Source: Marisediminitalea oceani (lineage in GTDB: Bacteria; Pseudomonadota; Gammaproteobacteria; Enterobacterales; Alteromonadaceae). From it: DNA of 64,000 bases. The translations under genes were made by a program, and so were the position numbers. The notes under the pieces are model-generated. The model ran no database searches. It was not told the origin of the DNA and saw nothing but the letters and a program-made list of their open reading frames with translations. The stretch spans positions 1-64,000 of the forward strand of contig NZ_RCUA01000005.1 in assembly GCF_003731635.1 (NCBI RefSeq). The letters are read 5' to 3'. Positions 1-64,000 of this stretch are shown in pieces; position 1 is the first letter of the stretch, and each line of letters begins with the position of its first letter.

Positions 1-56
1 AGAATACCGGCCTGTCACGCCGGGGGTCGCGGGTTCGAGTCCCGTCCGCTCCGCCA
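1..56 (+). tRNA. tRNA-Asp (GTC), 3' part only
   Basis: The window opens inside a tRNA. The anticodon loop with GTC, the extra loop, a TΨC arm beginning GGTTCGAGTCC and the acceptor 3' strand ending in an encoded CCA are all visible. The sequence closely matches the usual gammaproteobacterial tRNA-Asp. The 5' half (D arm and acceptor 5' strand) lies before base 1. It is followed by 217 bp without a gene and then lolD. Confidence 0.93.
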
Positions 57-233
57 TTTCTCAGCCGAGAAACTTGTAATTTTAATTCTCCAGATGTAAA
101 TCTCAAAGCTGTTTGCGCTTGTCAGTGCGATATTCTCTGTGTTGATCACTTATGTTATGCGCTAATTTAACGGTGCTGTGCCCTGAGTGGTTCTATACCT
201 TGTCTGTCCTATCGAGTACACTTGCAAACCCAT

Positions 234-249
234 GATAATAAATATTATC
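234..249. promoter_or_regulatory. perfect AT-rich inverted repeat before lolD
   Basis: Two perfect 7-bp arms (GATAATA and TATTATC) are separated by two bases, 25 bp before the lolD start. A loose TTGCAA / TATTAT pair at 223-248, with a short 15-bp spacer, overlaps it. It could be an operator on the lolDE promoter. The arms resemble Fur half-sites but the spacing is wrong for a classical Fur box, so no regulator is named. Confidence 0.35.
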
Positions 250-273
250 GCTGCATTCAGTTAAGAGGACAGC

Positions 274-969
274 ATGGCAGAAAAAGCGGTATTGGTTTGC
301 CGGGACGTCACCAAAACCTATCATGACGGTAACGAAAAAGTATCGGTACTCAGTGATGTTTCATTTACCCTCGCCCGGGGCGAAAAAGTTGCCATTTTAG
401 GTAGCTCAGGTTCGGGGAAAAGTACCTTATTACACATTCTTGGCGGGCTCGACTTGCCTACTACCGGTGACGTAACCATTAACGGCCGTTCACTGGCGGG
501 TCTTAACGCCAATCAGCTGGCCGCATTGCGTAATAATGAACTTGGCTTTATCTATCAGTTTCATCACTTACTGGCTGAGTTTAATGCACTGGAAAATGTT
601 GCGATGCCATTACTTATTGCCGGCACTGGCAAAGCCGAGGCAGAAGAACAGGCAGCGGCGTTACTTGAAAAAGTGGGCTTAAGTCACCGCTTAACTCATC
701 AGCCAGCAGCCCTCTCGGGTGGCGAACGCCAGCGGGTGGCCATCGCCAGGGCTTTGGTGAATAACCCCTCCATCGTACTGGCTGACGAGCCCACCGGTAA
801 CCTCGATAAGAAAACCGGCGATCAGATATATCAGTTGCTATGTGAACTCAGTGAGCAAATAGGTACCAGCTTTATTGTAGTGACACATGATATTGCCCTG
901 GCTAATGCGATGGACCGCGTATTGCAACTTTCCGATGGCTCTCTGGTGACTCAGCGGAGTGAGTCGTGA
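274..969 (+). CDS. lolD: lipoprotein-releasing ABC transporter ATPase LolD
   Basis: LolD is the cytoplasmic ATPase of the inner-membrane complex that extracts mature outer-membrane lipoproteins and passes them to LolA. The 231-aa length is typical. Walker [10 protein letters not shown] is at residues 43-51, the signature LSGGERQR at 147-154, and Walker B VLADEP follows. A purine-rich AAGAGGA lies before the ATG. The 3' end overlaps the GTG start of the permease gene (966), so the two are translationally coupled. Unlike the E. coli lolCDE order, no lolC precedes it; a tRNA gene does. Regulation is unknown apart from a palindrome just upstream. Confidence 0.93.
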
Positions 970-2198
970 ACCTCAGTTTAGAATTGGCGCGTCGCTTTCG
1001 CCGCGGTAAAAGCAGTAACCGCTATATTTCATTTGTATCGTTATCGTCGACGCTGGGGATCGGCTTAGGCTGCTTTGTACTAATTATTTTGCTGAGTGTT
1101 ATGAATGGCTTTGAGCGTGAGTTACGTGAACGTTTGCTGGCCATTATTCCTCATGCCGAACTCTTCTCGATTAACCAGCAGGGCATTGTTGACTGGCGCG
1201 AATACCAGCAGGTGCTGGGCGAAGATCCTCGAATTAAGAAAGTAGAACCTTACACTAAGATTACCGGTATGATCCAACAGGGCAGTGAACTGAAAGCGGT
1301 TGAGCTAACCGGTGTGCAAATTAATGCGGCGATTCCGGCGCGCTGGCAAAACGAAATCAGCGATGCCGACTGGCAGCAACTTCGTGAAGGTCCTAATCAG
1401 GTTCTATTGGGTAAGGGGATCCTGAATAAACTGGAGCTCGCCCCCGGTGATAAAATCAGTGTGGTTATTCCCTCTGTAACGGAAGATTTAACCTTTGCAG
1501 CACCCAAAAATCTGTATCTCACAGTGGCAGGCAGTATTCAGGTGGGTGGCGAGCTGGATAACCTGATAGGCATTATGCATCTTAAAACGGCATCTGAGCA
1601 GGCGGGCATTAAATCCGGCGCGCAGGGACTGCGTTTTCAGTTTTACGATCCTTTCGCTGCCTATTCGATTATCCGCGAAGTCGGCTACGGATTTCCTCAG
1701 GCGGTGTATATGTCTGACTGGACCCGAACTCAGGGGCACCTATACGACGACATTCGCCTGGTAAGAGTGGTGGTGTACATTGCCTTATCGCTGGTTATTG
1801 CAGTGGCGTGTTTTAATATCGTTTCGTCACTGGTGATGGCGGTAAAAGAAAAGCAGGCCTCTATCGCTATTTTAAAAACCATGGGCGCAACAGATAATCA
1901 AATCCGCAATACCTTTGTTTTTCAGGGGTTGTTAAATGGCTTTATCGGGGTCTTCTGGGGCACGCTGCTGGCGGTGATCACGGCGCCAAATTTGTCTCTG
2001 ATTGTGGGTAAGCTGGAAGATTTGCTTGGGATCAAAGTGCTGTCGGGCGATATTTATTTTATCGACTTTTTGCCCTCACAATTGCAGGCAAATGATGTGC
2101 TGCTAACCGTTCTAGTTGCCATTGTACTTTCGGTACTGGCTACGCTTTACCCGGCACAAAAGGCCGCTGCAATTCAGCCTGCCCGGGCGTTGCATTAG
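966..2198 (+). CDS. lolE: lipoprotein-releasing ABC transporter permease (LolE/LolC family)
   Basis: Inner-membrane permease of the Lol lipoprotein-release complex. The 410-aa protein has the family layout: an N-terminal membrane segment (about residues 27-47) followed by the conserved [15 protein letters not shown] stretch, a large periplasmic domain, and three C-terminal membrane segments (about 268-292, 318-340 and 378-400). It starts at GTG 966, overlapping the lolD stop. The LAIIPHAEL sequence after the first membrane segment is closer to LolE than LolC as I remember them. With no second permease beside lolD it could also be a LolF-type permease acting as a homodimer; a lolC elsewhere in the genome would decide this. 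Confidence 0.85.
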
Positions 2199-2251
2199 GT
2201 TTTAATAAACAATCTGAAGTAGTGGATGTTTATACGCAAGTAAGGGAATAT

Positions 2252-2476
2252 ATGAAAACAATCGCAACGACAGTGACTTTATTGTTGTTATCAGGCTGTG
2301 CCCAGGTAACAGAAAGAGCGCTTGAAAGACATACAAATTCGCAAATTGGTAAATCTTCTTCTTTTTGTCGACAGGTGGCGATGAACTGCGGAACCAACCC
2401 TGACCCAACTCGCCAGGGATATTATTCAGAGTGGGTTAATCCCGACGGCTCCGTGGGATGTACGTGTAACTACTAA
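2252..2476 (+). CDS. small putative lipoprotein
   Basis: Encodes 74 aa starting at ATG 2252 behind AAGGGAATAT. The N-terminus is a short basic and hydrophobic signal ending in LLSGC, a good lipobox with Cys16 as the lipidated residue. The mature part is small and has four further Cys (including CNCG-like and CTCNY near the end), suggesting disulfides in the periplasm. A GTG at 2222 would add ten residues, but that would bury the signal peptide, so the ATG is preferred. It lies 53 bp after lolE and may be co-transcribed. No family is recognised. Confidence 0.65.
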   Translation: MKTIATTVTLLLLSGCAQVTERALERHTNSQIGKSSSFCRQVAMNCGTNPDPTRQGYYSEWVNPDGSVGCTCNY

Positions 2477-2483
2477 AGGCTGT

Positions 2484-2673
2484 TTTCCGGGATTCGTAAC
2501 GCGCTTAGGCGAATAAGGGAGTAAGACTTTTAAGGGGGTGCCGGATAGCGCCGTTGGCGCTTCCGGGACAAAGAAAGTGCTCAGGCGAATAAGAGAGTAA
2601 GACTTTTAAGGGGGTCCCGGATAACGCCGGTGGCGTTTCCGGGATAAAGAAAGTGCTTAAGCACTTTCTTTAT
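2484..2673. repeat. tandem 76-bp hairpin repeat with terminal 30-bp palindrome
   Basis: Two copies of a 76-bp unit (2507-2582 and 2583-2658) are about 90% identical. Each carries a hairpin: arms at 2540-2552/2556-2568 and 2615-2628/2632-2644. Between copies the inner stem changes from AGCGCC/GGCGCT to AACGCC/GGCGTT, a paired substitution that keeps base pairing. A degenerate third end (TTTCCGGGAT and what follows) is visible at 2484-2506. The array ends in a perfect 30-bp palindrome (2644-2673) that includes the stop codon and last codons of the minus-strand symporter gene. It is probably a REP-like repeat or a strong bidirectional 3'-end structure. Confidence 0.8.
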
Positions 2674-4012
2674 TCTTATCAAAGTGTTCGAAGTCTACGT
2701 CTTCCTGTTGATGGCCGGCGTCCGGGTCGTTAAACACTGCTTCATTCAGTTCGCCTTCGGTTTTGGCGATAATGGTTGCTACGGTACAGTCGCCGGTAAT
2801 GTTAACCGCGGTACGGGTCATATCCAGTAAACGGTCTACACCAATAATCAGTGCAATCCCCTCAACCGGAAGGTTGACCTGTTGAAGCACCATCGCCAGC
2901 ATGATAAGGCCTACGCCGGGTACACCTGCGGTACCAACTGATGCCAGCGTAGCGGTTAATACCACCATCACATAGTCACCTAAAGACAGGTCCACACCGT
3001 AAACCTGCGCAATAAATACCGTGGCAACACCTTGCATAATGGCGGTGCCATCCATGTTGATAGTGGCGCCCAGAGGCAGGGTGAATGAGGATACGGATTT
3101 ACCAATACCCAGTTTATTGCGCGCGGTTTCCATAGTTACCGGGAGTGTGGCGCTACTGCTTGAAGTACTGAATGCAAAGAGGGCCGCATCGCGCATCTTT
3201 TGCAGCAGGATTAACGGGTTCATACCGCTGAAGACTTTGAGTAATACCGGATAGGTCACCAGCGCATGGATAACCAGCACAGCCAGTACCAGGAAGAAAT
3301 ACCATAGCAATCCGCCAATGGTTTCAAGGCCAATAGTGGCAAACAGTTTGGCCATCAGCACAAACACACCATAAGGTGCCAGATTCATGATAATGGTCAC
3401 AAGGCGCATGATAACGGTGTTAACGTCTTCGAAAAACGCGGCTAATCGTTTACCGGCATCGCCAGTCATGGCCATGGCTACACCCAGTAATACCGCAAAC
3501 ACAATGATTTGCAGCATGTTACCTTCGGCCATGGAATTGATAGGGTTAGAGGGGAACATGTCCACGATAACCTGTGACAACGAAGGCGCTTCCTTGGCGA
3601 CATAAGTGGTTTCGCTTTGCAGATTAAGCCCTTCGCCCGGCGATACCAGTAAGCCGCCCATAATCGCCAGCGTTACGGCAATCGCGGTCGTAAGAATATA
3701 CAGGCCAATGGATTTAGCGCCGAGTCGACCGAGCTTGGATGGCTCAGATAAACTGCTGGTTCCGCAGATCAAAGAAACAAAAACCAATGGCACAACAAGC
3801 ATTTTCAGGCTCGAAATAAAAATTTGCCCGAGCGTTGAAAATATACCTTCAACCAAAATGCCATACGTGGAAACTTCCACTGAGAATATCGAAAACCGCA
3901 AATCTCCGCTATCATCAAATATAAATTGAAGCAGCGCACCAATAATGATTCCGGCTACCATGCCGATAAAGATCCGTGCAGTTAAACTGTACTTGTGTGA
4001 AGACTGAGACAT
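2657..4012 (-). CDS. dicarboxylate/amino acid:cation symporter (DAACS family)
   Basis: A sodium- or proton-coupled importer of glutamate/aspartate or C4-dicarboxylates in the inner membrane. The 451-aa protein has the family hallmarks: re-entrant loop SSSSATLP at 284-291 and NMDGT at 319-323 in the substrate and cation site, with about eight membrane segments. The C-terminus (about 410-451) is acidic and cytoplasmic. It resembles GltP/GltT more than SstT; the substrate cannot be read from sequence. It is a single-gene unit convergent with the lolDE block, and its last codons lie inside a long palindrome. Confidence 0.9.
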   Translation of the reverse strand: MSQSSHKYSLTARIFIGMVAGIIIGALLQFIFDDSGDLRFSIFSVEVSTYGILVEGIFSTLGQIFISSLKMLVVPLVFVSLICGTSSLSEPSKLGRLGAKSIGLYILTTAIAVTLAIMGGLLVSPGEGLNLQSETTYVAKEAPSLSQVIVDMFPSNPINSMAEGNMLQIIVFAVLLGVAMAMTGDAGKRLAAFFEDVNTVIMRLVTIIMNLAPYGVFVLMAKLFATIGLETIGGLLWYFFLVLAVLVIHALVTYPVLLKVFSGMNPLILLQKMRDAALFAFSTSSSSATLPVTMETARNKLGIGKSVSSFTLPLGATINMDGTAIMQGVATVFIAQVYGVDLSLGDYVMVVLTATLASVGTAGVPGVGLIMLAMVLQQVNLPVEGIALIIGVDRLLDMTRTAVNITGDCTVATIIAKTEGELNEAVFNDPDAGHQQEDVDFEHFDKNKESA

Positions 4013-4124
4013 GTAAATTCCCTGAAATGTTATTTTATTTATAGTTCTTAGTTAGTGTGCCAGATTCATAGCAGTTTTAAATACTTAAAATGACCCAATA
4101 ACGGTAAAGAGGTCCGGGAAGACG

Positions 4125-6347
4125 ATGAAAATGCAATCTCTACGCTTAATAGCCGCCACATGGGCACTATTATTACTAGTTGCCTGCGGAGGCGGTGGTT
4201 CAGTCTCCAGAGAAGAGACCACCGGGGGCAGTACGCCCGATCCTACTTATTCTGTGAGTCTTGCACTTGCCGACAGTGACGGAAATACCAGTACGTCACT
4301 CACCGGTGACTCACCACTCATCCTGTCTGCAACCGTTACCGACAGTGACGGTAGCCCGGTTGCCAACACGGTAGTGACCTTCAGCTTTACCGTTGCCAAC
4401 CTGGCTCGTTTCTCAAATGATACGGGCACAGCACTCACCAACGATGAAGGGGTGGCAACCATTACCCTTATTGTGGGAGAGCTGTCTGGCTCAGGCGCGG
4501 TAGAGGCGGCGCTGGAAACCGGAGAGACGACCCGCATTGGCTTTAGTTCCAGCGGCACCACGGCTACTGTGGAAACACCCGAATCCCTTGAACTGTTTGC
4601 CAGTCAGTCACAGTTGTCCTCAAGCGGTTCAGATGAAGTCGAAGTCTGGGCAGTGGTGAAAAATGCCCAGAATATCCTGCTCGATGGTATAAACGTGACA
4701 TTCTCTGCCGACAACAACGCGGCTATTGCAGAAACGCAGCCTGTTACTGATGAAAACGGCACTGCTATCGTGATGTTACGCACCGGTGGCGATAAGGAAA
4801 ACCGCACCATTAACGTTACGGCGACGGTGAGTGGCGAACAAACGCTTACGGAAACCTTAAGCATTAATGTGGTGGGAACGGAAATCGAGATTAACGGTAC
4901 CACGTCGGCAATCATCGGCGATAGTGTCAACCTTACGGTTAGTCTGCAGGACTCAGACAACGTGGGCATTGCCAGTGAAACACTGACGTTGCGGGTGGAA
5001 GATGAATCAGGTACTGATGTAACGGCCACCACGCTGGATGATGCGGCACCGCAAACCAGCGCCGAGGGGCGCGCTACGGTGGCCTTTACCGCGCCTGCTG
5101 CCGGCACCTTTACGGTATTTGCTAACGCTCTGAACACCGAAAGCACCTTTGCTATTGAAGTGCAGCAGGACGAGTTTGTCTTTGTTAACGCACCGGATGT
5201 GAACGATGTTGATCAGGATATTCCGCTGAATACCGATTACAACCTGCAGGTTAGCTGGTTACGTGATGCGGCACCATTTGCCGGCGGTTCAATCAGCTTC
5301 GCCACTTCGCGTGGTTCTGTGGTAAGCGCAGATGCGGTAACCGATGGCAGCGGCATCGCAGATCTTACAGTAAGTTCCGGTAATGCCGGACTGGCAACTA
5401 TCTCTGCCACCGGTACAGACGGCGCGGGTGTGCAGGTCTCTACACAAATCGAGATTGCCTTTATTGCTACCGATGCAGAAACCATAATCGTGGATGCCAC
5501 GCCAGACTCGATTGGTCCTGACGGCCAGACCAGTACCATTTCTGCAGTAGTTCTGGATGCCGACGGTAACCGGGTGCGTAACAAGCTGGTTAACTTTGAA
5601 GTCAATGATGTGTCTAACGGCAACCTGACCGACGCTCAGAGCCGCACAGACCGTCGTGGTATTGCTACCACTGTTTATGAGTCTAACGCAGTCAGTACCT
5701 ATCAAAGTGTTGAAGTGCGTGCCTACGTAAACGATGAGCCAACAGTTGAAGATTCTGCTTTACTGACTGTGGGCGACCGTCCTTTTGATATCTCTTTAGG
5801 TACCGGTAACCTGATTGAAGCACCGCAGCAGTCTTCTTACCGCAAAGAGTTCTCGGTATTTGTTACCGACGCTGATGCAAACCCGGTAAGCGGTGCAGCG
5901 CTGACATTCAGTGCTACGCCGATGGCTGAAACCACCAATGATGCAGCCTATGCGAAAGGCTACTGGCTATGGGATGAAGATGATTCCATTTACTATTCAG
6001 TAGTCACTGCAACCTGTGCAAATGAAGATCTGAACGGCAATGGCAGACTCGATGTGGGTGAAGACTTCAACGGTGACGGTCAGCTGACTCCGGGTAATGT
6101 TGGCGCTATCGATGCGGATGCCAACACCGACGAAAACGGTCAGGCTCTTATTAACCTTAATTATCCGAAACAGTATGGTGCGTGGGTGCAGCTGGCAATT
6201 AGTGCCCGCGGTGAGTCATCCGGGACAGAGTCGGTGGATTCAATGAATTACTGGCTGAGCGTGTCTACCGATGATCGCTCTACACAAGGGGCGCCACCAC
6301 CGTCTAGTCCATGGGGCGTAAGTGCAAATTGTGGTGATACGCTGTAA
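4125..6347 (+). CDS. large lipoprotein with bacterial Ig-like (Big1/invasin-type) domains
   Basis: A 740-aa surface or periplasmic lipoprotein. The signal peptide ends LLVAC with Cys21 followed by GGGGS, typical of a lipidated protein with a flexible tether. The body is made of repeated beta-sandwich modules of about 90-100 aa with the recurring pattern D(A/S)DGNPV..(T)V.FS / T(D/N)ENG.A, as in Big1 invasin/intimin-like domains; about five or six are visible. Near the C-terminus (about residues 635-680) are two Asp/Asn/Gly loops, DLNGNGRLDVGED and DFNGDGQLTPG, that look like calcium-binding loops. A terminator follows. Adhesion or cell-surface function is likely; the ligand is unknown. Confidence 0.8.
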   Translation: MKMQSLRLIAATWALLLLVACGGGGSVSREETTGGSTPDPTYSVSLALADSDGNTSTSLTGDSPLILSATVTDSDGSPVANTVVTFSFTVANLARFSNDTGTALTNDEGVATITLIVGELSGSGAVEAALETGETTRIGFSSSGTTATVETPESLELFASQSQLSSSGSDEVEVWAVVKNAQNILLDGINVTFSADNNAAIAETQPVTDENGTAIVMLRTGGDKENRTINVTATVSGEQTLTETLSINVVGTEIEINGTTSAIIGDSVNLTVSLQDSDNVGIASETLTLRVEDESGTDVTATTLDDAAPQTSAEGRATVAFTAPAAGTFTVFANALNTESTFAIEVQQDEFVFVNAPDVNDVDQDIPLNTDYNLQVSWLRDAAPFAGGSISFATSRGSVVSADAVTDGSGIADLTVSSGNAGLATISATGTDGAGVQVSTQIEIAFIATDAETIIVDATPDSIGPDGQTSTISAVVLDADGNRVRNKLVNFEVNDVSNGNLTDAQSRTDRRGIATTVYESNAVSTYQSVEVRAYVNDEPTVEDSALLTVGDRPFDISLGTGNLIEAPQQSSYRKEFSVFVTDADANPVSGAALTFSATPMAETTNDAAYAKGYWLWDEDDSIYYSVVTATCANEDLNGNGRLDVGEDFNGDGQLTPGNVGAIDADANTDENGQALINLNYPKQYGAWVQLAISARGESSGTESVDSMNYWLSVSTDDRSTQGAPPPSSPWGVSANCGDTL

Positions 6348-6369
6348 GCAGTGACTGAGACCAATAAAA

Positions 6370-6395
6370 ATGCCGGCAATTGCCGGCATTTTTTT
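6370..6395. terminator. bidirectional rho-independent terminator
   Basis: A perfect GC-rich stem (AATGCCGGCAA / TTGCCGGCATT) flanked by an A run on the left and seven T on the right lies between the convergent Ig-like lipoprotein gene and astB. It can terminate transcription from both sides. Confidence 0.9.
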
Positions 6396-6406
6396 AGCGC
6401 TGATGA

Positions 6407-7747
6407 TTATGCTTGCTGGAACGGATAAACCGAACCCAGCTTTAAGATTTGCGTTAGTTCATCCAGCGCCGTGCGAGACTCAATCAGTAACTGCGGATCG
6501 CACAGATCCTGCTCAGTTAAACGGTCACGGTAATGCTTGTCTACCCAGCTGTTAAGGCGCGTAAACAGCGCATCATTCATAACGGTGTTAGGATTAACGG
6601 CAGCCAGTTCGGCGTCGGTCAGGGCTACGCGCAGACGCAGACAAGCCGGCCCACCGCCATTGCGCATGCTTTGTTTTACATCGAAGTAATTTACGCTTTT
6701 GATAGGCGTATTACGGTTTACCAGCTCAGCCAGGTAAGCGGCAACGGTGGCATTTTCTTCACACTCTGACGGCGCAATAATGGTCATATTGCCATCGGGT
6801 AAGGTGAGTAGTTGGGTGTTAAAAAGATAGGTTTTGATGGCGTCCTGCAGGCCAACTTCCTCACTTTTCACCTTGATAAAATGCAGCGGATTGTCACCGA
6901 ATTTGGCTTGCAGCTCAGCCAGCGCAGCTTCACTGTTATGGAAAGCAAGTTCATGATAAAAAAGCACATTCTGATTACCTACGGCAATTACATCGTTATG
7001 GAAAACGCCCTGGTCGATGACCTCGGGATTTTGCTGGATGTACACCACACTTTCGTCGCTCAGACCATGTAACCGGGCAACCGCCTGACAGGCCTCAAAG
7101 GTTTGTCGGGCAGGGTAGCGGGTTGGCTGGGGCAAATCATGTCGGAAGGCATGACGGCCGTATACAAAAACCTCAACACCGGCATGGCCATAGGCACTGC
7201 ATAAACGGGTATGGTTGGCCGCGCCTTCATCACCGAAATGGTCATTGTCGGGTAAATGGGCGTGGTGGGCAAAATACTTGCTGTTGGCAAAGGTTGCCTT
7301 AAGAATATTGCCGGTGACATGTGGCTCCAGTGAACGGTGGAACTTGTTGGTCAGGTTGGCCGGGGTAAAGTGCACGCGCCCATCGGCGGTATCGGCACTC
7401 GGTGAAACGGTGGCGGCATTGGCGGTCCACATACTGGAGGCCGAGCAACAGGCCAGAAACACTTCTCTGGCCTGAGCGGCAGCCTGTTCCAGCACTTTGG
7501 CATCGCTGCCGGCGAAGCCCAGACGGCGCAGGGTAGCGATATCAGGGCGTTCCTGCGGCGCCAGTACGCCTTGTACCATACCCATATCAGACAGCGCCTT
7601 CATCTTCTGCAGGCCCTGTTTGGCGGCTTCCTTGGGGTTGCTGATAGCATTCGCATTAGAAAAAGAGGCGACATTGCCAAAAGACAATCCGGCATAGTTA
7701 TGGGTAGGGCCAACCAGCCCGTCAAAATTCGCTTCACAATATTGCAT
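6407..7747 (-). CDS. astB: N-succinylarginine dihydrolase AstB
   Basis: Second enzyme of the arginine succinyltransferase (AST) pathway: converts N2-succinylarginine to N2-succinylornithine, CO2 and ammonia in the cytoplasm. The 446-aa length and N-terminus [18 protein letters not shown] are characteristic. The conserved [11 protein letters not shown] contains the probable catalytic Cys369 (Cys365 in E. coli); EGAANHTRL and the [10 protein letters not shown] stretch carry the other catalytic residues known for the family. No other ast genes lie nearby, so the pathway is scattered in this genome. It ends at a bidirectional terminator. Confidence 0.95.
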
Positions 7748-8129
7748 GACAACCTGCCTTAATTTTTAGTCATTCGGTACACATGTTGTTGAGCAAAAGG
7801 GCAGAATAACCGGACAGCGCCTTTGATTACGCTATATATAAGTACAACTTTTTTTTATTTAAGTGTTGTAATTTCTGCCGTTATTTGCGACAACCCGGCG
7901 CATTATACGTGTTTTAACTACGCTGCCAATCGCAGTGGTTAAAAAACGCACTATTTTGGGTGGGTGAAAAATAAACTTTACGAATAAGTATGAAGAAGAA
8001 CTTGTTTTCCATTCACTTTGTAGATATATGTTAAAAAAAGAAGCGCCAGACTATGTGAGTGTAATTGCCTTATTTTCTTCCTGGTTTGCTATCGAAAATT
8101 TAATTTATTCAAAGGTTTAATTCTTATTT
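7748..8129. other. intergenic region between divergent astB and topA
   Basis: 382 bp, AT-rich and without a convincing gene. It must hold the promoters of both astB and topA. An inverted repeat TTTTAAC / GTTAAAA with a 19-bp loop is at 7912-7944, and a weaker TACAAC / GTTGTA pair surrounds the T-rich stretch at about 7842-7870. No clear ArgR box was found, and topA has no obvious Shine-Dalgarno sequence. Confidence 0.5.
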
Positions 8130-10766
8130 ATGACAAAATCACTAGTCATAGTCGAGTCTCCGGCCAAAGCCAAAACAATAAATAAATATCTTGGTAAAAA
8201 TTTTATTGTTAAATCTTCCGTGGGCCACGTACGCGACCTGCCGACCAGGGCGCTCGGCAAGGTGGAGCCGAAAAAACCAGCCAAAGAACTGAAAACATTG
8301 TCTGAGGAAGCCAAGACAAAATACCTGCGTGAATACGAGTATAAAAAGCTGGTTGACCGCATGGGGGTCGATCCTCAGCAAGACTGGAAAGCTCACTATC
8401 AGGTGTTAGAGGGCAAGGAAAAAGTCGTTAACGAGCTGAAAAAGCTCGCCAAGGATGCCGACACCATCTATCTCGCAACGGATTTGGACCGCGAGGGGGA
8501 AGCCATTGCCTGGCATTTGCAGGAGATCCTGGGCCAGAAAGGCAAAACCTATCAGCGGGTAGTATTTAATGAGATCACCAAAAACGCCATCAAGGAAGCC
8601 TTTGAACATCCTGGGGATGTCAATCAGGACCGAGTCGAAGCGCAACAGGCACGTCGTTTCCTCGACCGTGTGGTGGGCTTTATGGTGTCGCCGTTGTTGT
8701 GGAAAAAGATAGCCCGCGGATTATCCGCCGGACGGGTGCAGTCGGTAGCTGTGCGTCTGGTCGTTGAGCGCGAGCGTGAAATTAAGGCCTTCGTGCCAGA
8801 AGAATTCTGGGACGTGCATGCAGACCTGACCACCGCAGCCAGTGATGCGCTGCGCATGCAGGTGGTAAAAGAGAACGACAAGCCGTTTAAACCGGTAAAT
8901 AAAGCACAAACCGATGAAGCCCTGGCTGCGCTCAAGCCGGCTGACTATGAAGTGGTTAGCCGTGAGTCCAAGCCTACCCAAAGCCGTCCGTCGGCACCGT
9001 TTATCACTTCTACCCTGCAACAGGCGGCCAGTACCCGTCTCGGTTTTGGGGTAAAGAAAACCATGATGATGGCGCAGCGGTTGTACGAAGCCGGTCATAT
9101 TACCTATATGCGTACCGATTCAACCAACCTCAGCCAGGAAGCACTGGATGCCTGCCGTGGTTACATCGACGATAACTTTGGTGCTAAGTACCTGCCGGCC
9201 GCTCCAAATCGCTATGGCAGCAAAGAGGGCGCACAGGAAGCTCACGAAGCCATCAGGCCGTCTAACGTAAATACCCTGGCCGCAACACTAAAAGACATGG
9301 AACGCGACGCACAGCGTCTCTACGAGCTTATTTGGCGTCAGTTTGTGGCCTGTCAGATGACGCCGGCAAAGTATGATGCCACCACTGTAAAGGTAAAAGC
9401 CGGTGAGTTTGAGCTGGTCGCCAAGGGCCGGGTACTCAAATTTGATGGTTGGACCAAAGTCCAGCCTCAGAAAAGTAAAAAAGGTGAAGAAGACAAATTG
9501 CTGCCGGACGTTAACCCCGGCGATAAGCTGGCGCTTAAACAATTGGATCCGAAGCAGCACTTCACCAAACCAGTGGCGCGTTTTAACGAAGCCTCGCTGG
9601 TTAAAGAACTGGAAAAACGGGGGATTGGACGACCGTCTACCTACGCCAGCATTATCTCAACCATTCAGGACAGAGGCTACGTGCGCCTCGAGAACAAACG
9701 CTTTTATGCTGAGAAGATGGGTGAAATTGTTACCGATCGCCTGATGGAAAACTTTGACGGACTGATGAGTTACGACTTTACCGCCAACATGGAACAACGG
9801 CTGGATGAAATTGCCGAAGGTCATGAAAACTGGAAAGCCGTGCTCGATAAGTTCTACAGCGACTTTTACAGCAAGTTGCTGCTTGCCGAACAGGAAGCCG
9901 AGCAGGGCGGCATGCGCCCCAACCAGGCAGTACCGGTAGACATCAACTGCGATAAGTGCGGACGTCCTATGAACGTTCGTACGGCCAGTACCGGCGTGTT
10001 TTTGGGCTGTTCAGGCTACAACCTGCCGCCGAAAGAGCGTTGTACCAACACCATGAATCTGACATCCGGTGAGGAAGTGGTTAAGGTCGATAATGACGAC
10101 GAGCAGGAAACGGAAGATTTACGCGCTAAACGCCGCTGCACAGAATGTGGTACGGCCATGGACAGCTATCTGGTTGATGAAACCCGTAAGTTGCACGTTT
10201 GCGGTAATTCACCAGCTTGTCCGGGTACCTATGTTGAATCCGGTACCTTTAAAATAAAAGGCTACGATGGCCCGCTGATTGAGTGTGACAAGTGCGGCAG
10301 CGACATGGAGCTCAAGAACGGCCGCTTTGGTAAGTACTTCGACTGTACTAACAGCGAATGTAAAAACACCCGTAAGTTGCTCCGCAACGGTGAGCCTGCG
10401 CCACCGAAGGAAGACCCGGTTGATTTACCGGAGCTCGAATGTGAGAAAAGTGACGCTCACTTTATGCTCAGAGACGGCGCCTCCGGTATTTTCCTGGCCG
10501 CTCATAATTTCCCCAAATCGCGGGAAACCAGAGCGCCCAAGGTGGAAGAGCTGGCTCGCTTCCGGGATCGCATATCGCCCAAGTTTTATTACCTGGCCGA
10601 TGCCCCTAAAACCGATCCGGACGGTAACCCGGCAATTGTTCGCTTCAGTCGAAAGACCAAGCAACAATATGTCATGACCGAAGATGCCAAGGGCAAAGCC
10701 ACCGGTTGGTCTGCCTGGTATCAGGACGGTAAGTGGCAAGCCAAAGACACCAAGAAAAAGAAATAG
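8130..10766 (+). CDS. topA: type IA DNA topoisomerase I
   Basis: Relaxes negative supercoils by a single-strand break with a 5'-phosphotyrosine link. The 878-aa protein opens with the TOPRIM motif ([14 protein letters not shown]) and has [13 protein letters not shown] acidic metal residues near residues 113-125. The catalytic tyrosine is in ITYMRTDS, Tyr326. C-terminally there are three Cys4 zinc ribbons ([16 protein letters not shown] and CDKCGSDM and their partner Cys pairs), then a Lys-rich tail. Length and layout match E. coli TopA (865 aa). It is followed 11 bp later by a DUF2058 gene, probably in the same transcript. Confidence 0.97.
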
Positions 10767-10777
10767 GCGGACGGATT

Positions 10778-11326
10778 ATGGCATCATTACAGGACCAGTT
10801 GCTCAAAGCCGGTTTGGCAGATAAATCCAAAGCCAAGCAGGCCAGAGCCGATAAGCGTAAAAAGCAAAAGCTGAAAAACAAAGGCACTGCGGTTGGTGAG
10901 GACGAAAATAAACTGGCCGCTCAGCAGGCCGCTGAAGCGAAGAAGCAGCGTGATCGCGAGCTTAATCAGCAGCGTCAGGCGGAGCTTGAGAAAAAAGCCG
11001 TGGTGGCGCAAATCCGCCAGTTAATTACCGTTAACCAGCAGCCTAAAGGCAATGGCGATACCGTGCTTAACTTTACCGATAACAATGTGGTAAAGCGGAT
11101 GTATGTTAGTGACGCAGTGCACAAGTTGGTGGTGGATGCACGCCTGGCAGTGGTCAGACTGGACGATGACTATGCGCTGATACCAACGCCGGTTGCAGAT
11201 AAAATTGCCGAACGTGATGCGAACGTGGTGATATACCGCGCCGATCTTCGTGAAGAGAATAAAGAAAAATCTGCCGAAGATGACTGGTATGCAGACTACG
11301 AAATTCCGGATGATTTAACCTGGTAA
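10778..11326 (+). CDS. DUF2058 family protein (YaiL-like)
   Basis: A 182-aa protein of the DUF2058/YaiL family, starting MASLQDQLLKAGLADKSKAKQARADKRKKQK, whose N-terminal half is a highly charged Lys/Gln-rich helix, probably nucleic-acid or ribosome associated. The C-terminal half is a small folded domain ending in acidic DWYADYEIPDDLTW. ATG 10778 behind GGCGGACGG is chosen over an upstream in-frame codon at 10733 inside topA. It is 11 bp from the topA stop, so the two are likely co-transcribed. Its function is not established. Confidence 0.85.
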   Translation: MASLQDQLLKAGLADKSKAKQARADKRKKQKLKNKGTAVGEDENKLAAQQAAEAKKQRDRELNQQRQAELEKKAVVAQIRQLITVNQQPKGNGDTVLNFTDNNVVKRMYVSDAVHKLVVDARLAVVRLDDDYALIPTPVADKIAERDANVVIYRADLREENKEKSAEDDWYADYEIPDDLTW

Positions 11327-11344
11327 AAGCTGTTCATCAAGACT

Positions 11345-11371
11345 AAAAAGCCCGCTAATTGCGGGCTTTTT
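11345..11371. terminator. bidirectional rho-independent terminator
   Basis: A stem AAAAAGCCCGC / GCGGGCTTTTT with a TAATT loop lies between the convergent DUF2058 gene and the RhaT-like gene. The A run on one side and T run on the other allow termination in both directions. Confidence 0.92.
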
Positions 11372-11383
11372 AATGGCTAGTAT

Positions 11384-12436
11384 TTACTGCAATGAATTGC
11401 CTACACCGATAAGTATGGTAGACAGCACCAGCAGGGAAATACCCAGTAACAGCAACAGTCTGCTCTTGCGGTTTGCGCCTTTCCATTCCATTAATGCCAG
11501 CCCCCACAGGGTGGAGAAAATAATGATACTGGCCATGTGAATGGTCCAGCTGGAAAATTCATAATCGCCCATATGGCTTTCGCCCATGGTGTAGAAGAAA
11601 AACTGAAAGTACCAGAATGATCCACCGAGCGCTGCCAGCAGGTAGTTTTTGAGAACCCGGTCAGAAGCTAATCGTTGATTTTGTTGCTGGGTATGGCCGG
11701 TAAATTCAGCTACCGAACGATTTTTGTGGATCAGCCAGGCGCACCACAGGGCGTTGGTGGTTAACCCGCCAGCAAGTACTACACAGAGCACCGGCAAGCC
11801 TTGCCACAGGTGGTCGGTGCCGGCGGCCAGCGTAAGTTCGCGAATGGGTTTGCCGGCGGCAATGCCAAATGCAAAACACGACGACATCACCCCTGAAAAG
11901 AGCGCAATTATCAGACCTTTCTTCATATCAATGGCGTCTTCAGACTGGGTGCCCAGACTGCGGTTTTTCTCGGCAGTGGCCCTGGCGACTAAAATGACGC
12001 CGAGTAAGGTTAAAAAGGTACCCAATACGGCAAACTGGCCACTTGGTGTCGCCAGTACCTTACCGATAGTACCATCGAAAACCGGTGGTCCAAGCGTGCC
12101 TAAAACGGTGGTTAAACCCAGTACAATCGCCATGCCGGATGAGATCCCCATATACCGGACCGCCAGACCGAACGTCAGGCCACCAAAGCCCCAGCCAAGG
12201 CCCCACAGGAAGCATTGTTGTAATACGCTGAATGACGTTGTACTTAACACCTCAAACAGTTGTTGGGTTTGCACCCAGGCAAACAGCCAGGGGCAAATCA
12301 GCCAGCTGAAAATGCCACCGGTCAGCCAGAATATTTCCCACGACCAGCCTTTGATCCGTTTATACGGTACATAGAAGCTGGCAGAAAATAGGCCTCCCAA
12401 CCAATGAAAGAACACCCCAAGCAATGGATTCTGCAT
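11384..12436 (-). CDS. RhaT-family sugar/proton symporter
   Basis: A 350-aa inner-membrane permease with about ten membrane segments that reads like L-rhamnose-proton symporters (N-terminus NPLLGVFFHWLGGLFSASFYVPYKRIKGWSWE, then WLICPW; late WTIHMASIIIFSTLWGLALMEWKG). No rhamnose catabolic genes are near, so the sugar cannot be assigned. It is a lone gene; 238 bp upstream, before the sulfotransferase gene, hold no other gene, only a GGAGCTGG / CCAGCTCC hairpin at 12624-12649. Confidence 0.82.
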   Translation of the reverse strand: MQNPLLGVFFHWLGGLFSASFYVPYKRIKGWSWEIFWLTGGIFSWLICPWLFAWVQTQQLFEVLSTTSFSVLQQCFLWGLGWGFGGLTFGLAVRYMGISSGMAIVLGLTTVLGTLGPPVFDGTIGKVLATPSGQFAVLGTFLTLLGVILVARATAEKNRSLGTQSEDAIDMKKGLIIALFSGVMSSCFAFGIAAGKPIRELTLAAGTDHLWQGLPVLCVVLAGGLTTNALWCAWLIHKNRSVAEFTGHTQQQNQRLASDRVLKNYLLAALGGSFWYFQFFFYTMGESHMGDYEFSSWTIHMASIIIFSTLWGLALMEWKGANRKSRLLLLLGISLLVLSTILIGVGNSLQ

Positions 12437-12674
12437 TATTCCTTACTCCTGCTTTACTTATTGTTTTGTAATTTTTAGGTGAACAATTTACAAAAAATAC
12501 ACATGCAGGGAGAGAATACACAATTAATAAACATTTATATACAAAAATAATCACAAATAATCATTAAAGTGTGATTTCGTGATTGAATTTGATTGTTTGG
12601 GGGAGGGAAGATGCTGAGATGATGGAGCTGGCAAGGAGACACCAGCTCCGCTGAATGATTAACCTAAAAGTACA

Positions 12675-13397
12675 TTAAGACGCTATTTTGTGAGTCGCCA
12701 GCTGTTCATAATAAGGCTGTGCTTCTTTTAGCACCCCTTGCAGTGCATCAGGCAGTTCCGGAATGGGTGGCTCGGCGGGTGCGAAGCCGGTACTTTTCCA
12801 GACTTCCGGATACCAGTGCTCTGCCCAGGCGCCATCATTGGGATGGCCGCCTTCAGACCAGTTGAGCATGGCCGGATCCCAGGGAATACCAATGGCATTA
12901 CACAGCTTTTCGAGCATCACCGGTGGATTCTGGCGAATATCAGAGGAGTCTACGACGATAGGATACTGACCCGACTCCGAGACTATTTTATTAAATAGCT
13001 CACACTGGGCGCGGATACCGATATCTTCCAGGCAGGGTGCACCATTCTTTTTATGGTAGCTGGTTATCACCCGGGCAGGATGCCGGATTAAAAACACATT
13101 ACACACGTCTGATAACCAGTCTAACGGAAACGTTTCAAGCATGTGATGGGGCATGTGTTTCTGATAAAACACTGGTTTGTTGCCTGGGGTAGGGCCAATA
13201 CATCGTTTTGCCACTGCCACAGGGTCGGTTTCTTCCCGGGCAAATATCTCATCCTGCATAGGATGCACCCGGTCGCTGTGTTTGAGGTAGGGGGCATAAA
13301 ATGGCTCATCCCATACCGCACAATCGGCGCGGGCGCCAAACGCATACATCATGGCGGTAGAGAGATTGCGCGGGCCAGACCACATGGCTATTCGCAT
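12675..13397 (-). CDS. sulfotransferase-like P-loop protein
   Basis: A 240-aa protein with a sulfotransferase-type nucleotide-binding N-terminus: beta strand then SGPRNLSTAM (residues 7-16), the 5'-phosphosulfate-binding loop position, and a later FLIRHPARVITSYHKK block corresponding to the PAPS 3'-phosphate-binding region. A GAATTACCC-type leader with AAAAGGAAG precedes the ATG. It diverges from a class IV aminotransferase gene 303 bp away. In plants a single protein fuses a sulfotransferase-like domain of this kind to a branched-chain aminotransferase-like domain, suggesting a functional link. True sulfotransfer activity is unproven. Confidence 0.75.
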   Translation of the reverse strand: MRIAMWSGPRNLSTAMMYAFGARADCAVWDEPFYAPYLKHSDRVHPMQDEIFAREETDPVAVAKRCIGPTPGNKPVFYQKHMPHHMLETFPLDWLSDVCNVFLIRHPARVITSYHKKNGAPCLEDIGIRAQCELFNKIVSESGQYPIVVDSSDIRQNPPVMLEKLCNAIGIPWDPAMLNWSEGGHPNDGAWAEHWYPEVWKSTGFAPAEPPIPELPDALQGVLKEAQPYYEQLATHKIAS

Positions 13398-13700
13398 GGG
13401 TAACTTCCTTTTGTTATCTGTTACCGGCCACTGCTAAGTGACCGATGGTAAATGCACTATACCGGCAAGCATAATCGGGCGGGCGGTACTTTTTCAAGTC
13501 TATTTTTAATATTTTATACAATATAATATTTTGTCTTGCGAGCAGGAAAATGCTAGGGTAACGCCGTGATTTAGTTGCTTTTAATCCGTTAATCTGGTGA
13601 ACGTATGTTGAACACCGGGTTTGTAGGTTAAAACGTATGGGCTGAAGTATACTTCATCGGTCACAATAAAAGTGCCAATTAAAACAGCAATGAGGAAGCC
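13398..13700. other. intergenic region between the sulfotransferase and aminotransferase genes
   Basis: 303 bp shared promoter region of two divergent genes. It holds an AT-rich imperfect dyad (AATATT..AATATT) at about 13508-13530 and a good Shine-Dalgarno (TGAGGAAG) before 13701. No gene is seen. Confidence 0.5.
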
Positions 13701-14618
13701 ATGCAGGAACATAAAGCGGGCGGCGCACATGCCTCCATCGATGACGAACGTAATCAGAATATTTTAATTTATATCAACGGTGAGCTGGTGCCCCGGGATC
13801 AGGCCAAAGTGTCGGTTTATGACAGTGGCTTTATGCTGGGTGACGGCGTGTGGGAAGGCCTGCGTTTACATAAAGGCAAGTTTTCTTTTATTGACGATCA
13901 CCTCGACCGTCTGTTTGCCGGTGCCAAAGCGCTGGATATGGACATTGGCAAAAGCCGTGACGAACTGAAAGCGGCGCTGCAACAAACGGTAGATGCCAAT
14001 GGTATGACCGATGGCGTGCATGCCAGACTGATGGTTACCCGGGGACCAAAGAAAACCCCTTATCAGGATCCGCGTCTGAGCCTTTGGGGGCCAACCATTG
14101 TGATCATTGCTGAATACAAGTCGCAGGATTTAGTGCCGGTGGAGAAGGGCATTAACCTGTTTACCGTTCACGTGCGTCGCGGCCATCCTGATGTTCAGGA
14201 TCCGCGGTTAAATTCACACAGTAAAATTAACTGTATTACAGCGATGATCCAGTCGTACAAAGCCGGTGCTGATGAAGCTCTGATGCTTGACCCCCACGGT
14301 TTTGTTAGTACCTGTAACTCAACTAACTTCTTTATTGTTCGTAAAGGCGAAGTGTGGACCTCCACTGGTGATTACGCCATGAAAGGCATAACCCGGCAGA
14401 AAACCATCGACGTATGCAAGGCAAACGGTATCCCGGTATTTGAAAAGAACTTCTCCCTGGTGGATGTTTACAGTGCCGATGAAGCTTTTGTTACCGGCAC
14501 TTTTGGCGCACAAACGCCAGTAGTCGATGTTGATGGCAGAACCATCGGTGAGGGCAAGCCCGGTGCCATGGTGAAAAAAATCCGTGAGCTGTATCACGCC
14601 ATGGCAGAGGCGCAATAA
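13701..14618 (+). CDS. class IV PLP aminotransferase (branched-chain/D-amino acid type)
   Basis: A 305-aa fold-type IV PLP enzyme. It shows the family landmarks: YINGELVPRDQAKVSVYDSGFMLGDGVWEGLRLHKG at the N-terminus, the PLP lysine in LNSHSKINCI (Lys175), and the phosphate-binding C-terminal turns GITRQKTID and VTGTFGAQTPVVDVDGR. The last resembles branched-chain aminotransferases and D-amino-acid aminotransferases rather than aminodeoxychorismate lyase; a separate pabC occurs at 31.7 kb. About 25 hydrophilic residues precede the usual start. It pairs divergently with the sulfotransferase-like gene. Substrate unknown. Confidence 0.82.
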   Translation: MQEHKAGGAHASIDDERNQNILIYINGELVPRDQAKVSVYDSGFMLGDGVWEGLRLHKGKFSFIDDHLDRLFAGAKALDMDIGKSRDELKAALQQTVDANGMTDGVHARLMVTRGPKKTPYQDPRLSLWGPTIVIIAEYKSQDLVPVEKGINLFTVHVRRGHPDVQDPRLNSHSKINCITAMIQSYKAGADEALMLDPHGFVSTCNSTNFFIVRKGEVWTSTGDYAMKGITRQKTIDVCKANGIPVFEKNFSLVDVYSADEAFVTGTFGAQTPVVDVDGRTIGEGKPGAMVKKIRELYHAMAEAQ

Positions 14619-14627
14619 GCGCCTGGT

Positions 14628-15548
14628 TTACTGACTTGTGGTCAGACAGCTATCCCAGTAGGGTGTGTCGCCATAAAAGTCGGCAGCAAAGTTAATAAAG
14701 GCTCTGACCTTACTGGCCAGCAACTGCCGGTGCGCATACACCGCGTATAAATGCAGCGGTTCAGGCTCGTTATCCCGCATAATGAGTCTGAGCCGGCCGG
14801 CATTCACTTCATCAAAGCAAATAAACGTGGGCTGCAACACAATTCCCTGGCCTAACGCTGCCGACTGACATAAAAACTCACCGTGATTACAGCTAACCGT
14901 ACCCAGGCTCTGATGAGGACGCTGATTTAAATACTGATGAGCGGCCGGGCTGTTATCGTTATCCAGTAAACTGTAGCGCAGATAATTGTGTTCAATCAGA
15001 TCTTCCATGGTTTTTGGCTCACCATATCTGGCCAGATACTCAGGTGCGGCGCACATCACCAGATTGATATTGGTCAGACGCTTGGCGATCAGCGATGAAT
15101 TTTTCAGGTGGCCAATTCGCAACGCCACATCAAAGCCTTCCTCAACAATATCCACTTTCCGATCGTTAAGGTGCAGGTCCACATCCACATCGGGGTACTG
15201 TTGTTGAAACTGATTAATAAGCGGCGCCAGATGACGGGTAGAGAACGCTACCGGCGCACTGATTCGTAATAAACCGTGAGCTTTATGCTGTAAGTCGCCG
15301 AGCTGATTTTCCATGGCGTCTATTTCATCCAGTACCTGACTGGCTCTGGGCAGATATTGCTGGCCGGCTTCGGTTAGATGCACTTTACGGGTGGTGCGGT
15401 TAAGCAGACGCGTAGACAGATGCGCTTCGAGTTGCGAAACATACTTACTGATCAGCTGGGGCGATTTTTCGAGCTTATCTGCCGCTGCACTAAATGAACC
15501 GCTGCGAGCCACCATTACAAATGCCCGCATTGCATCTAATCTGTCCAT
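14628..15548 (-). CDS. LysR-family transcriptional regulator
   Basis: A 306-aa LysR regulator: N-terminal winged helix-turn-helix (residues about 1-60, MDRLDAMRAFVMVARSGSFSAAADKLEKSPQLISKYVSQLE) and a type 2 periplasmic-binding-like effector domain. ATG 15548 is preferred over a TTG 15 bp upstream because family members begin MDRLDAM. It diverges from the doxX/hydroquinone reductase/dioxygenase operon, which it most likely controls. In E. coli the LysR protein YhaJ controls yqjF, a DoxX gene, in response to aromatic breakdown products; the same logic is inferred here. Confidence 0.9.
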   Translation of the reverse strand: MDRLDAMRAFVMVARSGSFSAAADKLEKSPQLISKYVSQLEAHLSTRLLNRTTRKVHLTEAGQQYLPRASQVLDEIDAMENQLGDLQHKAHGLLRISAPVAFSTRHLAPLINQFQQQYPDVDVDLHLNDRKVDIVEEGFDVALRIGHLKNSSLIAKRLTNINLVMCAAPEYLARYGEPKTMEDLIEHNYLRYSLLDNDNSPAAHQYLNQRPHQSLGTVSCNHGEFLCQSAALGQGIVLQPTFICFDEVNAGRLRLIMRDNEPEPLHLYAVYAHRQLLASKVRAFINFAADFYGDTPYWDSCLTTSQ

Positions 15549-15693
15549 AATCTCTATTATCAATGAAATGTTGATAGTTACTCTATTTTAACCCTCTTAA
15601 TAAATCAATATGTGGATAGTAAAGTGTCACCATCGAGTCGGAACAACACAGGGTTGTTTCTACATTTACTTATTTTGTTGAGAGAGATTTATT

Positions 15694-16143
15694 ATGAAAG
15701 CATTAGTAACCAAATTAGTAAGTTCAAATGCCGGTGTTGCAGCGCTGGCTCTACGGGTACCAGTTGGCCTTACGCTGGCAGCACACGGTGCGCAAAAGCT
15801 ATTTGCCTGGTTTGGCGGCTATGGCCTTGAAGGCACAGGACAGTACATGGCGAGCCTGGGACTGGAGCCGGGCTTCCTGATGGCCTTGTTGGCAGGCAGC
15901 GCTGAATTCTTTGGTGGTCTGGCCCTGGCGCTGGGTTTACTGACCCGTCCTGCCGCCGCAGTCAGCGCATTCACTATGCTGATTGCTATCTTTAGTGCAC
16001 ATATCCAAAACGGTTTGTTTTTATCTAACGGTGGTTATGAATACGCACTGGTACTGTTTGCAGTCACCGTTTCGCTGGCAATCACAGGTGCCGGACGCCT
16101 GGCAGTTGATAATGTGATAGCCCGCGCTCTGACAACTAAGTAA
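15694..16143 (+). CDS. DoxX family membrane protein (YqjF-like)
   Basis: A 149-aa inner-membrane protein with about four membrane segments and the DoxX signature pattern (RVPVGLTLAAHGAQKLFAWFGGYGLEGTGQYMASLGLEPG). DoxX-like proteins are linked to quinone/aromatic responses and redox protection; the E. coli homologue yqjF lies beside yqjG as here. A GAGAGA sequence precedes the ATG. It is the first gene of a three-gene operon with a glutathionyl-hydroquinone reductase and a ring-opening dioxygenase, divergent from a LysR gene. Confidence 0.88.
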   Translation: MKALVTKLVSSNAGVAALALRVPVGLTLAAHGAQKLFAWFGGYGLEGTGQYMASLGLEPGFLMALLAGSAEFFGGLALALGLLTRPAAAVSAFTMLIAIFSAHIQNGLFLSNGGYEYALVLFAVTVSLAITGAGRLAVDNVIARALTTK

Positions 16144-16205
16144 ACACCGAACCCACATTAATGGCTGCCAGGCTTGTCCTGGCAGGCTGTACAGGAGGAG
16201 ACAGA

Positions 16206-17150
16206 ATGTTAGTGAATGGAAAATGGGATGCTGATTGGCAACCTGTTCAGAACAAAGACAAGGACGGGCGTTTTATTCGTCAGGTTTCGTCCTTTAGGCA
16301 TTGGATAACGCCAGATGGTTCACCCGGTCCCACCGGTGACGGTGGCTTTAAAGCTGAAGCGGGCCGCTATCATCTGTATGTTGCCTATATTTGCCCCTGG
16401 GCATCACGTGCGCTAGCGGTGCGTGCGTTAAAAGGCCTCACAGATCTAATCACTGTAAGCGTGGTGAATCCGCGTTTAAGCGACCAGGGCTGGCAGTTTG
16501 GCGGTTACCCGGGTAGTACCGATGATGAACTCAACCAGGCAACTTACATGCATCAGATTTATACGCAGGTAGCGCCGGATTTTACCGGCCGGGCAACGGT
16601 ACCGGTATTGTGGGATAAACAGCAGCAAACGATTGTTAATAATGAGTCAGCGGATATCCTGCGAATGCTGAATTCGGCCTTTAATGAACTGGTCAATACC
16701 GGCCCGGATCTTTACCCGGCAGACCTGGCTGATGAGATTGATGAGCTGAATGAAGAGATTTACCACAAGCTGAATAACGGGGTTTATCAGGCCGGCTTTG
16801 CTTCCAGTCAGGCCGCTTATGATGAGGCTTTTGATAACGTATTTAGCACACTGGATAAGCTCGAAGCCAGACTGGCCGACGGTCGAGACTACGTTTTCGG
16901 CGATGTTCTGACTGAAACCGATATCCGGTTATTTGTCACCCTGGTGCGCTTTGATGCCGCGTACTACGGTTTGTTTAAGTGTAACCGCCAATTGATCAGG
17001 GAGTTCCCTTACCTTAATGCTTATATGCATCGGATCTGGGCCCTTGACGGTATTGCTGATACGGTAAACATAGACCACATTAAAGCCGGTTATTACTCCA
17101 TCAAAGCGTTGAATCCCGGCGGGATCGTGCCGCGCGGCCCACAATTTTAA
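16206..17150 (+). CDS. yqjG: glutathionyl-hydroquinone reductase (xi-class GST, YqjG-like)
   Basis: Reduces glutathionyl-hydroquinones to hydroquinones with glutathione. The 314-aa protein has the xi-class active site YICPWA with catalytic Cys63, the same position as in E. coli YqjG, then an all-helical C-terminal domain. ATG 16206 follows a strong AGGAGGAGA; an upstream in-frame start at 16161 would add 15 residues without support. It lies 62 bp after doxX and 9 bp before the dioxygenase gene, so the three form an operon probably for disposal of quinones or catechols. Confidence 0.93.
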   Translation: MLVNGKWDADWQPVQNKDKDGRFIRQVSSFRHWITPDGSPGPTGDGGFKAEAGRYHLYVAYICPWASRALAVRALKGLTDLITVSVVNPRLSDQGWQFGGYPGSTDDELNQATYMHQIYTQVAPDFTGRATVPVLWDKQQQTIVNNESADILRMLNSAFNELVNTGPDLYPADLADEIDELNEEIYHKLNNGVYQAGFASSQAAYDEAFDNVFSTLDKLEARLADGRDYVFGDVLTETDIRLFVTLVRFDAAYYGLFKCNRQLIREFPYLNAYMHRIWALDGIADTVNIDHIKAGYYSIKALNPGGIVPRGPQF

Positions 17151-17159
17151 GGAGGTGTT

Positions 17160-17969
17160 ATGCAGGCATCACAACAAGCATTGTTTATTTCCCATGGCGG
17201 CGGTCCGATGCCGTTGCTGGGCGACCCCGGCCACCGTGCATTAACCGAGCATCTGGCGCAGCTGGCAGGCACCATTCGCCGCCCAAAAGCCATCCTTATC
17301 ATCAGTGCGCACTGGGAGGAATCGGTGGCAACGGTGACCACTAATCCGGCGCCGGAACTGATTTATGATTATTACGGTTTCCCGCCGGAAAGTTACGCTA
17401 TTAAATATCCCTGTGCAGGTGAGCCTGAGTTGGCCGGTAAAGTAGCTCAGGCGATTCGGGCGAGTGGCATTGACGTTGCCGAGGATCCTAAGCGCGGACT
17501 TGATCACGGGGTGTTTGTGCCGCTTAAAATCATGTATCCGGACGCCGATATCCCTTGTGTTCAGCTGTCACTGGTAAATACTCTGGACGCTGCCGCGCAT
17601 ATTCGCATCGGTGAAGCACTGGCTAATCTGGATTATGATGATCTGCTTATCCTGGGCTCAGGCTTTTCGTTTCATAATATGCGGACGTTTTTTGCCGCCG
17701 ATACGCCGCAGACCCGCGCCATGAATCAGGGTTTTGAAGACTGGCTGAAAGATGTGTTATCCAGCACGTCGGTAAGTGAAACTGAGCGTGTGGAAAAGCT
17801 AAGGAATTGGCAGCAGGCGCCGGGAGCGCGATTCTGTCACCCGCGGGAAGAACATCTGATACCACTGCATGTGTGTTATGGCGCTGCCGGGCGCGCCGCC
17901 GACCTCACCGATTCGGTTGTGGTGCTTAACAAGCAGGCTGGCACTTTTGGCTGGCTTAATCCGGCTTAA
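17160..17969 (+). CDS. LigB/DODA-type extradiol ring-cleavage dioxygenase (YgiD-like)
   Basis: A 269-aa class III extradiol dioxygenase of the 4,5-DOPA dioxygenase type. Metal-binding features are ISHGGGPMPL near the start, the IISAHWEES His, and the LDHGVFVPLKIMYPDADIPCVQLSL block. Such enzymes open catecholic rings using non-haem iron or zinc. AAGGAGGTG at 17150-17158 precedes the ATG. It is last in the doxX operon; combined with the hydroquinone reductase it suggests the operon reduces and then opens quinone-derived catechols. The natural substrate is unknown. Confidence 0.9.
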   Translation: MQASQQALFISHGGGPMPLLGDPGHRALTEHLAQLAGTIRRPKAILIISAHWEESVATVTTNPAPELIYDYYGFPPESYAIKYPCAGEPELAGKVAQAIRASGIDVAEDPKRGLDHGVFVPLKIMYPDADIPCVQLSLVNTLDAAAHIRIGEALANLDYDDLLILGSGFSFHNMRTFFAADTPQTRAMNQGFEDWLKDVLSSTSVSETERVEKLRNWQQAPGARFCHPREEHLIPLHVCYGAAGRAADLTDSVVVLNKQAGTFGWLNPA

Positions 17970-17985
17970 AATAGTCTGCCGGTTG

Positions 17986-18996
17986 CTACGTCGGCTCGGC
18001 AGACACCAGCGCAACAGCCTGTTCAGTTTGCTGTTGTAACATCCGGTTAATTTTAAAATGCTCAGGGCTCCAGCCTGCTAAAAAGCGGTGAAAGTCGGCA
18101 TTAGCCACGCAGTAGAGTTGCCGCCAGTTGTTGCACACCGCTTCACATTCCACTGGCGCCAACTGCTTGCTTAAAGCGCTGCGTAATTCCCCAAAGTAAT
18201 AATCAAGACAGTCTTCGGTATGGTTAAGCAACTCTTGCTCAGACAGCACGCTGCCCAGAAAATAAGCCACATCCTGAACGCCAATACCGCCTCCCACATA
18301 CTGAAAGTCAACCGCTGCGACAGCCTGACCATCAGCACTGAAACAAAAGTTAGCCACCTTGGCATCACCGTGGATCAGGGTGCGATAGGGGCACTGTTGC
18401 AGCGTTTTATCAAAGGCAGGGGCAAACTGCTTAAGCGGGCCTTCAGCCATTTTACTGAACTCGTCGGGGCGGGTAGCTAAATGCCAGTAACTGCCCTGGA
18501 GCCATAAACCCTCTGGTGGCTGATGAATAAAGCGGGCATGAAATGCGGCTAGCCAGGCAAGTACGGGTTTACAGGCGTCGGCGCTAAGCTGGTTATGCCT
18601 GTATTTAAAACCGGCAGCATTTAAGTCACTGAGCACCAGTGCCAGGCGGGTTCCGGACTCATTGTTATGTGCATCTGAAGCTATCAACTGTGCAAGTTTG
18701 CCGTGGCCTGCAAAGAGAGGCGCGTAATGGGTATAGAAATACTGCTCTATCTCATAGGAGCGCCATTTACGCTTGAGACTATGCTGACTGCTCCAGCCCC
18801 GCGGGTGACGAAACGTGGCTGGCTGAGAAATGAGTTTGATGATCACGCTGGCCTGACGAGCGGGCGAGTAACAGCGCAGCAGCTGACCAAAATCACTCCA
18901 CAGTGACTGCACCAGCTCAAACTGACTCAACTGTGTGTCCTGCAACAGGCTTTGTAACCAGGATAAGGGTAAAGACGATGGTGTATTCATAATCAT
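17986..18996 (-). CDS. phosphotransferase-family kinase-like protein (choline/aminoglycoside kinase fold)
   Basis: A 336-aa protein with the kinase-like phosphotransferase catalytic core: YRTLIHGDAKVANFCF (Brenner-type HGDxxxxN, catalytic Asp) followed by VAAVDFQYVGGGIGVQDVAYFL (DFQ metal site). The pattern is closest to the CHK/ecdysteroid-kinase-like or choline-kinase group. An N-terminal nucleotide-binding region with YSPARQASVIIKLI is weaker. The start may be at 18996 or two codons later. Lone minus-strand gene that converges on the dioxygenase operon; substrate unknown. Confidence 0.75.
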   Translation of the reverse strand: MIMNTPSSLPLSWLQSLLQDTQLSQFELVQSLWSDFGQLLRCYSPARQASVIIKLISQPATFRHPRGWSSQHSLKRKWRSYEIEQYFYTHYAPLFAGHGKLAQLIASDAHNNESGTRLALVLSDLNAAGFKYRHNQLSADACKPVLAWLAAFHARFIHQPPEGLWLQGSYWHLATRPDEFSKMAEGPLKQFAPAFDKTLQQCPYRTLIHGDAKVANFCFSADGQAVAAVDFQYVGGGIGVQDVAYFLGSVLSEQELLNHTEDCLDYYFGELRSALSKQLAPVECEAVCNNWRQLYCVANADFHRFLAGWSPEHFKINRMLQQQTEQAVALVSAEPT

Positions 18997-19010
18997 TCTA
19001 CCGCATAAAC

Positions 19011-19038
19011 AAAAAAGGCCAGCATGGCTGGCCTTTTT
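19011..19038. terminator. bidirectional rho-independent terminator of rne
   Basis: The stem AAAAAAGGCCAGC / GCTGGCCTTTTT with an ATG-like loop lies just after the rne stop and before the phosphotransferase gene. On the minus strand it ends the rne transcript in six T. Confidence 0.85.
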
Positions 19039-19053
19039 AATAATGTTACCGTT

Positions 19054-22000
19054 TTATACGCTGGCTGGACGGGTTGTCGGCGCCGATGCTACGGCATTAG
19101 CATTTGCCATCGTTGCCAGGCGACCAGATACCGACAGGGCAGGACGCTGATCGTCGGCTCTGCTGATAATGGTAATCTCTTCCGTTGACGCTGCCACCTG
19201 AGGTGGATTGGTCATCGGGTGAGAAGCCGTAAATTTACCTAAACTGCTGGCCATAGCCACTTTCGCAGGCGCTGCCGGAGCAGTGCTTGCCGGTTTGGTC
19301 TCGGCTACAGGTTCTGCTGCGGCTTCTACCGGCGCCGGTTTTGCTTCTGGCTCTGGCGCTTTTTCTTTAGCGGCAGTGTCTTCGGCCTCGCTTTCAGGTG
19401 CTTCAGTGGCAACCGGTTCAGCAGCTTCAGGCGCAGTTTGCTGCTCCACTTCTTCAGTTGCGGCAGGGGCTTGCGGCTCGACTGGCGCTGGTTTTTCAGA
19501 CGCTGGCTCTTCAGACGCTTGCTCTGCCGGGGCTTCTTCAGCGGTGGCCGGGCTCTGCGCTTCAGCTTCCAGATTGATTTCGACCTGCTTTGGTTCTTCA
19601 GTCGCAGTCGATTCCGGCGCTTCAGTTGCTGCTACAGTCTCATTATCAGTAGCGGCAGTCTTGGCAGGTTCCGGTGCATCAAACTGCAGTTCATCCTGCT
19701 GAGCTGGCTGAGCCTGAGTTTCATCATCCGACTTTTCTTTCTTACGACGCTGGCCGGCTGCACGGGCGTGGCGAGGAGAGCGGCGGCTGCGGCTGCGTGA
19801 GCCTTTTTCAGCACGTGCTTTATCGTCATCGTCCTGCTGGTTAGCGTCATCCTGACCTTCTGCCGGTTGCTGAGTCGCTTCCACCGTTTCGGCTTCCGAC
19901 TGTTCGCTCTGTACCAGCGCCTGAGGAGCCTGGGCTTTTTCTTCTACGCTGGCCGGAGATTGTGTGACTGTCTCTTTTGCTGCTGTTTCAGTCTGGTTGG
20001 CTGGCGCTTCTGCCGGCGTTTCATTTACTGACTTGTCGGCTTCAGCTTTAGCTGCTTCGGCTGCTTTCTGCTCGGCTTTTTCCTGAGTCGCTTTGGTTTG
20101 CACCGGATGCTTATCAGTACCGCCTTCTGCACGCACACTGCCTTTCAACTCGCGACGCTGACGACGCTCTCTGGCTGGCTTCTTACGAGCCGGCTTTTCA
20201 GCCGTTTCGTTATCGGTTTGTGGTGCCTTATCAGCCACTTCCTCGTTAGCCTTTTCGGCTTTATCCGTTTGCGTTCTGTTGCGCGAACGGTTACGACCAC
20301 GGGTCTGCTTCGGCTTGTCCTGACGTTTGTTGTTGCTGTTGTCAGACGAGTTATCACTGGTGTTATCAGTTGATTTCTCTTCGTTGTCGTTGCGACGGTT
20401 TTTATTTCCAGAACGGTTATTACGACGTCTGTCGTTATTATTGCGACGACGACCATTCTGGTTGTTATTGCGTGGCTTAGCTTTTGGCTTAGGCTTCTCT
20501 TCGACTTGCTCTTCTTCACTGGAGAATAAGCCGGATAACCATTTGCCGAGTCCTGCCAGCAGGCCGGTTTTCTGCTCAACAGGCTTCTCTTCAGCCTTAG
20601 GCGGAACAACCGGCGCCTGAGTTGGCGCAATTAAGCCTTGTAATGCCGGCTCTTCACGCTTAACCGGCGCGGTAACGCCCGGTGAGGCTTCCTTGGTTTC
20701 TACTTCAGCCAGGCTAATTTTGTAGCTGGCGTCAGACACTACATCGTCTGTACGGTGACGAACGATCTGGTAATGCGGAGTATCAAGGTTAGGATTCGGA
20801 ATAAGGATCAGGCTAACGTTGTGGCGCTTTTCAATGTTCTGAACAGCCTTACGTTTTTCGTTCAGCAGATAGGTGGCAACCGGTACCGGCAGCTGGGCTT
20901 CAATCTGGCCGGTGTTATCCTTGATACTTTCTTCTTCAAGAATACGCAGGATAGACAGCGCTAACGATTCAGTGCCACGGATAGTGCCATGACCAGAACA
21001 ACGTGGGCACACGTTATGCGCTGACTCACCCAGTGACGGACGCAAGCGCTGACGGGACATCTCAAGCAGGCCAAATCGGGAAATACGACCCAGCTGAACA
21101 CGCGCACGGTCAGGACGCACGGCGTCTTTCATGCGGTTTTCAACTTCACGCTGGTGCTTCACCGGGGTCATATCAATAAAGTCGATAACCACCAGACCAC
21201 CCAGGTCGCGCAGACGTAACTGGCGGGCAATTTCGTCGGCGGCTTCCAGGTTGGTATTGAGTGCGGTTTCCTCAATGTCGCCGCCTTTGGTTGCACGGGC
21301 AGAGTTGATATCGATTGAGGTAAGTGCTTCGGTTGGGTCAATAACAATTGAGCCACCTGAAGGCAGACGTACTTCGCGTTCGAAGGCTGATTCAATCTGG
21401 CTTTCAATCTGGTAATGACTGAATAGCGGCACATCGCCTTTGTACAATTTAACGCGGTTAGCAAAGTCAGGACGAACCAGCTCAATGTGCTGTAAAGCCT
21501 GTTCATATACACGCTGTTTGTCGATTAGGATTTCACCCACATCGCGACGTAAATAGTCGCGGATCGCACGCACAATAACGTTGCTTTCCTGGTGAATCAG
21601 GAATGGAGCAGGGCGCTCTTCAGCGACTTTAGAAACCGCTTCCCAATGCGTCAGCAGCACGCGTAAATCCCAATCCAGTTCTTCGTAGGATTTACCTACA
21701 CCCGCGGTGCGAACAATCAGGCCCATGCCATCAGGCAGGTCCAGTTTCGACAATGCGGCTTTCAGATCGGTACGCTCATCACCTTCGATACGGCGGGAAA
21801 TACCCCCTGCACGAGGATTGTTTGGCATTAATACCAAGTAACTACCTGCCAAAGATAGGAAAGTTGTTAACGCTGCGCCTTTCTGGCCGCGCTCTTCCTT
21901 ATCGATTTGAACGATAACTTCCTGGCCTTCCTTGATGACGTCCTTGATATTCGGACGACCTTCGAGCTTGTAGTTTTTCGGGAAATAAGTGCGGGCAATT

Positions 22001-22215
22001 TCTTTGAGGGGAAGGAAACCGTGGCGTTCGGCGCCGTAGTCAACAAAGGCAGCTTCTAAGCTGGGTTCTACACGGGTAATCTTACCTTTGTAGATATTCG
22101 CTTTCTTTTGCTCGTGCCCGGGACTTTCTATATCCAAATCATACAAGCGTTGCCCGTCTACCAGGGCAACCCGCAACTCTTCTTGTTGAGTTGCATTGAT
22201 TAGCATTCTTTTCAT
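19054..22215 (-). CDS. rne: ribonuclease E
   Basis: Essential endoribonuclease and scaffold of the RNA degradosome. In the 1053-aa protein the N-terminal half is the catalytic domain: S1 RNA-binding segment (about 35-125), catalytic Asp302 in SIDINSA and Asp345 in VVIDFIDM, and the zinc link CPRCSGHG (Cys403/Cys406) that holds the tetramer. Residues from about 520 on are low complexity: an Arg/Asn-rich RNA-binding region (about 595-680), then long Ala/Glu/Pro repeats, then a conserved C-terminal segment likely to bind PNPase. It diverges from rluC across 662 bp, in which its autoregulatory leader should lie. Confidence 0.96.
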
Positions 22216-22877
22216 TGTATCTAACTCTGTTATTGCTTACAGCCGTTCAGATACACAATTAAAGTGACTGTGCAAAACCTCACCGCGCAACCTCACGTTG
22301 GGCAGGGATCTTGTTGTATTGTCGTATTACCCTTGATTTTATTCGCTTTTTACTTCTTCAAAAAAGCGTTTCTGTCTTTATTGGGTGTCGGGAACGACGG
22401 CCCTGTACAAGTTTTCTGTATCTGTTCACCAACCTGAACTTCGCGGGTCAGTGAACTATGTCAATTCAATTCTGTATAACTAAACGGCAAATTATTTTTG
22501 CCATTGTCGCAAGTTTTCAGCTACGTGATTGTTCATCAACGCACGTTGCATTACCTACTCAATTGATAATTCCGCAATGGGGTAGTTTGGTGGTAATACA
22601 GACTCTGCGACCGGTTGTTTAACTTTTTAGTTTAACGTTATTTTAACAACGAGTCTGGCGAGAACCTTTCGGCGTCGCTTCGGTTAAAACAATTTGATTA
22701 TCGCACCAAAGGGTTGAAATAGGCAAGCCATACGCGTAATTAGGGAGTAATTAACTCAGTCGGACGTCGTTTTCTGAACAAAATACCGGGTTAAACAGCT
22801 GCTCATGGCGTAAATTTTGATTAATCGGAGTTCGAGTTAAGTGAATGTACTGGTGAAATACGTTAGAATCGCCGCCT
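22216..22877. other. rne leader and rluC promoter region
   Basis: 662 bp between divergent rne and rluC, without a gene. On the rne side a long leader is expected, because in E. coli rne controls its own mRNA through hairpins in a 361-nt 5' UTR. A candidate hairpin is at 22217-22254: GTATCT pairs with AGATAC and inside it CTGT with ACAG, immediately before the rne start. On the rluC side TAGAAT at 22864-22869 lies only 8 bp before the rluC ATG, so the rluC transcript may be nearly leaderless if that is the -10 box. Confidence 0.55.
22217..22254 (-). promoter_or_regulatory. candidate hairpin over the rne translation start
   Basis: On the minus strand GTATCT and AGATAC (6 bp) enclose CTGT and ACAG (4 bp); the structure ends one base before the rne initiation codon. 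It could mediate RNase E autoregulation, as hairpin 2 does in E. coli, but no sequence similarity to that hairpin is claimed. Confidence 0.4.
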
Positions 22878-23864
22878 ATGAAATCAGCCGACGCATTGCC
22901 AGTGACATCACCAGACAAGAATTCCCCCACATCCCAGGTTCAATTTGTTGAAGTCGAACCAGACTTAGACGGGCAGCGCATCGATAATTTTCTGCGTACC
23001 TTTCTAAAAGGCGTTCCTAAGAGCCTTATTTACCGCATTTTGCGCAAAGGCGAAGTGCGGGTTAATAAGAAACGGGTAAAGCCTGAATATAAACTGGTAG
23101 CAGGGGATTTGATTCGGGTGCCACCGGTCAGGGTGAGTGAAACCCCTGAATTGCCATCGCCAAAACTGGAAAAGATTGCCAGTCTTGAACAGCACATCCT
23201 GTTTGAAGATTCACATATCATTGTATTTAACAAACCTTCCGGGTTAGCGGTGCATGGTGGCAGTGGTTTGAGTTTTGGTTTGATTGAAGGACTCAGAGCA
23301 TTGCGCCCGGAAGCGAAATTTATGGAGTTGGTTCATCGGCTCGACCGGGATACGTCGGGTTGTATTCTGGTTGCCAAAAAGCGCTCGGCGTTACGCCATA
23401 TGCACGAGCAACTGCGTAACAGCCAGATGGACAAGCGCTACCACGCTCTGGTTGCTGGCCAATGGCCGCAGAATCGCTTTAAAGTAAAAGCGCCACTACA
23501 AAAGAACATTTTGCAATCCGGTGAGCGACTGGTAAGCGTGTCGGAGCAGGGCAAGCCTTCTGAAACCCGCTACCGTATTTTACAGTCGTTCGATAACGCC
23601 ACGTTGGTTGAGGCTTCGCCAATTACCGGCCGGACCCACCAGATCCGCGTACATTGTTTACACGCCGGCCACCCCATTGCCTGTGATGATAAATACGGTG
23701 ATGCGGAATTTGACAAACAAATGAAACGCATTGGACTCAATCGTCTGTTTCTGCATGCATCCAGCTTACGGCTGATGCATCCGAAAACCGAAGAGAGCGT
23801 GACCTTTAATGCACCCTATGATGAGCAATTAACCCAGGCCGTTAATACGCTTAAAAAAGTATAA
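22878..23864 (+). CDS. rluC: 23S rRNA pseudouridine synthase RluC
   Basis: Makes pseudouridine at 955, 2504 and 2580 (E. coli numbers) in 23S rRNA. The 328-aa protein has an N-terminal S4 RNA-binding domain (about residues 30-90, GQRIDNFLRTFLKGVPKSLIYRILRKGEVRVN) and the RluA catalytic domain with HRLDRDTSG, catalytic Asp156. The placement opposite rne matches E. coli. The stop is separated by 14 bp from the HAD phosphatase start, so they probably share a transcript. Confidence 0.96.
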   Translation: MKSADALPVTSPDKNSPTSQVQFVEVEPDLDGQRIDNFLRTFLKGVPKSLIYRILRKGEVRVNKKRVKPEYKLVAGDLIRVPPVRVSETPELPSPKLEKIASLEQHILFEDSHIIVFNKPSGLAVHGGSGLSFGLIEGLRALRPEAKFMELVHRLDRDTSGCILVAKKRSALRHMHEQLRNSQMDKRYHALVAGQWPQNRFKVKAPLQKNILQSGERLVSVSEQGKPSETRYRILQSFDNATLVEASPITGRTHQIRVHCLHAGHPIACDDKYGDAEFDKQMKRIGLNRLFLHASSLRLMHPKTEESVTFNAPYDEQLTQAVNTLKKV

Positions 23865-23878
23865 GAATGCAGGAAATT

Positions 23879-24538
23879 ATGACCAAGCAGTACGAACTGA
23901 TCATCTTTGACTGGGATGGCACGCTGATGGACTCAGCGGCGAAAATTGTTAGCTGTATGCAAAAGGCAGCCGCACGTTGTGAGGTAGCGATCCCAACAGC
24001 TGAGGCTGTCAGCCATATTATCGGCATCAGTTTAAAGCCTGCCATTAAGCAGTTATTCAATATTGATGATGACGAGCTGGCCGAGCGTTTAACCCTGGCT
24101 TATAAAGAAGTGTACCTTGGTGCAGATACCACGCCTTGTCCGCTATTTGATGGGGTAATCGATATGCTGACTGATCTTAAGGATGCAGGCAATGTTCTGG
24201 CGGTAGCTACTGGTAAAGCAAGGCGCGGACTCAACCGGGCCTGGGAACAAACCAGTACCGGTCATTTCTTTACCACTTCCCGCTGCGCCGATGAGGCAGA
24301 CTCAAAACCTTCCCCGGACATGCTGTTACAGTTGCTTGAAGAGCGCTGTCTGTCGGCCGGGCAGGCGCTGATGATTGGTGATACCACTTATGATATGCAA
24401 ATGGCACAGGCAATAGGCATGGACAGAGTGGGGGTAAGCTACGGGGTACACGCACCGGTGAACCTGGCTAAACATCACCCCAAAGCCATTGTGCATTCCA
24501 TTGCTGAGTTGCACGACCTGCTAATGACGCAGAGTTAA
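23879..24538 (+). CDS. HAD-superfamily phosphatase (phosphoglycolate phosphatase-like)
   Basis: A 219-aa HAD subfamily IA hydrolase. Motif I is FDWDGTLMDS (nucleophile Asp), motif II the VLAVATGK Thr, motif III the Lys in ADSKPSPDM, and motif IV IGDTTYDMQMA. A helical cap follows motif I. ATG 23879 behind CAGGAAATT is chosen over one 12 bp earlier. The gene follows rluC closely, a conserved pairing in gammaproteobacteria. The 3' end overlaps the convergent yceF by 18 bp. Substrate unknown; may act on phosphoglycolate or nucleotide phosphates. Confidence 0.87.
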   Translation: MTKQYELIIFDWDGTLMDSAAKIVSCMQKAAARCEVAIPTAEAVSHIIGISLKPAIKQLFNIDDDELAERLTLAYKEVYLGADTTPCPLFDGVIDMLTDLKDAGNVLAVATGKARRGLNRAWEQTSTGHFFTTSRCADEADSKPSPDMLLQLLEERCLSAGQALMIGDTTYDMQMAQAIGMDRVGVSYGVHAPVNLAKHHPKAIVHSIAELHDLLMTQS

Positions 24539-25138
24539 ATCGAGTAAATTAATCTGCCAGTCGGCCAGCATGTCGCGCAGTAGCATAACCGGCAGGCCAA
24601 TCAGAGTGTTAGGATCCCGGGACTCGATGCGGTCGAACAACAATACCCCGGCACCCTCGGCTTTAAAGCTACCGGCACAGTCGTAGGGTTGCTCTTTTAA
24701 CAGATAGCGCTCAATAACCGAATCGGATAATTCAGAAAAGGTGACGTACACATCCTCAAACCGGGTTTGTTCGCGCTGTTGTGCCTGATGAACCAGGCTA
24801 AGCGCCGTAATAAAGCGTACTTTATTGCCTGAACACAGCTCGAGCTGTTCGATGGCTTTGTCCAGCGTGCCGGGTTTACCGAGTATGTGGGCATGGCCGG
24901 CTTTATCGGTAACAGTGGCAACCTGGTCGCCACCAATAATGACTGCGTCAGGGTAATTGGCGGCTACCGCCCGGGCTTTTTCAGCCGCGAGCCGGCAGGC
25001 CAGAGCATCCGGTGCTTCACCTGGGGTGGCAGTTTCGTCGATATTAGGACTAATGCCGGGAACCTGAAAGCCGATATTGGCAAGTTGCGCCCGGCGGTAG
25101 GCGGAAGAAGAGGCCAGAATAATTCTTGGTGATGTCAT
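24521..25138 (-). CDS. yceF: Maf-family nucleotide pyrophosphatase (YceF type)
   Basis: A 205-aa Maf protein that hydrolyses modified nucleoside triphosphates; the YceF branch prefers 7-methyl-GTP. Seen: N-terminal ILASSSAYRRAQL, acidic IDET.TPGEAPDALACRLAAEKA, and the catalytic IIGGDQVA followed by KP.T. It starts 141 bp upstream of, and opposite to, yceD, as in E. coli where yceF and yceD are divergent. The tail overlaps the HAD gene by 18 bp. Confidence 0.92.
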   Translation of the reverse strand: MTSPRIILASSSAYRRAQLANIGFQVPGISPNIDETATPGEAPDALACRLAAEKARAVAANYPDAVIIGGDQVATVTDKAGHAHILGKPGTLDKAIEQLELCSGNKVRFITALSLVHQAQQREQTRFEDVYVTFSELSDSVIERYLLKEQPYDCAGSFKAEGAGVLLFDRIESRDPNTLIGLPVMLLRDMLADWQINLLDLTLRH

Positions 25139-25241
25139 AGTTATTATATTTCTGTCGTCACGTTGCTTACCCCTTTATAGTAAGGGAATCGGCAAAGAGT
25201 TTAGCGGATTTTGCCACAATGGTAAAAAAACGATTAATCCT

Positions 25242-25270
25242 TTGACAGTAAAGGGCTGACGCTATATTAT
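25242..25270 (+). promoter_or_regulatory. near-consensus sigma-70 promoter of the yceD-rpmF operon
   Basis: A perfect -35 TTGACA (25242-25247) is followed by a 17-bp spacer and a -10 TATTAT (25265-25270). The next eight bases are GCGCGCCC, a GC-rich discriminator of the kind found on ribosomal promoters under stringent control. Transcription would start about 25276-25278, only two to four bases before the yceD ATG at 25280. Confidence 0.85.
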
Positions 25271-25279
25271 GCGCGCCCT

Positions 25280-25807
25280 ATGCAGAAAGTGAAATTACCG
25301 CACCAGGTCGAACCGGTCAAAAGCGCGCTAAAACGCTCAGATTATGAGGGTGTTATCGCGACCAAAGACATGGCGAGATTAATGGGTTCCGTCGTCAGCA
25401 GTGACGAATGGGTTGAAGTGAAAGTGCAGTTCGAAAAAGACGCGCAGGGTCTTACTGTTTTTCATGGCACCCTGGACACCGCAGTAGTTTTACTCTGTCA
25501 ACGGTGTAACGAGGCATTTGATTGTCCGCTTCATGCTGATTTTTGTTATAGTCCGGTGCAGGGACAACAAGACGCAGAAGCATTACCCGAAGCCTATGAT
25601 CCGGTAGAGGTCGGCGACCATGGAGAAGTCAATCTTCTTCAATTATTTGAAGACGAGCTGATTTTGTCGTTACCGATTGTGCCCTTTCATGCAGAGGAAG
25701 ATTGTGCAATCACCAGTGACGATATGCAGTTTGGTGAGATTGAACCGGAACAGAAGCAACCAAACCCTTTCGCGGTTTTGAAAGAACTTAAGCGAGACCA
25801 GGAGTAA
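25280..25807 (+). CDS. yceD: YceD (DUF177), 23S rRNA accumulation protein
   Basis: A 175-aa DUF177 protein, required for normal 23S rRNA levels in several bacteria and plants. The N-terminus MQKVKLP matches E. coli YceD, which supports ATG 25280 although it lies at the predicted transcription start and has no Shine-Dalgarno. A CxxC pair in LLCQRCNEAFDCP may bind zinc. It is first in the operon with rpmF (3 bp away), a conserved arrangement; leaderless translation is inferred. Confidence 0.9.
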   Translation: MQKVKLPHQVEPVKSALKRSDYEGVIATKDMARLMGSVVSSDEWVEVKVQFEKDAQGLTVFHGTLDTAVVLLCQRCNEAFDCPLHADFCYSPVQGQQDAEALPEAYDPVEVGDHGEVNLLQLFEDELILSLPIVPFHAEEDCAITSDDMQFGEIEPEQKQPNPFAVLKELKRDQE

Positions 25808-25810
25808 GTT

Positions 25811-25981
25811 ATGGCAGTACAACAAAATCGTAAAACGCGTAGTAAGCGCGGCATGCGTCGTTCACACGATGCGTTGACAGGCGAGACTTTGTCTGTCGAT
25901 GCAACGTCGGGTGAAACACACCGCCGTCACCACGTGACCGCTGATGGTTACTACAAAGGCAAAAAAGTCATCGGTAACTAA
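25811..25981 (+). CDS. rpmF: 50S ribosomal protein L32
   Basis: A 56-aa ribosomal protein: [20 protein letters not shown] is the classical bL32 start, and the sequence ends in [11 protein letters not shown]. No zinc-binding Cys is present, so it is the Cys-free form. The Shine-Dalgarno AGGAGTAAG overlaps the yceD stop. It is a component of the large subunit near the exit tunnel. It is the second gene of the operon that runs on into the fatty-acid synthesis genes. Confidence 0.97.
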
Positions 25982-25999
25982 GTTACTGGTGCCGACATT

Positions 26000-27025
26000 T
26001 TGTCTAAACTAACCATTGCGTTAGATATCATGGGGGGCGATCATGGTCCCCCTGTTATTCTTTCCGCCGTCCAAAAAGCTATTCAGTCCATTACCGATGC
26101 ACAGTTTATTTTGTGTGGTGATGAGAACATTATACTTCCCGCTCTGGAATCCCTCACCGAACAACAACGCCAACGCACTGTAATTCATCATTGCGAGCAA
26201 GTGGTTGAAATGGGTGAGCCACCGACCTCGGCATTACGCAATAAAAAGCAATCTTCCATGTGGAAAGCACTGCAACTGGTTGAATCCGGTGAAGCGGATG
26301 CATGCGTAAGTGCGGGTAATACCGGCGCGCTGCTGACCATGGCGTTTTATTTACTTAAAACGTTACCTGGCATCGACCGCCCCGCGCTGGTTTCAGATAT
26401 GCCCACCGCCAGCCATCATCGAGTTTTTCTGCTCGATTTGGGCGCGAATGTAAATTGCACCTCTGAAATACTGTTCCAATACGGTGTTATGGCATCAGTA
26501 CTGGCCGAGCAAATCAGTGGCATTGAGTCACCTCGGGTGGCATTACTGAATGTGGGCGAGGAAGATATCAAGGGCAATGCCCAGGTTAAATACGCCGATC
26601 AGTTGTTCAAAAATGCCAAAGGTATTAACTATATTGGTTATGTAGAGGGTGATGATATTTTCACCGACTACGCCGATGTGGTAGTTACCGACGGTTTTAC
26701 CGGGAATATCGCACTAAAATCCTGCGAGGGCCTGGCAAAACTCGTTATTAATGAAGTAAAACGGCAATCCCAGGCAAACTTTTTCAGCCGCATGATGGCG
26801 CGAATTGCCTTACCCTTACTAAAAACAGTTTACAATCGTGTGAACCCCGACCAGTATAATGGTGCCAGTCTGTTAGGATTGCGCGGCATTGTCATCAAGA
26901 GTCACGGCAATGCCTCGGCAGAAGCGTTTTATTACGCCATATTGCAGGCCAAGCAAGAAGCTGAGATGAAAGTGCCTGAAAAAATAAAAAGTAAAATAGA
27001 AACCGTTTTATTGGAGCAACTTTGA
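26000..27025 (+). CDS. plsX: phosphate acyltransferase PlsX
   Basis: Makes acyl-phosphate from acyl-ACP for phospholipid synthesis. The 341-aa protein begins [15 protein letters not shown], the standard N-terminus, and has [12 protein letters not shown] and [13 protein letters not shown] motifs. The start is TTG at 26000, 18 bp after rpmF, with no clear Shine-Dalgarno; the first ATG in frame would cut into the conserved DIMGGD strand, so TTG is preferred. It overlaps fabH. Confidence 0.95.
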
Positions 27026-27987
27026 GCAAATACTCTCGTATAATAGGTACGGGTAGCTATTATCCTAGCGACGTACGTACCAATGCCGATTTAGAGTTGA
27101 TGGTGGACACCAGTGACGAATGGATCACGGACCGAACCGGCATTAAAGAACGCAGAATTATAGGTCCGGATGAGACCGCTGCAACCATGGGCGCAGAAGC
27201 CAGCAAGAAAGCCATTGAAGCGGCCGGTATTGATGTGACTTCTATCGACATGATTGTTTGTGCGACCACCTCAGGTCGTCACGCCTTACCCAGCACTGCC
27301 TGCGAAATTCAAAATATCCTCAACATCGATAATATCCCGGCTTTTGACGTAGCAGCGGCTTGTGCCGGTTATTGCTATGCGCTGAGCGTTGCCGACCAAT
27401 ATGTGAAAAGCGGTATGGCAAAGCGGGTATTAGTAGTGGGTACCGATTGCCTTAGCCGGCATATTGATCCAGCTGATCGCACCATGGTTATTTTATTTGG
27501 TGATGCTGCTGGCGCTACCATTATTGAAGCCAGCGACGAGCCGGGCATTTTGTCTACGCATATTAATGCGGCCGGCTCTTACAGTGATCTGCTGAAAATT
27601 GGTAACCCGGATAAATCAAACCCGGATTCCATTCATGAAAACTGGGGCTCAATGAAAGGCAATGAAGTCTTCAAGGTCGCAGTGACCAAGCTGTCGGAAA
27701 TTGTTGAGCAAACACTGTCTGCCAATAATATGCAGAAGAGTGATTTAGATTGGCTGGTACCACACCAGGCCAACTTCAGAATTATTAAAGCGACAGCCAA
27801 AAAGCTGGATATGTCGCTGGATCAGGTTGTGCTGACACTGGAAAAATACGGTAATACGTCAGCGGCAACCGTGCCAACAGCGCTCGACGAAGCCATTCGT
27901 GATGGCCGAATCAAGCGTGGTCAACATTTATTGCTGGAAGCATTCGGCGGTGGTTTTGCCTGGGCTTCTGCTTTAGTTAGGTATTAA
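27022..27987 (+). CDS. fabH: 3-oxoacyl-ACP synthase III FabH
   Basis: Condenses acetyl-CoA with malonyl-ACP to begin fatty-acid synthesis. The 321-aa protein carries the catalytic triad Cys114 (AAACAGYC), His248 (LVPHQAN) and Asn278 (KYGNTSAA). The start is TTG 27022, overlapping the plsX stop in a TTGA arrangement, with TTGGAG upstream; translational coupling is likely. Part of plsX-fabH-fabD-fabG-acpP-fabF. Confidence 0.96.
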
Positions 27988-28050
27988 CAAATGCCATGGT
28001 GAGCAGGTTAGCCCGGCTCACCTGAATTAGAACAATTATAAGGATGCTTT

Positions 28051-28983
28051 ATGACTCGTATCGCCTGTGTGTTCCCTGGACAGGGCTCTCAAGCGGTTGG
28101 CATGCTCAAAGAGCTGGCCGACGTTCATCCGTCTATTCTCGACACCTTTGCGCAAGCCTCTGAAGCGCTGGGTTATGATTTGTGGGACGTGGTACAAAAC
28201 GACCCCGACAGTAAATTAAACGAAACCCAGGTAACGCAACCGGCGTTGTTAACCGCCAGTGTGGCGATATATCGCTTGCTGGCAGAGCAGGGCATTGCAC
28301 CGGAATATATGGCCGGTCACAGCCTGGGTGAATATTCTGCGCTGGTATGCGCCGGTGCATTGGATTTCGCTGAAGCCGTTAAGTTGGTTGAAGCTCGTGG
28401 TGAGTTTATGCAACAGGCAGTTCCGGCAGGTGCGGGCGCCATGTACGCCATTATTGGCCTGGATGACGACAGCATTGCTGAAATTTGTCATGACACCGCA
28501 GTGGCCACCGGCGACGTAGTATCACCGGTTAACTATAATTCGCCGGGTCAGGTAGTGATTGCTGGTGAAAAGAACGCCGCAGAACAGGCCGCTAACGCCT
28601 GTAAAGAGGCAGGTGCCAAGCGTGCATTACCACTGGCAGTAAGTGTGCCTTCTCACTGTGAATTAATGCGTCCGGCAGCCGATCATCTTGACGATAAGCT
28701 GGAAACCATCGCAATTGCCGAACCTACAGTGAAAGTAGTTAATAACGTTGATGTGGCGGTTGAGTCAGATCCTGCAGGCATTCGCAGCGCACTCGTTCGT
28801 CAGTTGTACTGCCCGGTGCAGTGGACCAAAACCGTGGAGTTTCTGGCCGCAGAAGGGATTGATACCATTATCGAAGTTGGTCCGGGTAAAGTGCTTACCG
28901 GACTCGGTAAACGAATTGTCAAATCTGTAAGTTATATTGCTGTTAACACCCCGGAGACGGTGGCAAGTTGGCAGGCAGAATAA
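28051..28983 (+). CDS. fabD: malonyl-CoA:ACP transacylase FabD
   Basis: Transfers malonyl from CoA to ACP. The 310-aa protein has PGQGSQ at 9-14, the nucleophile Ser91 in GHSLGEYSAL, and the conserved SVPSHCELM His. ATAAGGATGC precedes the ATG. It is 63 bp after fabH and 16 bp before fabG. Confidence 0.97.
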   Translation: MTRIACVFPGQGSQAVGMLKELADVHPSILDTFAQASEALGYDLWDVVQNDPDSKLNETQVTQPALLTASVAIYRLLAEQGIAPEYMAGHSLGEYSALVCAGALDFAEAVKLVEARGEFMQQAVPAGAGAMYAIIGLDDDSIAEICHDTAVATGDVVSPVNYNSPGQVVIAGEKNAAEQAANACKEAGAKRALPLAVSVPSHCELMRPAADHLDDKLETIAIAEPTVKVVNNVDVAVESDPAGIRSALVRQLYCPVQWTKTVEFLAAEGIDTIIEVGPGKVLTGLGKRIVKSVSYIAVNTPETVASWQAE

Positions 28984-28999
28984 TAGGAATCTTTTTCAA

Positions 29000-29740
29000 A
29001 TGAGCGATTTACAAGGTAAAATTGCCCTGGTTACCGGTGCCAGTCGTGGTATTGGTAAAGCGATAGCAACACAATTAGCCGCGCAGGGCGCTACCGTTAT
29101 TGGTACAGCTACCAGCGAAGGCGGAGCCGATGCTATCACCGAATACCTGGCGGCTTCCGGCGGCAAGGGTATGAAGCTGAATGTCACCGAAGAAGGAGCC
29201 GTGGATGCGCTGATTAAAGCCATCAACGAGGAATTTGGCGCGGTTGAGATCTTGATCAATAATGCAGGTATCACACGTGATAATCTGCTAATGAGAATGA
29301 AAGATGAAGAGTGGCAGGCGATTATCGATACTAACCTGACCGCTATCTTTTCATTGTCAAAAGCTGTTTTGCGTGGAATGATGAAGAAACGCTGCGGCCG
29401 CATTGTGAATGTGGGTTCTGTAGTGGGTAGTTCGGGTAATGCCGGACAAGCAAACTACGCGGCGGCGAAAGCCGGTGTCATTGGTTTTTCTAAATCACTG
29501 GCTCGCGAAGTGGCCTCTCGAGGCATTACGGTAAACGTTGTTGCACCAGGCTTTATCGATACCGATATGACCAAAGCCTTAAGTGACGAACAGCGTGAAG
29601 CCATTTTCAAAGATATTCCGGCGAATCGTTTGGGTCAGCCAGAAGAAGTTGCTGCAACGGTTGCGTTCCTGGTGAGCGACGGTGCGGCGTATATCTCTGG
29701 TGAGACAATCCATGTAAATGGTGGGATGTACATGGGCTAA
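29000..29740 (+). CDS. fabG: 3-oxoacyl-ACP reductase FabG
   Basis: NADPH-dependent short-chain dehydrogenase that reduces 3-oxoacyl-ACP. The 246-aa protein starts MSDLQGKIALVTGASRGIG (Rossmann glycine motif), with NNAG at 87-90 and the Ser140-Tyr153-Lys157 catalytic set (YAAAK). ATG 29000 behind TAGGAAT is chosen over an upstream frame opening inside fabD. It ends 202 bp before acpP, a gap that holds an acpP promoter. Confidence 0.96.
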   Translation: MSDLQGKIALVTGASRGIGKAIATQLAAQGATVIGTATSEGGADAITEYLAASGGKGMKLNVTEEGAVDALIKAINEEFGAVEILINNAGITRDNLLMRMKDEEWQAIIDTNLTAIFSLSKAVLRGMMKKRCGRIVNVGSVVGSSGNAGQANYAAAKAGVIGFSKSLAREVASRGITVNVVAPGFIDTDMTKALSDEQREAIFKDIPANRLGQPEEVAATVAFLVSDGAAYISGETIHVNGGMYMG

Positions 29741-29942
29741 CTCGATTTGTGTAATTTTTTGCAGTTTTGCATTGACACACAGACAGAGAAAGCCTTGAAT
29801 GTTAAAATCTTGTTGATTAAACTTAGTTGGTTGCTGGTTTGACCAGATAGATTGTTTTAGCTGGTCGCTTGCAAGCGATAATATTGCAAAATAAACTAGC
29901 GACAATTTTTGTATCTAGTGACGTTAAGGGAAACCTAGAATT

Positions 29943-30182
29943 ATGAGTAACATTGAAGAGCGCGTAAAAAAAATCATCGTTGAGCAGCTTGGTGTTAAAG
30001 AAGAAGAAGTAAAATCCGAAGCATCTTTTGTTGATGATCTGGGCGCTGATTCACTTGACACTGTTGAGTTAGTAATGGCGTTGGAAGAAGAATTCGACAC
30101 TGAAATTCCAGACGAAGAAGCAGAGAAAATCACTACTGTTCAGTCTGCAATTGACTACATCAACGCTAACAAAGACGCGTAA
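29943..30182 (+). CDS. acpP: acyl carrier protein
   Basis: A 79-aa acidic four-helix carrier for fatty-acid intermediates. Ser37 in GADSLDTVE is the 4'-phosphopantetheine site. TAAGGGAAACC precedes the ATG. The 202-bp gap before it includes TTGAAT, 17 bp, TAAACT at about 29796-29824, a plausible separate promoter, as expected for a very highly expressed gene. A terminator follows directly. Confidence 0.98.
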
Positions 30183-30202
30183 GCTTCTTTTTTAGATAGT
30201 GA

Positions 30203-30231
30203 AAAACGGCTCTGTAACAGAGCCGTTTTTG
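30203..30231 (+). terminator. rho-independent terminator after acpP
   Basis: The stem GAAAAACGGCTCTGT / AGAGCCGTTTTTG with a short loop and T-rich end lies 21 bp after the acpP stop. It should isolate the abundant acpP mRNA from fabF, allowing partial read-through. Confidence 0.9.
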
Positions 30232-30312
30232 TATGTATTGTTATAGCTCAACGTGCACTTTGTAGTGTTTACTGTTGGGTTTTTCTGATTAGTTCCAATG
30301 CGAGGACATTCT

Positions 30313-31551
30313 GTGACAAAACGTCGCGTAGTGGTTACTGGCTTGGGTACGCTGTCCCCTTTAGGTTTGTCTACCGACAAAACCTGGCGCCGAATTCTGG
30401 CTGGCGAAAGCGGGATTGGCGACATTACCCATTTTGATTGCAGTAACTATTCCACCCGGTTTGCCGGTCAAATCAATGATTTTGATCCGCAAGACTATAT
30501 CGATAAAAAAGAAACCAAGAAAATGGACCGCTTTATCCAGTTGGGTATTGCCGCGGGCAAGCAGGCATTTCAGGACTCGGGTCTTGAGGTAACGCCTGAA
30601 AACGCGTCTCGCGTGGGCATTGCTATTGGTTCAGGTATTGGCGGTCTGGAGCTTATCGAAGAAAACCACTCCAAGCTGGTTAACAGCGGCCCTCGTCGGG
30701 TATCGCCGTTCTTTGTACCTTCCACCATTACCAATATGATTTCCGGATTTCTGTCGATTATGGCAGGGCTGAAAGGGCCTAACCTGAATATTGTGACTGC
30801 CTGTACCACAGGTGTACACAACATTGGTGTAGCGGCCCGGACTATCGCTTATGGCGATGCGGATGCAATGCTTGCCGGTGGCGCCGAAGCGTCTATTACG
30901 CCATTGGGTATGGCTGGTTTTGCCTCTGCTCGTGCACTGTCTTCCCGCAACGATTCACCGCAACAGGCAAGTCGCCCGTGGGACAAGGACCGTGACGGTT
31001 TCGTTATGGGCGAAGGCGCCGGTGTGGTAATGCTCGAGGAATACGAAGCGGCCAAAGCACGCGGCGCGACCATTTATGCGGAGCTGGTAGGCTTTGGCAT
31101 GAGCGGTGATGCGTACCATATGACCTCGCCGCCAGAGAATGGCGAAGGCGCTGCAGCGTCGATGGTAAATGCCATCAACGATGCCAAAATTGACCCGTCC
31201 CTGATTGGTTATATCAACGCGCACGGCACGTCAACGCCGGCCGGTGATATTGCCGAAGTGTCTGCGGTGAAGAGCGTCTTTGGGGAGCATGCGCACAAAG
31301 TGCTGGTTAGCTCAACGAAGTCCATGACCGGTCACTTATTGGGTGCTGCCGGTTCGGTTGAGGCGATTTTCACAATTCTGGCTCTGCGCGACAAACTGGC
31401 TCCGCCCACTATTAACCTGGACGAACCGGGTGAAGGGTGCGATCTGGACTTTGTCCCGCATAAAGCCAAAGCCTTTGAGGAAGAGTACGCACTGTGTAAC
31501 TCCTTCGGTTTTGGTGGCACCAATGGCAGCTTGATTTTCAAGCGCCCATAA
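30313..31551 (+). CDS. fabF: 3-oxoacyl-ACP synthase II FabF
   Basis: Elongating beta-ketoacyl-ACP synthase. The GTG start at 30313 follows GAGGACATT at good spacing and gives 412 aa, close to the 413 of E. coli; an ATG at 30298 would place its own Shine-Dalgarno inside the gene. Catalytic Cys164 is in [10 protein letters not shown] (the usual Ser after CT is Thr here), with the two His in [11 protein letters not shown] and [14 protein letters not shown]. It is followed by a terminator. Confidence 0.96.
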
Positions 31552-31569
31552 GCCGATATTGATATACAC

Positions 31570-31597
31570 AAAAGGGAGCCTGGTGCTCCCTTTTTCT
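31570..31597 (+). terminator. rho-independent terminator after fabF
   Basis: Stem AAAAGGGAGC / GCTCCCTTTTT with a CTGGT loop and T run, 19 bp after the fabF stop. Confidence 0.88.
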
Positions 31598-31698
31598 TTG
31601 CGGTCGTTATCATCATTCTCCGCGACTTGGTATTAACAGAATTGCTGATACAATACCCGTCTGAAACTGACTAACCCGGTGACTGCCGAACGCGCTGT

Positions 31699-32526
31699 AT
31701 GACTGATCCCAATGGACTGGCTCCACTCAAACAATTTGCCCTCAATGACCGGCTGGCCAATTATGGTGACGGTACGTTTACCACTATGCGCGTGTTGGAT
31801 GGCAAGGTTGCCCTGCTGAATCGCCACATTAATCGCCTGATAAATGACAGCCAGGCCCTTGGTTTAACGGTTGAAGCCGAAGTCATTCGACAGGTGATTG
31901 CGGCCGCCTTACCAGAGCGAAATGAGGGTGTGCTAAAGGTGTTAATTGGTGCCGGGCAGGGCGGTCGCGGTTATGCGCGTCTGGCAGAGCCAAACATAAA
32001 CGTTGCTGTAAGCTGGCATGATGTGCCTGCTGTTTATCAAAGCTGGCAACAACAGGGCATTCACGTAGGGACTGTGCCGGTCTCTTTAGCCAGACAGCCT
32101 TTACTGGCCGGATTAAAGCATGCCAATCGTTTAGAGCAGGTTTTCATTAAACAGGCGTTGGCTCATACAGATTTCGACGATGCGATTGTAACCGACACCG
32201 AACAAAATATTATTGAAGCCAGTGCTGCAAACCTATTCTGGCTGGTTGGTGGGCAGTGGTTTACTTCATCACTGGCCCTGGCTGGCGTTAATGGCGTTAT
32301 GCGGCAATTTATTCTCGATAATTGCCCGGATATCCACATTATCGAACAGCAGTTAACAGAGATAGCCCACGTTGATGCCATGTTTTTATCCAATGCGCTG
32401 ATGCAAATCGTTCCGGTGAAAACCCTCACCTTAGGTGAGTCTAAACGTGAACTTGCCATTGCGCCGGTCCTGTCGCTCCACAAGTCACTGGCACCGGCTT
32501 ATGCGGGAGAATACGGTGCTGCGTAA
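31699..32526 (+). CDS. pabC: aminodeoxychorismate lyase PabC
   Basis: Fold-type IV PLP enzyme that turns 4-amino-4-deoxychorismate into 4-aminobenzoate and pyruvate for folate. The 275-aa protein has NDRLANYGDGTFTTMR near the start and the PLP lysine Lys140 in AGLKHANRLEQV. Its position between fabF and mltG is the conserved gammaproteobacterial one, which supports pabC over other class IV enzymes. It overlaps the mltG start at 32516. Confidence 0.93.
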   Translation: MTDPNGLAPLKQFALNDRLANYGDGTFTTMRVLDGKVALLNRHINRLINDSQALGLTVEAEVIRQVIAAALPERNEGVLKVLIGAGQGGRGYARLAEPNINVAVSWHDVPAVYQSWQQQGIHVGTVPVSLARQPLLAGLKHANRLEQVFIKQALAHTDFDDAIVTDTEQNIIEASAANLFWLVGGQWFTSSLALAGVNGVMRQFILDNCPDIHIIEQQLTEIAHVDAMFLSNALMQIVPVKTLTLGESKRELAIAPVLSLHKSLAPAYAGEYGAA

Positions 32527-33547
32527 ACTGGCCTTAGGATTAATCATTGTAGTAGGCGCAGCTATGGCAACCATGGGCTGGTTGCATCAGCAATTTGCTA
32601 AGCCGCTGAATATTGAGCAACGCCAGTTATTTACCCTGCCGCCAGGCCAGGGCGCCATTGAAACGCTGCTGCGTTTTGAGCAGCAAGGGTGGCTGCCCAT
32701 GCCTACTCTGGCAGCCCGGCTGTGGCTTAAGCTGGTATATGGTGGCCAGCCTATTCTGGCCGGTACCTATGCCTTTGAGCCGCCATTAACACTGGCGGGT
32801 GCCTTTGAACTACTTTCCCATGGCGAGGAAGTACAGTTTGATATCAGCCTGATTGAAGGGCAAACCTACCAGCAATGGCTGACAACGCTTAAGGCACATC
32901 CGCGCCTTAAAGCTGACCTCACTGATAATGAGGAAGCGCTTGTACAGCGCCTTATTGCACAATGGCAGCCCTACAGCGCTGAGCCATTACATAGTCTTGA
33001 AGGCCTGCTGTTGGCGGATACCTATCACTTTACCAATCAGACACCAGCCAGTGAGATTCTTGAACGAGCGTCTGATGCCATGCAGGAGTATCTGCTGGAG
33101 AACTGGGCTAAACGCGAACCAGGTTTGCCCTATGAGGCGCCGGTGGAAGTGTTAACCATGGCGTCGATTATCGAAAAAGAAACGGCGCTTGCATCGGAGC
33201 GGGCCCGTATTGCCGGAGTATTTGTTAATCGGCTTGAGCAGAACATGCGGTTGCAAACCGATCCAACGGTCATTTACGGCCTCGGCGAACGGTTTGACGG
33301 AAATCTGACCCGCAAGCATTTACGCGAAGATACCCCTTATAATACCTACGTACATAAAGGGTTGCCTCCAGGGCCTATTGCTATGATTGGCCGGGTCGCC
33401 ATTGATGCTGCCCTGCAGCCGGCACTGACGTCGGAGCTCTATTTTGTGGCTCGTGGTGATGGCAGCCACCAGTTTTCCAATACATTAGAACAACATAATC
33501 AAGCGGTACGAGAGTTCCAGCTAAACCGAAAGGACGGACAACCATAG
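32516..33547 (+). CDS. mltG: endolytic murein transglycosylase MltG (YceG-like)
   Basis: Inner-membrane lytic transglycosylase that cuts nascent glycan strands and sets their length. GTG 32516 with GGGAGA five bases upstream gives 343 aa with a membrane segment at about 4-22, then a LysM-like part and the YceG domain. The catalytic Glu is Glu220 in ASIIEKETA; RLQTDPTVIYGLG and PYNTY..KGLPPGPIA are family blocks. The start overlaps the pabC 3' end by 11 bp. Confidence 0.95.
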   Translation: MLRKLALGLIIVVGAAMATMGWLHQQFAKPLNIEQRQLFTLPPGQGAIETLLRFEQQGWLPMPTLAARLWLKLVYGGQPILAGTYAFEPPLTLAGAFELLSHGEEVQFDISLIEGQTYQQWLTTLKAHPRLKADLTDNEEALVQRLIAQWQPYSAEPLHSLEGLLLADTYHFTNQTPASEILERASDAMQEYLLENWAKREPGLPYEAPVEVLTMASIIEKETALASERARIAGVFVNRLEQNMRLQTDPTVIYGLGERFDGNLTRKHLREDTPYNTYVHKGLPPGPIAMIGRVAIDAALQPALTSELYFVARGDGSHQFSNTLEQHNQAVREFQLNRKDGQP

Positions 33548-34168
33548 ATGTCAGGTAAGTTTATCGTCGTTGAAGGCCTGGAAGGGGCCGGCAAGAGTTC
33601 AGTGATTGCACTGGTAGAGCAAGCGGTTAAGTCAAAAGGCTTTACTACCGTGACAACCCGGGAACCCGGCGGCACGCCCATGGCCGAGGCCATTCGCAAC
33701 TGCGTAAAGCAAATCTGGCAGGAAAATGTGGTTGAGGAAACCGAGCTGATGCTGATGTATGCCGCGCGGGCGCAACTGTTGGCTAACGTGATCAAACCGG
33801 CTATGGATGCAGGCAGCTGGGTGATTGGCGATCGTCATGATTTATCCTCGCAGGCCTATCAGGGCGGCGGCCGCGAAATTGCACAAGCCACGCTGTCGGC
33901 GCTCAGTGACATTACGTTAAAAGGGTTTAAACCCGACCTCACTCTGTATCTGGATGTTGAGCCGGCTGTGGGATTAGAACGAGCCCGCGGGCGTGGTGAG
34001 CTGGACCGCATTGAGTTAGCCGGCCTGGGCTTTTTTGAGCGTACCCGGGCCCGTTATCTGCAACTGGCTGCGGCAGATAGCAGCATAATCACCATTGATG
34101 CCATGCAGCCTATGGCCGATGTGCATCGGGATGTTCAACGCACGCTGGAGCAGTATCTTTCATGCTAG
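33548..34168 (+). CDS. tmk: thymidylate kinase
   Basis: Phosphorylates dTMP to dTDP. The 206-aa protein has the P-loop GLEGAGKSS at 10-18, the TREPGGTP motif and [13 protein letters not shown], with a lid arginine region [12 protein letters not shown]. It starts immediately after the mltG stop and overlaps holB by 7 bp. Confidence 0.97.
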
Positions 34169-35046
34169 CGTTACCCTGGTTAGCCGAGCGATATCAGCAG
34201 CTGGTACAGCGCTTTCAGACCAGTACACTACACCATGGCATTTTGCTGAGTGGCCCGCAGGGCGTGGGCAAGCGTGAGTTAGCTGATGCCCTGATGCAGG
34301 CCATACTGTGTTTGCACCCGAGGAGTGACGGCCCCTGCGGTGAATGCCAGAGTTGCAAACTGATTGAGGCAGGTACCCATCCCGACCGTTACGTGCTGGA
34401 AAGCGATAAACAGCTAGGCGTTGATGCCATCCGTGAAGCTATTGGTAAGTTAAATACCACGGCGCAGATTGGCCGTCACAAAGTGTTGATCATTCCGGCA
34501 GCCGAGCGGATGACCGAAGCGGCCTCTAATGCTTTACTTAAAACGCTGGAAGAGCCCACCGACAACACTTACCTGTTGTTATTAACGCACCGGGTAGCCG
34601 GATTATTACCGACTATTTTAAGCCGCTGTGAAAAGCACGTCATTGCCACACCATCCGCGGAGCAAAGTCTTAGCTGGCTGGCAGGTCAGGGCCATGATGA
34701 GGTTGATCAGGCACTACTCAACGCTTACGGAAATGCGCCACTTCGTGTTGCCCGGGCGTTAACCGACGAGAGCGCGCTAAGTTACCGTGATTTTCTGACC
34801 GGTTTGGAAGGATTGCTGGGTAATAACCAGGACGTGACAGAAGTGGCGTCGAAGTGGCAGGACCACGCAGAACAGGTGATTTACTGGTGCCAGCAGTATT
34901 ATCATGATCAATACTGCAAAACACAGCGTAAAGAAGACTTGCAACGTTATCAGCACTGTATCGCTTATGCTGTCCGGGTGCGTCATCCCGGCGTTAATAA
35001 AGTGCTGCTGTTGAGTCAGATTTTTTCATTACTAAAACAAGCCTAA
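34162..35046 (+). CDS. holB: DNA polymerase III subunit delta' (HolB)
   Basis: Clamp-loader subunit. The 294-aa protein has a Walker-A-like [10 protein letters not shown], a zinc module CGECQSCK (with an upstream Cys), and the [17 protein letters not shown] / [11 protein letters not shown] blocks with the SRC motif. It overlaps tmk, as in E. coli. It is followed 10 bp later by the TatD-family gene; no pilZ gene intervenes, unlike in some relatives. Confidence 0.95.
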
Positions 35047-35056
35047 GGAGCTTTTT

Positions 35057-35833
35057 TTGTTTGTAGATTCTCATTGTCATCTCGACCGCCTGAAACAAAA
35101 TACCGAAGAGTTGGCGCAAACGCTGGCTTTTGCCCGCCAGCGCGGGGTAGAGCATTTCCTCTGTGTATCGGTATCGGTAAAAGATTACCCGCAGATGCTC
35201 AGTACGGTCAGTCATTTTGATGATGTCTCGGTGTCCTGTGGCGTGCATCCCTTGCATCAGGAAGATGCCTGCGATTACGACACCTTACTGGCAGCTGCCA
35301 GTAGCGATAAGGTGATTGCGATTGGCGAAACAGGACTGGATTACTATTACAGCGAAGATACCCGTGAGGTGCAGATCCAGTCGTTTATCGACCATATCAA
35401 AGTGGCTAATGAAACCAACAAGCCGCTGATTATTCATACCCGCGATGCCCGCGAGGATACCATCGCGCTGTTAAAGCAGTACAAAGCCGAACACACTGTT
35501 GGTGTGCTGCATTGCTTTACCGAAGATTTACCCATGGCCGAGGCGGCCATGGAAATGGGCTTTTATATCTCCATTTCCGGCATTGTTACCTTTAAGTCTG
35601 CGGAAGAATTACAGGCAGTAACCAAGGCTATTCCGCTTGAACGGTTACTGATTGAAACCGATTCTCCCTGGCTGGCACCGGTACCCCACCGCGGTAAACC
35701 CAATCAGCCCGGCTATGTGGTAGAAGTTGCTGAATTTATTGCTGAACTTCGCGGCATCAGTGTGGATGAACTGGCAAAAGCCACTACAGCGAATTTTTAT
35801 CGCCTGTTTTCTGGCATTAAGCCGAATAGTTAA
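35057..35833 (+). CDS. TatD-family metal-dependent hydrolase (YcfH-like)
   Basis: A 258-aa TatD/YcfH-type amidohydrolase-fold deoxyribonuclease. Metal residues: HCH at 6-8 in VDSHCHLDRL, Glu in IGETGLDYYY, then HTRDA, HCFTE and the Asp in IETDSPWLAP. The start is TTG 35057 with AAGGAG eight bases upstream. Conserved position after holB. Confidence 0.93.
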   Translation: MFVDSHCHLDRLKQNTEELAQTLAFARQRGVEHFLCVSVSVKDYPQMLSTVSHFDDVSVSCGVHPLHQEDACDYDTLLAAASSDKVIAIGETGLDYYYSEDTREVQIQSFIDHIKVANETNKPLIIHTRDAREDTIALLKQYKAEHTVGVLHCFTEDLPMAEAAMEMGFYISISGIVTFKSAEELQAVTKAIPLERLLIETDSPWLAPVPHRGKPNQPGYVVEVAEFIAELRGISVDELAKATTANFYRLFSGIKPNS

Positions 35834-35838
35834 ACGCC

Positions 35839-36402
35839 ATGTCTGACTGGAGCGCGTTACTGTTAAAAAGTCTCGACAAAACCCGGGATATGCCGGAAAG
35901 CCGCTATTTTCAGCTGGCGACGGTTGATAGCAGCGGCCTGCCGCACAATCGCACTGTGGTGTGTCGCGGGGTAGATGAGAACCAGTCCCTGATGTGGGTG
36001 GTTACCGACACCCGCAACAAGAAAGTTGCTGAGCTTAAGGGCAACCCTCACGCGGCGGTTTGTTGGTATTTCGCCAAAACCCGTGAACAATACCGAATGA
36101 CGGTAAACTGCAGGGTGGATACGCCGAACGGTGACAGAGCGTTATGCCAGCAACATTGGGAGCGTTTGTCAGTGGCGGCCCGGCAACAGTTTTTATGGGG
36201 CGAACCCGGCAGCGAGCGCACAGCCCCGAAAAAGTCTCTGATTGATCACAGTGCCAACACGGATGTCTTGCCCGATCATTTCTGCGTGCTAACCCTACTG
36301 GTAGAAAGTGTGGACTACCTTAATCTGCGCGGTAACCCGCAGCAACGGCAGTGTTTTGAAAAACACCAGGGGCAGTGGTATAGTAAAGAGCTTATTCCCT
36401 GA
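35839..36402 (+). CDS. flavin-binding PNPOx-like oxidoreductase family protein
   Basis: A 187-aa split-barrel FMN-binding protein resembling pyridoxamine 5'-phosphate oxidase (Alr4036-type). Seen: SRYFQLATVDSSGLPHNRTVVCRGV, MWVVTDTRNKKVAELKGNPHAAVCWYFAKTREQYRM and an RGNPQQRQ near the end. It probably binds FMN and acts in redox chemistry; a role in PLP synthesis is not implied. It lies six bp after the TatD gene and 13 bp before the macro-domain gene. Confidence 0.8.
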   Translation: MSDWSALLLKSLDKTRDMPESRYFQLATVDSSGLPHNRTVVCRGVDENQSLMWVVTDTRNKKVAELKGNPHAAVCWYFAKTREQYRMTVNCRVDTPNGDRALCQQHWERLSVAARQQFLWGEPGSERTAPKKSLIDHSANTDVLPDHFCVLTLLVESVDYLNLRGNPQQRQCFEKHQGQWYSKELIP

Positions 36403-36415
36403 ACGGTAAACGCTA

Positions 36416-36940
36416 ATGGCCATTCGCTTTGTGTTGGGTGATATCACCAGTGCAACCACCGATGCTATCGTTAATGCGGCTAACCCGGCCATGCTGGGCG
36501 GCGGAGGCGTTGATGGTGCCATTCACCGGGCTGCAGGACCTGAGCTGTTAAAAGCCTGCCAGGCGGTAGCGGTAAAAGATGGCGTGCGCTGTCCACCGGG
36601 AGAAGCGCGAATAACTCCAGCGGGTAAACTGGCGGCTAAATTTGTTATTCATACGGTAGGGCCTATCTACCATCAGGATCCACATCCCGCCCAAACCCTG
36701 GCTAGTGCCTATCAGCAAAGTTGCCGGCTGGCCGTTCACAACGGCTGCCAATCGGTGGCTTTCCCGGCTATATCCTGTGGTGTTTATGGCTACCCTCATA
36801 AGGAAGCGGCAAGTGTGGCTATTAACGCTTGTTTACAATTTGCATCCGCACTTAAGATTGATTTTTACCTCTTTGACCAGACACTATACGACTGTTTTGT
36901 ATCTCAGTGGCAGACGATTAAACAACAGCAGCAACAATAA
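36416..36940 (+). CDS. macro domain protein, O-acetyl-ADP-ribose deacetylase-like (YmdB type)
   Basis: A 174-aa stand-alone macro domain. The ADP-ribose-binding signature IVNAANPAMLGGGGVDGAIHRAAG (about residues 18-41) and the second loop FPAISCGVYGYPHKEAA are plain. Members deacetylate O-acetyl-ADP-ribose or remove ADP-ribose from proteins; E. coli YmdB also modulates RNase III. It is the last gene of the long plus-strand block that began at yceD. Confidence 0.93.
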   Translation: MAIRFVLGDITSATTDAIVNAANPAMLGGGGVDGAIHRAAGPELLKACQAVAVKDGVRCPPGEARITPAGKLAAKFVIHTVGPIYHQDPHPAQTLASAYQQSCRLAVHNGCQSVAFPAISCGVYGYPHKEAASVAINACLQFASALKIDFYLFDQTLYDCFVSQWQTIKQQQQQ

Positions 36941-36996
36941 AACTTTTTGGGCTGCGTCTGCGACTATATTTAAAAGCACCTGAAACGGAGTTGGTG

Positions 36997-38460
36997 ATGC
37001 GTTTACACAAAATAGTCCTGCTTGCCCTGGCGATAGTTACCAGCCCCATGGTGTTGGCCACCGAAGCAGCCGACTTTAATAAGCTTGATAAGTATTTAAC
37101 GTCTGCTGAGGCCAACGGTTTCAGCGGCGCCGTATTAATTGCTGAAGACGGTAAGCTCCGTTTAAATAAAGGTTACGGAAAAACAGAGCGGCAGGGGAGT
37201 ACACCTATAACCGCCGATACCCTGTTTGATACCGGCTCGGTAACCAAGCAATTTACCGCCGCGGCAGTCATGCATCTTGTTCAACAGGGCAAGCTGAGCA
37301 CTACAATGCCAATTAGCCGGTTTTTTAACAGCCTGCCCGAAGATAAACAAGTTATCACCCTGCATCAGCTTCTTACCCATTCAGCCGGTATTGCCAATGG
37401 TATTGGAGCGAGGGATTTCACTCACGTTCCTACCGACGAGTTCTTTAGCCGGTTATTTGCTTTACCGCTTTATTTTGCGCCGGGTGAAGGCTATGCCTAT
37501 TCAAATGCCGGTTACAGTATTCTGGCGCGGATCATTGAGCTGGTTAGCGGGATGTCTTACGAAGAGTACCTTCAGAAGGCTTTGTTTGAGCCAGCCGGTA
37601 TGCACCATACCGGTTATCTGAATCCGGTACTGGCACAACTCCCTGCGGCAGCAGGCTATTTGTTTGGCGAAGTAGAGACGGGCAGTACCCGGGATAAGTA
37701 CTTTGAGGACGAGGCTATCGCCTGGCCACTGAAAGGGAATGGCGGCATGCTGTCCACCATGAATGATATGTATCTGTGGGCACAGGCGCTGCAGAGTGAA
37801 TCGGTGTTGGCTGCAAAATACCGCGATCAGCTCTTTGAACCCCATGTGGCAGAAAACGAGGAGGGCACCAGCCACTATGGTTATGGCTGGGCATTCATGC
37901 CAACCCCACGGGAAACTACTTTTATTGGTCACAATGGTTCAAATGGTACTTACTACTTTGATTTTCGCTGGTTGCCTGACGAACAGATACTAATCCTGTT
38001 TGCCTCTAATGCATTGGTGGAAAGTACTATGGCCTTGCCTTATTACATCGAGCAGTACCTTTTTGAAAAGGAACCGTTACCAGCGTTTGAGACCGGCATC
38101 ACCAGTCAAATTGTAGGATTATCACTAAGCACAACCGGTAACCCTGAGCACAAAAAGGCAGTGTTACAGAAAACTTTTGCCAGCAAGATTGATAACAAGC
38201 GCATTCTGAATCGTGCCGGTTTGCGGTTAATGGATAACAAACGGTATAAAGACGCAATAGCCCTGTTGCTGCTGAATGTCGAACTTTACAGCGACGACGG
38301 TAATTTATGGGACAGTCTGGGTGAAGCGTATTTTGTTAGCGGGCAGTATGTTCAGGCGAAGCAGGCCTTTACCCAGGCGATTGAACGTAAGCCTGCAGAC
38401 AATTGCTTTTGGTGTAATAATAGCGCAACACGACTACAGCAAATTAGCGAAGCTGACTGA
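36997..38460 (+). CDS. exported serine hydrolase (beta-lactamase/esterase class C fold) with C-terminal TPR-like region
   Basis: A 487-aa periplasmic protein: signal peptide of about 22 residues ending VLA, then a class-C-beta-lactamase-like domain with SxxK Ser81-Val-Thr-Lys84, YSN in EGYAYSNAGYS, and a HNGSNG block near the third catalytic motif. After about residue 395 come two helical repeats (YKDAIALLLLNVELYSDDGNLWDSLGEAYFVSGQYVQAKQAF) that look like TPRs. ATG 36997 follows ACGGAG. The substrate may be a peptide or ester; a true beta-lactamase is not claimed. Confidence 0.83.
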   Translation: MRLHKIVLLALAIVTSPMVLATEAADFNKLDKYLTSAEANGFSGAVLIAEDGKLRLNKGYGKTERQGSTPITADTLFDTGSVTKQFTAAAVMHLVQQGKLSTTMPISRFFNSLPEDKQVITLHQLLTHSAGIANGIGARDFTHVPTDEFFSRLFALPLYFAPGEGYAYSNAGYSILARIIELVSGMSYEEYLQKALFEPAGMHHTGYLNPVLAQLPAAAGYLFGEVETGSTRDKYFEDEAIAWPLKGNGGMLSTMNDMYLWAQALQSESVLAAKYRDQLFEPHVAENEEGTSHYGYGWAFMPTPRETTFIGHNGSNGTYYFDFRWLPDEQILILFASNALVESTMALPYYIEQYLFEKEPLPAFETGITSQIVGLSLSTTGNPEHKKAVLQKTFASKIDNKRILNRAGLRLMDNKRYKDAIALLLLNVELYSDDGNLWDSLGEAYFVSGQYVQAKQAFTQAIERKPADNCFWCNNSATRLQQISEAD

Positions 38461-38598
38461 TTACGGACTTCTGGTCGCCATAATAAAGCCGGTGTAGTGA
38501 TTAGCTTACCGGCTTGCACCTGGCTGAATCGGGTTGTGCACAGTTTTAACGCACTGCTCTTAATCCCTTAAGTCACAGATTCGTATTCCCTCAACAAA

Positions 38599-38614
38599 AT
38601 GTTACGTGTAACAT
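38599..38614. promoter_or_regulatory. GntR operator before gntR
   Basis: ATGTTACGTGTAACAT is an almost perfect palindrome and differs at only two central bases from the E. coli GntR consensus as I recall it (ATGTTACCGGTAACAT). It lies 36 bp before the likely gntR start, so GntR is probably autoregulated. Confidence 0.85.
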
Positions 38615-38649
38615 AGGTGTTTGATGATCAATTACGCCTGTTAACATTT

Positions 38650-39645
38650 ATGACCAATCGCGCCTCCCTACAAGATATTGCCGATCAACTGGGCATTACT
38701 AAAATGACGGTTTCCCGTTATTTTCGTTCACCAGAAAAAGTGGCGCCTGCCACGCGCGAAAAAATTGCTCAGGCGGTGAAACATTCCGGCTATATCCATA
38801 ATCGCGCGCCGGCGTTGATGTCCAGAGCGCTGAGCCGCACCATTGGTGTGGTGATCCCATCATTATCTAATCAGGTGTTTTCTGCTCTGGTGGATGGCAT
38901 TGAGACCATTACCAATGCAGAATCTTTCGACATACTACTGGCTCACTCAGGCTACGATCCCAAGGTAGAAGAACGCAAGATTGAAATGTTGCTGTCTTAT
39001 CAGGTGGATGGCCTGATCCTGTGCGAAACCGAACATACCGACCGTACGCGTACGATGTTAAAGCAGGCCGGCATTCCGGTAGTGGAGTGCATGGAATTGC
39101 CGGAAGCCCCAATTGATATGGTAGTAGGGCTCGACCACAAAGCGGCCGCTTTTAATGCGGTAACCCGGATGATTGCCCGCAATAAACAGCACATTGTTTA
39201 TCTGGCAGCCCGCCTGGACCGGCGAACCATGCTTCGTCAGCAAGGTTACGAGCAGGCTATGTGGGAAGCCGGACTTACCCCGCAAACCGTGGCCACACCG
39301 TTTCAGTCGAGTTTTTCGCAGGGCATGAAACTGCTACAGCAGGCGCTGGATACCTTTGACAGGGTGGATGGCATATTTTGTACAAATGACGATTTGGCCG
39401 TAGGGGCTATGCAGTATTGTAAAAATGAAGGTATTCGGGTACCGGATGATCTTGCTGTGATGGGCTATAACGGACTGGATATCGGCCTTACCATGCAACC
39501 TAAACTCACCAGTGTGGTGACCCCCCGTCAGGCCATAGGGATTAAAAGCGCACGCCTGCTTATTGATGTGATCAACGGCAAAGTACCCTCTGATAAGCTT
39601 TTTGATCTGGGCTTTTCTTATACCGAGGGAGAATCGTTGAGTTAA
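38650..39645 (+). CDS. gntR: LacI-family gluconate repressor GntR
   Basis: Represses gluconate genes until gluconate binds. The likely start at ATG 38650 gives 331 aa beginning MTNRASLQDIADQLGITKMTVSRYFRSPEKV, the LacI helix-turn-helix with a close match to E. coli GntR; the periplasmic-binding-like effector domain follows (TIGVVIPSLSNQVFSALVDGIE). ATG 38617 would place the gene start right after the operator and is less likely. The 3' end overlaps the convergent gntK by 4 bp. Two operator copies lie at gntR and between gntK and gntT. Confidence 0.92.
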   Translation: MTNRASLQDIADQLGITKMTVSRYFRSPEKVAPATREKIAQAVKHSGYIHNRAPALMSRALSRTIGVVIPSLSNQVFSALVDGIETITNAESFDILLAHSGYDPKVEERKIEMLLSYQVDGLILCETEHTDRTRTMLKQAGIPVVECMELPEAPIDMVVGLDHKAAAFNAVTRMIARNKQHIVYLAARLDRRTMLRQQGYEQAMWEAGLTPQTVATPFQSSFSQGMKLLQQALDTFDRVDGIFCTNDDLAVGAMQYCKNEGIRVPDDLAVMGYNGLDIGLTMQPKLTSVVTPRQAIGIKSARLLIDVINGKVPSDKLFDLGFSYTEGESLS

Positions 39646-40181
39646 TCCGGTGAAATGAGCGACAGGTGATGCTGAATGTCAGCAACCAACTCTTCAATAG
39701 GTAACTCAATATCCACGGTGTATACATCCTGTTCGTCAGCAGCGGGCCGTTCCAGAGTATTAAACTGACTTACCAGCATTTCGGCTTTCATAAAATGTGC
39801 CTGACGCGCTTCCATCCGGCGTTTAATAAGCTCAAACTGGCCATCCAGAAAGACAAAGTTTACGCGGCTGATATGCTTACGAAATATATCCCGGTACTGC
39901 TTTTTCAGTGCAGAACAAACAATCACTACCGTTTTTCCTGCTGTAACATGCTGCTCGGCAGTCGCGGCAATCTGTTTTAGCCAGGGCGCGCGGTCTTCAT
40001 CATTGAGTGCTTCACCCCGCGACATTTTAGCTATATTTGCCGGCGGATGCAGGTCGTCACCGTCAATAAAGGCGGCGCTGGCAGCCTCAGCGAGACGTTC
40101 ACCAACCGTACTTTTACCACTGCCGCTGACGCCCATAACTATAATGCAACAGGGAGCGGGATTTTTATCGATGGCTGTCAT
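39642..40181 (-). CDS. gntK: gluconokinase
   Basis: Phosphorylates gluconate to 6-phosphogluconate, feeding the Entner-Doudoroff and pentose phosphate paths. The 179-aa protein has the P-loop GVSGSGKST at 17-25, DGDDLHP and the VCSALKKQYRD motif typical of GntK. It is divergent from the gntT permease; the GntR operator at 40222-40237 lies between them. Confidence 0.95.
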   Translation of the reverse strand: MTAIDKNPAPCCIIVMGVSGSGKSTVGERLAEAASAAFIDGDDLHPPANIAKMSRGEALNDEDRAPWLKQIAATAEQHVTAGKTVVIVCSALKKQYRDIFRKHISRVNFVFLDGQFELIKRRMEARQAHFMKAEMLVSQFNTLERPAADEQDVYTVDIELPIEELVADIQHHLSLISPD

Positions 40182-40221
40182 AGAGTCTGCTTGCGTTCTT
40201 GTTAAAAAAATGTTCTGCTAA

Positions 40222-40237
40222 ATGTTATGCGTAACAT
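40222..40237. promoter_or_regulatory. GntR operator between gntK and gntT
   Basis: ATGTTATGCGTAACAT is a near palindrome of the same type as at 38599-38614 (they differ at a few central positions). It lies in the 112-bp promoter region shared by gntK and gntT, so both genes are probably repressed together by GntR. Confidence 0.85.
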
Positions 40238-40293
40238 TTTAGCTCGGCTTGGCGGCTGTGTGAATAGTTAAATAGAGAATACAACGAGATTTC

Positions 40294-41670
40294 ATGGATA
40301 TTGCGAGCAATCAAACTGACAATATTGTTTTACTGTTAACCGGACTGACCATGGTTCTGTTGCTGATGGGACTGATTATTGTAGCCCGGGTGCATGCGCT
40401 TATTGCGTTAATTATAGTGAGTCTGATCACCGCTTTGATTACCGGTATCGGCGCTGCTGATGTGCTGCCTGTTATGATGCAGGGTTTCGGCAATACGCTG
40501 GCTGCGGTGGCTCTGCTGGTTGGTCTTGGCGGCATGATTGGTAAGTTACTTGAAAGCAGCGGCGGGGCAGATGTGCTGGCCCAGCGTATGATTAGTCTGT
40601 TTGGCCTCGAGCGAGCACCGCTGGCCTTAGGCATTACGTCGTTGCTGTTTGGTTTTCCGATCTTCTTTGATGCCGGGCTTATTGTGATGATGCCCATTCT
40701 GCTGAGTGTGGCCAGGCGCTTACAGCAATCAACCCTGTTAACCGTACTACCTGCCGCCGGGGCGTTTGCGGTGATGCATGCTTTTGTGCCACCCCATCCG
40801 GGGCCTGTAGCAGCGGCTGATTTACTGGGGGCGAATATCGGGCTGTTACTCATAGTAGGAACGGTGATTGCTATTCCAACCTGGTTTGCAGGCAGTTACC
40901 TTTATGCAATGTATGCTGGTAAACGATTTAATATAGACCTGCCCGCATGGTTTACCGATAGCGAATCCAATAAAAGCCGTCAGTGGCAACCCTCTTTTAC
41001 CCGGGTTATCGCGGTGCTCTTGTTGCCGTTTGGTCTTATTTGCCTTGATACGGTGGTGAATACTTTGCAGGTGGCAGGTATGTTACCGCAAGAGTCGTCT
41101 TTCTTAAGTGGTCTGCGTTTGCTTGGCAAAACGCCGGTAGCACTGTTATTAACTCTGCTCATGGCGTTTGGGTTATTCCGTAAACAATTCACCCGCAAGC
41201 AATATGAAGGCCTATGCAACGACGCGCTTGGACCTTTAAGCGCCGTTATTCTGGTCACCGGGGCGGGCGGTATGTTCGGTGGCGTGTTGCGTGCTGCGGG
41301 GATAGGCGATGCGTTTGCGCAACTACTGGTAGATAATGGCCTGCCAGTAATCGTTGCGGCGTTTGTGATATCTGTATGTTTGCGGGTAGCACAGGGTTCG
41401 GCCACGGTCGCCTTAACAACCACCGCGGCGTTGATTGCGCCGGTAGTAACACAGGTTCCGGGCCTCAGTGCGGTGGATTTATGCTGTATCGTTATTGCTA
41501 TTGCCGGTGGCGCTACGGTACTGTCACACTTTAACGATTCGGGCTTTTGGCTGGTATCACGGTTATTGCAAATGGATGAGAAAACCACCTTAAAAACCTG
41601 GACCGTGATGGAAACGCTATTAGGCACAATAGCCTTTATACTGGCGCTCCTGCTGAGCGCCGTATTTTAG
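40294..41670 (+). CDS. gntT: gluconate:proton symporter (GntP family)
   Basis: A 458-aa inner-membrane permease with about twelve membrane segments that belongs to the GntP family: GLGGMIGKLLESSGGADVLAQRM, FFDAGLIVMMPI, HAFVPPHPGPVAAADLLGAN and RVAQGSATVALTTTAALIAPV are characteristic. Together with gntK and gntR it forms a complete gluconate uptake and phosphorylation module. Which GntP paralogue (GntT, GntU, IdnT) it is closest to cannot be told by eye. Its stop lies 5 bp from the convergent ROK gene. Confidence 0.92.
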   Translation: MDIASNQTDNIVLLLTGLTMVLLLMGLIIVARVHALIALIIVSLITALITGIGAADVLPVMMQGFGNTLAAVALLVGLGGMIGKLLESSGGADVLAQRMISLFGLERAPLALGITSLLFGFPIFFDAGLIVMMPILLSVARRLQQSTLLTVLPAAGAFAVMHAFVPPHPGPVAAADLLGANIGLLLIVGTVIAIPTWFAGSYLYAMYAGKRFNIDLPAWFTDSESNKSRQWQPSFTRVIAVLLLPFGLICLDTVVNTLQVAGMLPQESSFLSGLRLLGKTPVALLLTLLMAFGLFRKQFTRKQYEGLCNDALGPLSAVILVTGAGGMFGGVLRAAGIGDAFAQLLVDNGLPVIVAAFVISVCLRVAQGSATVALTTTAALIAPVVTQVPGLSAVDLCCIVIAIAGGATVLSHFNDSGFWLVSRLLQMDEKTTLKTWTVMETLLGTIAFILALLLSAVF

Positions 41671-41674
41671 GGGG

Positions 41675-42784
41675 CTATTCCGCCTCTGGCGGTGAGGGCA
41701 GGCCAAAGGAACTTAAAGCCAGTTCATAAGTGCCTGCCTGAACGCCATTTAATGGCGCGTAGTTAGGCGCGTTACTGGGTATAAAGCTGACCTTATTAAA
41801 CAGCTGTGGCTGGATTTGCTTGATGATAGCCGGAATAAACTGCGGGTATTTTGTCATTGGCCCACCCAGAACAAACATTTTAGGGTTGATGACCGCCGCA
41901 ATGGTTGCCAGCGTACTGCCAATTTGTGAAATGGCCGGATGGCCGCTTAAATCCACGCCTTCTTCCAGGGCCTGCTGAAGATGGTGGTTAGACACAAAGT
42001 CCTGCAGGTTCTCTTTATTATTCACCATGATGTGCCCAATTTCGCCGGAGATGCCGGTTGAGCCTCTGATCAGATGGTTATCCAGATAAATACCGGCCCC
42101 AATCCCTTCACCAAAGTAAATGAAGACAAAATCAGAGACGTTTTTAGCTATGCCGAGGCTTTTTTCGGCCAGCGTTGCCCAGTTAACGTCGTTGTCGAGG
42201 GTAACTGGACAGGCAAAATGCTCCTCAAGCAGTGCTTTGAAATTAATGCCATGAATGATACTGAACTTGGAGTAGGGCAATGCCAGGATTTCACCGGTTT
42301 GTGAATTAACCGGTACCGCTACGGAAACGCCGATGGCGAGCAACGGCGAAGACTGGTCCTGCACGGCCAGGCGGATAAAGCGCAAAATCGCCTCTGCCAG
42401 TTCTGCCTGCTGCCAGGCAGGGTCGATATAAAAGCACTGATCACGAATCACTTTCAAAGACAGGTCGGTAAGGCGAAGCTGGATCTGTTTTACATCAATA
42501 GCAATAGCCAGGGTCAGCCCTTTAGCGGCGTTTATTTCGTAAATAACACCAGCGCGGCCCTGTTTATTTTTGGTTTTTCGGCTGGTTTCCACCACCAGGC
42601 CGCTTTTTTCCAGTCGCTGCGCCGATTCGGAAATCGTCGGCCGGGAAATACCGGTTTTCTTGGCTATGGCGGCTCGCGTCATCGGACCATGTTCTTTCAG
42701 ACAGTGAAAAAATTGCCTGTCGGTCATCAGAGCGAGAGGTGTGCCGTTTTGTAGGGGGTCTGTTTGTTTCATTTTTATTAACAC
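41675..42784 (-). CDS. ROK-family transcriptional regulator (NagC/XylR-like)
   Basis: A 369-aa regulator: an N-terminal winged helix (GPMTRAAIAKKTGISRPTISESAQRLEKSGLV, about residues 34-65) fused to a ROK sugar-kinase-fold domain with ISGEIGH. The Cys-rich zinc motif CxCGxxGCxE usual in ROK repressors is absent after EIGH, and no DxGxT phosphate loop is seen, so it is probably a non-catalytic sugar sensor. The start is GTG 42784 or ATG 42772. It diverges from the TonB-receptor operon and is its likely controller. Confidence 0.85.
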   Translation of the reverse strand: MLIKMKQTDPLQNGTPLALMTDRQFFHCLKEHGPMTRAAIAKKTGISRPTISESAQRLEKSGLVVETSRKTKNKQGRAGVIYEINAAKGLTLAIAIDVKQIQLRLTDLSLKVIRDQCFYIDPAWQQAELAEAILRFIRLAVQDQSSPLLAIGVSVAVPVNSQTGEILALPYSKFSIIHGINFKALLEEHFACPVTLDNDVNWATLAEKSLGIAKNVSDFVFIYFGEGIGAGIYLDNHLIRGSTGISGEIGHIMVNNKENLQDFVSNHHLQQALEEGVDLSGHPAISQIGSTLATIAAVINPKMFVLGGPMTKYPQFIPAIIKQIQPQLFNKVSFIPSNAPNYAPLNGVQAGTYELALSSFGLPSPPEAE

Positions 42785-43508
42785 ATTTCTCTACTGATTC
42801 GCTCAGTTTGATTATTATTGTATTAGGCAACAAATGCTTCCGTTATCGATATGTTAAATCACCGTTGCAAAATGTTTTGTTAATATACCTGCTTTTTAAA
42901 TTCTTAAAAGGCTTTTCCGGTATTTTGCTGTTGCTTTGCACTAATTGATAATAAGTGAGACACAAAATCCAGCATTACACAAATAATCGCCATGGCTAAA
43001 CCATATAAAATAAAGTTAAATTGCTGAAATAAAATAAAAAAATATATTTCTGGCTTACTTTAACAGCTTCTGTATCCGCATTTAACAGTAAAACACCCGT
43101 TTAATATACAGCAAATTAATGCTGATTATTCATATGGTTTGTTTATAAAATCGATTAGAATGAGATTGTTTCATGAGTTTTTTGCTGCCTTAATGTAAGG
43201 CAAAGATCGCACCAAACAGAGTAAAAGTGTTAAAATCTTATCAATTAGTTAAGTCGCTTTACAAAAAGCTTGCATTGTTACGAAAATGTAACTATACATA
43301 TGGGGCGTTACAAACGGTTAACCTGATTTCCCGTTGTAACGGTTCAATACGGATTGAGAGAACTGTATTGAATTTAGCACTGCGTCAAGGCAACAGCAGG
43401 TCAGCCTGCACTTAATTATCGGTTAATCGGTTGGGTATCAGATGACAGATGGTTAAGGCCAACGGCGCATATAAATAAAAAAGTGTTAATCTCATTGGAA
43501 ACCAAATT
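42785..43508. other. long intergenic region upstream of the TonB-receptor operon
   Basis: 724 bp, strongly AT-rich, with no supported gene. It should hold the promoters and operators of the divergent ROK regulator and the TonB receptor gene. Near its right end lie closely spaced inverted repeats: GTTAC / GTAAC at 43277-43292, CGTTACAA..CGG / CCG..TTGTAACG at 43306-43341, TTCAATAC / GTATTGAA at 43343-43372, and CAGG / CCTG at 43398-43409. Confidence 0.6.
43306..43372 (+). promoter_or_regulatory. tandem inverted repeats in the TonB-receptor leader
   Basis: First dyad: CGTTACAA plus CGG at 43306-43317 (one bulged A) pairs with CCG plus TTGTAACG at 43331-43341. Second: TTCAATAC at 43343-43350 pairs with GTATTGAA at 43365-43372. 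They lie 137-200 bp before the receptor start, either as operators (ROK or another regulator) or as RNA hairpins in a leader. Confidence 0.45.
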
Positions 43509-46500
43509 ATGTTTTATAAAAGCAAGCTAGCAACTGCTGTATCCGGGGCACTATATGTGATGGTCGCCACAGGCGTTCAGGCACAACAAGCGGAAACAGT
43601 TGAAAAGATCGAAGTACGCGGCGTTCGTGGCAGTCTGTCACAATCAATGAACGTAAAGCGTCAGTCTACTGGTGTTGTTGACGCCATCTCTGCTGAAGAC
43701 ATGGGTAAATTCCCGGATACTAACCTGGCTGAATCGCTACAGCGTATCACTGGTGTATCCATCAACCGTGTAAACGGTGAAGGTTCTGAAGTAACCGTTC
43801 GTGGTTTTGGTGGTAACTTCAACCTGATTACTCTGAACGGTCGTCAGATGCCAGCCGCTAACGTTGCCTCAATTACAGGTAACCCGCTTGACCAGGGCGC
43901 TTCTGGTACAACTCGTTCATTCGACTTCTCTAACCTGGCATCTGAAGGTGTTAGCGGCATTGAAGTTTATAAAACAGGTCGCGCAGCGGTACCTTCAGGT
44001 GGTATCGGTGCAACAATCAATATCAATACTTTAAAGCCACTGGCACAGGGTGATAACCGCGCTTCTGTTGGTGTTAAAGCCGTTAAAGACGAAAGTGGTG
44101 ACGGCGTAACACCTGAAATGAGTGGTGTGGCTAACTGGGTTAACGAAGACGCTAACTTTGGTGTGTCAGTATTCGGTTCTTACCAGGAGCGTGACTCTGG
44201 TAGCCGTCACATGAGTGTTGAAAACTATCAGTTATATAACTGGGATGTTAACTCACCAGGTACTTTTGGTCTGGTTCAGGGGGCTAACGTTACCAATGCT
44301 CCTACACAGGGCCAACTGGTTGCAATGCCTTCTAACCTGGGTTTAGGTGTTAACCACGACAACCGTGAACGTATCAACGGTATGCTGACTGTTCAGTACG
44401 CACCAAGCGATGATATGACTATCACTGCAGATGCGACTTACGCGAGCAACGAAATTCAGTCAACTTCAGTTGTTGACGGTATCTGGTTCGCACGTCAGTT
44501 TACCGATATGGAATTTGACGGTAACCCTGTTGTTGCTACCCCAATCCGCTTTACTGAAGACATCGATGGCGGTAAAGACTTCTTCTTCCAGAACCTGGTA
44601 ATGGGTGCGAAGGATGAGTTGTCATCATTCGGCTTCAACGTTGACTGGTGGGCAAACGATTCACTGAACATGCGTTTTGATGCGTCAGTTGCCGAAGCTA
44701 AGAGTGGCGGTGCTGGTCCATACGGTAAAAACGTAATTCGTTTCAACGTAGCGGGCGCGACGGCTGGCTGGCAAACAGTTGACTTCGGTCAGCGCATGCC
44801 TCAGGCGAGCATCGTGGTTGACGATTCTCAGAAAGGTAACGACAACGGTATCTTCGATCTGCCGGACGTTGGTCCTCAGGTTACCCGTGCGATTTCTTCT
44901 GACCAAACTTCTGACGTTGCTCAGTTCCGTTTAGACGGTACCTGGGATCAGGGTTCAGATATCAAACTTGATTTCGGTGTGGGCTACATGAGCACTGAAA
45001 TGAACCAGGTTCGTTACGAAACTGAAGCACAGCTGGGTGGCTGGGGTGTATCTGATGTAGGTAATATCCCTGAAGGTCTGCTGGAAATCGGTTGTACTGC
45101 CTGTGCGTTTGAAGATCATGACATGAGCGGTGTTGCCGGTGCTGATGGTATGGCTGTTCCAGCTGGCGCGACTACTATCCCTCTGGGTAGCGTATCGTTC
45201 GTTGGTAACGCAGTACACCTGTTAGAAGCTGTTGCTCCTGCATACGGTTTCACTCCAGGCGACCTGCCAGCTGTAGCGTCTGACAACAATACTGTTAAAG
45301 AAGACATCATGTCACTTTACGGTATGGCAACAATGGACGGCGAAATCGGTGGCTTCGAAGCTAACCTGGTAGTCGGTCTGCGTTACGAGAAGACAGACGT
45401 TGAGTCTATCTCTCTGCAATCAGTACCTGAGCAAATCATCTGGTTATCAGATAACGATTTCCGTATCCAGCTGGGTAGCGGTACCGATGCACTGTCAGAG
45501 AAGCACTCTTATGAGGCACTGCTGCCGAACATCGATTTGTCAGTTAACCTGACCGATGATTTGAAAGCCCGTTTCTCTTACAGCATGACCCTGGCTCGTC
45601 CTGCTTACAACCAGATGTACACTGCGACCAGCATTGGCGCGCCTAGCCGCCCAACTTACCTGGGTGGTCAGGGTTCTGGTAGCCGCGGTAACGCAGCGCT
45701 GGATCCGCTGGAGTCAAACAACTTCGACCTGTCACTGGAATACTACTACGGTGAGTCGAGCATGGTGTCTGTGGGTTACTACCGCAAAGACGTAGATAAC
45801 TTCGTAGGTACTCAGCAGGTATCACAAAACCTGTTTGGCTTACTTGACCCAACTTCAGGTCAGGCTGGTACCGTTTCTGGTGATGCGATTGCAGAACTTG
45901 AAGCGCGTGGTATCGAAGTTACCGAGCGTAACTACTTCACCATGACAGCACTGCTGTCTAACCCGGATGCATTCCCGGGTGGTGCAGATGACTTCGAGGA
46001 AGGTCAGGCGTTCGCAGATGACGTATTTGCAAACTACAGTGTTGGTCCGGTAGCGGGCGATCCAAACATGCTGTTTGAGGTAACTCAGCCAGTGAACAAC
46101 CAAAGCGCTCGTATCTCTGGTTACGAGTTAGCATGGCAGCACTTCTTCGGTGAGTCAGGCTTTGGTTATCAGGCTAACTTCACCATCGTAGACGGTGATA
46201 TCGGTTACGACGTAGGCGCCGATCCGGCAGTTGACCAGTTCGCTCTGGAAGGCCTGTCTGACAGTGCTAACATCGTTCTGATCTACGAGAAAGACGGCTT
46301 GTCAGCACGTGTTGCTTACAACTGGCGTGACTCGTTCCTGAGCGAAGTTAACCGCGGCGTATCTTCTGTTCGTAACCCGCTGTTTATCGACGAGTACGAG
46401 CAAGTGGATGTTAACGTTAGCTACGAGTTCAGCGAAGATCTGACAGTAAGCATGGATATCATCAACCTGACTGAAGAAGGCCAGCGCCAGTATGGACGCA

Positions 46501-46571
46501 GCTATAACAACACCTTCTTTATCCAGGAACTGGACAGACGCTACGTTCTGAACGCGCGTTACACGTTCTAA
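43509..46571 (+). CDS. TonB-dependent outer-membrane receptor
   Basis: A 1020-aa TonB-dependent transporter. A signal peptide ends in GVQA, followed by a plug domain: EVRGVRGSLSQSMNVKRQSTGVVDAISAEDMGKFPDTNLAESLQRITGVSI, then VTVRGFGGNFNLITLNGRQMP. The barrel follows and ends in an aromatic residue (RYVLNARYTF), the outer-membrane insertion signal. The subtype is the long carbohydrate-scavenging type common in Alteromonadales, Caulobacter and Xanthomonas rather than a siderophore receptor. It is followed by SapC, cupin-8 and halogenase genes. The gene is richer in optimal codons than its neighbours, which fits high expression. Confidence 0.93.
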   Translation: MFYKSKLATAVSGALYVMVATGVQAQQAETVEKIEVRGVRGSLSQSMNVKRQSTGVVDAISAEDMGKFPDTNLAESLQRITGVSINRVNGEGSEVTVRGFGGNFNLITLNGRQMPAANVASITGNPLDQGASGTTRSFDFSNLASEGVSGIEVYKTGRAAVPSGGIGATININTLKPLAQGDNRASVGVKAVKDESGDGVTPEMSGVANWVNEDANFGVSVFGSYQERDSGSRHMSVENYQLYNWDVNSPGTFGLVQGANVTNAPTQGQLVAMPSNLGLGVNHDNRERINGMLTVQYAPSDDMTITADATYASNEIQSTSVVDGIWFARQFTDMEFDGNPVVATPIRFTEDIDGGKDFFFQNLVMGAKDELSSFGFNVDWWANDSLNMRFDASVAEAKSGGAGPYGKNVIRFNVAGATAGWQTVDFGQRMPQASIVVDDSQKGNDNGIFDLPDVGPQVTRAISSDQTSDVAQFRLDGTWDQGSDIKLDFGVGYMSTEMNQVRYETEAQLGGWGVSDVGNIPEGLLEIGCTACAFEDHDMSGVAGADGMAVPAGATTIPLGSVSFVGNAVHLLEAVAPAYGFTPGDLPAVASDNNTVKEDIMSLYGMATMDGEIGGFEANLVVGLRYEKTDVESISLQSVPEQIIWLSDNDFRIQLGSGTDALSEKHSYEALLPNIDLSVNLTDDLKARFSYSMTLARPAYNQMYTATSIGAPSRPTYLGGQGSGSRGNAALDPLESNNFDLSLEYYYGESSMVSVGYYRKDVDNFVGTQQVSQNLFGLLDPTSGQAGTVSGDAIAELEARGIEVTERNYFTMTALLSNPDAFPGGADDFEEGQAFADDVFANYSVGPVAGDPNMLFEVTQPVNNQSARISGYELAWQHFFGESGFGYQANFTIVDGDIGYDVGADPAVDQFALEGLSDSANIVLIYEKDGLSARVAYNWRDSFLSEVNRGVSSVRNPLFIDEYEQVDVNVSYEFSEDLTVSMDIINLTEEGQRQYGRSYNNTFFIQELDRRYVLNARYTF

Positions 46572-46583
46572 GTGATGTAAAAA

Positions 46584-46611
46584 CCTGACCGGCGCACCCG
46601 TGCCGGTCAGG
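46584..46611 (+). promoter_or_regulatory. strong hairpin between the TonB receptor gene and sapC
   Basis: CCTGACCGGC and GCCGGTCAGG form a perfect 10-bp stem with an 8-base loop, 13 bp after the receptor stop. The following bases are only weakly T-rich, so it looks like a partial terminator or 3'-end stabiliser that lowers expression of the downstream genes relative to the receptor. Confidence 0.7.
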
Positions 46612-46710
46612 CATTTCCCTGTTGTATTCAAGTCAGCATTTGCCTGTCATCACAGCTAAGGGTAGGATGCAGACTAACCGTTTCTTCTTAGCTATTTAGC
46701 GAATTTTCCT

Positions 46711-47436
46711 ATGTCTAACATTGCCGTTTTAAACAACGTTGATCACGCTGATATCAAGATCAGTGTTAGTGACACCAACAGCACCAGTGATAACGTCAAC
46801 CGTTGCCAGATCTATGCATCTGAAATCACTGAGTTACAAAAAGAATTCCCCATCCTCATTTATCGCGGCGAAGAGACTGAGTCCTTGCAGTTGCATGCTA
46901 TTCTGGGGCTGGAAAAAAATGAAAACCTGTTTTTATCCGCGAGCGGATGGACAACCCGTTATGTGCCGGCATTACTGGCTCGTGGTCCGTTTAGCATTGG
47001 CTACAGCAAAAACGACAATGGCGAACCCACGGATCCTAAAATCTGCCTCGATATGGACGATGCCCGGGTAAACAGTAACGAAGGCGAAGCCGTGTTTATG
47101 CCAATGGGGGGCGAGTCCCAGTACCTGCAGTATGTCAAAAAGGCGCTGCAAACCATTGAAACCGGCGCACAGTACAACCACACCTTATTTACCTTAATTA
47201 ATGAGCTGGATTTATTGGAGCCGGTGTCAATTCAGATTAAATTAAGTAATGTTGAACAGGTTAATCTGAACAACTATTACACCATTAATCAGCAAAAGCT
47301 CAGCGCCCTTGAGGGGGATCAACTCGCTAAGCTCAATCAGTACGGTATCCTTAGCTCATTATTTTTTATTCTGTCTTCAATGGGCAATTTTCAGCGTCTT
47401 ATCGAGCTAAAGAACGCTAAGTCGGCAGTACTGTAA
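46711..47436 (+). CDS. SapC family protein
   Basis: A 241-aa SapC-like protein (the S-layer-associated SapC family). Recognised from FPILIYRGEETESLQLHAILGLEKNENLF, GWTTRYVPALLARGPFSIGYS and the position after a TonB receptor. The function of the family is unknown. It has no signal peptide and so is likely cytoplasmic. The next gene starts 20 bp later. Confidence 0.85.
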   Translation: MSNIAVLNNVDHADIKISVSDTNSTSDNVNRCQIYASEITELQKEFPILIYRGEETESLQLHAILGLEKNENLFLSASGWTTRYVPALLARGPFSIGYSKNDNGEPTDPKICLDMDDARVNSNEGEAVFMPMGGESQYLQYVKKALQTIETGAQYNHTLFTLINELDLLEPVSIQIKLSNVEQVNLNNYYTINQQKLSALEGDQLAKLNQYGILSSLFFILSSMGNFQRLIELKNAKSAVL

Positions 47437-47456
47437 TTATTTAAGGACGCATTACC

Positions 47457-48482
47457 ATGACGGCCAATCAGGTACTTGTGTTAGAGGGCATTTCACCCGA
47501 CAACATTCCTTTTGACGATCTTTTTGCGTTAAATAAACCGGTGATACTTAAAGGGCTGGTGAACAACTGGCCGCTGGTACAAGCTGGCAAACAGTCTGTT
47601 GAACAGGTCATGGCGCAGCTTACTGAAAACGATACCGGTCGGCCGTTGCTGGCCTATCGAGCGCCAGCACACATTAAATCGCGTTTTGGTTACAACGACA
47701 CCTGCACGGGCTTTAACTATAGCAGCGAAAAAACGCGTCTCTCTGACGTGCTGGCACAAATCAAAGCCGGTTTCAGTGACGATGAACACGAATACCTGTA
47801 TATCAACTCCTTGCGATTTGATCAGGGCCTGCCTGAATTAAGTAAAGCCAATACGCTCAATTTTTCGCATCCGGAATTCATCAATAACCAGCCGGTACCT
47901 AAAATCTGGATCGGTACGGAATCGGTGGCGGCGGCGCATTTTGATCAACCCAAAAATGTTGCCTGTTGTGTATTAGGTAAACGCCGCTTTACGCTGTTTT
48001 CGCCAGAGCAGGTAGACAATTTATACCCCGGTCCGCTGTCGCCAACGCCTGGCGGGCAGGTGGTTACCACCGCTAATCTTGATGAGCCCGACTTTGAAAA
48101 ATTCCCACGCCTGAAAACCGCGCTGGAAAATGCCTGGATCGCTGATCTGGAACCCGGTGACGGACTGTATTACCCCAGTATGTGGTGGCATGAGGTCAGG
48201 GCGTTTGACCGCTTTAACGTTATGGTTAATTTCTGGTGGATGACAGCCAAACCTTATCTGGGCAACCCCATGGACCTGCTCATGCATGGCATGCTCACCC
48301 TGCGCGATAAACCGGCCGAGGAAAAAGCCGCCTGGCGTGCATTGTTTGACTATTATGTGTTTGGAGAGGGCGAAAAAGTCATCGAGCATTTGCCGGTAGA
48401 ATGTCATGGTCCGCTGGCACAGATGGATGAATTATCGGCGCGCCGTTTACGCGCAATGTTACTGAATAACCTTAATCGATAA
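47457..48482 (+). CDS. cupin-8/JmjC-like iron- and 2-oxoglutarate-dependent oxygenase family protein
   Basis: A 341-aa double-stranded beta-helix protein. The iron-binding facial triad is visible: HFD in AAHFDQPKNVACCVLG and a distal His in PSMWWHEVRAFDRFNVMVNFWW. The N-terminal NKPVILKGLVNNWPLVQAGK is the usual cupin-8 opening. Members hydroxylate side chains of proteins or other molecules; the substrate here is unknown. It is placed between sapC and the first halogenase gene, 20 and 14 bp away. Confidence 0.85.
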   Translation: MTANQVLVLEGISPDNIPFDDLFALNKPVILKGLVNNWPLVQAGKQSVEQVMAQLTENDTGRPLLAYRAPAHIKSRFGYNDTCTGFNYSSEKTRLSDVLAQIKAGFSDDEHEYLYINSLRFDQGLPELSKANTLNFSHPEFINNQPVPKIWIGTESVAAAHFDQPKNVACCVLGKRRFTLFSPEQVDNLYPGPLSPTPGGQVVTTANLDEPDFEKFPRLKTALENAWIADLEPGDGLYYPSMWWHEVRAFDRFNVMVNFWWMTAKPYLGNPMDLLMHGMLTLRDKPAEEKAAWRALFDYYVFGEGEKVIEHLPVECHGPLAQMDELSARRLRAMLLNNLNR

Positions 48483-48496
48483 ATAGGCTTAAATTA

Positions 48497-49993
48497 ATGG
48501 CGCAAAAGAAAACCCGTGTTGTTGTAGCCGGCGGCGGCACTGCCGGATGGTTAACCGCGTTTAGTTTAGTGACCCGTTTAGGTAACGTGCTGGATATCAC
48601 GTTAGTTGAGTCTGATCAGATTGGCACCGTGGGAGTAGGGGAAGCAACCATTCCTACCATGTGCAATTTTCATCAGCTGATGGGCATCAACGAACAAGAG
48701 TTTATGGCTGCGACAAACGCCACCTTTAAGCTGGGGATTCAGTTTGATAACTGGGCAAACGACGGTGACAGTTATATTCACTCTTTCGGCGAAATAGGTC
48801 AGCGTTCATGGATGGCCGAATTTCATGAATTCTGGATGGAAGCCGTGGCTAATGGTCAGCAGGATAGTCTGGAAGACTATTGCCTGGAATTAAAAGCTGC
48901 CAAAGCCAATAAGTTTGCCACTAAGATTGGTAATCGGCCGCTTAACTTTGCCTACCACCTCGACGCTACGGCTTATGCTGCTTACCTTAGAAAGAAATCA
49001 GAAGCTGCCGGTGTTACCCGTTGTGAGGGTAAAATTCAGTCGGTAGATACCGATCCTCAAAGTGGTAACCTAACCCGCCTGACGCTGGATACGGGTATTG
49101 CGATCGAAGGGGATGTGTTTATTGATTGCACCGGTTTTAGGGGGCTATTAATAGGCGAACATCTTGGTGTCGGATATGAAGACTGGAGCCACTGGCTGGC
49201 TGCCGATCGGGCGATTGCCATTCAAACCCAGTCTACCGAAGCGCCCAAACCATACACTATCGCCACGGCCCATAAAGCCGGTTGGCAGTGGCGTATTCCG
49301 CTACAGTCGCGGGTCGGTAATGGTATTGTTTACAGCAGTCGCTATTTAAGTGACGAGGATGCACTGGCAACCCTTAAGCAAAACCTCGACGGTGAAATGC
49401 TAACCGAACCCCGTTACCTTAAATTTAAGACCGGCCGACGGGAGAAAGCCTGGCATAAGAACTGTATCGCGGTTGGATTGGCCAGTGGCTTTTTAGAGCC
49501 GCTGGAATCTACCAGTATTCACCTGGTTACCACCGCGCTTATCCGCCTGATGAAGCTATTTCCGTTTAGCAATGACCACGAACTGCTGGCTGAGCAATAT
49601 AATCGAGAAACGCAAAAAGAGATGGAGACCATCCGCGATTTTATTATTTTGCACTACAACCTGACGAAACGTACCGACAGTGATTTCTGGGATCATTACC
49701 GCACTATGGATATTCCGGAACCCTTAGCCCACCGAATGGCTATCTTTGCGCAAAACGGCTACGTGTGGCCCGACGATGTGGCGCTGTTCAGAGTCGATTC
49801 CTGGGTGCAGGTAATGATGGGCCAGGGCCTGATGCCAGCGCAGCATCACGGGGCCAGTCGAATGCTTCCCACCGACGGTTTAAAACAGCAACTCAGTGCT
49901 TTCAAGCAATCGGTTAATAATGCGCTGGGCCAGTTACCCGCTCATGCCGACTTTATTGCCCGGTATTGTCCGGCCGGCAAGCAGGTTAAGTAA
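48497..49993 (+). CDS. FAD-dependent tryptophan-halogenase-like protein 1
   Basis: A 498-aa flavin-dependent halogenase fold. GGGTAGW at 12-18 binds FAD, VGVGEATIP follows at 45-53, the hypohalous-acid Lys is Lys78 in ATFKLGI, and the WxWxIP motif is intact as WQWRIP at 263-268. LASGFLEPLESTSIHLV contains the acidic residue matching the catalytic Glu of PrnA. This set supports an active halogenase, but proteins in TonB/SapC loci usually do not halogenate free tryptophan. It precedes a second paralogue by 9 bp; no dedicated flavin reductase is near. Confidence 0.88.
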   Translation: MAQKKTRVVVAGGGTAGWLTAFSLVTRLGNVLDITLVESDQIGTVGVGEATIPTMCNFHQLMGINEQEFMAATNATFKLGIQFDNWANDGDSYIHSFGEIGQRSWMAEFHEFWMEAVANGQQDSLEDYCLELKAAKANKFATKIGNRPLNFAYHLDATAYAAYLRKKSEAAGVTRCEGKIQSVDTDPQSGNLTRLTLDTGIAIEGDVFIDCTGFRGLLIGEHLGVGYEDWSHWLAADRAIAIQTQSTEAPKPYTIATAHKAGWQWRIPLQSRVGNGIVYSSRYLSDEDALATLKQNLDGEMLTEPRYLKFKTGRREKAWHKNCIAVGLASGFLEPLESTSIHLVTTALIRLMKLFPFSNDHELLAEQYNRETQKEMETIRDFIILHYNLTKRTDSDFWDHYRTMDIPEPLAHRMAIFAQNGYVWPDDVALFRVDSWVQVMMGQGLMPAQHHGASRMLPTDGLKQQLSAFKQSVNNALGQLPAHADFIARYCPAGKQVK

Positions 49994-50002
49994 GGGCCAG
50001 GC

Positions 50003-51553
50003 ATGCAAAAGAATATCACCCGGGTTGTGGTTGTAGGCGGTGGTACCGCCGGTTGGCTTACCGCTGGCATTATTGCGGCCAAGAACCCTCTGGTTGGCGA
50101 GAACAGTCACACTGAAGTCATTCTGGTGGAATCGCCTGACGTTAAAAACCTTGGCGTGGGTGAGGGAACCTGGCCTACTATGCGCGACACGCTGCGGTTG
50201 CTGGGCATTGCCGAAAAGCAGTTCCTCAGTGAATGTGAGGCTAGTTTTAAGCAGGCTTCAAAGTTTGTTGGCTGGCAGCAGGGCGGTGAGGATAAGTATT
50301 ACCATCCCTTTACGGCACCTGCGGGGTTTGGTGCGGTTAATCTGGTTGAGGCCTGGCACGATGAAGGCTGCCCGGGCGACTTTGAATCCTGGGTCTGTGC
50401 TCAGGGCATGGCCTGTGAGCGCTATCAGGCGCCGAAAATGCCCCAATTACCCGAATACGCTTACAATTTTAATTACGGCTACCATTTAAGCGCCGATAAA
50501 TTTGTCGCGCTCCTTCATCGTCATTGCACTGAGCAACTCGGCGTACAGTATAAAAGCGCCCATGTTGCCGGGATCCAGAGTCATCCCGATGGCGCAATAG
50601 CGGCTATCGAACTGGCAGAAGGCGAGCCGTTGGCCGGTGACTTATTTATTGATTGCAGTGGATTTAGTGCGCGCTTAATCGGCCAGCATTACAACGTTCC
50701 CTTTGTTTCTAAACGGCACATTTTATTTAACGACACGGCAGTGGCAGCCCAGGTGAACCATGCCAGTGACCAAACGCCAATAGCCTCGTGTACGGTTGCT
50801 ACGGCAAGACCTCACGGGTGGGTGTGGGATATCGCGTTACAGTCGCGCCGCGGTATCGGCCATGTTTTTGCCAGCGAGCTAACTACCGAGACTCAGGCTG
50901 AGGACGCATTAAGAGCTTATATCAGCAGTGATGAGTCTTTGAGCCAGAAAGCGATTATGCCGCGAACCATCCGCTTTGATCCCGGCCACCGGGCGCGATT
51001 CTGGGAACATAACTGCGTTGCAATCGGGGTATCCGCTGGTTTTGTTGAACCGCTGGAAGCCACGGCACTGGTACTGATTGAAAAGTCGGCGGAGTGGATA
51101 GCCGACCAACTGCCGCGCAGCCGGGCTGCCATGGCAGTGCTACGTAAACGCTACAATGAAATGACGGACGCACGGTGGGGCGAGATCATTGACTTCATCA
51201 AACTGCATTATGTATTAAGTGAGCGCCGCGACAGCCCCTATTGGCAGGCCCATGCCGATCCTGCTTCCTGGACAGACAGCCTCCGGGATGCTTTGCAGTT
51301 ATGGCAAAGTCAGCCGCCTGGCTTGTTAGAAACCAATCTGCGCCAGGAGCTTTTCTCCTCTGCCAGTAAACAATACGTATTGTATGGCATGGGGTTTCGC
51401 TCCCATGACTGGCAGCCGGGTGGCATTACCAGTCTGCGCAAACCACTAATTGAAAGGGTGCGCCGGGAGTTTTTGCACAATGGCGATAAGCTGTTGGCGC
51501 AGTTGCCAACCAACCGGGAATATTTTAACCGGCTTAAGGCGGCTAGCGCTTAG
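50003..51553 (+). CDS. FAD-dependent tryptophan-halogenase-like protein 2
   Basis: A 516-aa paralogue of the preceding gene: GGGTAGW at 12-18, GVGEGTWPTM, Lys83 in ASFKQASKF, and VSAGFVEPLEATALVLIE. The WxWxIP motif is changed to WVWDIA (273-278), with Pro replaced by Ala, and IP becomes WP in GEGTWP. This may alter the active-site lid or substrate while keeping the catalytic Lys. It is the last gene of the TonB operon; its final 11 bp overlap the convergent Pmp3-like gene. The function is unknown. Confidence 0.86.
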   Translation: MQKNITRVVVVGGGTAGWLTAGIIAAKNPLVGENSHTEVILVESPDVKNLGVGEGTWPTMRDTLRLLGIAEKQFLSECEASFKQASKFVGWQQGGEDKYYHPFTAPAGFGAVNLVEAWHDEGCPGDFESWVCAQGMACERYQAPKMPQLPEYAYNFNYGYHLSADKFVALLHRHCTEQLGVQYKSAHVAGIQSHPDGAIAAIELAEGEPLAGDLFIDCSGFSARLIGQHYNVPFVSKRHILFNDTAVAAQVNHASDQTPIASCTVATARPHGWVWDIALQSRRGIGHVFASELTTETQAEDALRAYISSDESLSQKAIMPRTIRFDPGHRARFWEHNCVAIGVSAGFVEPLEATALVLIEKSAEWIADQLPRSRAAMAVLRKRYNEMTDARWGEIIDFIKLHYVLSERRDSPYWQAHADPASWTDSLRDALQLWQSQPPGLLETNLRQELFSSASKQYVLYGMGFRSHDWQPGGITSLRKPLIERVRREFLHNGDKLLAQLPTNREYFNRLKAASA

Positions 51554-51701
51554 CAATAATATAAACCGCGTGCACAATGCCCGGGATATAGCCCAGCAGC
51601 GTCAGTAAAATATTGATCCAGAATTGCGCGCCAATACCGACTTGCAGAAACACGCCCAGCGGTGGCAGTAAAATTGACAATAAAATGCGTAGAATATCCA
51701 T
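51543..51701 (-). CDS. Pmp3/YqaE-family small membrane peptide
   Basis: A 52-aa very hydrophobic peptide with two membrane segments: MDILRILLSILLPPLGVFLQ and FWINILLTLLGYIPGIVHAVYII, the classical Pmp3/YqaE layout with PPLGV. ATG 51701 follows AAGGTG; an upstream in-frame codon would add ten residues and is less likely. Members affect membrane potential and stress tolerance. Its tail overlaps halogenase 2 by 11 bp. Confidence 0.92.
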   Translation of the reverse strand: MDILRILLSILLPPLGVFLQVGIGAQFWINILLTLLGYIPGIVHAVYIIAKR

Positions 51702-51764
51702 GGTTTTCACCTTATTTGTGTAGAAAACCATGGATGTTGCAAGGGCCTTGCCAGTTAGTAGTAA

Positions 51765-52997
51765 TTAGTGACAACAGCTGGCCTGGGAAGACTTAGTCAT
51801 TTTTTGTTGCAGTGCCTGCCAGCCATTTCTAATCATTAAACCACCGAGGAGAACAGCACACAGTGCATAGATTGGTGAGATCTCTCCATGTTCGTGGGTT
51901 GACTGACCAAGCGCAATCCACGACTGCAGGGAAAACTGATCGACCAGCAGGTTTAAACCATAGCCCAGCACTATACTTGCGCTCATTACACTGGTGATAT
52001 ACAGAATGAGAGTTCGTTTACCCATCTCCTTGGCAATCATCCCCATGGTTGAAATATTCGTGGCCGGGCCAGCCAGTAAAAAAACCAATACGGCACCAGG
52101 AGATAATCCAGCACTTAAAAAGCCTACCGCAATAGGCGTAGATGCCGTGGCACAGATGTACATAGGAATACCAATCACTGCCATAACCAGCATGGCCACC
52201 AGACCGTCGCCCCAACTGGTAAGAAAGTCGGTGGGTACCCAGGTTTGAATTGCTGCGGCCAGCGCCAGGCCAATCAACAACCAGACGGTAATATCAATAA
52301 GTAGTTTGCCACTGGAAAATTGCCAGATAGCGGCGACTTTGTCTGTAAAGCCAGGTTTATTTGCAGGTGAGGCTGAGCTGTCTTCGCTGTCGCAGCAAGA
52401 AGATGTACTTGCTGGTGTTGCCTTTGCTTTATCAGTGCTGCAGCAGGATGCAGTGCTTACCGGCTCAGCAGGCTTGCTGCTGCAACAGGATGTCGTTGTT
52501 TCTGCTACTTTTGCTTTACTGCTACAGCAGTTTTGGGGGGCTTCGGCCGGTGTGGCAGGGGCCTCATGGGTGGTCGCTGGTGCTTCTTTATCGAACCATT
52601 TCACCATCATTCCGGCGTAGATAGCGCTGACAATGGCGCAAAATGGACGCACTATAGCGAACAGCGGGCCAAGCAACGCGTAGGAAACAGACACTGAGTC
52701 TACCCCGGTTTCCGGCGTGGAGACCAAAAATGAGACAGTCGCGGGTTTGGAGGCGCCGCTGCGGCGTAAGCCCACCGCTGCAGGAATAACCCCACATGAA
52801 CAAAGAGGCAGGGGAGCGCCAATGACTGCCGCTTTACCAACTGCGCCGGTACTGGCACTGCCCATGTGTTTTTGTAACATGCTGATGGGGACCAGTTCAT
52901 GCATCAGGCCGGCAACCAGTAGCCCGAGCAATAACCACGGCGCTGACTCCATAAACAGTAATAAAAAGTTTTGTGCTAACAGGGCAATATCGCTCAT
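51765..52997 (-). CDS. SO_0444-type Cu/Zn efflux permease with Cys-rich insert
   Basis: A 410-aa inner-membrane permease (about eight membrane segments) of the SO_0444/SO_0445 Cu/Zn efflux group. The first half carries PLPLCSCGVIPAAVGLRRSGASKPATVSFLVSTPETGVDS, and the loop at about residues 155-215 has four CC motifs (NCCSSK, TTSCCSSKPAE, TASCCSTDK and SSCCDSED), a soft-metal-binding hinge; SQASCCH ends the protein. It overlaps the MerR gene by 4 bp and shares its operator. Metal specificity (Zn, Cu or Cd) is unknown. Confidence 0.9.
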   Translation of the reverse strand: MSDIALLAQNFLLLFMESAPWLLLGLLVAGLMHELVPISMLQKHMGSASTGAVGKAAVIGAPLPLCSCGVIPAAVGLRRSGASKPATVSFLVSTPETGVDSVSVSYALLGPLFAIVRPFCAIVSAIYAGMMVKWFDKEAPATTHEAPATPAEAPQNCCSSKAKVAETTTSCCSSKPAEPVSTASCCSTDKAKATPASTSSCCDSEDSSASPANKPGFTDKVAAIWQFSSGKLLIDITVWLLIGLALAAAIQTWVPTDFLTSWGDGLVAMLVMAVIGIPMYICATASTPIAVGFLSAGLSPGAVLVFLLAGPATNISTMGMIAKEMGKRTLILYITSVMSASIVLGYGLNLLVDQFSLQSWIALGQSTHEHGEISPIYALCAVLLGGLMIRNGWQALQQKMTKSSQASCCH

Positions 52998-53416
52998 GAT
53001 GCCTCCATGGAATCCAGTGCCTGCAGGATAGAGCAGTGCTCAGCACTCTCAGGACCGCCGCAACAGGCAGTATGCAGTGTTTTTAATGACATACGAATTT
53101 TCTCCAGCTCAGCAATCTTTTCATCTAACTCCCTCACTTTGCGTGCCGTGACCTGCTTTACCTCTTCACAGGTGTGATCGTCGGGATGCAGACGCAGTTC
53201 CAGAAGCTCGCTGATTTCATCAAGGGTAAAGCCAACGGCCTTGGCCCGCTTAATAAATTGCAGGCGGGCTAAATCGTCAGCAGAAAATAACCGGTAACCG
53301 GCATCCGAACGCTGTGATGCCTGTACCAACCCTTTGTTTTCATAAAAGCGTACGGTGTCGACAGTCAGCCCGGTGAGTGATGCCAATTGGCCAATTTTGT
53401 AATGTTTAGTCTTCAT
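52994..53416 (-). CDS. MerR-family metal-responsive regulator (ZntR-like)
   Basis: A 140-aa MerR activator: IGQLASLTGLTVDTVRFYENKGLV helix-turn-helix, a long dimer helix, and metal ligands Cys in HPDDHTCEEV and in the C-terminal HTACCGGPESAEHCSI, the ZntR pattern of paired Cys and His. The ATG lies seven to eight bases from the predicted -10 box of the operator promoter, so the mRNA has almost no leader. It is the first gene of the operon with the efflux permease. Confidence 0.9.
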   Translation of the reverse strand: MKTKHYKIGQLASLTGLTVDTVRFYENKGLVQASQRSDAGYRLFSADDLARLQFIKRAKAVGFTLDEISELLELRLHPDDHTCEEVKQVTARKVRELDEKIAELEKIRMSLKTLHTACCGGPESAEHCSILQALDSMEAS

Positions 53417-53423
53417 ACTGGTA

Positions 53424-53454
53424 GTTTAAACCCTGGAGTTAGCTCCAGAGTCAA
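53424..53454 (-). promoter_or_regulatory. ZntR/MerR operator-promoter
   Basis: On the minus strand TTGACT (-35) is followed by CTGGAG..CTCCAG (dyad 53433-53448) and TTAAAC (-10), with a 19-bp spacer, the elongated spacing diagnostic of MerR-type promoters. The sequence closely resembles the E. coli zntA promoter as I recall it. Confidence 0.88.
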
Positions 53455-53474
53455 GCATAGCAAAAAAATAACCG

Positions 53475-54335
53475 TCATACAGTTGCGGCAACTTCCATGC
53501 TGCAGCTGATAAACGCTTGAATGGCGCTGGATGGATTATCTTTACGGGATACCAGATAGGTAGGGGCATTTGCAATGTCGCTATCTACTGGAGCTATTTT
53601 AAGCCCGCTGGTCTGATGCAGCGTCAACAATGAACGGGGCACCATGCCAATTCCCATTCCGGCGATGACACAGCCAATCATGGTAAAGTGGCTGGGGATC
53701 TCTATGACCTTTTCGCAAGTATGCCCGTGCTTTTTAAACCAGGTTTCCAGGCGGTGGCGATAGGAGCAGCCTTTCTGATAGCCAACCATGGTCAGCGAGG
53801 TCGGTAGCTCATCTATGTCCGGCCAGTCAGCCGGCATAATAAGCACTAATTCTTCATCAAAACAGGCCACGCAATGCAAACGGGGATCATCGGGTGGATC
53901 GGCAGCCATGACCACATCCAGCTCGCCATCTATCACTTTTTCAATCAGTGGCATGGATGCCCGGGTAATCAATTCTACCTGCACAGCATGATAATGCTGG
54001 TGAAAAGCCGATAGTATGTCGGGTAAGCGCGATGCGGCACTGCTTTCCATAGAGCCCAGGCGCAGTAAACCCGAAGGCTCTTTCTGGGTTAACTCCGCTA
54101 TGGCACTTTTGTGTAACTGCAATATCTGATTGGCGTAGTCGAGTAGCCGAAGTCCTGCAGAGGTAACGGTGAGGCGATTATTGGTGCGCAGGAACAGCTC
54201 CACATTGAGTTCCTGTTCGAGTTTTTTGATCCGTGCTGTCACGTTTGAAGGCACGCGATGCAGTGACTCGGCCGCACGGCTAACACTGTCATGCTCAATG
54301 ACGGCTTTAAAAACGGTAAGGTCGGCAATATCCAT
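53475..54335 (-). CDS. LysR-family transcriptional regulator
   Basis: A 286-aa LysR regulator with N-terminal wHTH (DLTVFKAVIEHDSVSRAAESLHRVPSNVTARIKKLEQELNVELFLR) and an effector domain containing CSYRHRLETW. It diverges from the EamA permease gene; two strong dyads lie between them. It probably controls that transporter and itself. Confidence 0.9.
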   Translation of the reverse strand: MDIADLTVFKAVIEHDSVSRAAESLHRVPSNVTARIKKLEQELNVELFLRTNNRLTVTSAGLRLLDYANQILQLHKSAIAELTQKEPSGLLRLGSMESSAASRLPDILSAFHQHYHAVQVELITRASMPLIEKVIDGELDVVMAADPPDDPRLHCVACFDEELVLIMPADWPDIDELPTSLTMVGYQKGCSYRHRLETWFKKHGHTCEKVIEIPSHFTMIGCVIAGMGIGMVPRSLLTLHQTSGLKIAPVDSDIANAPTYLVSRKDNPSSAIQAFISCSMEVAATV

Positions 54336-54359
54336 CAGTACTTCCAGGTTAAGGCGATG

Positions 54360-54384
54360 ACTCTTTCATAAATAATGAAAGAGT
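54360..54384. promoter_or_regulatory. LysR operator candidate 1
   Basis: ACTCTTTCAT and ATGAAAGAGT are perfect 10-bp arms separated by five bases, a dyad of the T-N11-A kind used by LysR proteins, 25 bp before the LysR start and about 80 bp before the EamA start. Confidence 0.7.
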
Positions 54385-54395
54385 TGTTCTTCAAT

Positions 54396-54412
54396 ATTCA
54401 TTATAAATGAAT
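54396..54412. promoter_or_regulatory. LysR operator candidate 2
   Basis: ATTCATT and AATGAAT are 7-bp perfect arms with a three-base loop, in the same intergenic region as the first dyad. It shares the TTCAT/ATGAA core with it, so it may be an activation site near the EamA promoter. Confidence 0.55.
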
Positions 54413-54463
54413 GTTTGGGTAGCTTATACTCATCACTCATAAAATCAACGGGGATCACAACAC

Positions 54464-55405
54464 ATGAGTGACACTGGTGCACATTCGCCATCACAACCGA
54501 TAACAGCAATGCCTATGGCCGGACTGGCGTATGCGCTGTGTGCAGTGATGATTTGGACCGGATTTATTTTGGTGTCCAAGGCCGGGGCCTTAGCAGCTCT
54601 GGCCACCCCGGATTTGATTATGGTGCGCTTTGGTACCGCGTTTGTATTGTTTTCTCCGTTTATCTGGCGACATCGTAACGTGATCTGCCAATGGCGTATG
54701 GCGGTGTTGGGTAGTATTGGCGGGCTCGCGTACGCCTTATCGGTGTTTACCGGTTTCGCTCATGCACCGGCTACCCATGCGGCGCTGTTACTACCAGGCC
54801 TGATGCCCATTATGATTGCGGTATTTGCTTATTTTGTTGCTGGCGAGCGGCATAAATTATCGTCCTGGCTGGGGATCGCGGTAAGCAGTCTGGGTATAGC
54901 TGCATTGTTAATCGAGACGCTGCTGGTTGATAATCGCTTTTGGTTTGGTGATATGAGCTTTATTGTTGCCTGTATGTGCTGGGGCGTGTTTACCGTTTTA
55001 TTGCGGCGCTGGCAGTTTGCCCCATGGCACGCCACGCTGGGGATCATCACGGTAACGACGCTGTTGTTTACGCCCGTTTATGTATTGTGGCTACCACATA
55101 ATCTCAGCGAAGCTTCCTGGCAAATGCTGGGGTTACAGGCTTTTTATCAGGGCGTAATGGCAACTACTATTCAGATGGTCCTGTATGGTCGGGCGGTACA
55201 CTTAATTGGCGCGACCCGAATGGGCGGCCTGATGGCGTTAGTACCGGTTTTTGCCAGTGTTCTGGCTGTGCCGTTATTTAACGAGCAATGGACGCCAGGG
55301 CTAACCATTGCGTTATTGCTAATCCTTGCCGGTACGCTGATCAGTAATTTTCCGGTTCGGTTGGTAATCGGGAAGTGGCGCCGAAAGTCATCCTGTACGG
55401 CGTAA
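54464..55405 (+). CDS. EamA/DMT-family transporter
   Basis: A 313-aa inner-membrane protein with about ten membrane segments and two EamA repeats; APATHAALLLPGLMPIMIAVFAYFVAGER and the matching late repeat TRMGGLMALVPVFASVLAVPLFNEQ are typical. Members export amino acids or metabolites; the substrate is unknown. It is divergent from the LysR gene at 53475. Confidence 0.9.
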   Translation: MSDTGAHSPSQPITAMPMAGLAYALCAVMIWTGFILVSKAGALAALATPDLIMVRFGTAFVLFSPFIWRHRNVICQWRMAVLGSIGGLAYALSVFTGFAHAPATHAALLLPGLMPIMIAVFAYFVAGERHKLSSWLGIAVSSLGIAALLIETLLVDNRFWFGDMSFIVACMCWGVFTVLLRRWQFAPWHATLGIITVTTLLFTPVYVLWLPHNLSEASWQMLGLQAFYQGVMATTIQMVLYGRAVHLIGATRMGGLMALVPVFASVLAVPLFNEQWTPGLTIALLLILAGTLISNFPVRLVIGKWRRKSSCTA

Positions 55406-55789
55406 TTTTGCGTGCAAATAAATGAAACTAAATGCATGAAAACATGATTACACGTCTTGGAAGGCTCTTGCCTGCATTGGTGTCATGCCTGGCAATGTAA
55501 GATGTTTATAGATTGTTGTCGGAGTCGCCGACAGCGACCAGAGGGTGTTGTGCGACACCCTCTGGACTCCCCGCAGCCCTTATCAGTGAAAAACGTCATC
55601 GTCCCTGACAGAACAAACCAGACCATCAATGACGGCACATCCATGTGCCGCATTGACTGAATCCTCATCCATGATGATTCTTCTGGTTTGTTATGTCTGT
55701 CAGTGACAATGACAACACTGAAGAAGGGCACACAACCTTTCTTTCTCCGATTTAAATTAATTAAAGCCTTGTTCAAGAAGAATGCAAAA
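55406..55789. ncRNA. intergenic candidate structured RNA or hairpin element
   Basis: 384 bp without a supported protein gene, holding several strong stems. TTGCC / GGCAA with inner GCAT / ATGC is at 55468-55495. TGTCGG / CCGACA is at 55517-55533. An 11-bp perfect stem CCAGAGGGTGT / ACACCCTCTGG is at 55538-55565. A three-way junction occupies 55606-55702: outer stem 55606-55622 with 55682-55702 (17 bp, four bulged bases), branch A 55626-55656 (14 bp with one bulged base) and branch B 55659-55680 (9 bp, one mismatch). Both branch tips carry CATCCATG. A terminator follows. It may be an RNA gene, a 3'-UTR module or an intergenic repeat. Confidence 0.6.
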
Positions 55790-55817
55790 CCACCTTCTTT
55801 GGAAGGTGGCTTTTTTA
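55790..55817. terminator. rho-independent terminator
   Basis: CCACCTTC / GAAGGTGG with a TTTG loop and six T on the plus strand closes the structured region; on the minus strand it also lies just after the M2 peptidase stop, with a short T run, so it is bidirectional. Confidence 0.9.
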
Positions 55818-55856
55818 AGTCAGTGAATATTTGTCAGCCTTTATCAGGCTAAGGGC

Positions 55857-57689
55857 TTACCAGCCACACTGACGGTCTTTATTTTGCTCATCGAGCCAGG
55901 TTTTAAGTGGCTGGAAGTAATTAACAATGGTGCTTGCGTCCATTTTATCCGTGCCGGTTAGCGTTTGTAGTGCTTCCTGCCAGGGTTTACTCTGTCCCAT
56001 TTCCAGCATGGCATTAAGGGCTTCACCCGCTTCCTCACTGCCATAAATAGAGCAGCGGTTTAACGGACCTTCATCGCCTGCCACATCACACAACGCCTTA
56101 TGGAACTGGAATTGCAGTATGTGGGCAAGGAAATAACGGGTGTACGGCACATTGGCCGGAACATGATATTTAGCGCCAGGATCAAAGGCGTTAGTATCAC
56201 GAGCTACCGGCGCCATTACACCCTGATATTTCTCGCGTAAATTCCACCATAGTTCGTTGTAATCATCCGGACCGACTTCGCCGGCCATGACTTTCCAGCG
56301 CCATTGATCAACCATTAAACCAAACGGAATAAAGGCTATTTTATCCAGCGCTGTTTGTAACAGCATGCCGACGTCATTGGAAGGATCGGGGATTTCATCA
56401 ATCAGACCAATTTCTTTTAAGTACTTTGGCGTAATGGACAGGGCAATGGTATCGCCAATGGCTTCATGGAAACCATCGTTTGCTGAACCGCGATACAGCA
56501 GTGGTTCCTGGTTGTAGGCGCGCTGGTAATAGTTGTGGCCCAGTTCGTGGTGAATTACGTTAAACTCTTCGCCGGTAATCTGGATACACATCTTAATGCG
56601 TAAATCGTCTTTATCGTCAACATTCCAGGCCGAAGCATGGCATTGCACATCGCGATCGGCAGGTTTGCTGAACTGAGAGCGTTCCCAGAATGTTTCTGGT
56701 AATTGTTCAAAGCCCAGTGAGGAGAAGAACGATTCAGCCTGTTTAACCATTTTAATTTCATCGTAGCCCTGATCGCGCAATGCACCGGTAACGTCAGGCA
56801 CTTCCATCGGCTCATCGGGTTTTACTAAATCGTAAATATTGCCCCAGCTCTGCGCCCACATATTGCCCAGCAAATGAGCCGGAATAGGCTTATCCTGCGG
56901 CACAATATCTTCACCGTAGTAATCGCCGAGCTCAGCACGGACATGGCAGTGCAGGGCATCATACAAGGGCTTCACCTGACCCCATAAGCGGTCCAGTTCA
57001 ACCGGGAAGTCATCGGCAGGCATATCATATTTGCTGCGCCATAACTCGCTGACATTAGCAAAGCCCAGTTCTGCCGCACCTTCATTAGCGATAACCACCT
57101 GTTCGGCATACAAGTCTTTCATAGGGACAGACACTTCGCGCCAGCCTTGCCAGTATTCCAGCAGCAGATCGGCTTCGCGGGAAGTCGCCATTTCTGCACT
57201 CATATCGACCAGGCCGATACAGTCTCCCTCTGAACGGCAGTACTTGCCTTTACCGTACATGCCATCGAGCTCAGAGCTTATTTGCGCCAGACGCTCAGAT
57301 TTCATCGGGCTTGCCGGAGGTGGCATAGTCAGGGAAGTGCGCATGAGATCCAGTTTACGGCGCAGATCTGCATCTACTTCCACATCATTAAACTCTGCTG
57401 CCTGCTTGGCCAGCTCAGATGCACGGTTTGCATAGAGTTCAGAAATATAGGCGTTCACCGTGGCCGTATCTTCATTGATATTGGTTGCATATAACCACGC
57501 GGCCTTGGCTGCCGGTACCTGCATCTTTTCCATTTCACGCTGGGCTGATTCAACAAACATTGCCGCATCTTCGGCAGTATACATCGGCGTTGTTTCGGTG
57601 GTTTCCTGTGGTGGTTCGCTGGCTGGCTGACAACCGCTAAGAGCGGCAACCAGGCCCAGTGAAACCAAAGAAAGACGGGTCATTTTCAT
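55857..57689 (-). CDS. M2-family peptidyl-dipeptidase (ACE-like) lipoprotein
   Basis: A 610-aa zinc peptidyl-dipeptidase related to angiotensin-converting enzyme. The signal peptide ends LSGC (lipobox). The zinc site is HELGH at 381-385 (VIHHELGHNYYQRA), with the third ligand Glu expected in the following FHEAIGDT. Such proteins remove C-terminal dipeptides in the periplasm or on the outer membrane. It ends at a bidirectional terminator; no operon partner. Confidence 0.94.
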   Translation of the reverse strand: MKMTRLSLVSLGLVAALSGCQPASEPPQETTETTPMYTAEDAAMFVESAQREMEKMQVPAAKAAWLYATNINEDTATVNAYISELYANRASELAKQAAEFNDVEVDADLRRKLDLMRTSLTMPPPASPMKSERLAQISSELDGMYGKGKYCRSEGDCIGLVDMSAEMATSREADLLLEYWQGWREVSVPMKDLYAEQVVIANEGAAELGFANVSELWRSKYDMPADDFPVELDRLWGQVKPLYDALHCHVRAELGDYYGEDIVPQDKPIPAHLLGNMWAQSWGNIYDLVKPDEPMEVPDVTGALRDQGYDEIKMVKQAESFFSSLGFEQLPETFWERSQFSKPADRDVQCHASAWNVDDKDDLRIKMCIQITGEEFNVIHHELGHNYYQRAYNQEPLLYRGSANDGFHEAIGDTIALSITPKYLKEIGLIDEIPDPSNDVGMLLQTALDKIAFIPFGLMVDQWRWKVMAGEVGPDDYNELWWNLREKYQGVMAPVARDTNAFDPGAKYHVPANVPYTRYFLAHILQFQFHKALCDVAGDEGPLNRCSIYGSEEAGEALNAMLEMGQSKPWQEALQTLTGTDKMDASTIVNYFQPLKTWLDEQNKDRQCGW

Positions 57690-57988
57690 AATGCTTCTCT
57701 CGTTTTGGGAATAACCGCTTAATTGGGGTGACTCCCTTGTTGTTATATTGCAATGATTTGAGGCTGAAATAGCCGTACTACATAAGGTATGTACCTATTT
57801 GAGCACGCTTACCACTGTAATCACATTCCCGGCTAAAGCCAAGTGATACAGGCGGTTAGCAATAGCGATAGGGTGTAGTACAGGGATTACAGGATGATAT
57901 GTAGGGAGTTGTCTAAACAGGCAAAAATGGAAATATGAATAAGGGCAGAAAATATATGCGGGGTAGGCAGATTACGCGGCAGGCGTCG

Positions 57989-58474
57989 CTATATTCGCTT
58001 TAAACAACACTGCTTAAATTTTTTGCCGCTACCACAAAAGCAGGGATCGTTGCGGCCCGTTTTGAGTAAGCCGGAATCGCTGTGCATGATGCCTGTGGTA
58101 TAACGCCATTCATTATCTTCCATAACAAAGTCGCTGGTTTCATGCATCAGGTATGGTTTGTGGTTAACAGCGTAATAGGCTTTAAATTCTACCTGATCGG
58201 TAATCGCAGAACTTTGTTGTGCTTCGGCTGAGGGGGGGACTACTGATAAAGCCAACCACTTGGTTCCAGAAGCACTTTCTTCTAACGCTTGCTCACTTAA
58301 TGAGGCTCGTTGTTTTTTTGCGTAGGTTTTTAAAATATACGCCCAGTTACTCAGGCAATATGCACTAAAGCGAGAGCGCATCAGGGCTTTTGCTGATTCT
58401 GCTATTGTTGCCCCGGTATGCTTAGGCTCACAACACTCGCTATAAGGCTTATTACTACAACAAAAACACAACAC
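57989..58474 (-). CDS. YchJ-like SEC-C motif protein
   Basis: A 161-aa protein of the YchJ/UPF0225 family: SEC-C zinc motif at the N-terminus ([13 protein letters not shown]) and a second at the C-terminus ([18 protein letters not shown]). The middle is an NTF2-like fold ([21 protein letters not shown]). SEC-C binds zinc; the cellular role is unknown. It lies 52 bp downstream of the SulA-like gene on the same strand. Confidence 0.92.
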
Positions 58475-58526
58475 CGGCTAATCCTGTTAAATGATAATGC
58501 CAGTAGTGTAAGGCGAGACGCCGGTT

Positions 58527-58886
58527 TTACCAAGGGCCTTGCAGGATATTGCCGGCCACCTTGTCATTTACGGATACCGCCACTAAAGACACTGCATATT
58601 GCTCGCACAGTTGTTTAATAGAAACACGCTCTTCTGGCGTCAGAATGAGATCCTCTACATAAATAGAGCGGCACTGCCCACTGGTAATCAGGCGGCAGAT
58701 CCAGGCTGGTACTTTTTCCTGGTCTGGTTTCTGTATACGAATGGCGTAGTCGACATCTTTCTGAAAAGCCACGGAATTTGATAACAAATATGACCAGCCT
58801 TTGTGCGCTGGTGCGCGTTTGGCCTCGCGCTGAGGAAATTGCAGGATGTTGCTTTCAGTCTCAAAAGTTGTGGTTGCCATAGTCAT
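58527..58886 (-). CDS. SulA-like SOS-inducible cell division inhibitor
   Basis: ATG 58886 just after the LexA boxes gives 119 aa; an earlier in-frame start at 59000 would put the LexA sites inside the gene and is rejected. The protein has the SulA/RecA-like pattern: W.YLLSNSVAFQKD, VPAWICRLITSGQCRSIYVEDLILTPEE and LVAVSV. SulA blocks FtsZ during DNA damage. It is shorter than E. coli SulA (169 aa) and no lexA lies beside it; the LexA sites are strong support for SOS control. Identity as a division inhibitor is inferred from weak similarity plus operator. Confidence 0.72.
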   Translation of the reverse strand: MTMATTTFETESNILQFPQREAKRAPAHKGWSYLLSNSVAFQKDVDYAIRIQKPDQEKVPAWICRLITSGQCRSIYVEDLILTPEERVSIKQLCEQYAVSLVAVSVNDKVAGNILQGPW

Positions 58887-58897
58887 GTTTGTTTTCC

Positions 58898-58913
58898 CTG
58901 TTAATATATACAG
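58898..58913 (-). promoter_or_regulatory. LexA (SOS) box of the SulA-like gene
   Basis: CTGT, eight AT-only bases, ACAG, a full CTGT-N8-ACAG consensus. Its near edge is 11 bp before the SulA-like ATG. Confidence 0.9.
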
Positions 58914-58928
58914 TGTATGGATATACAG
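58913..58928 (-). promoter_or_regulatory. second, imperfect LexA box
   Basis: CTGT-N8-ACAC on the minus strand (one mismatch in the right half-site), abutting the first box. Tandem LexA sites are typical of tightly controlled SOS genes such as sulA. Confidence 0.6.
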
Positions 58929-59165
58929 TAATACTGTGTAAAACAACATGCAAGAATTTTTTGCTACTTTTTTAATCGATCTTACCCGATCCTTCGCCAA
59001 TGGTTACTCAAAGGTGGCGCTGTGGTGTAGATAAAAGGAGGGTTTAAAGATTATGCATGGCCGAAACGGGTAGCCGCGTTATGCTTAGTTACATTTTACT
59101 GATTGCGCTAAGGGCGATTGAACGCTTTACTTTTAGTCAGGGAAAACTAAGAAGAGTCGCATTTC

Positions 59166-59354
59166 ATGTTTAACGTTAAACGCGTAATACTGCTGATAGC
59201 TTTGCTTATGGGCGCCTTGCTTTGTTATCAGGCAGGCTTTGCTACCGGCATTTTTGTATTGGTAATTGTGGGTATGCTACTGGAACTGGGTTTTTGGGTT
59301 GGCATTTTTAAATGGGAAAAAGCCAGACCACTCAAGCAAGTTTCCAAGCAATAG
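59166..59354 (+). CDS. small two-segment membrane protein
   Basis: A 62-aa protein with two hydrophobic segments (about residues 6-24 and 28-50) and a basic tail (KWEKARPLKQVSKQ). ATG 59166 has no strong Shine-Dalgarno. No family is recognised. It is supported mainly by the clear membrane pattern and its placement on the free strand between two minus-strand genes. Confidence 0.5.
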   Translation: MFNVKRVILLIALLMGALLCYQAGFATGIFVLVIVGMLLELGFWVGIFKWEKARPLKQVSKQ

Positions 59355-59383
59355 CGCTGTCTTAAAATTAATAAGGTAACCAC

Positions 59384-60334
59384 TTAAAACGGCTGCTGAC
59401 TACTTTGAAAAGTCTGGCGGTATTTCGTCGGTGATACCGACAGATATTTATTAAAATTGTGTCTTAGGGTTACAGCATTATCAAAGCCTGCTCTCCCGGC
59501 AATTTGTTCTACGGAGAGGTGAGTGGTTTCCAGCAGTTGCCGGGCTACCTCAAGCTTGCGTTCGCACAGCCATTGATGGGGGGTCATATTAAAGTGGCGA
59601 ATAAAATGGCGATCCAGAGTGCGTCGGGTCATGTTGGCCTTAGCTGCCATCTGCTCCACGGTTAATCCAGACCCACTATGTTTTACCGCCCAGTCGAGTA
59701 CTTTTGCCAGCGCAGCGTTCACCGGCGCCAGCGGTTTCTGTACAAATTGCGACTGGCCGCCGTCGCGGTGTGCAGGTAGCACCAGGCGTCTTGCCACCGC
59801 ATTGGCATATTCATAACCAAAATCATCTCGAATAACCGCTATTCCCAGGTCAATGGCAGCGGCACTGCCTGCCGAGCAGCCAATCCGGCCGTCGTACCAG
59901 TACAAACTGTCATCCCGGTAGGTGATATGTGGAAAGCGTTGCTTAAATTGTTCGGCATAGCGCCAGTGTGTAATCGCCGTGCGTTGATTGAGCAGGCCGA
60001 GTGCCGCTAGTAAAAATGAGCCGGAGCAAAAGCTGATAATCCGGCCCCCCTGATCATAATGACGACGCACTTCACTGGCTAACAGCGGGTCGATACGCTC
60101 AACGTCCACCGGAAAACTGGGGATCACCAGCAGATGAGTGGCCGGGAGTTGCTCAACCGCAGGGCACTGAAAGGCCGTATTGCCTAAACCTTGCAGTGTT
60201 TGCCTGCCCAGTGTCACGGTTTTGGTCTGATACCAGTCTTTAAACTCCGGTCGGGGGAGGGCAAATAGCTCAGTGGCGCAGCCAAGTTCAAACAACGACA
60301 GCGTTTCACAAAGCAAAATGGTGACTTTTATCAT
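59384..60334 (-). CDS. AraC-type regulator with DJ-1/GATase1-like domain (FtrA/GlxA type)
   Basis: A 316-aa regulator (ATG 60334; an earlier one at 60346 is possible). The N-terminal half is a class I glutamine-amidotransferase-like sensor (IKVTILLCETLSLFELGCATELFALP and RIISFCSGSFLLAALGLL with the nucleophile-elbow Cys), and the C-terminal half two AraC helix-turn-helix motifs (LTVEQMAAKANMTRRTLDRHF and LSVEQIAGRAGFDNAVTLRHNF). It diverges from the rhodanese-GNAT pair and probably controls it through the dyad at 60362-60396. Confidence 0.9.
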   Translation of the reverse strand: MIKVTILLCETLSLFELGCATELFALPRPEFKDWYQTKTVTLGRQTLQGLGNTAFQCPAVEQLPATHLLVIPSFPVDVERIDPLLASEVRRHYDQGGRIISFCSGSFLLAALGLLNQRTAITHWRYAEQFKQRFPHITYRDDSLYWYDGRIGCSAGSAAAIDLGIAVIRDDFGYEYANAVARRLVLPAHRDGGQSQFVQKPLAPVNAALAKVLDWAVKHSGSGLTVEQMAAKANMTRRTLDRHFIRHFNMTPHQWLCERKLEVARQLLETTHLSVEQIAGRAGFDNAVTLRHNFNKYLSVSPTKYRQTFQSSQQPF

Positions 60335-60361
60335 AGGGACCCGCACTTATAACGACTAATT

Positions 60362-60396
60362 TGTCTAAATATTATCGATAGTGGTAATTTTAGACA
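60362..60396. promoter_or_regulatory. inverted repeat between the AraC regulator and rhodanese gene
   Basis: TGTCTAAA and TTTAGACA (perfect 8 bp arms) are separated by 19 bases in the 121-bp shared promoter region. The spacing of two helical turns fits an AraC-family dimer site. Confidence 0.55.
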
Positions 60397-60455
60397 GTTT
60401 TGGCGAGGCGATCCAGCAGTGATAATTAACTTTCAATTCATCAGGGAGTTTTATT

Positions 60456-60854
60456 ATGCCATCTACTGTTATTCGCCCCAGACCTGCTGCCAGTGAGGAA
60501 GCCTTAGCCCATTTTCAGCGATTACTGAAATTTGAAACTGACTGTTGGGATGTCCACTATGCGCTGCACAACGATCTGACCGATTTTGTCTTGCTTGATG
60601 TACGCGCAGTGGAAGTGGCCCGGCAAGGCTACATTGAGGGAGCTACATTTTTGCCCCATGGGCAGATAAACGAAGAGACATTATCTGACTATCCCGCAGA
60701 AACCGTATTTGTGGTGTATTGCGCGGGGCCACATTGCAACGCTACCGAAAAAGCGGCTATCAGGCTGGCGCGCCTGGGCTGGCCGGTGAAGAAAATGATT
60801 GGCGGGGTTACCGGCTGGCTGGATGAAGGTTTTGAGTTAATCAGTGATGAATGA
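60456..60854 (+). CDS. rhodanese-like sulfurtransferase domain protein
   Basis: A 132-aa single-domain rhodanese: FVLLDVRAVEVARQGYIEGATFLPHG, then active-site Cys89 in VYCAGPHCNATEKAA, then GWPVKKMIGGVTGWLDEGFEL. It acts in sulfur transfer or thiosulfate/persulfide chemistry. It overlaps the GNAT gene at its stop codon (8 bp) and diverges from the AraC-type regulator. Confidence 0.92.
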   Translation: MPSTVIRPRPAASEEALAHFQRLLKFETDCWDVHYALHNDLTDFVLLDVRAVEVARQGYIEGATFLPHGQINEETLSDYPAETVFVVYCAGPHCNATEKAAIRLARLGWPVKKMIGGVTGWLDEGFELISDE

Positions 60855-61314
60855 GCTGCTGGTAAGAGAAGCCACAGTTCATGGTATTGATAGCGTACTG
60901 CCATTAATGCAAGGGCTGGCGGCTTTTGAAGGCTATAGCGAGCAGTTTAAAGTGAACCGTAATAGCCTCGGGCAGTTGATTGAGCATAATTCTCAAGCCG
61001 GTGTACTGGTGGCTGCCGAAGATTCTGGTGAAGAGCCTTATTATGTAGCGGGCATGTTGGTTTACTTTTATCAGCCTTTTACTTACGACCTTCAGCCGTG
61101 GATGGTGATCAAAGAGTTGTTTGTTGCTGCCGAGTGCAGGGGGCGGGGCGTTGGTGAAGCATTATTTAACGCAGCCCGGGCGCACTGTATAGCTCGAGGC
61201 GGTAGCAAAATGAAATGGGAAGTATTAGCCGACAACCAGTCTGCTCAGCGGTTTTATAAACGGCTGGGCGGGCAGACAGAAAGTCGGTGGCAAATCATGT
61301 CGCTAGAGCTTTGA
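60847..61314 (+). CDS. GNAT-family N-acetyltransferase
   Basis: A 155-aa GNAT: the acetyl-CoA loop is RGRGVG in ECRGRGVGEALFNAARAHC, followed by NQSAQRFYKRLGGQTESRWQ. The ATG at 60847 overlaps the rhodanese 3' end, so they are translated as a coupled pair. Substrate unknown; the similarity is to amino-acid or polyamine acetyltransferases of the spermidine type (IKELFVAAECRGRGVG). Confidence 0.88.
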   Translation: MNELLVREATVHGIDSVLPLMQGLAAFEGYSEQFKVNRNSLGQLIEHNSQAGVLVAAEDSGEEPYYVAGMLVYFYQPFTYDLQPWMVIKELFVAAECRGRGVGEALFNAARAHCIARGGSKMKWEVLADNQSAQRFYKRLGGQTESRWQIMSLEL

Positions 61315-61349
61315 CGGCTTGCAGCACGTTTAACCATCTGCCGGTGTCT

Positions 61350-61733
61350 CTATACCCGGGTGCTCCGGCAGACATGTGGTTCGCCGTTGCTGTTGGCATA
61401 AATCACTTTTTTATTACTGACCATAAATATCACCCGTTTGCTGACTTCAAAGTTTTTAAAGTCGCCACATGTGCCGGTCAGTATGGTGTTGTTGCTGAGT
61501 CTGAAATAATAGGTATATTCACCGCTGCCTGACAACAGTGAATAAGAAAGTGCTTTATCCTCACCGTCCTGGAGTTGACCAAACGACAACTCGCCATTGT
61601 TCAGGCCAATGTTGCCCTCAACGATTTCGCTGTCAGAGCTGTTCAGCAAACTGACACTCGGCGAAGTGACAACATAAATCTGATAGAGAATAATGGCGAT
61701 TGCAACTACGAAGCTGAGTGCTTTTAAAGGCAT
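61350..61733 (-). CDS. hypothetical membrane-anchored protein
   Basis: A 127-aa protein beginning MPLKALSFVVAIAIILYQIYVV, a membrane anchor, followed by a soluble domain with one Cys pair (TGTCGDF and PHVCRS). ATG 61733 follows GGGGGTGG. No family is recognised. It ends 36 bp from the GNAT stop on the opposite strand. Confidence 0.6.
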   Translation of the reverse strand: MPLKALSFVVAIAIILYQIYVVTSPSVSLLNSSDSEIVEGNIGLNNGELSFGQLQDGEDKALSYSLLSGSGEYTYYFRLSNNTILTGTCGDFKNFEVSKRVIFMVSNKKVIYANSNGEPHVCRSTRV

Positions 61734-61965
61734 AGCCACCCCCGGTCAGGTTGACAGGAGCAGAATGAAGAAAAGTGATGATTTGCCATGTTTTCAATCC
61801 GTGAAATCTGGTGAATAAATCTTGTAAATCAGGTAACGAAAATCCGTGTTACTTCAATAATATTGCAGTGATTGCCGCATAAAGCAAGTAACCCCGACTA
61901 CTCAGGCTAACACATCCGGCCTCCTTGCCGTTAGGATGTGCTCTGCAATACAGACTGTAAATCTG

Positions 61966-63342
61966 TTATGCGCCTTGTTGGTAGCTCTGCCAGGCCTGCA
62001 TTGATCCAATGAAAACATCCACGTTATCAAAACCCTGGGCCAACAGATAACTGGCTGCTACGGTAGCGCGCTTACCGCTGCCACAGGCCAGCGTATAGTG
62101 GCGGGATTTATCCAGCTGGTGGTGCATTTCCGGCAGATAGCCTAAGTAGATATGCTTAGCCTGTTTAAATTCGTTATTTTCAACCTCTTCCTGTTTACGA
62201 ACATCCAGCAGTTGCCAGTTGGCTCGTGGCGCTTTAATGCGCTCATCAACCTTATCTGCGGTAACGGATTTCACATGCTGACGTTGGTACGCCTCGACAG
62301 TATCTGGCTTTGGTACCATGGTCAGGTAACCACTAATTTGTTGATAGCCCATCCGCCACAACTGTTCGGCGCTTTCGGTAGCTTGTTGATGGGAATCAGC
62401 TACCAGTGCGATAGGGGTGGAATAGTCAAGAAACCAGCCGCCATACGCGCTGAGTAAACCGCCCGGCAGATTAAGACTACCGGGATAGTGACAGTCGCGA
62501 AACTGAGCATGACTTCTCACATCAATGAGTATACCGGGACGTTCGGCGCTTTTCTGCCAGGCAGGCAGGGCATCCGGCGCCAATTTCTGACAAGCCACTG
62601 CCGGTATAGGCGTATCCATCCCGGTAACATTAGACTGCTCCATCTTGCTGAAGTAGGGAGCAATATAATGGTTCTCTTTTAACTTACGCTCTATAAATGC
62701 TTTTTTAGAGGTGCACTGGTAGCCCGGGTTTTGCCGTTTCTCTATCCCTATGGTGGTAAACTCACGCGCTGCCATGCCTGAACCACACACCGAGCCGGCG
62801 CCGTGAGCGGGGTATACAATAATATCGTCACCCAGGTTGGCCAGCGTTTGCAGGCTGTCATAAAGCTGGCCCGCCATTTTTTCCTTTTCCTCAGGGTAAA
62901 AGTCCGTGCGGCCAACTTCACTGACAAATAAGGTATCGCCGGTAAATACACCAATGGGCTGACCATCCTGTTCGTTGTCGATAGCCAACACACAAATACT
63001 GTCTTTGGTATGGCCGGGCGTTGCAATGACCTCGAGTGTCCATTTACCAATCTCAAATTTATCGCCATTAACGGTCTTGTGGGCATATTCGATAGGCTCG
63101 TCAGCGTCTTTACCATGGTAAATTTCAGCACCGGTCTGGTTGGCCAGAGCTACGGCGCCAGAGATAAAGTCTTCATTGCGGTGGGTTTCGATAATGGTAG
63201 TGATCCGGCACTCATGCTTTCCGGCAAGGGCGAGGTAATGTTGCGTATCTAACTGAGGATCAATCACACAGGCTTCACCATCACTGCCAATCAGGTAGGA
63301 AAGGTGGGCAATGCCCGGTGTTTTAACAGATTCAAAAAACAT
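61966..63342 (-). CDS. metallo-beta-lactamase/rhodanese fusion (persulfide dioxygenase-rhodanese type)
   Basis: A 458-aa fusion of an ETHE1-like MBL dioxygenase (residues about 1-235) with two rhodanese domains (about 255-345 and 365-458). The MBL motif is ETHRNEDFISG, the H-N-E-D variant known in CstB-like proteins, with FTGDTLFVSEVGRTDFYPE and PAHGAGSVCG ligands. The first rhodanese lacks a catalytic Cys (ALVADSHQQATE); the second has Cys420 in LACGSGKRAT. It probably oxidises glutathione- or protein persulfide and transfers sulfur. No partner gene lies nearby. Confidence 0.9.
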   Translation of the reverse strand: MFFESVKTPGIAHLSYLIGSDGEACVIDPQLDTQHYLALAGKHECRITTIIETHRNEDFISGAVALANQTGAEIYHGKDADEPIEYAHKTVNGDKFEIGKWTLEVIATPGHTKDSICVLAIDNEQDGQPIGVFTGDTLFVSEVGRTDFYPEEKEKMAGQLYDSLQTLANLGDDIIVYPAHGAGSVCGSGMAAREFTTIGIEKRQNPGYQCTSKKAFIERKLKENHYIAPYFSKMEQSNVTGMDTPIPAVACQKLAPDALPAWQKSAERPGILIDVRSHAQFRDCHYPGSLNLPGGLLSAYGGWFLDYSTPIALVADSHQQATESAEQLWRMGYQQISGYLTMVPKPDTVEAYQRQHVKSVTADKVDERIKAPRANWQLLDVRKQEEVENNEFKQAKHIYLGYLPEMHHQLDKSRHYTLACGSGKRATVAASYLLAQGFDNVDVFIGSMQAWQSYQQGA

Positions 63343-63531
63343 AGGTTAACTCCACTTTGGTGTTGTGCCGCGCACAACGTGAATGTATTCACTTCACCAT
63401 AAGCTTTCAAATGTCATGCCGAATAAAAAGTTATTTTAAAACAGGGTATTAAAGGTTATCGCTACAAAAATTTTCAGCAACGAAAGAAATATTCACTTAA
63501 TCCTATATAAAATTTACATACTGCTGAGGTG

Positions 63532-64000
63532 TCAGCGTGCGCGTCGCAGACGCTGTTTCAGGTATTGCAGTCTGGGAAGCAAAATCAGCAAGGCGATTAC
63601 CCAGTAAATCAAAGGTTCCTGCAAGCCGGTTTTGCGTGACCAGCTAAAATGTAACAGGGCCAGAAAAACAACAAGGTAGATTGTGTTATGCAGGGGTTGC
63701 CAGCGTTTGCCAAGACGTTGCCTGACTTTATTAGGCGAGGTAATGGTTAAAGCAGCCAGCAGTAATAAGGCAACCATGCCTATGGTAATGTACGGCCGTT
63801 TAATAATTTCACCCACCACCAACGACCAGTCAAACTGTAACTCAAAGCTGATATATGTCAGCAGATGGATAGCAGCGTAAACGAACACATAGACGCCCAG
63901 CATTCGCCTGAAACGCATTAAAACCGGGGCGGGAAGGTAGCGGGCAGTCGGACTGATAAGCAGGGTGATCAGTAGCAGGTTTAAGGCGCCGATACCGGTA
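63532..64000 (-). CDS. msrQ: MsrQ, haem-binding membrane subunit of the MsrPQ repair system (partial)
   Basis: The open frame continues upstream of an internal Met to the window edge, reading TGIGALNLLLLITLLISPTARYLP before the RFRRMLGVYVFVYAAIHLL block, which is characteristic of MsrQ/YedZ. About 156 residues are inside the window; the N-terminus is missing. MsrQ passes electrons from quinone to periplasmic MsrP, which repairs methionine sulfoxide. His residues in the membrane segments (IHLL, HNTIY, LHFSW) bind haem. MsrP is expected upstream, outside the window. Confidence 0.9.
   Translation of the reverse strand, partial: TGIGALNLLLITLLISPTARYLPAPVLMRFRRMLGVYVFVYAAIHLLTYISFELQFDWSLVVGEIIKRPYITIGMVALLLLAALTITSPNKVRQRLGKRWQPLHNTIYLVVFLALLHFSWSRKTGLQEPLIYWVIALLILLPRLQYLKQRLRRAR

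Follow-up and report, generated by a model that had tools for sequence, protein, structure and literature searches.

The window (the whole 64-kb stretch of DNA that was analysed) contains, between an EamA-family transporter gene and an M2 peptidase gene, a densely paired spacer that raises the question of what kind of element it holds and whether its hairpins act as RNA or as DNA. The two genes converge, their stop codons lying at 55405 (EamA) and 55857 (M2 peptidase). The sequence-only reading had described positions 55406-55817 as a gene-free stretch of 412 bp, and this was borne out: no supported gene was found in the spacer, the sole open reading frame (97 aa, 55483-55776, minus strand) being without a Pfam match. 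The features of the locus are as follows.

54464-55405, plus strand: EamA-family transporter gene (Pfam PF00892), convergent neighbour
about 55491-55761, minus strand: whole repeat unit of ~270 bp with approximate ends (BLAST and alignment of same-genome copies)
55538-55565, minus strand: 11-bp perfect hairpin, part of the repeat (inverted-repeat search, copy alignment)
55586-55722, minus strand: TwoAYGGAY core, comprising outer stem, three-way junction and two hairpins (cmscan)
55682-55703, minus strand: outer stem, 5' arm in RNA order, with a 4-nt bulge (fold; inverted repeat I3)
55659-55680, minus strand: first hairpin in RNA order, with motif CATGGATG at 55666-55673 (sequence, fold)
55625-55657, minus strand: second hairpin, with motif CATGGATG at 55638-55645 (sequence, fold)
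55605-55622, minus strand: outer stem, 3' arm (fold; inverted repeat I3)
55786-55813, both strands: terminator-like hairpin between the repeat and the M2 gene (consensus scan)
55857-57689, minus strand: M2 peptidase gene (Pfam PF01401), on the same strand as the TwoAYGGAY element and upstream of it

Folding of the 412-nt stretch yielded z = -8.4 on the plus strand and z = -10.0 on the minus strand, with none of 100 shuffles folding as well on either strand, and the three-way junction alone (55604-55704, minus strand) folded at -50 kcal/mol with z = -7.2. With z-values of -7 to -10, the claim that pairing lies far above that of a random spacer holds. The proposed three-way junction is present with different stem lengths: its outer stem has 18 pairs (not 17), interrupted by the 4-nt bulge, and its hairpins have 14 pairs (one bulge) and 8 pairs (a 1x1 internal loop) instead of 14 and 9. 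Both hairpins carry the same tip, as had been stated (CATCCATG on the plus strand, CATGGATG on the minus strand), and the 11-bp perfect hairpin was recovered at its place in the repeat. A free position in the loop of the second hairpin shows a T to G change in other copies. The terminator said to follow the stems corresponds to the terminator-like hairpin at 55786-55813, which is found on both strands and lies outside the repeat. One promoter-like site was found in the spacer by consensus scan, against 0.7 expected.

The search with cmscan that the sequence-only reading proposed names the family that it had left unnamed. When the window was compared with 4227 Rfam families, two matches reached curated cut-offs. 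One is a tRNA gene truncated by the start of the window (positions 1-53). The other is TwoAYGGAY (RF01731, clan CL00106), which matches 55586-55722 on the minus strand over the full model (1-168) with 46.3 bits, the gathering cut-off being 43 bits. Both loops read AUGGAU and lie inside the outer stem, as the two AYGGAY loops of the family do. The feature is thus a new copy of the known family TwoAYGGAY, and the reading as a structured RNA is sustained by this match above the curated cut-off and by stems that covary strongly in family relatives. The strand had been misjudged: the hairpins were read on the plus strand, a reading that we rejected because the Rfam match and the GGA motif sit on the minus strand. 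Other Rfam matches on the spacer, psRNA14 and Phe_leader among them, were also discarded, all being far under their own cut-offs. In 2010 the discoverers' table entered TwoAYGGAY as a probable RNA, with cis-regulation and a riboswitch role both marked improbable (PMC2864571), and a 2014 paper proposed CsrA binding or sequestration from motif matches (PMC4333381). We found no proven function in the open-licence literature searched.

The suggestion of a repeated hairpin element proved correct, the element being a dispersed repeat. A BLAST search of the host genome with the spacer returned 13 places: the window itself, four other near-full copies (87-91% identity), one shorter copy (85%) and seven partial ones. 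Copies align across ~270 bp, including a short closing stem that is imperfect and of ~10 positions in the window copy (by eye). The 11-bp hairpin takes a longer form in two copies and is absent from the short copy. RF01731 matched the host genome seven times at E <= 0.001, five times over the cut-off. Of the two matches below it, DNA similarity confirms one as a copy; the other (C2, 36.7 bits) looks spurious and was rejected as a copy, having a single motif tip only. Three further places in the host genome share the repeat ends and have a different middle (L063:5030-5300, L064:4305-4570 and L061:2776-2967); none of these variant repeats has an Rfam match, and a CGCCATGGATGGCG hairpin is present in two of the three. 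The plasmid and phage collections searched gave no match.

Comparison of the same locus among relatives revealed presence and absence of the repeat. The M2 peptidase gene occurs in 39 of 59 genomes of the genus, and 30 of its loci, including that of the window, were read. EamA adjoins the M2 peptidase gene in five relatives, of which one (G023) carries the repeat and four lack it; spacers without the repeat measure under 100 bp, against 451 in the window. The expectation that homologous spacers in relatives keep the stems consequently stands for one of the five. Three of the relatives without the repeat are at least as close to the window as G023 is, and alongside the repeat the filled allele shows additional differences of roughly 60 and 100 bp (by eye), which together indicate that the event was not a clean insertion or excision. 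Across related genomes, 12 of 60 (host included) have an RF01731 match, six over the cut-off. These and the other multi-genome counts are lower bounds, since the scans used fast filters that lose weak matches and that missed G023, whose copy was found with fuller scoring.

Copies also form arrays, spaced ~410-630 bp apart, in two genomes of the same genus (G009, G004) and one of the same order (G045). A further tandem array, in the relative G032 (L056:2233-4472), has units 327 and 464 bp apart together with inverted sub-repeats. An explanation of the 600-bp arrays as integron cassettes was weighed and rejected, only short reading frames, often repeated with the unit, being seen between copies by inspection. 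When GGA hairpins were counted per whole spacer or array, none of 13 regions rose above the maximum of its own 200 shuffles; in G009 the long arrays lay near the shuffle mean. Since these counts are no better than those of shuffles, we discarded the idea that the arrays as wholes are CsrB-like.

The distribution of the family extends well beyond the order. A pattern scan of named genomes returned at least 120 stretches, and of 36 such loci scanned with Rfam, six passed the cut-off, coming from genomes of Lachnospiraceae, Ruminiclostridium, a further member of the Clostridia, Pseudoalteromonas, Lysobacter and Pseudomonas. Loci of similar plan (by eye) form a large group that includes Stenotrophomonas, Xanthomonas, Saccharospirillum, Shewanella and Alishewanella; its scanned members (L101, L153 and L125 among them) fall below the RF01731 cut-off. 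Loci of Stenotrophomonas, Xanthomonas and Alishewanella (L101, L116, L131, L153, L125) have a common second hairpin near AGCCCCCATGGATGGGTT and copy-specific arms. In Shewanella spacers (L118:531-618, L103, L202), TACATGGATGTA hairpins appear just after a terminator-like hairpin (by eye), and they are repeated in L118 and L103. Among the Lachnospiraceae (the family of G083), 39 of 250 genomes have RF01731 matches, 37 of them over the cut-off, and single genomes hold up to 50 matches with fuller scoring. Neighbouring copies there often stand head-to-head, minus then plus, within a few hundred bp (L264, L276, L318, L319, L321). G083 itself (L104) has seven csrA-family matches and 32 TwoAYGGAY matches.

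Conservation within the element is concentrated in its loops. Among 26 copies drawn from the genus and order of the window (mean identity 48%), eight of nine invariant columns fall in two CANGGAYG motifs, a figure favoured by the use of a motif-containing model to find the copies. CA(N)GGA(N)G persists in the loops while the stems covary almost freely. Of 113 Lachnospiraceae elements, 106 retain GGA in one loop and 105 in the other (7 and 8 lack it), and the base before it may be any letter or missing. The two GGA triplets are 28 nt apart in the window and 28-30 nt apart in 83 of 99 counted Lachnospiraceae pairs. As given in PMC7652899, the CsrA site selected by SELEX is RUACARGGAUGU with ACA and GGA invariant, the repeats of CsrB are CAGGA(U/A/C)G, CsrA bridges sites 10-63 nt apart, and very stable stems are possibly disadvantageous for CsrA. 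The window copy presents GGA in hairpin loops in an ANGGA context, and its spacing of 28 nt falls within that bridging range; the base before GGA is U in the window versus the purine preferred in SELEX.

Carriers of the element tend to have csrA. The host genome encodes CsrA (PF02599, 88.8 bits), and csrA was found in all 18 genomes hand-picked from the pattern loci; Rfam confirms a locus in six of these genomes. With carrier and csrA lists compared by eye and kinship ignored, csrA is present in 38 of 39 Lachnospiraceae carriers versus 90 of 211 other genomes (Fisher 1e-11), the carrier without it being G268, a 1.6-Mb genome. In a Clostridia sample of 341 genomes (the class of G084, a Ruminiclostridium and so taken as Clostridia), the corresponding figures are 27 of 32 carriers, three of which are also in the Lachnospiraceae sample, versus 84 of 309 others (Fisher 3e-10, kinship ignored). 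Five Clostridia carriers have no csrA match (G525, G566, G605, G623, G665), and 19 of the 23 carriers over the Rfam cut-off have csrA. The association may simply reflect that csrA tracks motile clades.

We therefore weigh most heavily the reading that the window element is a mobile, repeat-borne pair of predicted CsrA-binding RNA hairpins, with a probability of about one half. The core would be transcribed on the minus strand, here possibly by read-through of the M2 peptidase gene into its 3'-UTR, and the transcribed core would form a rigid three-way junction displaying two GGA loops of the CsrA-site type. One CsrA dimer would then bridge both loops, and each copy would act as a movable binding site for CsrA, titrating the regulator or altering the stability of its host transcript. 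Transcription of the window copy, its binding of CsrA and any effect on CsrA are steps that we infer. Counting against this reading are the missing promoter signal, the mixed orientation to genes, the rarity of G.U pairs and the near-perfect outer arms described below, as well as the U before GGA, the very stable stems, the carriers that have no csrA match and the loops that lack GGA.

The main and serious rival is a hairpin repeat (REP/BIME- or MITE-like) that works at the level of DNA alone, an account we hold to be possible though the less favoured. The hairpins would act as folded single-stranded DNA, serving a transposase or arm-to-arm repair, and the conserved loops would be protein contacts in DNA, with RNA incidental. 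The dispersed, tandem or head-to-head arrangement of the copies suits this account. So does the transposon-like setting of the Lachnospiraceae elements. The flanks of the 113 Lachnospiraceae cores are mutually complementary, with a longest perfect run of 17.7 bp on average versus 7.4 for shuffled partners and perfect arms of up to 43 bp. With up to 3 mismatches allowed, a 21-bp repeat was counted 75 times in G276 and 15 in G222, its reversed control pattern not at all. In the loci examined in these two genomes, 29 distinct elements are delimited by inverted pairs of this repeat: 20 of 305-316 bp have the two core GGA motifs, and nine shorter ones (73-209 bp) have one at most. In twelve of the 29 the flanks share a direct match of 7-8 bp, and several matches are copy-specific (ctactag, ctactat, cgtatag, tgtatag) beside the commoner ctataag. 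The longest flank match averages 5.5 versus 3.9 for shuffled partners (200 shuffles, highest 4.6), a control that accounts in part for target preference, the preferred target resembling ctataag. We read these 7-bp duplications as the mark of transposition, and together with the inverted repeats they indicate that the element rides in a MITE in these two Lachnospiraceae genomes. However, no inverted-repeat pair of transposon length was seen in the lists of G276 and G222 (read by eye), which speaks against the DNA-only account. We infer transposition for the subfamily of the window copy as well; no target duplication was recognised there by eye, its repeat ends being uncertain.

The pattern of substitutions in the stems bears on both readings. 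Our own covariance model (R2) gave 113 matches in 100 Lachnospiraceae loci and 31 matches in 57 loci elsewhere, including two host-genome copies. Covarying stem pairs, which the earlier reading had suggested seeking in relatives, were found: in the Lachnospiraceae, 34 of 38 pairs changed on both sides, 95.6% of 4192 cells were paired, and the covariation score was 0.726 versus 0.175 when shuffled and at most 0.102 when slid. In the other set 91.0% of 874 cells were paired, both alignments being structure-fitted. G.U cells outnumber A.C cells by 67 to 42 of 4192 in Lachnospiraceae and by 22 to 19 of 874 in the other set. When pair events were counted once per genome (A3, whose core count omits two loop-adjacent pairs) or once per locus (A4, which omits none), the ratio of G.U to A.C was 18:8 and 14:5 in the core (p 0.08 and 0.06) and 16:12 and 6:11 in the outer stem. 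A count by regular expression gave 25:14, or 20:5 without the pattern loci. An earlier hand count (11 against 16), in which A.C appeared at least as common as G.U and which had been taken as a sign of a DNA element, was weakened by these larger counts and further by the split by stem. The excess of G.U over A.C in the core favours RNA, as a hint only; the share of G.U lies below that expected of an RNA, in a comparison that holds no control RNA family. The outer arms are nearly perfect in Watson-Crick pairing, with near-symmetric mismatches (G.U 31, A.C 21, others 20, in 97 of 113 elements), and thus suit DNA inverted repeats. The 113 Lachnospiraceae elements also show no upstream promoter signal (8.27 versus 8.68 downstream and 8.32 downstream reversed), as a DNA repeat would predict. 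Against the DNA-only account stand the match of the motif to the CsrA site, including a free position that is likewise free, the csrA association and the core excess of G.U.

A third explanation, which we consider unlikely, is a 3'-end element acting without CsrA: read-through from convergent genes would give a folded RNA that stabilises transcripts or terminates them. REPs protect or end transcripts in this way. In the host genome, eight of ten places (six with the core, four variants) lie between convergent genes, against 11 of 54 gaps in the window, and the bidirectional terminator-like hairpin stands alongside the repeat. A bias towards 3'-UTR sense in the host genome was dismissed as a signal, because convergent sites yield a 3'-UTR in either orientation. 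The 3'-UTR regulator that the sequence-only reading had offered among its options may still apply. This explanation, however, leaves the conservation of the motif and the csrA association unaccounted for, and the bias in gene context is absent in Lachnospiraceae, where orientation to genes is mixed (n = 107: ++ 29, -- 37, +- 25, -+ 16). Mixed orientation also implies that many copies are not read in the GGA sense from neighbouring genes.

It is very improbable that the element is an independent small RNA gene of the CsrB kind, equipped with a promoter and terminator of its own. The GGA hairpins and the sequestration proposal in PMC4333381 speak for such a gene, but consensus scans revealed neither enrichment of promoters nor T-runs downstream of the 113 elements (23 of 113 versus 50 upstream), single genomes hold up to 50 matches, and each element has only two strong GGA hairpins. 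The idea of a cis-regulatory 5' leader, suggested by the Rfam type (Cis-reg), can be set aside, given that the gene downstream of the window element is convergent, that a co-oriented downstream gene is found for only 45 of 107 Lachnospiraceae elements, and that Cis-reg is a database label and not a defining feature, the discoverers' table itself marking cis-regulation as probably absent (PMC2864571).

Beyond the window, we tentatively propose that TwoAYGGAY, rather than being an ordinary RNA gene, is cargo of transposable elements that spread paired CsrA-binding hairpins in Clostridia and Gammaproteobacteria. Selfish repeats would thereby titrate or rewire a global regulator, and covariation in the long arms would arise partly at the DNA level, by arms being copied from each other, with only the core kept as RNA. 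Were copies shown to be transposon-borne CsrA sites, TwoAYGGAY would gain a function and its Rfam type would be corrected; mobile elements would be feeding on, or rewiring, a global post-transcriptional regulator. The proposal also carries a warning: in some RNA families, part of the covariation of the stems may originate in inverted repeats of the DNA. The CsrA idea is already published; in the open-licence literature we found neither the MITE setting nor the csrA association of TwoAYGGAY in print.

Comparison with known systems places the element between several of them. The window copy resembles other members of TwoAYGGAY in having two hairpins with AYGGAY loops within an outer stem and a score above the gathering cut-off, whereas its score is modest, it lies within a 270-bp repeat and the Cis-reg label does not fit it. 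Like the CsrB/RsmZ RNAs, TwoAYGGAY presents GGA in hairpin loops in an ANGGA context, with paired sites at bridging distance, but it has two strong sites per element and no promoter of its own that could be seen, and it is mobile, in many dispersed copies. With REP/BIME elements and MITEs the repeat shares its nature as dispersed intergenic inverted repeats that are tandem or head-to-head and present or absent between relatives, and the Lachnospiraceae elements further share with MITEs the terminal repeats and target duplications observed in two genomes. Unlike REP/BIME elements and MITEs, it holds mid-element a conserved three-way junction with conserved GGA loops.
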